DNA from: a virus | Length of the DNA: 23,354 nt | IMG/VR virus record: IMGVR_UViG_3300025101_000199 | Coordinates: 1 to 23,354 of that record | Reading direction: 5' to 3' (one strand) | In this document: one piece after another, positions 1 through 23,354 of the stretch | Layout: every line of letters begins with the position of its first letter | Position numbering within the stretch: the first letter of the stretch is position 1 | The notes under the pieces: model-generated | Seen by the model: only the letters and a program-made list of their open reading frames with translations | Told to the model about the DNA's origin: nothing | Database searches by the model: none | Translations under genes and position numbers: made by a program

Positions 1-1
1 C

Positions 2-118
2 AATAAAACACGAGAGGAGTATGCCAAACGTGATGATGTTAAAGAAGATATGCATGTAGTAATGGATGCACTACAAAGACTAGAAGATAAATTAGATAAA
101 ATATTAATAGGTAAATAA
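2..118 (+). CDS. 3' end of a small hypothetical protein (partial)
   Basis: An open frame enters from the left edge and ends at the TAA at 116-118, two bases before the next ATG. The visible 38 residues are highly charged and end in an amphipathic helix (MDALQRLEDKLDKILIGK) with leucine/isoleucine every three to four residues, typical of a short coiled coil. No membrane segment is visible in this part. Because it stands at the head of the virion gene block it may be a small structural or lysis-related protein, but the N-terminus is missing and I do not recognise the family. Confidence 0.6.
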   Translation, partial: NKTREEYAKRDDVKEDMHVVMDALQRLEDKLDKILIGK

Positions 119-120
119 TT

Positions 121-2436
121 ATGGCTATATTTAGAGGGTTTAAACCAGAAGGGTTAGCTAAGATTGCTAAGTCTATGGGGTATCAAGGTAATATGGATAA
201 CTTTGCTAAGTTTATAGAAGAAGACCCTGCTAGACAAGAACAAGCTATAAAAATGGAAGATACTGCACGAGCTATGGCTAGAGGTGGTGTTGTTAAACTG
301 CTTAAAGGTGGTGACATTAGAAATGGAATGGAGTATGTTTCTATAGAAGGTCCTAGAGGTGTTGGCACAGGATTTTTTAGAGGCACTATTTCTAATCCTA
401 CTCAAAAAACACTAACAAGTGAACCTACATTTAGACAACCCGGAGATATGGGTAGATATATAGCTGATAATGACCCCGGACAAAAGTATGCAGGTTTTAA
501 TAGTATGGCTGATTATCAAGCATCTTTAAATAAACCTGCACCAACTACACAACAATCAACATTAGGTAGAACAACTACAAGCACGACTACTCAACAAGGT
601 GTACCTCAACAAACATATAAACAAGTAACAAAAGCAGTTCCTGAATTTCAAATAAAAGGCACTGACTTTAAGTTTGGTTCAGAAACAGAATTTGAAAATT
701 TTAAAAAATTAAATCCACAATATAAAGACACGAAGTTTGATGATTTATTACAAAAGACTACAACAGAAACTGTAGACCCAAATATAGCTGATATATCTGC
801 ACAAATGTTATCAGAACCAGGATTACCAACAGGTGCTATAACAAAGGCTGCTCAAATTACACAAACAGATGACCAAGTAGTAGCCGAAGGAACAGGTCAA
901 TTAGACCCTAGAACAGATGCTACAGCGACTGAAGCTACCACTACATTAGCTACAGTTGAGGGGGAAAAACAAGCAAATAAAATGACTGCTGCTGAGTCTG
1001 CTCAAGGAGTGCAAACAGCGTTAGATGCTACACAAGCACAAACAGTAGACCCCTCTGACCCTAAGAGTCAAGTAATAGCTGCTGAACAAACATCATCTGC
1101 TGTAGGAGATTTAAGTTCTGCTCAAGGTAAATCTATTCAATTAGAAAATCCTACCCAAAGAAAAATACAAGATGGTGAGTTAATTAGTGGAGTGGCTAAT
1201 GCTGAAACAGCCGCTAAGTTTACTGAGCAAGTTCAAGCTGCTACTGCAACCCCTTCTGAAAAAGCAACTGTACAAGGTCAGTTAGCATCGCTAACACAAA
1301 ACTTTGATGCAAGTAATCCCCCTCCGTGGGCTGCTGGTGCATTAAGGGGTGTTCAAGCAGCGATGGCATCACGAGGTTTAAGTGCATCAAGTATGGCAGG
1401 TCAAGCTATGGTACAAGCTGCACTAGAATCTGCATTACCTATTGCTCAAGCAGATGCATCAACACAAGCAAGTTTTGAAGCACAGAATTTAAGTAACAGA
1501 CAGCAAGTAGCTGTATTAGCTGCCAAACAAAGAGCGGCATTTATTGGTCAAGAGTTTGACCAAGCCTTTGAAGCAAGAGTTAAAAACTCTGCACGTATAG
1601 CAGATGTTGCTAATCAAAATTTTAGTGCTGAACAACAGATTGCTTTGGAAAATAGTCGTGCAGCAAATACAATGAACTTAAACAACTTGTCTAATAAACA
1701 AGCGTTAATTATGTCAGAAGCATCTGCATTAGCTAATTTAGATATGGCTAATTTAAGCAACAGACAACAAGCTGCTGTACAAAATGCTCAAGCATTTATG
1801 CAAAGAGATATGACTAACTTATCAAATAAACAACAAGTAGAAATGTTTAAGGCACAACAAAAAGTACAATCTGTATTTACTGACCAAGCTGCAACTAATG
1901 CCGCTCGTCAGTTTAATGCAACTTCACAAAATCAAACAGACCAATTCTTTGCTAATTTAAAAACACAAACAAGTCAATTTAATTCCTCACAGCAGAACGC
2001 ACAAGCACAGTTTAATGCTGGTGAAGAAAATGCAATGACTAAATTTAATGAAGAGATTAATAACCAACGTGACCAATTTAACGCTAACAATCAATTAGTC
2101 ATAGCACAAAACAACGCACAGTGGAGAAGACAGATAGCTACAGCTAATACAGCTGCTGTAAATAGAGCTAACGAAATAAACGCTTCTGCTGTACTAGAAA
2201 CATCTCGTGATGCATATGATAATCTTTGGAATTACTACCAAGACAATATGGAAAATGCTTGGACTAGTGCAGAGAAACAATTAGACAGATATCAAGAGTT
2301 AGCTATAGAACAAATAAGAGCAGATAGAGATATTGATTTGGCAGCTATGGCAGACCAAGGTGCGGCAGGTGCTGCTCTTGGCAATATGTTTTCAATATTG
2401 GGTGCAGGATTTTTAAAATCTAAATTCCCATTCTAA
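121..2436 (+). CDS. Virion structural protein with hendecad repeats, probable internal/ejection protein
   Basis: A 771-residue protein, seen in three parts. Residues 1-125 are a compact, basic, glycine-containing N-terminus. About 130-400 is Q/T/A-rich and low in complexity. Residues 401-447 hold a tryptophan-containing segment (PPWAAGALRGVQAAMASRG, then LSASSMAGQAM) of a kind I recall from large marine phage virion proteins. Residues 456-697 are a regular 11-residue repeat array, and the C-terminus (about 745-771) is glycine/alanine-rich and hydrophobic, ending LKSKFPF. There are no enzyme motifs. It heads the plus-strand block followed by the 466- and 1126-aa proteins. A long helical rod with a hydrophobic end fits an internal core, ejection or fibre-like protein; the exact role is inference. 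The ribosome binding site is weak. Confidence 0.72.
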   Translation: MAIFRGFKPEGLAKIAKSMGYQGNMDNFAKFIEEDPARQEQAIKMEDTARAMARGGVVKLLKGGDIRNGMEYVSIEGPRGVGTGFFRGTISNPTQKTLTSEPTFRQPGDMGRYIADNDPGQKYAGFNSMADYQASLNKPAPTTQQSTLGRTTTSTTTQQGVPQQTYKQVTKAVPEFQIKGTDFKFGSETEFENFKKLNPQYKDTKFDDLLQKTTTETVDPNIADISAQMLSEPGLPTGAITKAAQITQTDDQVVAEGTGQLDPRTDATATEATTTLATVEGEKQANKMTAAESAQGVQTALDATQAQTVDPSDPKSQVIAAEQTSSAVGDLSSAQGKSIQLENPTQRKIQDGELISGVANAETAAKFTEQVQAATATPSEKATVQGQLASLTQNFDASNPPPWAAGALRGVQAAMASRGLSASSMAGQAMVQAALESALPIAQADASTQASFEAQNLSNRQQVAVLAAKQRAAFIGQEFDQAFEARVKNSARIADVANQNFSAEQQIALENSRAANTMNLNNLSNKQALIMSEASALANLDMANLSNRQQAAVQNAQAFMQRDMTNLSNKQQVEMFKAQQKVQSVFTDQAATNAARQFNATSQNQTDQFFANLKTQTSQFNSSQQNAQAQFNAGEENAMTKFNEEINNQRDQFNANNQLVIAQNNAQWRRQIATANTAAVNRANEINASAVLETSRDAYDNLWNYYQDNMENAWTSAEKQLDRYQELAIEQIRADRDIDLAAMADQGAAGAALGNMFSILGAGFLKSKFPF
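1486..2211 (+). repeat. In-frame array of 22 degenerate 11-residue (hendecad) units
   Basis: Codons 456-697 of the 771-aa protein divide without gaps into 22 units of 11 residues, and 16 of the 22 begin with Asn. NLSN[RK]Q recurs at residues 456, 522, 544 and 566 (spacing 66, 22, 22), and NFSAEQQ sits in register at 500. From 588 to 653 six consecutive units all end in Phe (for example NATSQNQTDQF and NSSQQNAQAQF). The DNA itself is diverged, so this is an old protein repeat, not a recent tandem duplication. Confidence 0.8.
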
Positions 2437-2452
2437 GAAGTGAGATAAATTT

Positions 2453-2686
2453 ATGGAAACCAATCCAGCTATTAGAGTATATAATACTATTTTAAATATA
2501 GCAGATACTATACGTGAGCAAGACGAAGATAAAGAGCTACCTAAAAACGGACTATTATCTCCTAGAGGTAAGATGAGTAATGTTGAGCCTGAAGAAGCAG
2601 AAGATAGTCCTGCTTATAGAGTTGCTTTATATTTTAATCAGATAAGAGAAAAAAGAGAATTATTGAAAAATGGCAGAAATAGATAG
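2453..2686 (+). CDS. Small hypothetical protein (77 aa)
   Basis: A 77-residue charged protein, acidic in its middle (SNVEPEEAEDSPAYRVALYF) and basic at its end, with no membrane segment or recognisable domain. A purine-rich GAAGTGAG lies just upstream of the ATG. Its 3' end overlaps the next gene by 17 bases in another frame, so translation is probably coupled. Its place between two virion protein genes suggests a virion component or chaperone, but the family is not recognised. Confidence 0.6.
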   Translation: METNPAIRVYNTILNIADTIREQDEDKELPKNGLLSPRGKMSNVEPEEAEDSPAYRVALYFNQIREKRELLKNGRNR

Positions 2687-3194
2687 AGAACCATCCTTTA
2701 ACGCACCTATTCCAGGTCAAGCTATGACAGCAGAGCTAGGCAGTAGACCTTGGCAAAGACCCCCATTGTATACAACAGTTGAAGAAGCTATACAATTCTA
2801 TGTTCCTAGAATGAATGACGAAGAGTTTTCTGACTCTCTCGTTGAAGCACTAGAGATGGGTATACCTGTATCTGCTGTTGCTAATGGATTGCAGTTATCT
2901 AATGTTATGGATGGTAAGCATAGTGCTGATGTAGGTATATTAGTTATGCCTGTGTTAATGGAACTAATGATGTTACTAGCTGACACAGCAGGTATAGAAT
3001 ATAAATCAGGTCTTGAAGAAAAACCTAAAGAGTCAAGGATGATAACAAAAGCTATACGTACTATGAGACAAGAAGAAACACAAGAGCCTGTTGTTGATTT
3101 AGAAATGGCTCAACCAACAATAACAGAAACAACAGAAGAACCTCAAGAAGAAATGGAAGAAGAGCCAAAAGGATTAATGGCTAGGAGAGCGTAA
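2670..3194 (+). CDS. Conserved phage protein with PIPGQ...PW.RPP motif, putative structural
   Basis: A 174-residue protein. The N-terminus has a proline-rich signature, PIPGQAM at residues 13-19 followed by SRPWQRPPLYTTVEEAIQFY, which from memory resembles small proteins widespread in marine phage virion modules. The middle (about 50-108) is helical and moderately hydrophobic (VGILVMPVLMELMMLLADTA), more like a buried helix bundle than a clear membrane anchor. The C-terminal 50 residues are very Glu-rich. It overlaps the previous gene by 17 bases and the next by one base (TAATG). The function is unknown; a small structural or assembly role is inferred from position only. Confidence 0.65.
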   Translation: MAEIDREPSFNAPIPGQAMTAELGSRPWQRPPLYTTVEEAIQFYVPRMNDEEFSDSLVEALEMGIPVSAVANGLQLSNVMDGKHSADVGILVMPVLMELMMLLADTAGIEYKSGLEEKPKESRMITKAIRTMRQEETQEPVVDLEMAQPTITETTEEPQEEMEEEPKGLMARRA

Positions 3195-4594
3195 TGGCAA
3201 TATTTGGTATTGGTGCAGGTAAGATATTAGCGGGAGTTGTAGGAAGTGCTTTACTAGGTAAAGGTGCAAAAAGTAAAAGCCCATTTACAAGAGGATTTGT
3301 TCGTGGTTTTGCTGGAGAAAAAGGTGGGGGTGTTTCAGGTATCTTGAAAGCTGATATGGAGAGAACACAAGAAAGAATAGATAGAATTGCTGATTATAAA
3401 ATTCGTAGAGAAGAGAAAGATGCTGAACGATATCAAAAAGAATTAAGAGAAGCTACTGACAAGATTAAAGGTATATCGGGTAAAGTAGGTGGTGTTGATG
3501 GTGCAGAGTACCTTGTAAGAAACTATGGTTTAGCGGGTGCTGAGGAACAAGCAACTAAAATACAAAACTTACAAGAAATTTATGGTAAAGATGTTATAAA
3601 TTTAGACTTTATTACAAAAGATGAAAACACTACAACTATAGAAGATTTAGCTAAATTTTCTGTCTATGCACCTCGTAAAACAGATGTATCATCTTTACCA
3701 TCAAGTGTAATACAAGATACAAGTTTATTTGCTTCAATGGGTATGGGTAGAAATATAGGTGCTGAAGTTCAAAAACAAGTTGATACAGTGACTGCAAAGA
3801 TAGTTAATGGAGAAGATGTTGATTTAGGAGAAGAAGTAAAACTAGGTGGTGATTTAGATTTAGGTATGCAACTAAATCCTAAAAATGAAATATATAGATT
3901 AACTAATATGGCACTTAAAGTAAAAGACTCTAATCCTAAAAGATATGATGAGCTTATGAAAAAAGCTAATAAGTTAAAGTTTATTATTGATGAAGTTGAA
4001 AGAGGACCAAAAGAACTATCTATTTCTCAAGCATCTACTTCCCTTAAACAATTTAAAAATCATATAATAGATATTGCTGGTGTAAAAGGAGATTTTACAG
4101 TTACTTCTTTTGGTAAAGAATTTAAAAAGGCAAGTGGTTCAGCGTTTGAAGAGGGTAAAGTTGCAACTGCTGCTTCTATATTAACTCAATTATATGGAGA
4201 AGCATTACGAAAAGGAATGAAGCCTGAAGATATTTTACCAACTATTTTTAAAGCAATGGAGCAAAATAAACTACCTACTCTTATTCCAAGAGTAGATGAC
4301 CCTAGTAAGTTTGACTTTGAATTAACCACTGAGGACCAATTAATTCCAGGAGGATTTGCAGGAGGGTTTAATGAATATGCTCAAGCACCTGACGAAATAT
4401 CAAGCAATGAAACACTAAACCCAGCAGATGGATTAAGTGTAGGTCAACTTATCACGCAATATAATCAGTCAGGTTCTGATACTGAGAGAGATAGTTTACT
4501 ACCAACAATAATATCAAAGCTATTAGCTGAAAATAAAAAACCAAAGTTTAATCCCAGTAACACAAAAATTACTGGCACTATGCCTATTAATTAA
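3194..4594 (+). CDS. Probable internal virion protein (466 aa)
   Basis: A 466-residue protein. Residues 1-35 are glycine/alanine-rich and hydrophobic (MAIFGIGAGKILAGVVGSAL), then a basic linker (about 26-45) and a strongly charged, coiled-coil-like helix at about 50-95. The rest is mixed alpha/beta without catalytic motifs that I recognise. The start is well set: AGGAG lies upstream and the ATG overlaps the previous stop as TAATG. It precedes a 1126-aa giant, an order reminiscent of T7 gp15-gp16 (internal core proteins ejected into the host), but I see no direct sequence similarity to those, so the assignment rests on position, size and the membrane-active-looking N-terminus. Confidence 0.62.
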   Translation: MAIFGIGAGKILAGVVGSALLGKGAKSKSPFTRGFVRGFAGEKGGGVSGILKADMERTQERIDRIADYKIRREEKDAERYQKELREATDKIKGISGKVGGVDGAEYLVRNYGLAGAEEQATKIQNLQEIYGKDVINLDFITKDENTTTIEDLAKFSVYAPRKTDVSSLPSSVIQDTSLFASMGMGRNIGAEVQKQVDTVTAKIVNGEDVDLGEEVKLGGDLDLGMQLNPKNEIYRLTNMALKVKDSNPKRYDELMKKANKLKFIIDEVERGPKELSISQASTSLKQFKNHIIDIAGVKGDFTVTSFGKEFKKASGSAFEEGKVATAASILTQLYGEALRKGMKPEDILPTIFKAMEQNKLPTLIPRVDDPSKFDFELTTEDQLIPGGFAGGFNEYAQAPDEISSNETLNPADGLSVGQLITQYNQSGSDTERDSLLPTIISKLLAENKKPKFNPSNTKITGTMPIN

Positions 4595-4605
4595 AGAAAT
4601 AAAAT

Positions 4606-7600
4606 ATGTATAATCAACAAAAAGAAATAAATAAAAAAACTTTAATAAACGATGAAAAGTTTATCTCTGATGCTTTGCGATTTTTAAAAAGTAGGAATGG
4701 CAATGACATAACTAAATATGATAACAAAGAAAAAATATATCAAGATTTTGTTGAACATTTTCGTTTTCAAAATGTTAACGAAGTTACAGCAATTAATGAT
4801 ATGATATATGCACAAAATGCTAATCAAGAAGAAAAAGATAGTTTTAGAAGATTAATGGATAGCTATGATAAAATGGATAGTGACTTTGGTTATAAAGCAG
4901 CAGAGGATTATGTGCAAGGTATATTTACTGCACCCTCTACGTATGCTGGTGTATTTACTGGAGGTGGTGCAAAAGTTGGTGCGTTGGCTGCACAACAAGG
5001 TGTTAAGTTAGGTATACGTCAATTATTAAAACAGGGTGCAGGTGGTAAAGCGTTAAGAAGTGCAGCAGCAAAAGGTGTAGCAAGAGCTGGACTAGTTGAA
5101 GGGGCTATAGGAGCAGGGCAAGTAGCTGCACAAGAACAAGCTAGAGTAGAAGCTGGATTAAAAGATAAGATTAATTATGGTAGTGTAGCGTTAGGTGGTG
5201 CATTAAGTGCTGCTCCAGGTGCTGTGTTAGGTGGTGCATCTCAAGTTCAATCTGCATTAGTTTCTAATTTTGCAGAGGAAATGAATCAACTTGCTACAAA
5301 ACAATCAAGTGAAGCAATATTAAATGCAAATGCTAAAGAGACAGCAGAAGCAATTAAAAGTGTAAAGTATGGTGAAACTACTAAAATTTTTTATGGTAAG
5401 CTAAAAGATAGACTAGCACTAAAAGAAACAATACCTACAGAACTAGCTATAGGTAAAGAAATATTAGATGAGTTTGGTGAAAAATTAGGTGCAACAACAT
5501 CAAAAGATTTCGCAGCAAAACTTGAACTAAAGAAAGCTCAAAACATTGCAGCAGCAGGTGCTAGATTGCTAGAGTCTATACCCCCATTAGATAAAGGTGA
5601 AGCACTTACATCACGATTAGCAAGAGGGTTAAATGCAAATGCTGTTAATGTTGACTCATTAGAAGCTCTAGCTAAAAGACACGGAATAAGTATTAGCGAC
5701 ATTGGTTCTTTATTAGCTATAGAAGTATCTGAAGCAGCATCTTTAATGGGAACAATAAGTGGTATTAAAAGAGCCGAAGCTAAAAAACTATTAGAGACAT
5801 TTAATCAGATTGACGGTAAATTAATTACTGCTGCTGATACGATTACTGGAAAAGCAAGAAAAGAACTAGATAAAAAATTAGGCGTGGGTACGATGGGTAA
5901 AGTACACACTGTTATGCAAAATATAAATAAAGCTCGTATAGGTGCTATGACAGTGCAACTTGCAACAACTACTCGTAATACAACCAATGGTTATATGCGT
6001 AATATTATTTACGCTTTTGATAATTTAGGTGCAGGGTTGTATAACAAATACTTTGAAGCAGGTAAAATTGGTAGAAATTTAACCGAAAGAAAAAAACTAG
6101 GTTTAATAGATATAACAGATGAAGAGATTGCAGCAGAGGTAAAACGTACTGTTAATTTAGGAAAAGCCCAAATGAAAACATTTAGGGATGCTATAATATT
6201 TAAAGACTTAATGTTTGGTATGACATCTGCTGATACAGCTGCACTAAAGGCTTTGATGGAAAATCCTGTGTTTGGAAAATCTGAAGCAGCCCAAAGATTA
6301 TTTATGCAAATGGGAGATGTTGGTCAACACTTAGGCGATGAAAGTTCAAGAGTTATAAAACTAGCTAGGATGGCAAATACATTAAATACTATGTCAGATA
6401 ATATGTTTAAACGTGCTGTCTTTGCAAGAGAAATAGATAAAGCATTAAGGGTAGGTGGTTTAGTAAAAGGCACTGATGGCAAGTTTATAAAATACCAAGA
6501 TGGATTTGAAGGTGGGTTAAACGAGTTTTTAAAAACAGGTAGATTTGGTGAAATGGATGAAAAAATGGTTGGTGCAGCTATGGAAAATGCACTTGACTTT
6601 ACATATCAAACAGGAAAGTTTAGAGGTAAAGAGGGTGTGTTTAACAAAGCAGCTGACACTTTTATATCTTTTTCTCAAAAACAAATACCCTCTACAGTTA
6701 TACCTTTTCCAAGATATTTAGTTAATCAATTTAGATTTGTATATGAACACACTCCTATTTTAGGAATGTTTAATATAGGGGGTATATTAAATAAATCAGG
6801 TAATGTTGCAACAGATACAGCAGATAGGTTTGGAAAACAAATAGGAGGATTCGTTGCTTTAGGAGGATTGTACACCATAAGAGAATTACATGGTGATGAT
6901 ACTACAGGACCTTTTGAATTTTATAATCCGTTTGGTAGGGGAACTGTAAATGCAGAAGCTGCGTTAGGTCCTTTTTCAACTCATGCTCTTTTAGCAGATT
7001 ACATATATCAACATATAAATTATGGTCCTAAAAATTTTCCTTATCAAACAGCTAAGTATCCAGAAAAGAAACTCGAATTTGATAGAAGGGATTTTGTTAA
7101 ATCATTAGGTGGTGGTCAGTTTAGACCAACAGGTTTAAATTTAGTTGATGGTTTTTTTGATACTATGGGAGCCGCATTAAATGATGGAAAAGTTGGTATT
7201 CAATTAGACGAAGCTGCAGCAAAATATATTGGTAATTATTTTAATACATATACTGTTGGAGCAGGTATGTTAAAAGACGTAGTTGCTACATTAGACCCTG
7301 AATATAGAACTGTTACCGACAGTAAAGATATAGAATTTTTTCCTTACTTCTTTAAATCAGCAACACGTTCATTTCCAACAAACGAGGAAGGTATGTATTT
7401 AGGATTACCTCCTTTACCTTTTGTGGGTAAGGTGGGTGCTGAAGGAATAGGACCTAAGAGAGCAAAGTTACAAAGCCCAACTAGAGCTGGGGGTATAAAA
7501 ATAATGAACCCTTTTATGAGACAATTAACAGGGCTTACACAACAAGAAGAAAGAAATGCCGCAGAAAAAGAATTAGATAGATTAGGATTTGAATTTTTTC

Positions 7601-7986
7601 AAGTCGTACCTAAAAAATTATTTGGAGACCCTAATTTAAACAATGAAATGAGAGGTAGGATGGGTCAGTACGTTGAGGATACTTTACAAAGATATATATT
7701 AACAGATGAAATATATAATGGTGTTCAAAGTGATGTAGAAAAAAAGTTTTTACTAAAAGAAAAAGTAAATGAATTAAGAAGTCGAGCAAGAAAAGAAATG
7801 TTAAATCCTAACAGATATGTTACGACAGAATTTTCATCTCGTATAGCTCGTATAAAATATTTTGATTTACCAAAAGATAAAAGAAATATAATTAATTTGT
7901 ATTATAAAAGAACGACTGGAAAAGAGCTAAGTCAAACTGGAGATTATGCAGCGGCTCTTGCCATTAAAGAACAATATAGTTTTTAA
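4606..7986 (+). CDS. Giant virion protein, candidate internal core / DNA-ejection protein (1126 aa)
   Basis: A 1126-residue protein, the largest here. Residues about 101-218 are Gly/Ala-rich and hydrophobic (for example GSVALGGALSAAPGAVLGGA), interspersed with Lys/Arg, as in membrane-penetrating segments of phage ejection proteins. The rest is long, soluble and helix-rich, with aromatic segments around 690-780. The C-terminal 160 residues are basic and carry MNPFMRQLTGLTQQEERNAA. No lysozyme or transglycosylase motif was found. It is the last gene of the plus-strand block, ending 74 bases before the convergent minus-strand gene. Size, position and hydrophobic segment resemble T7 gp16-type proteins; homology is not shown. 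The SD is weak (AAAGAAAT). Confidence 0.65.
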   Translation: MYNQQKEINKKTLINDEKFISDALRFLKSRNGNDITKYDNKEKIYQDFVEHFRFQNVNEVTAINDMIYAQNANQEEKDSFRRLMDSYDKMDSDFGYKAAEDYVQGIFTAPSTYAGVFTGGGAKVGALAAQQGVKLGIRQLLKQGAGGKALRSAAAKGVARAGLVEGAIGAGQVAAQEQARVEAGLKDKINYGSVALGGALSAAPGAVLGGASQVQSALVSNFAEEMNQLATKQSSEAILNANAKETAEAIKSVKYGETTKIFYGKLKDRLALKETIPTELAIGKEILDEFGEKLGATTSKDFAAKLELKKAQNIAAAGARLLESIPPLDKGEALTSRLARGLNANAVNVDSLEALAKRHGISISDIGSLLAIEVSEAASLMGTISGIKRAEAKKLLETFNQIDGKLITAADTITGKARKELDKKLGVGTMGKVHTVMQNINKARIGAMTVQLATTTRNTTNGYMRNIIYAFDNLGAGLYNKYFEAGKIGRNLTERKKLGLIDITDEEIAAEVKRTVNLGKAQMKTFRDAIIFKDLMFGMTSADTAALKALMENPVFGKSEAAQRLFMQMGDVGQHLGDESSRVIKLARMANTLNTMSDNMFKRAVFAREIDKALRVGGLVKGTDGKFIKYQDGFEGGLNEFLKTGRFGEMDEKMVGAAMENALDFTYQTGKFRGKEGVFNKAADTFISFSQKQIPSTVIPFPRYLVNQFRFVYEHTPILGMFNIGGILNKSGNVATDTADRFGKQIGGFVALGGLYTIRELHGDDTTGPFEFYNPFGRGTVNAEAALGPFSTHALLADYIYQHINYGPKNFPYQTAKYPEKKLEFDRRDFVKSLGGGQFRPTGLNLVDGFFDTMGAALNDGKVGIQLDEAAAKYIGNYFNTYTVGAGMLKDVVATLDPEYRTVTDSKDIEFFPYFFKSATRSFPTNEEGMYLGLPPLPFVGKVGAEGIGPKRAKLQSPTRAGGIKIMNPFMRQLTGLTQQEERNAAEKELDRLGFEFFQVVPKKLFGDPNLNNEMRGRMGQYVEDTLQRYILTDEIYNGVQSDVEKKFLLKEKVNELRSRARKEMLNPNRYVTTEFSSRIARIKYFDLPKDKRNIINLYYKRTTGKELSQTGDYAAALAIKEQYSF

Positions 7987-7997
7987 ATAACAATAAT

Positions 7998-8036
7998 AAA
8001 AATGACCAGTGCATAAGATGTACGCACTAGCCATTT
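7998..8036 (-). terminator. Intrinsic terminator at the convergent gene junction
   Basis: Arms 8001-8012 and 8024-8035 pair over 12 positions with two mismatches around an 11-base loop. Read on the minus strand the hairpin is followed at once by a U-rich run (TTTTTATTATTG), as expected for Rho-independent termination of the minus-strand transcript. On the plus strand the hairpin is followed by TTTAAAAAAC, a poor tail. The region 7987-8060 otherwise holds nothing I recognise. Confidence 0.55.
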
Positions 8037-8060
8037 AAAAAACAACTCTAAGTAATACAC

Positions 8061-8312
8061 TTACTTTTTCTTTTCAGTTGTTTTTTCTTCCTCTTGCTTT
8101 TGTGGTTTAACAAAAAACTTTGATAACATTTCTAACTTATCATGATAGTCAGCTATCTTACCTAGCTCTACTTCGATAACTGCTTGTATATCTTGATGAG
8201 CATCTTCACCAATACCGACAGGATTTGTAAGTAGTATTTCAACATTTGCTATATGTTTGTTAATCATTCCCATATAGTATGTTCTTGCAGCTGATATTAA
8301 CATTTCTCTCAT
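8061..8312 (-). CDS. Small conserved marine-phage protein (83 aa), function unknown
   Basis: An 83-residue, mostly helical protein with motif VEILLTNPVGIGEDAHQDIQ at about residues 24-43, then a helix (LGKIADYHDKLEMLSKFF) and a Lys/Glu-rich tail. From memory, very similar short proteins with the VGIGEH/D signature occur in marine T4-like and T7-like phages with no known function. A strong AAGGAG precedes the ATG, which overlaps the upstream stop as TAATG. It is the promoter-distal gene of the minus-strand block and is followed by the terminator. Confidence 0.7.
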   Translation of the reverse strand: MREMLISAARTYYMGMINKHIANVEILLTNPVGIGEDAHQDIQAVIEVELGKIADYHDKLEMLSKFFVKPQKQEEEKTTEKKK

Positions 8313-8512
8313 TATTTTCTCTCCTTTTTAAAAATTGTCTTTATATAAAGCTCGTCAGATGGGTGCAATGCATTGTCCGAGTATGATTGCACCTGATTTT
8401 TATTTACCCAGTCTAAGGCTTCTCTCTCAAAAGCTGAAAGAGTTTTAGATTTTTTTCTATGTTTAATCCATATTTTTACCCTCATAAGTACGTTTGTTTC
8501 CCAATCTTTCAT
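8312..8512 (-). CDS. Small basic hypothetical protein (66 aa)
   Basis: A 66-residue basic protein with Trp-containing helices (VLMRVKIWIKHRKK, then FEREALDWVNKNQ). The family is not recognised. Its first 50 bases overlap the end of the upstream gene in another frame, an unusually long overlap here. The first ATG has AAAGAG/AAGGT upstream, whereas an internal ATG at codon 10 has no SD, so I keep the upstream start. It is coupled to the next gene by TAATG. Confidence 0.55.
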   Translation of the reverse strand: MKDWETNVLMRVKIWIKHRKKSKTLSAFEREALDWVNKNQVQSYSDNALHPSDELYIKTIFKKERK

Positions 8513-8714
8513 TTCTCTTTACCTTTTTAAGATTATCAAAGTAAGCTACGTTATATCCACGTAACCACTCTCTATATTGCATCGTGTTAGGATGCAAATT
8601 TCCAGGAACTTTTGTTCTCTTAGGGTCTTTTCTAAAGGCAGTATACCCCCACTCAAATTGTATTCGTAAGGGGGCATCATACTTAGATAAACCTTTATAT
8701 CTTTTTGTCTTCAT
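8463..8714 (-). CDS. Ribosome modulation factor-like small protein (83 aa)
   Basis: An 83-residue basic protein whose core follows the pattern of ribosome modulation factor (RMF), the small protein that dimerises and silences 70S ribosomes: G23-Y24-x-A26, a basic linker, P42, then W50-L-R-G53-Y54. In E. coli RMF the spacing from GY to the W..GW motif is 24 residues; here it is 27, close enough to suggest the same helix-loop-helix. Positive charge is high at both ends, fitting rRNA contact. Small RMF-family proteins are known in phages. The assignment is by eye only; a strong AAGGAG supports the start, and the gene overlaps its upstream neighbour by 20 bases. Confidence 0.55.
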   Translation of the reverse strand: MKTKRYKGLSKYDAPLRIQFEWGYTAFRKDPKRTKVPGNLHPNTMQYREWLRGYNVAYFDNLKKVKRNERLGNKRTYEGKNMD

Positions 8715-9126
8715 TCTTATCTCCTTTAAATGCTTTTATTACATCTGATGAAAATAATTTTTGAATATTTAGTAGATACATACGAGATGCATTGTGGTCT
8801 CCTCCGTTAACTATTTTTTTGTAGTCTAAGTTATCAATTATTTTTTTAAGACTTTTCGTATCAAAGACAAGAGTACAGAATGTATCATCCCCAATACAGA
8901 GATTGTGAAACCAATAATCTGATTCCGTACTGTTGATGCCACTTGCCTTGCCATAAGATTCAAACTCAATTGCGATATTGCCTGTCTTTTGCCATACGTT
9001 TCTTTCACTCTTTACCTCTATCTTTTTATCTTGTAACATTTCTGCCACTTGTTTTTCTCTGACCTTTCCATATTCTAAGTCAATGTCAAATTTCTTTCTG
9101 TCTTTTACAGAAGGTTCTAAAGTCAT
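8695..9126 (-). CDS. Putative PD-(D/E)XK nuclease (143 aa)
   Basis: A 143-residue protein with the outline of a PD-(D/E)XK nuclease: helix GKVREKQVAEML with E24, then the strand IEVKSER with E37-V-K39 as the candidate E-x-K catalytic pair, then NIAIEFESYG and the conserved-looking SGINSTESDYWFH. In this fold E-x-K binds the metal and polarises water. Small proteins of this layout are common in marine phages. It lies 13 bases after the ribonucleotide reductase gene with AAGGAG before the ATG, near DNA metabolism genes, suggesting host DNA breakdown or DNA repair. It could instead be a non-catalytic relative; nuclease activity is inferred. Confidence 0.55.
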   Translation of the reverse strand: MTLEPSVKDRKKFDIDLEYGKVREKQVAEMLQDKKIEVKSERNVWQKTGNIAIEFESYGKASGINSTESDYWFHNLCIGDDTFCTLVFDTKSLKKIIDNLDYKKIVNGGDHNASRMYLLNIQKLFSSDVIKAFKGDKNEDKKI

Positions 9127-9139
9127 ATAATCTCCTTAA

Positions 9140-11065
9140 TTATTGTACGTTGCCTACGTCTACAACTTCACAAGCATCAGATGTACACGCAAACTCTTTA
9201 CCACTTGTTGTAGTATCTTCTTTTTCAAAATCACTTAACCTAGCCCAATCAATATGTTTAGGCATATCTTCTTTTAAGGTATTATATTCTTCCTCTGTGC
9301 AATCTTGATAAGGTGCTTGTTGATATGTGTGTTCAGAGTAAGGTAAGAAACTTATACCCGACACTTCATCAAAGTTACTATAAACCCACGCACCAACCTT
9401 CATCCACTCGTGGTCTTTAACAGATATAGTTACAGAAGGTTTATGTTCACACCAATATCTCTGATACTTTAACCAAAGATTAAGCTGTTCTATAGCAGTC
9501 ATATCTGTTCTTACGATAGAAGAACTAGGTGACTTTACAGGAAAGCTAAACACAGTTACCGTATCGGGTTTTGTTACATCAGGTTCATTGGGTATTCCCT
9601 CATCAATTAAGAACTCTGTGATAGGGTCTTTGTTAGAACCTCTTACTGTTCTTATATAATGCTTACTATGTCTTGCGTGGATACCACTAGCACTATCAAC
9701 TAACTGTGATACAGTTCCACTAGGTTTTACACAAGTTATTGCTGTTGACTGTGGTATGTTTAACATCTCAGAATATTCTAAGTTTGTATCAATTGCTACT
9801 TGTTTTAAAGCAGTTAGTGTATCTTCCAAAAACGAATTGTTACGACTAAGTAATTCATTATCAAGAATACCTGTTAAAGATACACCGAGCAGTCTTTCTT
9901 CCTCTGTATTCTTTTTCCAAATCTTACGAAGGTATTTAAAATCTGTAAGGGTAGATTGAAACGTACCTATAATTGTAGCTATGCGTACTTTATTTTCTAG
10001 CTCAGTTATACAATCATCTTGACGAGCAACTACCTCAGATAGGTTACAAAATTGATATGGTCTTAATATAATCTCACTACAAGGGTTACATCCAAACTCA
10101 CTAAATTTTCTTCTATCACTTTCTTGTGCTTTCTCTACTGCAGCTTTACGATTAAATATGCCACGCTCACCTGACTGACTTTCATATAGTGAAACCCACT
10201 CTCTCATAAACGTACCCATATCAGGTTTTGTTTTATATACTACAGAGTTATTAGCTAATGCTCTCTGTTTATTATACTTCCACCACTCACCCGATTTAGC
10301 GTGTCTCATTTGGTCATCATTTAAATTAGATAAACTAATAAGTGCTGAACGTCTAACACCACCAGCAACTACAACCTCACCTATCTTACACATAATGTCA
10401 TGACACTCGATAGGATAGAGTTGTCTACCTACTGCTTTCTTAAATGTAGCAACACAGAAATTATATAAGTCAACAAGAGGTTCAGGACCTGATGCTCTAC
10501 CACCAAATGTTTTTAACTTAGCACCTGCAGGTCTAACTTCACTCACATCAAACTTTGGTATCTGACCTACATAAAGCATAGCTAACAGTTCACGCAATGC
10601 TCTTGCCCAACCAGACCTAGAATCAGCTACTTTAATAACAGTTATACTATCTTCAAAGTGTTCATTTATAGTTGGTAATTGATTTACATTCTCTCTCTCT
10701 ACAGAGAAACCAACACCCGTGCCACACATAAGAATATACATAGTCTCATCAAATGCTCTAGGACTATCTACAGGTATGTAACTACAGTTGTATCCTGCTA
10801 CATTACATCTATCAAGTGCTACACCTGCTGTCATCAATGCCCTCATAGATGGCATAACATTAAGCGACAGTATAGCTTCTCTTATTTCTTCCTCTAACTT
10901 TTGCCCCATTTCAAAGCTAAAGTTATTTTTTAAATGGGTATCCATATAGTCAATGTATCTATCAACCGTTTCATCCCACGTTTCTCTTCTTTGCTTGTCA
11001 TCTTTCCATCTAGCATATCTCGATAATGCTATAAAATTTTGATAGTCTGTTGGTAATTCTCTCAT
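9140..11065 (-). CDS. nrdJ: Class II (adenosylcobalamin-dependent) ribonucleoside-triphosphate reductase
   Basis: A 641-residue monomeric class II ribonucleotide reductase, reducing NTPs to dNTPs in the cytoplasm with coenzyme B12 as radical source. Visible key residues: thiyl-radical C329 and E331 in NPCSEI, C340 in FCNLSE exactly 11 residues on (as C408/C419 of Lactobacillus leichmannii RTPR), C94 in YNCSY as the likely redox partner, and a C-terminal C627-x4-C632 relay pair matching C731/C736. MCGTGVGFSVER and KPSGTVSQLVDSASG are typical substrate-site segments. It is shorter than the 739-aa Lactobacillus enzyme. GGAGG lies six bases before the ATG, which overlaps the upstream stop as ATGA. 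No cobalamin riboswitch can fit. The host must make or import B12. Confidence 0.95.
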   Translation of the reverse strand: MRELPTDYQNFIALSRYARWKDDKQRRETWDETVDRYIDYMDTHLKNNFSFEMGQKLEEEIREAILSLNVMPSMRALMTAGVALDRCNVAGYNCSYIPVDSPRAFDETMYILMCGTGVGFSVERENVNQLPTINEHFEDSITVIKVADSRSGWARALRELLAMLYVGQIPKFDVSEVRPAGAKLKTFGGRASGPEPLVDLYNFCVATFKKAVGRQLYPIECHDIMCKIGEVVVAGGVRRSALISLSNLNDDQMRHAKSGEWWKYNKQRALANNSVVYKTKPDMGTFMREWVSLYESQSGERGIFNRKAAVEKAQESDRRKFSEFGCNPCSEIILRPYQFCNLSEVVARQDDCITELENKVRIATIIGTFQSTLTDFKYLRKIWKKNTEEERLLGVSLTGILDNELLSRNNSFLEDTLTALKQVAIDTNLEYSEMLNIPQSTAITCVKPSGTVSQLVDSASGIHARHSKHYIRTVRGSNKDPITEFLIDEGIPNEPDVTKPDTVTVFSFPVKSPSSSIVRTDMTAIEQLNLWLKYQRYWCEHKPSVTISVKDHEWMKVGAWVYSNFDEVSGISFLPYSEHTYQQAPYQDCTEEEYNTLKEDMPKHIDWARLSDFEKEDTTTSGKEFACTSDACEVVDVGNVQ

Positions 11066-11229
11066 ATTTCCTCCGATATTACTTTAATTGTTTTTAATTT
11101 AACACCTTCAATTTCATAAATAAAATCTCTAATGTTGTCTTCAAATTCTTGAGCAATGTCACCATCGCTTGGCATTATATACTCATCGTCATCTACCTGG
11201 ACAATTATATTAACTCTTATTCTTTTCAT
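11062..11229 (-). CDS. Small acidic protein coupled to the reductase gene (55 aa)
   Basis: A 55-residue acidic protein with a predicted strand (IRVNIIVQVDDDEY), a helix (AQEFEDNIRDFIYEIEG) and a final strand (LKTIKVIS). I choose the ATG at 11229 over the longer frame from 11244 because it has AAGGG at the right distance and makes an ATGA overlap with the upstream stop; the longer start has no SD. Its stop overlaps the reductase ATG in the same way. Function unknown. Confidence 0.6.
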   Translation of the reverse strand: MKRIRVNIIVQVDDDEYIMPSDGDIAQEFEDNIRDFIYEIEGVKLKTIKVISEEI

Positions 11230-11489
11230 CTTGCCCTTAACCATTCAATTAAAGACTCCAAATACCACTTTGCTTTTTCTAAATCTTCTACACCATTTTT
11301 CTTTTCATATCTCCACATATATTTAATTAAGTTTCCTTGTATATAGTATTTATAACCATCACCTGTTGCAGCTTTAATTGCATCTATGCACTCTATAGAC
11401 GCTTCATTGTAATGAGGGGGATGATTTACCATATCTTTTTCTTTTACAGAATCAGTTTCAAAATCTACTATTTCTTTTATCGTTGCCAT
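11226..11489 (-). CDS. DUF3310 protein, putative nucleotide kinase-like
   Basis: An 87-residue protein of the DUF3310 family: the signature VNHPPHYN at about 21-28, then IECIDAIKA, then GNLIKYMWRYEKKNG and DLEKAKWYLESLIE. The T7 gp1.7 nucleotide kinase carries a related region, so a role in dNTP supply beside the ribonucleotide reductase is sensible, though activity cannot be read from this short version. The start at 11489 is chosen because GGGAG lies eight bases upstream and it abuts the previous stop; the longer frame from 11519 would overlap its neighbour without gain. Confidence 0.82.
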   Translation of the reverse strand: MATIKEIVDFETDSVKEKDMVNHPPHYNEASIECIDAIKAATGDGYKYYIQGNLIKYMWRYEKKNGVEDLEKAKWYLESLIEWLRAR

Positions 11490-11490
11490 A

Positions 11491-11799
11491 CTAAGCACTC
11501 CCTTTTGTTTCACTGTCAAATCTTAATTTAATTACGTTAGAATCATCTCGTTCTTTAAGCATATTTTCTGAAGCATATGTATTTAATACATTATAAATAT
11601 AGGGGTCTCCTTTCATTGCTGGTATAGAAGCTAGAACTAACTCAACAAAATATTCTAAATCAGAAACAGATTTATCATTTAGTAATGTATCAGATGATAA
11701 TATTGCAAACAACTCTACGTTACCAGTCCACTCATCTCCATCTATCTCAGGTCTAACTCTTATTAGGATATCACTTTTTTCTATATGTTTTTTTTCCAT
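11491..11799 (-). CDS. Conserved phage protein (102 aa), function unknown
   Basis: A 102-residue acidic protein with ILIRVRPEIDGDEWTGNVEL near the N-terminus, a helix (DLEYFVELVLASIPAMKGD), and a polar tail. From memory, small proteins with the DG-x-WTGNVE...IP.M pattern recur in marine phages without assigned function. There is no membrane segment or cofactor motif. The start overlaps the end of the endonuclease I gene by 29 bases and has AAGGAAAG upstream. Confidence 0.65.
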   Translation of the reverse strand: MEKKHIEKSDILIRVRPEIDGDEWTGNVELFAILSSDTLLNDKSVSDLEYFVELVLASIPAMKGDPYIYNVLNTYASENMLKERDDSNVIKLRFDSETKGSA

Positions 11800-12256
11800 T
11801 AGCTTTCCTTGTAATTTTAGAGCTTTTAAATTTAATAAATAGTGGGTATGATACTTTACCTTTTTCTTTTAACCAATCTTCAGGTATAATTCTATCATAA
11901 TATCTGAACCCATACTTTAAGCACCACTCCCCATAAGACGATTTAGCACCCTTTCTTAGCTTTGTTCTACTATTAGTAAACACAAACCTTATATCTAATT
12001 CGGGGTGCTGTTTCTTTATTGCTATGTGCTTTCTTCTATCTGATGCTAAAAATCTTCCTTTTGTTTCTATTATAATACCATTGTTTAATACAAAGTCTGG
12101 GGTATAGGTACGGTATGAAAGGTCTTCCCACTCTATCTTAATCTTTTCATATAAAAATTTTACTTTATGTTGTTTAAGATATGCGGCAACAACATCTTCC
12201 AAACCACTCCTATACCCATTTTTTCGTGCTATTCGGGTAGCACTATATGCTGACAT
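11771..12256 (-). CDS. Endonuclease I (T7 gp3-like Holliday junction resolvase)
   Basis: A 161-residue homologue of T7 endonuclease I, the dimeric PD-(D/E)XK enzyme that cuts branched DNA and helps break host DNA. YRSGLED, YTPDF, IIIETKG, HPELDIRFVFTNSRTKLRKG and SYGEWC follow T7 gp3 closely. Counted from the ATG at 12256 the catalytic residues are E20, D54, E64 and K66, matching E20/D55/E65/K67 of T7. That alignment of the first 20 residues decides the start; a longer frame begins with TTG at 12274 and overlaps the previous gene. The basic C-terminal tail is longer than in T7. The ATG lies two bases after the upstream TAA. In the T7 cycle this enzyme also resolves replication intermediates before packaging. 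Confidence 0.93.
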   Translation of the reverse strand: MSAYSATRIARKNGYRSGLEDVVAAYLKQHKVKFLYEKIKIEWEDLSYRTYTPDFVLNNGIIIETKGRFLASDRRKHIAIKKQHPELDIRFVFTNSRTKLRKGAKSSYGEWCLKYGFRYYDRIIPEDWLKEKGKVSYPLFIKFKSSKITRKANGKKTYRKK

Positions 12257-12258
12257 AT

Positions 12259-12483
12259 TTAAAAGTTGTACCAACGGATTGTTCCGTTATAGTTATCATT
12301 ATCTTTACTTAAATAACCTAACGATTTCATTTCTTCACGCACTAACTTCTCAGCTTCTTTGCGTTGCTCAATAGCAGAGCGTAGTCCTTCTGTTCTACGT
12401 TCTCTGTATTCTTTCTTCATCTCATACAGTTCTTTCTCTTTCTCTCTAATCATTTCTGCTAAGTCTTCTATTCCTGTTGTCAT
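12259..12483 (-). CDS. Small coiled-coil protein (74 aa)
   Basis: A 74-residue protein whose residues about 4-55 form one highly charged helix (EDLAEMIREKEKELYEMKKE and onward) with heptad-like hydrophobics, followed by a short polar end (NGTIRWYNF). GGAG sits upstream of the ATG. It lies between a RecB-like nuclease and endonuclease I and abuts both. The family is not recognised; an accessory or dimerising partner is possible but unproven. Confidence 0.65.
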   Translation of the reverse strand: MTTGIEDLAEMIREKEKELYEMKKEYRERRTEGLRSAIEQRKEAEKLVREEMKSLGYLSKDNDNYNGTIRWYNF

Positions 12484-12487
12484 ATAT

Positions 12488-13231
12488 TTAACTCCATATT
12501 TTCTTTGCTTCTTGTTTTAATTTATTTCCCCAAGTCCACGAATCATAGTTGGGGTATACCAAAGAAGCTAACTCATGTTTATCATCACTGATAGACAAAA
12601 ATTTCTGCATACTAAAAGCAACTTTCTCAAATTGTTTTTTATATACAGATAGGTTATCTAGTGTAAATTTTTTATAATCTTTTGGTGTTGCAAAAAATAA
12701 ATCTACACTATTGTCAGGATATGCCATAGAGTAAAATGCCATCTGTCTCATCTGTGCTTCAGTAGGTTTAGATGGCATCCGTGTAGTTGTCTTTAAGTCT
12801 ACTATTTTATCTTTAAACCTAAAGTCAATATACCCCATAAATGGTATAGGCATATCTTCCAATTGCACTTCAACTCTTTCTTGGTACTCTTCTAAATTTT
12901 TATAATTAAAATTTTCATCAAGAATTTCTCCAAAGTTTTTTAATGATTTTTTTTCTTTCTCTGTTTTAACATCTTCTAAATTAATATTAGATTCTGTACA
13001 CATAGTAATAAACTGCATCTCTAGTAAATTAAAATCAAATTTACCTGTCTCATATTTATTAGCTAACGTAGCTTCTTGAACGATACCTCTAACTGCACCT
13101 GGTCCACTACTAGATTTAATACCAAACAAATACCTAGCTACCCACATAGGCACGTCACTTATGTAGGTATTGACACTGCTAGGTGATAGGTAATTAATAT
13201 TGTGTGCTTTAAAAGAATTATTGCGTAGCAT
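12488..13231 (-). CDS. RecB-like PD-(D/E)XK exonuclease
   Basis: A 247-residue nuclease of the RecB/PDDEXK_1 type, probably degrading DNA 5'-3' or trimming ends, the position T7 fills with gp6. The N-terminal YLSPSSVNTYISDVPMWVAR is the typical first motif. The metal-binding core is GYIDF with D136 and IVDLKTT with D145-x-K147, followed by the helix QMRQMAFYSMAY carrying the expected Gln. The usual early His of RecB-type motif I is replaced (RGIVQEA). There is no C-terminal cysteine cluster, so it is not a Cas4/AddB iron-sulphur enzyme. It overlaps the upstream gene by 14 bases without its own SD, suggesting translational coupling. Confidence 0.82.
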   Translation of the reverse strand: MLRNNSFKAHNINYLSPSSVNTYISDVPMWVARYLFGIKSSSGPGAVRGIVQEATLANKYETGKFDFNLLEMQFITMCTESNINLEDVKTEKEKKSLKNFGEILDENFNYKNLEEYQERVEVQLEDMPIPFMGYIDFRFKDKIVDLKTTTRMPSKPTEAQMRQMAFYSMAYPDNSVDLFFATPKDYKKFTLDNLSVYKKQFEKVAFSMQKFLSISDDKHELASLVYPNYDSWTWGNKLKQEAKKIWS

Positions 13232-14075
13232 CTATATCAATAAATTCGTTGGCAATAGCTGAGTTTGTTCCTTCTTTATTATTTTTATCCCACTCAGTAG
13301 AGACCCAAGTATTATGTCTATCTATGTATGCCATAAATTCTCTAAAGGTATTTTGGTCATCATCAGTTATAGCTATATTACTTTTCTTATCTAGTGAATA
13401 ATTAGGAACAAAGTATGAACCAGTGCTACCTTCACGCTCATCTGTTTTTATTGTAACAGTATGTTGCATAGGCAATCTTCTCATCTTGGATAGTTCACTA
13501 AATAACATACCTATATTTTTGTACCCTTCTTTAGTATCTACCTCCCAAATAAATGGAACTGAATCTACACTAGCTGAGTCTCCTGTTTCAGTAACTGCTT
13601 TAGATAAAGTAGCTTCACCAAACAATACACGAGTTCTTTTAACTTGCCTTATAATTTCTTTTGTGCCTTCAGGTAGAGCATTAAAGTCTTCTATGTATCC
13701 ACCAGGTTTACCACAATTAAATGCACCCATATTATCTTTTAAGTCTATGTTTATATTATCTGACATAATAGTTTTAACATAGTTAGATATACTAGAGTCG
13801 TACTTCTGATACATAAACCTCTGAAGGAAAAGTCGTATAGATATATTCTCTGCGTAGATATATTTTTTATCTGCATCCTCTATAGAATACCATCCAGATG
13901 GTACAACATCAACTGTTGTTTTCCTACCATTCAATGATGTCTCACCTTTAATAGGTTTCTTTACAACCCTTATCCTTGATAGGGTATTTTTATTTTCTTT
14001 AGTAGATGTTTGCATACCCATGACGTTAGCCATAGCATCAAAATTATTAGTATCAATTGTTATTAAATCTGTCAT
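13218..14075 (-). CDS. Replication-associated protein, candidate ssDNA-binding protein
   Basis: A 285-residue protein without a catalytic motif that I can see. The composition is mixed beta-rich with conserved-looking patches (VVPSGWYSIEDADKKYIYAE, AFNCGKPGG, VPFIWEVDTKEGYKNIG). It lies directly after DNA polymerase and before the exonuclease and endonuclease I. T7 gp2.5 (ssDNA-binding protein) also sits near gp3, gp5 and gp6, so a ssDNA-binding or recombination-mediator role is a reasonable guess. The C-terminus ends FIDIDATQ, only weakly like the acidic tail of gp2.5. Strong AAGGAG before the ATG suggests high expression, as expected for such a protein. Function not proven. Confidence 0.55.
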   Translation of the reverse strand: MTDLITIDTNNFDAMANVMGMQTSTKENKNTLSRIRVVKKPIKGETSLNGRKTTVDVVPSGWYSIEDADKKYIYAENISIRLFLQRFMYQKYDSSISNYVKTIMSDNINIDLKDNMGAFNCGKPGGYIEDFNALPEGTKEIIRQVKRTRVLFGEATLSKAVTETGDSASVDSVPFIWEVDTKEGYKNIGMLFSELSKMRRLPMQHTVTIKTDEREGSTGSYFVPNYSLDKKSNIAITDDDQNTFREFMAYIDRHNTWVSTEWDKNNKEGTNSAIANEFIDIDATQ

Positions 14076-14110
14076 ATTTTATTTTCTCCTTATAAAGATA
14101 ATCCGTTATA

Positions 14111-16156
14111 TCACAAAATGTCTTTTGTGTCAAGCCAATTATTACCTATTTTTGCTTCCAATAATAATGGCACATTAAAATCAATATTCCACCTTGAATC
14201 TATTAAAGATTTTAAATTAGCATTTGTGTCCTTTATAACTTTAAGAACATCGTCTACCTCAGATGGATGAATATCAATAACTATACTATCGTGTACAGTA
14301 TTTACAATACAAGATTGTTTTTCTTTTAATAAACCATCCATATAAACTAGACATAATAAGACACAATCAGCAGTAGCAAATGATTGTACGGGGTAGTTCT
14401 TTATTTGTGTAAAAGAAGTAATGTTATTATTCTTTAATCTATACACATTATTAAATGTAAACTCCCTACCTGATGGTATCTTAATCGTATTAGTATCTAG
14501 TGCTTCTTGTGCTAACTTGCGATGCCAATTTGCAACACCCTTGTACTTTTCAATAAAGTGTGTGTAGTAGGTAGCTTCTGCTTTTGTTCTACCAAAACCA
14601 CTAGCACCATACAAAGGTGCAAACGTGTGTGCCTTTGAAGCAGTACGAGATATAGGTTGTCCTGCATCACTTATAACTTTTGCAGTATAACTATGCACGT
14701 CAAACCCTTCTTCTATTTCTTTCATAGCAGTTTCATCTTGAGATAAAAAAGCAGCCACTCTAAATTCTAATTGTGCAAAGTCTGCTTCAAGTATCTTACC
14801 GTCTTCCCAACGAGATACGAACACTCTCTTTACAGGAAACGTACCACCTCTAGGCATATTCTGCATATTAGGATTAGCACCACTCAACCTACCTGTAGAT
14901 GTTCTATGCTGTAATAACTTAACGTGCAACATATCATCTTGTTTAGTGTTTGAAAAGATACCGTCAACAAAGGAAGAAAGATAGGTTTCAACTGCACTTA
15001 GCCTTCTAACCTTTGACAGAAAAGCATATGCAGTATCCATACTTTTTTCTTTTGCTATTCTTTCTAATACTGCAATATTTATTTTACTAGTTGTAAAACC
15101 ATTTGCACTTGCCCACTTAGCATTAGGTGCTTTAAATTTTAAACCAGCAACTTCATCTGTCTTGTCAAATAGAAACCCTGTAGCATCACAAGTAGGACAC
15201 TTTGTATCATTAACAAAAGGTGTGCCATCTTTCTTTGTCTTCCTATACTTACCGTGTCCTTTACAAGTGGGGCATTGTCTAGCTTTTGTCTTGTAAACTA
15301 TTTGTGTTTTCTTATTGACAATATCCTTAAATGTATTTTCTTTCATATACGGATTGTAAGAGTTCTGCCAATCTGTTTTATCATAAGGCTTACGACTATA
15401 AATTACCCACGATAATTGTTCAGGACTATTTAAATTTATAGGTGTGTCACCCATTAAGTTACGAACGTATGATTGTAATTCTTGAATAAGTTCTTTTCTT
15501 TCTGTATTAAATTCTTCTTTAACTTTTTCAAGAGTTTCTTTATTAACTTTAAAACCACGCTTATATATCTTAGCGAGGGTTAAACAAACTTCATTCGATA
15601 GTTTAACAGTATCTAATAAACCTTTGTTAGTAGGTTCATTTAATTTTTTATTTAGAACATTGTACAGTTCTTGAGTTGCATTGATGTCAGATTCTAAATA
15701 CTCAGACAGTTCATCATAGGGTATATCTCTAGTTGAGAATCCCCTTTTATAATATTCTTTAAGAGTTCCTTGTTTCTTAGTATCTAGTGTATATCTTTCA
15801 GCACACGCTTCAAGAGACAGTGGTTGCTTTTGTCCACGTTGTAAAACGTATTCTGCAATCATAGTATCAAATACTAAACCATCGTATTTAAAACCTGATT
15901 CCCACAACCACACCAGGTCGTAAGCTATATTGTGACCAATAAGTAATGTTGTTTTATCTAAGTAAGATTGAACTAAATCTCTACCGTCCAAACTTATCTT
16001 ATCATTTTCAACATGGTCAAATGTCACAATATGCTTAGTTCCATTTTCCTGTAGCAAACCCACCATAACCAATGAGTTCTCATACTCAAAAGGGTCAAGG
16101 TGATGTTTGCCATCTCTTATGGTAGTAGTATTTTCTACGTCAAGAGTTAGTTTCAT
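14111..16156 (-). CDS. Family A DNA polymerase with DnaJ-type zinc insertion
   Basis: A 681-residue replicative DNA polymerase with 3'-5' exonuclease. Exo motifs: LTLDVE (D6, E8), GHNIAYD, and YLESDINAT. Polymerase motifs: A DFAQLEFR (D459), B RTASKAHTFAPLYG (K508), C VHDS (D623), where the usual HDE is HDS. Between the domains, residues 295-323 hold CPTCKGHG and CPTCDATG, a DnaJ-like zinc module. A DnaJ-like insertion in PolA is described for HMO-2011 and relatives. The start at 16156 is chosen because GGAGG lies 11 bases upstream and the exo motif begins at once; a longer frame would need a TTG and an unlikely N-terminus. The gene is coupled to the 37-aa microprotein just before it. Confidence 0.95.
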   Translation of the reverse strand: MKLTLDVENTTTIRDGKHHLDPFEYENSLVMVGLLQENGTKHIVTFDHVENDKISLDGRDLVQSYLDKTTLLIGHNIAYDLVWLWESGFKYDGLVFDTMIAEYVLQRGQKQPLSLEACAERYTLDTKKQGTLKEYYKRGFSTRDIPYDELSEYLESDINATQELYNVLNKKLNEPTNKGLLDTVKLSNEVCLTLAKIYKRGFKVNKETLEKVKEEFNTERKELIQELQSYVRNLMGDTPINLNSPEQLSWVIYSRKPYDKTDWQNSYNPYMKENTFKDIVNKKTQIVYKTKARQCPTCKGHGKYRKTKKDGTPFVNDTKCPTCDATGFLFDKTDEVAGLKFKAPNAKWASANGFTTSKINIAVLERIAKEKSMDTAYAFLSKVRRLSAVETYLSSFVDGIFSNTKQDDMLHVKLLQHRTSTGRLSGANPNMQNMPRGGTFPVKRVFVSRWEDGKILEADFAQLEFRVAAFLSQDETAMKEIEEGFDVHSYTAKVISDAGQPISRTASKAHTFAPLYGASGFGRTKAEATYYTHFIEKYKGVANWHRKLAQEALDTNTIKIPSGREFTFNNVYRLKNNNITSFTQIKNYPVQSFATADCVLLCLVYMDGLLKEKQSCIVNTVHDSIVIDIHPSEVDDVLKVIKDTNANLKSLIDSRWNIDFNVPLLLEAKIGNNWLDTKDIL

Positions 16157-16163
16157 TTCAGCA

Positions 16164-16277
16164 TTAACCTCCGAAAGCCGAAACCAAAAGAGGTGTAACA
16201 ACTTCTTTAGTAATGCCCAAGGCAAGTACTAATTTAATACCGAAGCTGACAACACCAGAGAAAGTAATTGGGTCCAT
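16164..16277 (-). CDS. 37-aa hydrophobic microprotein upstream of DNA polymerase
   Basis: A short ORF (37 codons) with GGAG six bases before its ATG at 16277, ending in a TAA seven bases before the polymerase ATG. The peptide starts MDPITFSGVVSFGIKLVLAL, continues with a Lys-Glu pair, then hydrophobic residues to AFGG. It could be one membrane helix or an amphipathic peptide. The last two Gly codons (GGA GGT) form the ribosome binding site of the polymerase gene, so the two are physically interlocked. Function unknown; it could be a leader peptide controlling polymerase translation or a membrane-acting peptide. Confidence 0.6.
   Translation of the reverse strand: MDPITFSGVVSFGIKLVLALGITKEVVTPLLVSAFGG
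16168..16172 (-). promoter_or_regulatory. Ribosome binding site that sets the DNA polymerase start
   Basis: GGAGG on the minus strand, inside the final codons of the 37-aa ORF and 11 bases before the polymerase ATG at 16156. It makes that ATG preferable to the upstream in-frame TTG at 16225. Confidence 0.65.
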
Positions 16278-16307
16278 GTTAGTCTCCATAGTTAGTTAAA
16301 AACAAAT

Positions 16308-16324
16308 GCTCACAAACTGTGAAC
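16308..16324 (-). terminator. Small hairpin with U-rich tail after the helicase gene
   Basis: GCTCACA and TGTGAAC pair over six of seven positions around a 3-base loop. On the minus strand the hairpin is followed by ATTTGTTTTT, a terminator-like tail; on the plus strand it is followed by TTTTT. It sits 15 bases after the helicase stop, in the one real gap of the minus-strand block, so it may be a partial (attenuating) terminator. The stem is short, hence modest confidence. Confidence 0.4.
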
Positions 16325-16336
16325 TTTTTACATTGC

Positions 16337-16352
16337 ATACTATGCATAGTAT
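16337..16352. repeat. 16-bp perfect palindrome at the helicase/polymerase junction
   Basis: ATACTATGCATAGTAT is a perfect dyad spanning the helicase stop codon (16340-16342). With no spacer and AT-rich arms it resembles a dimeric protein-binding site (operator or initiator site) more than an RNA hairpin. A stop codon and C-terminal codons inside it constrain the sequence, but they do not by themselves require symmetry. Confidence 0.5.
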
Positions 16353-17587
16353 CTACCCGTCACATAATCTAGATTACAATGTAAAACTCCATGCCAACCT
16401 GTTAATTTATTCTTGGCAATATTTATATGTCTCTGTTTATCCTCTTCAAACTGCCCTTGAACGTGAGGATTACGAGCCAATAACAATATCAAATCTGCTT
16501 CAGCGGCTTTACCTGTCTTAGAACCTTCAAGCATACTTTGATTTAAAACAACTTTACCTTCTGCTTCTGTAGATAATTGTGATACATAGAACACAACACA
16601 ATTATATACTTTAGCTATCTGTCTTGCGTGAATTACATTTGCTTTTAAGGACTCGTCTTGTCTTACGAACCCTTGCATTGTTGCAAACTTATCACCAACA
16701 TCTACTATTAAAACATCAGGCTTCTCAATCTTACAAACAGTTTCTACATACGACATTTGTTTATCGTGTGTTTCCATTATCTTTATGTTATTATGTACCT
16801 TACCATACAAACTTTTTACCTTTTCATAATCATCATACACATAAGGGTGTGTTGTTCTATACTGCTCATCCGTTGTGTAACCTGATGCTGAAGTTATGTA
16901 TCTTTCTAAAACTCTGTCAGCAGTTTCCTCGTTAACAAGTAGTACACACTTAGCTCCTTGATGGGCAAACCCATTAGGTGATGCAATCAAACTAGCAAGG
17001 AAGGAAGTCTTACCTGTATTAGGTCTTGCACCTACGATAGCAAAGTGTCCAGCGTTGACACCTGGAATCCTCTTAGACAGAGTAGGAATATTAAACTTCC
17101 ATTTATACTTTAGTTTTAAATTAGACAGAACACTATCCATATCAGAGTCGTGCCAATCTAAATTCATATTAGGTGTAAAGTCATCCCCATACTTATCAAG
17201 TATACCACGCAAAGGTTCAAGAGTTGATTGCATACCATTAACATAATCAAACCCCAAGTTAGCTATGTCCTCTCCAACAACTTGCTGGAACAGCTTAGAT
17301 AAAACATCTGAAGCTACATCATTACCCATAGGTTTTTCTGATTTTATATTCCTAAATAACTTAGCATAGTTTTCTTTTTGTGCAGTTGTTAGTGTAGGAT
17401 TTATTGAAATAAAGTATGCTTCAATCTCATCAGGTGTCATAGTTCTTTTAAACTTATCCATTGATTCATCAATAGATTGTTTTATCTTACGAACTTCTTT
17501 ACTAAATAATCTGTCAGGACATTTGCTACCTTTATGCTCATCATAAAATTCTTTATTCATTAAACTTCTGATTAGTGTTAGTTCCAT
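16340..17587 (-). CDS. DnaB-like replicative helicase
   Basis: A 415-residue hexameric helicase of the DnaB/T7 gp4 C-terminal type, which unwinds DNA 5'-3' ahead of the polymerase using NTP. The Walker A is GARPNTGKTS (G186-K193-T194), the catalytic-Glu region LLVNEE follows, Walker B is VLIVDVGD (D296), and YVSQLSTEAEG is the H4/DNA-loop region. The N-terminal 160 residues are a helical domain (LIRSLMNKEFYDEHKGSKCP) without zinc motif, so the primase is a separate protein, encoded immediately upstream with a 10-base overlap. The last codons run into the 16-bp palindrome. In T7 the same two activities are fused in gp4. The RecA-like core fold is certain; that it is hexameric is inferred from the family. 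Confidence 0.92.
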   Translation of the reverse strand: MELTLIRSLMNKEFYDEHKGSKCPDRLFSKEVRKIKQSIDESMDKFKRTMTPDEIEAYFISINPTLTTAQKENYAKLFRNIKSEKPMGNDVASDVLSKLFQQVVGEDIANLGFDYVNGMQSTLEPLRGILDKYGDDFTPNMNLDWHDSDMDSVLSNLKLKYKWKFNIPTLSKRIPGVNAGHFAIVGARPNTGKTSFLASLIASPNGFAHQGAKCVLLVNEETADRVLERYITSASGYTTDEQYRTTHPYVYDDYEKVKSLYGKVHNNIKIMETHDKQMSYVETVCKIEKPDVLIVDVGDKFATMQGFVRQDESLKANVIHARQIAKVYNCVVFYVSQLSTEAEGKVVLNQSMLEGSKTGKAAEADLILLLARNPHVQGQFEEDKQRHINIAKNKLTGWHGVLHCNLDYVTGRYYA

Positions 17588-18363
17588 ACTACCTCTCTAA
17601 TAATATTTATATCGTCTTCATTTTTATATTTTAAATCGTCTTTTAATTTTACTGCTCTAACATTACTCACATAATTTCTTAACTCTTTTACCATCTCTAA
17701 ACTTTTTAACATAGCGTCAGGGTCTAATGCAACAGTAACCGTAGAGAATTTTGAAAGGAGGTGTTTGTGCTTTTCCAAGAGATTTGTTCCTAGTAATGCG
17801 ACCCCAACTATACCGTCAACATTACCTGCAACATTTGCACTAATACAATCCTCCACAACTACTGCCGCATTACCACTACCAAACTGATATGGGAGAGGTG
17901 ACTTACCATATCGTTTCCACTTTGGTAGTTTTCTTGTCAATGCTTTCCCAACAGCATCAACAATTTCGTTTCCATATTTAATAGGAAATACAACTCTATG
18001 TTCTTTAGCATCATACATCAAATCAAATACAGATATACCCCATGTGTTTGTAAATTCTATAACAGCTTGTCTGTTCTCACCAGGTACAACACAATCGGGC
18101 AAATCAAAACTACAATCATCAGTATGTTTTTTATTATACAATGCTACTAAATCCTCTGAAGATAATATAGTTTTCTTTTTTCCTCTAACATTACAAGATA
18201 ACTTATAACAGTTCCAAACTAAATTGCCATCATCATTTGTTATTGTAAATGTATTATACCCACCACAATGAGGACAGTTAGTACGTTTTGTTTCACCTAT
18301 GTTTAAGTCTATATTTTCTATATTCATATTAATATTTTGTAATGTATAAATATTACTTAGCAT
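17578..18363 (-). CDS. DNA primase (zinc-binding plus TOPRIM, T7 gp4 N-terminal-like)
   Basis: A 261-residue primase making RNA primers for lagging-strand synthesis. The N-terminal zinc module has C30-x2-C33 (CPHCGG) and C52-x4-C57 (WNCYKLSC). The RNA-polymerase/TOPRIM part shows VVFPIKYGNEIVDAVGKAL, the catalytic VVVEDCISA (E171) and VALDPDA (D214-x-D216). It matches the N-terminal half of T7 gp4, with the helicase as a separate downstream gene. The start at 18363 overlaps the integrase stop by 11 bases. A second ATG at codon 13 (18327) would also keep all motifs, and neither has a clear SD, so the first 12 residues are uncertain. Confidence 0.9.
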   Translation of the reverse strand: MLSNIYTLQNINMNIENIDLNIGETKRTNCPHCGGYNTFTITNDDGNLVWNCYKLSCNVRGKKKTILSSEDLVALYNKKHTDDCSFDLPDCVVPGENRQAVIEFTNTWGISVFDLMYDAKEHRVVFPIKYGNEIVDAVGKALTRKLPKWKRYGKSPLPYQFGSGNAAVVVEDCISANVAGNVDGIVGVALLGTNLLEKHKHLLSKFSTVTVALDPDAMLKSLEMVKELRNYVSNVRAVKLKDDLKYKNEDDINIIREVVWN

Positions 18364-19243
18364 AATTTTGTCTTTTTGTCAAGGCATTATTTGCTGAATC
18401 GAAAGTATTTTTAATATAAGGTTGTACAGATTGAGGGTGTGCGTGTCCTGTAACTGCCATTATCTGTGTAATATCTACCCCAGCTTCAACCATTTCTGTA
18501 GTTCCTGTCCTTCTCAAATCAGATAATCTTAAATCTCTAGGTAAGTTAGCTTCTATCATAATACGTTTAGCAAATCTTGGTAAAACAAATTCTGAGTAGG
18601 GTAAGAACTTACCTCTATATGGATTAGGTCTTGGTGCAACGTATTCCTGGAATCCAAAATCTTCTTGTTGTTGTTCTAACATACTAAACAACTCATCTGA
18701 TATTGGTAGAAACACTTCTGCTCTACGCTTAGATTGTTCTATGTGTACTCTTTTTCTTGACATATCAAAGTTATCCCATTTTAAAAGTCTCATATCTCCT
18801 AGCCTTTGACACCATTCATATGCCATCTGTGCAATTAAACCTATGTTTCTTGTTTTAAAATCTGAATAGGCTACATCTAAGAAATCTTTTATATGTTCTT
18901 TAGACCATATTACTTTTCTTGATTCCTTTGTTCTTCTTTTAATTGCGGCAAACGGATTAAGTGTCACATATTCCATACGAATACCATGATTAAACACGAC
19001 ACCTGCCATAGTTCTAACATGATTAGCTAATGATATACCTCTATCACACCATTTATTGTATGCAATTTTTGCATACCTTGTTGATAAACTTGTTAGCTTA
19101 ATCTTATTAAACTCTTTTGTTTCAACCTTTGTATCTAAAATTACAGATAATAAATATGTATAATTCTTTTTTGTTTCATTTCGTAAACTTAAATACTCGT
19201 GCGACAAAAGATAATCATCAACTAATTCATGTAAATATTTCAT
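18353..19243 (-). CDS. Tyrosine recombinase / phage integrase
   Basis: A 296-residue tyrosine recombinase for site-specific DNA strand exchange. An N-terminal SAM-like DNA-binding domain (about 1-105) is followed by the catalytic domain: R147 in CQRLGD, likely K172 in EQSKRRAEV, R244 in SDLRRTG, H267 in TGHAH, and nucleophile Y276 in VQPYIK nine residues on. The usual first His of the HxxR box is Ser241, a tolerated variation in some families. Related integrases occur in pelagiphages. It lies inside the replication transcript, between a 23-aa ORF (ATGA overlap) and the primase. No excisionase or repressor and no tRNA-like attachment site is visible beside it, so lysogeny is possible but not shown. 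Confidence 0.92.
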   Translation of the reverse strand: MKYLHELVDDYLLSHEYLSLRNETKKNYTYLLSVILDTKVETKEFNKIKLTSLSTRYAKIAYNKWCDRGISLANHVRTMAGVVFNHGIRMEYVTLNPFAAIKRRTKESRKVIWSKEHIKDFLDVAYSDFKTRNIGLIAQMAYEWCQRLGDMRLLKWDNFDMSRKRVHIEQSKRRAEVFLPISDELFSMLEQQQEDFGFQEYVAPRPNPYRGKFLPYSEFVLPRFAKRIMIEANLPRDLRLSDLRRTGTTEMVEAGVDITQIMAVTGHAHPQSVQPYIKNTFDSANNALTKRQNYAK

Positions 19244-19311
19244 AGGCTTGTCCTAAAATGTAATAGTAAACATATTAAAAAGTACCATCCAAGAAATTCA
19301 AATATAGTCAT
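19240..19311 (-). CDS. 23-aa hydrophobic micro-ORF before the integrase
   Basis: The ATG at 19311 follows directly on the TAG of the upstream gene, with GGAG five bases before it, and the ORF ends in a TGA that overlaps the integrase start as ATGA. The peptide begins MTIFEFLGWYFLICLLLHF and ends with a basic Arg: one likely membrane-spanning helix. Perfect packing between two genes supports real translation. Alternatively it serves only to carry ribosomes to the integrase ATG, which has no good SD of its own. Confidence 0.5.
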   Translation of the reverse strand: MTIFEFLGWYFLICLLLHFRTSL

Positions 19312-19692
19312 CTAATCTCCATACTGTTCTTCTATAAATTTCATAGCAGGGGAATCCAATACCCCTTTAAAATTATCCACATATGCTTTTAGTTGTGGAT
19401 AGCTAGTAAACACTCTATATCTTCTACAATCAAATGTATTATTCAACCATAAACATAATTGGTCATGTCCTAAAACAAAGTATCCTTCGTTTTCTTTGTG
19501 GTCATAAATGTGGTACTCGTGGTTTACATAGTGATGAGAACTTCTTAAATTCCAACCTCTATACGTTCCTTTCCATTGACTTAATTTATATTTTAAAACT
19601 TGTGGATGTTTACCTCTAGCTTTTATTAATATCTCATCTGCATAATAATATCTAGGGTCATCTTTGTCAATATAAACTTTTTTAATAGTCAT
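19312..19692 (-). CDS. Hypothetical protein rich in aromatic residues (126 aa)
   Basis: A 126-residue soluble protein rich in Tyr, Trp and His (DDPRYYYADEIL, QWKGTYRGWNLRSSHHYVNH, HDQLCLWLNNTFDC). Two His-rich patches and two Cys might bind metal but form no recognised motif. GGAGGA lies four bases before the ATG. It directly abuts its neighbours in the early region. The family is not recognised. Confidence 0.65.
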   Translation of the reverse strand: MTIKKVYIDKDDPRYYYADEILIKARGKHPQVLKYKLSQWKGTYRGWNLRSSHHYVNHEYHIYDHKENEGYFVLGHDQLCLWLNNTFDCRRYRVFTSYPQLKAYVDNFKGVLDSPAMKFIEEQYGD

Positions 19693-19881
19693 TTAGTCCT
19701 CCATTATAATTAGATGTTTGTCTATCCAATTAGTAGACACACCATCTTTGATTAATTTATTTTTAAGTAAAGTCTTTAAGTCATTCTCTTCTAGCTTACC
19801 TACTTCTTCATACTCTTCACTATCAACTTTATTAATATCAGTATGTATTTTAAGTTCTCTAACTTCAAATTCCTGGTCCAT
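19693..19881 (-). CDS. Small acidic hypothetical protein (62 aa)
   Basis: A 62-residue acidic protein with a charged N-terminal half and a helix (ENDLKTLLKNKLIKDG) followed by a short strand (HLIIMED). The start overlaps the preceding stop by one base (TAATG) with AAGGAG upstream. No family recognised. Confidence 0.6.
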   Translation of the reverse strand: MDQEFEVRELKIHTDINKVDSEEYEEVGKLEENDLKTLLKNKLIKDGVSTNWIDKHLIIMED

Positions 19882-20117
19882 TACTTTCTCCTTTTAAATT
19901 CATATTTTGCAGTTTCATAGAAGCCTGATATCTTCATATCAAAGCTCGTGATATCACCATAGTTATCTACTAGGTAATCATAAATCATATCAGCTAGGTG
20001 TTCTCTATCTACCTTTTCAAAATCAACTGATGGATTTATTTCATACTTACCTTTTAAAGTGGTAAGCTGTTTCTTGTGATGTTTATGCACATAAACTTCT
20101 TCATCATACTCTGTCAT
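19881..20117 (-). CDS. Small hypothetical protein (78 aa)
   Basis: A 78-residue charged protein: a basic His/Lys-rich N-terminus (YVHKHHKKQLTTLKG), a helix (REHLADMIYDYLVDNYGD) and a C-terminal strand with a basic end. It is built like two other small proteins in this window (11062-11229 and 22219-22404): strand, acidic helix, strand. AAGGAG precedes the ATG. No function is known to me. Confidence 0.6.
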   Translation of the reverse strand: MTEYDEEVYVHKHHKKQLTTLKGKYEINPSVDFEKVDREHLADMIYDYLVDNYGDITSFDMKISGFYETAKYEFKRRK

Positions 20118-20127
20118 ACAATCTCCT

Positions 20128-20382
20128 TTATTGTTTGTTTAATGCTTGAATTAATTCACTCATACTTTTAGTATCTTCTTCCATATCTTTAGCCATCTGT
20201 ATACCAAAGTCATATCCTCTAAGATAAAAAGAATTATCATCTTTTGTTTTATTTTTAACACCGATAATTAAACCATCTCTTACACCTTCATTATATCTTG
20301 CTATGATAAGATTAATTAATACCTCTTTACCTTCAGTAATTTTATCTAGTCTATTACTTATAAACTCATCAATGTTACTCAT
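20128..20382 (-). CDS. Small hypothetical protein with GY...LRGY helices (84 aa)
   Basis: An 84-residue protein with two short helices built as YNEGVRDGLIIG and FYLRGYDFGIQMAKDM, joined by a basic/polar linker. I use the ATG at 20382, which has GGAGGAGAAC directly upstream, not the ATG at 20394, which itself contains that SD. It overlaps the end of the membrane protein gene by eight bases. The LRGY turn recalls the RMF-like protein at 8463-8714, but this is weak. Function unknown. Confidence 0.58.
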   Translation of the reverse strand: MSNIDEFISNRLDKITEGKEVLINLIIARYNEGVRDGLIIGVKNKTKDDNSFYLRGYDFGIQMAKDMEEDTKSMSELIQALNKQ

Positions 20383-20686
20383 GTTCTCCTCCATTGCTAC
20401 GACCTAGACCAGGCTTTGAATACCAATGGTCAAAGTAGTTTGGGTTACGCTTTGCAGTTTCAAATGCCGCAACTGTTAGAACTATGGCTACGATTAATAT
20501 TATATGTATCATAGTTGTAAGACCAAATATCCACATACTACCAAACCACATTGAAAATGCTATGCACCACATCCACGCTAGTAGTTGCATTACCATATGT
20601 CTAACGTGTAAGTCTTGTATATTACTTAGTGGATTGCGTTCATAATTCATAACAACATTCCAACAATCATATATAAATTTACTCAT
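20375..20686 (-). CDS. Small membrane protein with two transmembrane helices (103 aa)
   Basis: A 103-residue protein. Residues about 32-56 (VMQLLAWMWCIAFSMWFGSM and onward) and 58-77 (MIHIILIVAIVLTVAAF) are two membrane helices with a short turn between them. A cytosolic-looking N-terminus carries YERNPLSNIQD and the C-terminus is basic and polar. From memory, small marine phage proteins with NPLS...WMW...FG look alike; none has a known role. Two helices and the size would also fit a holin, but no endolysin neighbours it. The ATG overlaps the methyltransferase end, with GGAGGT upstream. Confidence 0.7.
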   Translation of the reverse strand: MSKFIYDCWNVVMNYERNPLSNIQDLHVRHMVMQLLAWMWCIAFSMWFGSMWIFGLTTMIHIILIVAIVLTVAAFETAKRNPNYFDHWYSKPGLGRSNGGEHE

Positions 20687-22004
20687 TCATACCTCCAAAT
20701 ATATGTGCTACAACATCAACTGTCCAACCGTTGCCTAGCATCTTGTATCGTTGTGTCTTGGACACATGATTAGTGTAGTTGTCAGGAACAGTTTGTAATC
20801 TCTCACACTCAAGTGGTGTCAGCTTTCTGTACAACTCGTCTTGCACTACTACATTATCTTTCTGAACAGTGGTGAGACAATTAGATTTATCTGTATCTGA
20901 TATCTCAATCTGTGGTGTAAAAGGTAATTCTTTCTGACCATCTTTTCTAACACCATTCTCATCAAGTCTACGATTAATAACTCTACCAATCTTAGGTTCT
21001 TTTTCTTGTAAAGCTAAAGTCTTTTTCTTTACACTTGTTAAGAACTCAGAGCTACTACCACCTCTACCAATAGCTTCTGTTAAACAGTTAGCTTTGTTTG
21101 GTGTTGTATTAATCTTACGAATTTTCTCTAGCTGATTATCATTTAATGAAACAATACTAGAATCAATAGCAACCTTCGGTTCTCTATGTCCACCTTGCAT
21201 AGTGGTAAGGGTAGGTGATTTGCCATTGGGTGAGTACACTCTCTTGATAGAATCAAATCCTTTGATGTTAGTTGCTTCACCAACTTGTATAGGCTTCTTT
21301 ACAAATGTTGGTATCTGTCCTTTCCACATAGATGCAGTAAGACAATGTGCCTTATCATCTGTAACTGACTTGACCATATCACCTCTACGTCTACCACACC
21401 ATTTATTATTTAAGTAGTTAGGTATCTCAGAGAATGGTAAGTCTTCTAAGATATCTTTTAAGACTATGCCCTTATCCTGGATTTGTTTATCAAAGGGTAT
21501 GTTAGTCCAATATAACCTACGTCTACTTTGAGCAGAGAACAAACTACTGTTTATCTCAATAGGCTTAACACCTAAATACTTTGTGATAATATCCTCTGAC
21601 TCTTTCTTCATCTTGACATTCTCAAGTAAGAAGTACTTTGGTTGTAGATTATCTTTCAGCCTAACAAACTCAAAGAACAACTTACTGCGAGGGTCTTCAA
21701 AGTTTAACTGCTTACCTGCAAAACTAAATCCTTGGCAAGGTGAACCACCCATAAGTAAATCAATCTTGTGATGTCCTCGACAAGGTGCAACTAACACACC
21801 AATCTCTTTACCTTGTGAAAAACTTTTGCTAGTCCATACTTTAGTTACATCACCTAACTGAACTGTGTTAGGAAAATTCTCTTGTGCAACTTGTATAGCA
21901 TACTTGTCAATCTCACAAGCAAAATAGTTGTGATACTTTATACCAGCCTTGTTGAGTGCTATCTGTCCACAAGACATACCATCAAATAAACTTAATACAT
22001 TCAT
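20679..22004 (-). CDS. dcm: DNA (cytosine-5)-methyltransferase
   Basis: A 441-residue C5-cytosine DNA methyltransferase using S-adenosylmethionine. Motif I LSLFDGMSCG (SAM binding, residues 4-13), motif IV GGSPCQGFS with catalytic C90, motif VI ENV (E128), motif VIII QSRRR (159-163), motif IX KTQRYKMLGNG (416-426) and a short motif X. The long region 200-390, where the target-recognition domain lies, contains four K-x-x-[CT]-L-T units at 218, 262, 304 and 373. No restriction partner lies beside it, so it probably protects phage DNA from host restriction. AAGGAGGT gives a strong start. GC use does not differ visibly from its neighbours. Confidence 0.95.
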   Translation of the reverse strand: MNVLSLFDGMSCGQIALNKAGIKYHNYFACEIDKYAIQVAQENFPNTVQLGDVTKVWTSKSFSQGKEIGVLVAPCRGHHKIDLLMGGSPCQGFSFAGKQLNFEDPRSKLFFEFVRLKDNLQPKYFLLENVKMKKESEDIITKYLGVKPIEINSSLFSAQSRRRLYWTNIPFDKQIQDKGIVLKDILEDLPFSEIPNYLNNKWCGRRRGDMVKSVTDDKAHCLTASMWKGQIPTFVKKPIQVGEATNIKGFDSIKRVYSPNGKSPTLTTMQGGHREPKVAIDSSIVSLNDNQLEKIRKINTTPNKANCLTEAIGRGGSSSEFLTSVKKKTLALQEKEPKIGRVINRRLDENGVRKDGQKELPFTPQIEISDTDKSNCLTTVQKDNVVVQDELYRKLTPLECERLQTVPDNYTNHVSKTQRYKMLGNGWTVDVVAHIFGGMNE

Positions 22005-22217
22005 CTATACCTCCTTTGTAATAGTTTCAATTGCATCTTTACTATGTCCTTCTTTCTCAAGATGTTTCTTAAATATAGTTATCATCTGATAATAAGATTT
22101 TGTCAACTCTTTTAAATCATCTTCTAAGAAACCTATTTGTTTTCTTGCTAGTATTAGTTCACGCCGCAATGATTCCTCAAAAGTATCTTCGTGGTTATTC
22201 CATTCGTAAGTATCCAT
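22005..22217 (-). CDS. Small coiled-coil protein (70 aa)
   Basis: A 70-residue acidic protein made almost wholly of one long helix (ESLRRELILARKQIGFLEDD, then LKELTKSYYQMI) with heptad-like leucines. It directly abuts the methyltransferase and has GGAGGA before its ATG. It resembles short phage helical proteins of unknown function. Confidence 0.6.
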   Translation of the reverse strand: MDTYEWNNHEDTFEESLRRELILARKQIGFLEDDLKELTKSYYQMITIFKKHLEKEGHSKDAIETITKEV

Positions 22218-22218
22218 A

Positions 22219-22404
22219 TTAGTCCTCCTTTACTTCTACTGATACTTCTATATTCCAACTCCAAGACATTAAGTTATCATCATCTGTATAACCTAATTCA
22301 TTTAGTGCATCATACACTATATCAGATATAGTTTCTGTATCTCGTTTGTTTATATTATCGTGTATCTTTTGTACATCTACATCTATAAATTTTGTTTTCA
22401 TCAT
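22219..22404 (-). CDS. Small acidic hypothetical protein (61 aa)
   Basis: A 61-residue acidic protein: strand (KFIDVDVQKI), helix (ETISDIVYDALNELGY), and a strand with Trp (MSWSWNIEVSVEV). It has the same strand-helix-strand outline as the small gene next to the reductase. The ATG overlaps the previous stop as ATGA, with GGGAG upstream; a second ATG follows at once. Confidence 0.6.
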   Translation of the reverse strand: MMKTKFIDVDVQKIHDNINKRDTETISDIVYDALNELGYTDDDNLMSWSWNIEVSVEVKED

Positions 22405-22637
22405 TCATCTCCCCAAAAAGATTTGTTACCTAGTGCTATGTACATTGCTTTAGCACTTGCTAACTCTTGATGTAAGTCGACAGAAAAATTATCATTCTGA
22501 GTATCCTCTAACTCTTCAATTAGATGAGTTAGTGCAACCTCAAGAACATTAACATCTCTCTCAGTTAAATCTGTTAACATTGATAGTTTTAAAACACTAC
22601 CTCCATATAGTGTTTCTTTTGTTTCATATAGTTTCAT
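22401..22637 (-). CDS. Small helical hypothetical protein (78 aa)
   Basis: A 78-residue protein with mostly helical, amphipathic composition (DVNVLEVALTHLIEELED, then LHQELASAKAMYIALGN). No motif recognised. GGAGGGG lies close to the ATG; the stop overlaps the next start (ATGA). Confidence 0.6.
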   Translation of the reverse strand: MKLYETKETLYGGSVLKLSMLTDLTERDVNVLEVALTHLIEELEDTQNDNFSVDLHQELASAKAMYIALGNKSFWGDE

Positions 22638-22653
22638 TCACCCCTCCTGGATT

Positions 22654-22848
22654 TTATTTCTTGATTGGTATTCTACATTTTTCTTCAGATGCTGTCAAGT
22701 CTTGACCTCTTTTATTTATCCAAATGTAACTCCAAGTCTGTTCATTACACTTCTTACCAAACGTAGACACTTGAGGGTCATTGAGTGGTTCAGGCATATA
22801 TGAACACGATATTAATAATAGTGGTAATAATATATATAATAGTTTCAT
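22654..22848 (-). CDS. Small phage lipoprotein (64 aa)
   Basis: A 64-residue protein with a lipoprotein signal peptide: one Lys, a hydrophobic stretch (LLYILLPLLLIS) and lipobox L12-I-S-C15. Ser at +2 suggests sorting to the outer membrane rather than retention in the inner membrane. The mature part has two more Cys (KKCNEQTW, EEKCRIP) that could form a disulphide in the periplasm. The size fits an Rz1-type spanin or a superinfection-exclusion lipoprotein. It is not proline-rich and no Rz-like gene lies beside it, so exclusion or envelope modification early in infection is the better guess. GGAG precedes the ATG. Confidence 0.68.
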   Translation of the reverse strand: MKLLYILLPLLLISCSYMPEPLNDPQVSTFGKKCNEQTWSYIWINKRGQDLTASEEKCRIPIKK

Positions 22849-22849
22849 T

Positions 22850-23353
22850 TTACTTCTCCTCTATGTAAACTCGTAGATGCGTTGATTGTTGTATGTTCTG
22901 CCCATATGCTGTAGCACCAGTGCCTTTGTATTCTTCTTTGATGTGCTGACCTCTTACACGCATCTTATACTTATTAGTATTGAGATACTTCTTTACATTG
23001 TCTATAAACTCTTGTCCTTCAGAGTCATTAGGTATCTCACAAAAATCATATTTAGGATATGACTTTGTAGTCTTATATTTTTCAACCTCAGACTTTAACC
23101 TAGATACTTCTTCCTCTAATTTAAAAACCATTCTAGAGTTTGCATTTTTCTCTAACTGCTGACACTTATTAAATATCATCTCATAGATATCTCTACTAAC
23201 ATAGCCATCAGTTAAATCTCTAATCTTATTTTTATAAGACCTCACTAGATGTATAAAGTCTAACTCCTCCAAGGGTTTAGTAACTCCGTGTATGGTACAG
23301 TTAAACTCATCATACATATCTTTGGGTAGCTTTTTAGTTTCTAACTCTTCATC
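22850..23353 (-). CDS. Hypothetical protein, coiled-coil middle (5' end beyond window)
   Basis: The open frame runs from the right edge of the window without a stop, so the gene probably starts outside it. The first internal ATG (23317) has no SD and the frame upstream of it (DEELETKKLPKD) looks coding. Visible features: a coiled coil in the middle (VFKLEEEVSRLKSEVEKYKT) and a basic C-terminal part (YLNTNKYKMRVRGQHIKEEY, then STHLRVYIEEK). From memory, similar basic ends (RVRG...) occur in small marine phage proteins of unknown function. No enzyme motif is seen. Confidence 0.6.
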   Translation of the reverse strand, partial: DEELETKKLPKDMYDEFNCTIHGVTKPLEELDFIHLVRSYKNKIRDLTDGYVSRDIYEMIFNKCQQLEKNANSRMVFKLEEEVSRLKSEVEKYKTTKSYPKYDFCEIPNDSEGQEFIDNVKKYLNTNKYKMRVRGQHIKEEYKGTGATAYGQNIQQSTHLRVYIEEK

Positions 23354-23354
23354 A

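Follow-up and report, generated by a model that had tools for sequence, protein, structure and literature searches.

A hendecad-array protein of HMO-2011-type podophages changes length by whole eleven-residue units and may form an ejected helical rod

Results

The DNA analysed here (the window, 23,354 nucleotides) comes from a marine podophage of the HMO-2011 type and covers part of its genome. Gene A (121..2436, + strand) encodes a 771-aa array protein homologous to gp25 of Puniceispirillum phage HMO-2011 (phage1322_25; 60% identity, annotated "hypothetical"). By the array protein HMO-2011 is the nearest isolate, followed by the roseophages CRP-1, CRP-345 and others. The protein opens with a small helical domain (residues 9-53; 145..279, +; AlphaFold pLDDT about 90). 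A conserved cap (residues 384-455; 1270..1485, +) carrying Q387, L391, P401, W403, G419 and P440-I-A leads into the array, the first part of which (residues 456-587; 1486..1881, +) has a 22-residue super-period (NLSNxQQ / NAQxFxQxDMA), while the second (residues 588-664; 1882..2112, +) consists of Phe-ended QFNA units with a hydrophobic seam at positions 11/4/8. The helix end (residues 665-735; 2113..2325, +) holds the conserved W668-R669, W703 and R723. The hydrophobic Gly/Ala tail described in the first-pass annotation is present at residues 747-767 (2359..2421, +) but is only mildly hydrophobic (mean KD19 hydropathy 1.37), and a comparable tail occurs in about half of the relatives.

Gene A is the first gene of a conserved block, A-B-C-D-E, which in isolates closes the late gene region; in the window, opposite-strand genes begin after E. 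Gene B (2453..2686, +; 77 aa) is small and fast evolving and occupies the same place in relatives. Gene C (2670..3194, +; 174 aa) is a conserved partner with a hydrophobic segment at residues 83-111, and it lies within 4 kb downstream of A in 229 of the 234 loci with room for it. Gene D (3194..4594, +; 466 aa) has a hydrophobic N-terminus (residues 1-25), and gene E (4606..7986, +; 1126 aa) encodes a large protein that was modelled as helical (pTM 0.79) without a recognised fold. Beyond C, relatives carry an ORF of 360-900 aa and then one of 1,000-1,430 aa (5-95% ranges). A and C can be aligned over their full length; D and E diverge fast. The isolate homologues, in CRP, HTVC, CHOED, MQM1, Slicky01, phiM6 and RHph phages, are nearly all annotated as hypothetical and have the same neighbours.

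Neither A nor E matched any solved structure by sequence, and fold searches returned no PDB relative for A or for E, the VIA list for E covering mainly residues 331-540. At the E position, both the long-array contig L302 and Slicky01 carry proteins with matches to PHROG "virion structural protein" families. Further PHROG matches in L302 are to terminase, portal and tail proteins, and the ten large ORFs scanned there include no separate long tape measure; the P22 coat and stabilisation Pfam models proved too distant for typing long-array contigs. Conserved motifs of E are MTSQ.ATT.RN, FKRA.F and PFPRF. D showed a weak match, under the curated cut-off, to the type III secretion translocon family SctB2 (E 0.0014).

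The first-pass annotation had described 22 in-register hendecads at residues 456-697 (nt 1486-2211), 16 of them starting with Asn and six successive ones ending in Phe, with a period of eleven rather than a heptad. Our re-count agrees on all three numbers, the Phe-ended units beginning at residues 588, 599, 610, 621, 632 and 643, and autocorrelation confirmed the period. In residues 456-697 the z scores (identity/BLOSUM) were 5.1/5.1 at lag 11, 7.0/7.9 at lag 22, 5.0/5.9 at lag 33 and 7.0/7.6 at lag 44, as against -2.2/-1.8 at lag 7; the highest z at any lag in any of 2,000 shuffles was 4.7. Residues 1-389, the N-terminal half, gave no autocorrelation signal at 11 or 22. Within the array, period 22 is stronger than period 11, and NLSNxQQ units alternate with units resembling NAQxFxQxDMA. 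Tandem Repeats Finder detected no repeat in the array DNA (0 rows), indicating that the array is old and maintained at the protein level.

The array is predicted to be alpha-helical. An AlphaFold monomer model of the gene A protein (79 sequences, mean pLDDT 64.7) placed helices at residues 424-475 and 503-555 and a single helix at 570-750, with pLDDT mostly 65-90; the model is weak at 490-590, where most residues fall below 63. The regular helix appears to run past residue 697, with conserved units to about 735. Composition also argues for the helical chain of the first reading rather than a disordered one: the 28,545 residues of distinct family array units contain no Pro, no Cys and 1.4% Gly, whereas the N-terminal halves of the family contain 6.3% Pro, a rate at which about 1,790 Pro would be expected in the array residues. 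Array units are rich in Ala, Gln and Met and poor in Gly, Thr, Val and Ile, and their helix propensity is 0.395 kcal/mol as compared with 0.623 kcal/mol in the N-terminal halves.

On an 11/3 helical wheel the hydrophobic positions form two arcs about 160 degrees apart, one of positions 2, (6) and 10 and the other of 11, (4) and 8. They are parted by a narrow polar strip at positions 3 and 7 (Ser, Gln and Asn, with little charge) and a wider one at positions 1, 5 and 9 (Asn and charges). Compared with shuffles, the hydrophobicity of residues 456-697 has a significant second harmonic (p<0.001) and no first harmonic (p=0.77). Likewise, in the units of the whole family the hydrophobicity power at 3/11 is about zero, the two-face term lies far above shuffles, and the second harmonic exceeds the first in 12 of 13 array length classes. 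A single seam (period 11/3) is thus absent over the whole array and appears in subregions only (588-664, p=0.001; 456-587, p=0.02). The long right-handed coiled coil put forward earlier therefore fits subregions such as the Phe-ended units and does not describe the array as a whole. Two packing faces on one helix are a feature of barrels and multi-helix bundles.

A tblastn search of phage records found relatives in 27 records, among them pelagiphages, roseophages, Vibrio phage CHOED, Aeromonas phage MQM1, Pseudoalteromonas phage Slicky01 and Rhizobium and Sinorhizobium phages. Scans of IMG/VR added hundreds more, and 316 family proteins were assembled in total. Their signature, which gene A shares, is the cap PxW...RG.SSS...PIA and the motif WRR on either side of a hendecad array, with gene C next. 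The N-terminal halves and the number of units vary among relatives; homology to the isolates spans cap and array. A pattern scan of 84,980 genomes with a profile of the rhizobiophage/roseophage subfamily found one relative, in a Blastopirellula MAG, indicating from that one scan that this phage family is rarely held in host genomes.

Array length was measured from the Pro of PIA (P440) to the Trp of WRR (W668) in 254 family proteins. It takes 13 values over a sevenfold range (118, 151, 162, 173, 184, 217, 228, 239, 316, 426, 536, 756 and 866 residues), with all but three of the distances (251) congruent to 8 modulo 11; no such rule holds modulo 7. Among the exceptions, 122 is due to a decoy anchor upstream and 317 to a one-residue insertion beside WRR; 235, in L245 (L245:7098-9176), is genuine and the sole clear breach of the rule. 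Two flanking distances served as controls. Start codon to P440 (125 values) and W668 to stop codon (51 values) each fill the eleven residue classes evenly; the cap spacing P401-P440 is 37-39 in all relatives but one. Were indel lengths free and independent, the chance of 13 lengths falling in one residue class would be about 3e-13. Mapped by parsimony onto a protein C tree (C has no array), array length changes about 20 times. Between sister sequences the difference is one unit (228/217, 162/151, 184/173) or ten (866/756). Across the family the arrays range from about 9 to 79 hendecads, the longest showing higher-order repeats of 55, 110 and 220 residues. Two extreme members, each with 110/220-residue repeats, are a protein of 1,674 aa with about 79 in-register units (L302:3062-8086) and one of 1,589 aa with about 69 (L282:1192-5961). 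This whole-unit length rule needs no structural model and, of all the findings, speaks most strongly for a register constraint.

Some relatives carry additional domains. A self-chaperoning Peptidase_S74 domain was found at the C-terminus of 4 of 26 gene A relatives in one sample and of 7 of 50 in another, and a LysM-type, peptidoglycan-binding domain near the N-terminus of one relative. Two sets of profile matches were set aside. Those to phrog_4287 ("DNA ejection protein") and most of those to phrog_6121, by the roseophage members, fall mostly on the S74 domain and were not taken as evidence that the array is homologous; in CRP-235 the matches to "endolysin/transglycosylase" PHROGs span about 50 residues and probably reflect the LysM domain, not a catalytic one.

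Discussion

The best explanation of these data, to which we give even odds, is that in HMO-2011-type and related podophages gene A encodes a helical rod that is ejected and oligomerises, probably as a DNA-conduit tube. The quantised array length, the absence of Pro, the two-face pattern, the conserved gene block, the LysM-bearing relative and the PHROG matches at the E position all favour it. The first-pass annotation had called the product a virion protein that could be ejected to form a tunnel or rod; this is plausible from the gene context, from which both the virion location and ejection are deduced. On that basis it is quite probable that the protein resides in the virion and is ejected, and a side-by-side assembly of its helices appears similarly probable. 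The further step, that the assembled helices form a DNA conduit, has about an equal chance of being right or wrong.

In the proposed mechanism the gene A protein would be an internal virion (ejection) protein with a variable N-terminal half, a cap and a long hendecad helix. Each hendecad would make three helical turns and present two hydrophobic faces parted by faces rich in Asn and Gln, such that each helix could pack on two neighbours in a straight bundle or barrel. The protein would exit the head ahead of the DNA and, together with C, D and E, prolong the short tail so that a conduit spans the envelope, with the amide face of the helices presumably lining the lumen. If every unit lies in register with the units of its neighbours, the length can change only by whole eleven-residue units, since an indel of any other size would put all later units out of phase; hence the register rule. 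The indivisible length quantum of the conduit would then be a single unit of three helix turns, about 1.65 nm long. Length itself limits this mechanism. As straight helices, arrays of 536-866 residues would measure 80-130 nm, beyond both the periplasm and a podophage head, and a straight trans-periplasmic tube therefore cannot hold for all members. Such a tube fits the classes of 18-36 nm (118-239 residues) and is doubtful for that of 47 nm (316 residues); the classes of 64-130 nm (426-866 residues) cannot be a straight tube and must fold back or act otherwise. A further point against the mechanism is that array length showed no significant correlation with the size of D or E.

The too-long arrays are accommodated more easily if the protein is an ejected rope or tape, a two- or three-helix bundle packed in the head that leads or anchors the DNA as a tape measure would and forms no tube, with register mattering for bundle packing only. 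The siphophage tape-measure proteins, which carry a variable number of 11-residue repeats marked by Trp or Phe (PMC3271669), or an 11/18-residue spacing in the case of TP901-1 (PMC5099701), provide a precedent, and the Phe-ended units supply an 11/4/8 seam. Two hydrophobic faces run over the array, however, and where morphology is known, as for MQM1 (PMC10410586), the family members are podophages, which have no long tail to measure; we regard the rope as possible but doubtful. An external trimeric coiled-coil fibre of the tail or head, its length set by the array and its folding assisted in some members by S74 as a fibre chaperone, would agree with the position of gene A after the tail-fibre genes and with the frequency of S74 in tail fibres. 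But S74 is missing from most members and is likewise the last domain of proteins annotated for DNA ejection (7-11, PVA1), one member has a LysM domain, and the order of the block is like that of the SU10 ejection genes. The protein is also conserved towards its C-terminus and variable towards its N-terminus, the opposite of the usual fibre. A fibre is accordingly unlikely.

The remaining alternatives concern the fold. The first-pass annotation had offered an amphipathic helix lying on a membrane, like the 11-mer helices of LEA proteins, apolipoproteins and synuclein. The eleven-residue period is what such helices have; the presence of two hydrophobic faces, with first-harmonic power about zero where a single face would be needed, speaks against it, as does the finding that no array segment in the window reaches a KD19 of 1.0, and we consider this idea very improbable. 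A beta-solenoid with coils of 11 or 22 residues and Asn ladders would explain the 22-residue super-period, the Asn at position 1 and the hydrophobicity power at periods of 2.2-2.75, and would also be expected to change length coil by coil. The second-harmonic pattern (period 2.2), with which a solenoid would agree too, is among the points against the helical rod. Composition, with its high helix propensity and few Gly, Thr, Val or Ile, and the AlphaFold helices oppose a solenoid, which is highly unlikely.

Among known systems, the H protein of phiX174 is the closest in kind. Ten copies of it build a helical tube whose first part consists of hendecads; Asn, Gln and Arg make up 18 of the 23 residues in the lumen, and the tube serves as an envelope-spanning DNA conduit (PMC7354561). 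Its tube region, like the predicted helix of the array, contains hendecads and no Pro and is rich in Asn and Gln (26% in the H tube region, 30% in the array). It differs in that H comes from another virus realm and has three hendecads followed by heptads over 121 residues, whereas the gene A family uses hendecads only. The two-face signal of H itself is weak (p=0.14 in its heptads); the array shows both the amide content and the two faces in its sequence. Profile comparison of A with H gave only a 13-residue match around NLSxxQQ, which is not significant (E 0.27). The likeness to the H tube is thus one of kind, not of descent.

Siphophage tape measures, tail proteins involved in DNA transit, share with gene A the 11-residue units, the aromatic markers and the change of length by whole units (Belcaid 2011; TP901-1), but the array differs from them in that its units place Asn first and Phe is concentrated in the last of them. 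Ejection proteins of podophages (T7 gp14/15/16, P22 gp7/20/16 and SU10 gp20-24) resemble the block as a late group of several large helical proteins. In SU10 the five consecutive late genes gp20-24 encode virion proteins that are lost upon genome release (PMC9509320); these genes in SU10 and 7-11 lie in a similar place, and the last two are similar in size to D and E, but no relation in sequence emerged. Tunnel-forming ejection proteins are known from T7 and others (PMC8954989). Gene A gave no significant profile match to T7 gp14-16 and, apart from the S74 domain, none to the SU10 and 7-11 ejection proteins, and no hendecad array was seen in the podophage ejection proteins compared. Gene E likewise matched none of these proteins, nor phiX174 H, by sequence, and these negative results count against the ejected rod. 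Families of podophage ejection proteins diverge beyond detection. Gene A is set apart from the T7, SU10, H and tape-measure families and is not filed as a member of any.

Hendecad units in variable number (siphophage tape measures) and tunnel-forming ejection proteins (T7) were thus already known, and what is new here is the variant in podophages; we found no report of such an array in podophages in the open-access literature searched. HMO-2011-type phages are among the common ocean phages, and nearly all of their A-E genes are called hypothetical. With 13 lengths, about 20 changes and almost no exception, the whole-unit rule serves as a clean natural experiment on register within helical assemblies. 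Together with the phiX174 H tube and the siphophage tape measures, it suggests that hendecads are used again and again by proteins that serve the passage of phage DNA through channels. As a tentative generalisation, widespread podophage ejection proteins might build a length-adjustable helical DNA conduit from hendecads alone, resembling that of phiX174 H in unrelated phages, with the longest members (over 70 units) folding back or exceeding a periplasmic tunnel.

Some further genes deserve mention. In 31 pelagiphage-type loci the array gene is followed, at a distance of 0-25 bases, by a gene of the HlyC family (PF02794, RTX-toxin lysine acyltransferase) or a phmmer relative of it; in 33 other loci such a gene precedes the array gene by about 2.3-3.6 kb (examples are L026:8994-9443, L127:3358-3822 and L029:3455-3877); there is none among the genes of the window. 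A literature search found no paper on an HlyC-family gene beside an array gene. The phage HlyC-type enzyme may acylate an ejection protein for membrane entry. On the minus strand, the window also encodes a phage integrase (18353-19243; PF00589) and a C5 cytosine methylase (20679-22004; PF00145), yet array relatives were almost absent from bacterial genomes in the one scan made. A third minus-strand ORF (14111-16225) encodes an A-type DNA polymerase with an internal CxxCxGxG zinc-finger-like insert (CPTCKGHG...CPTCDATG), annotated in HMO-2011 as well.
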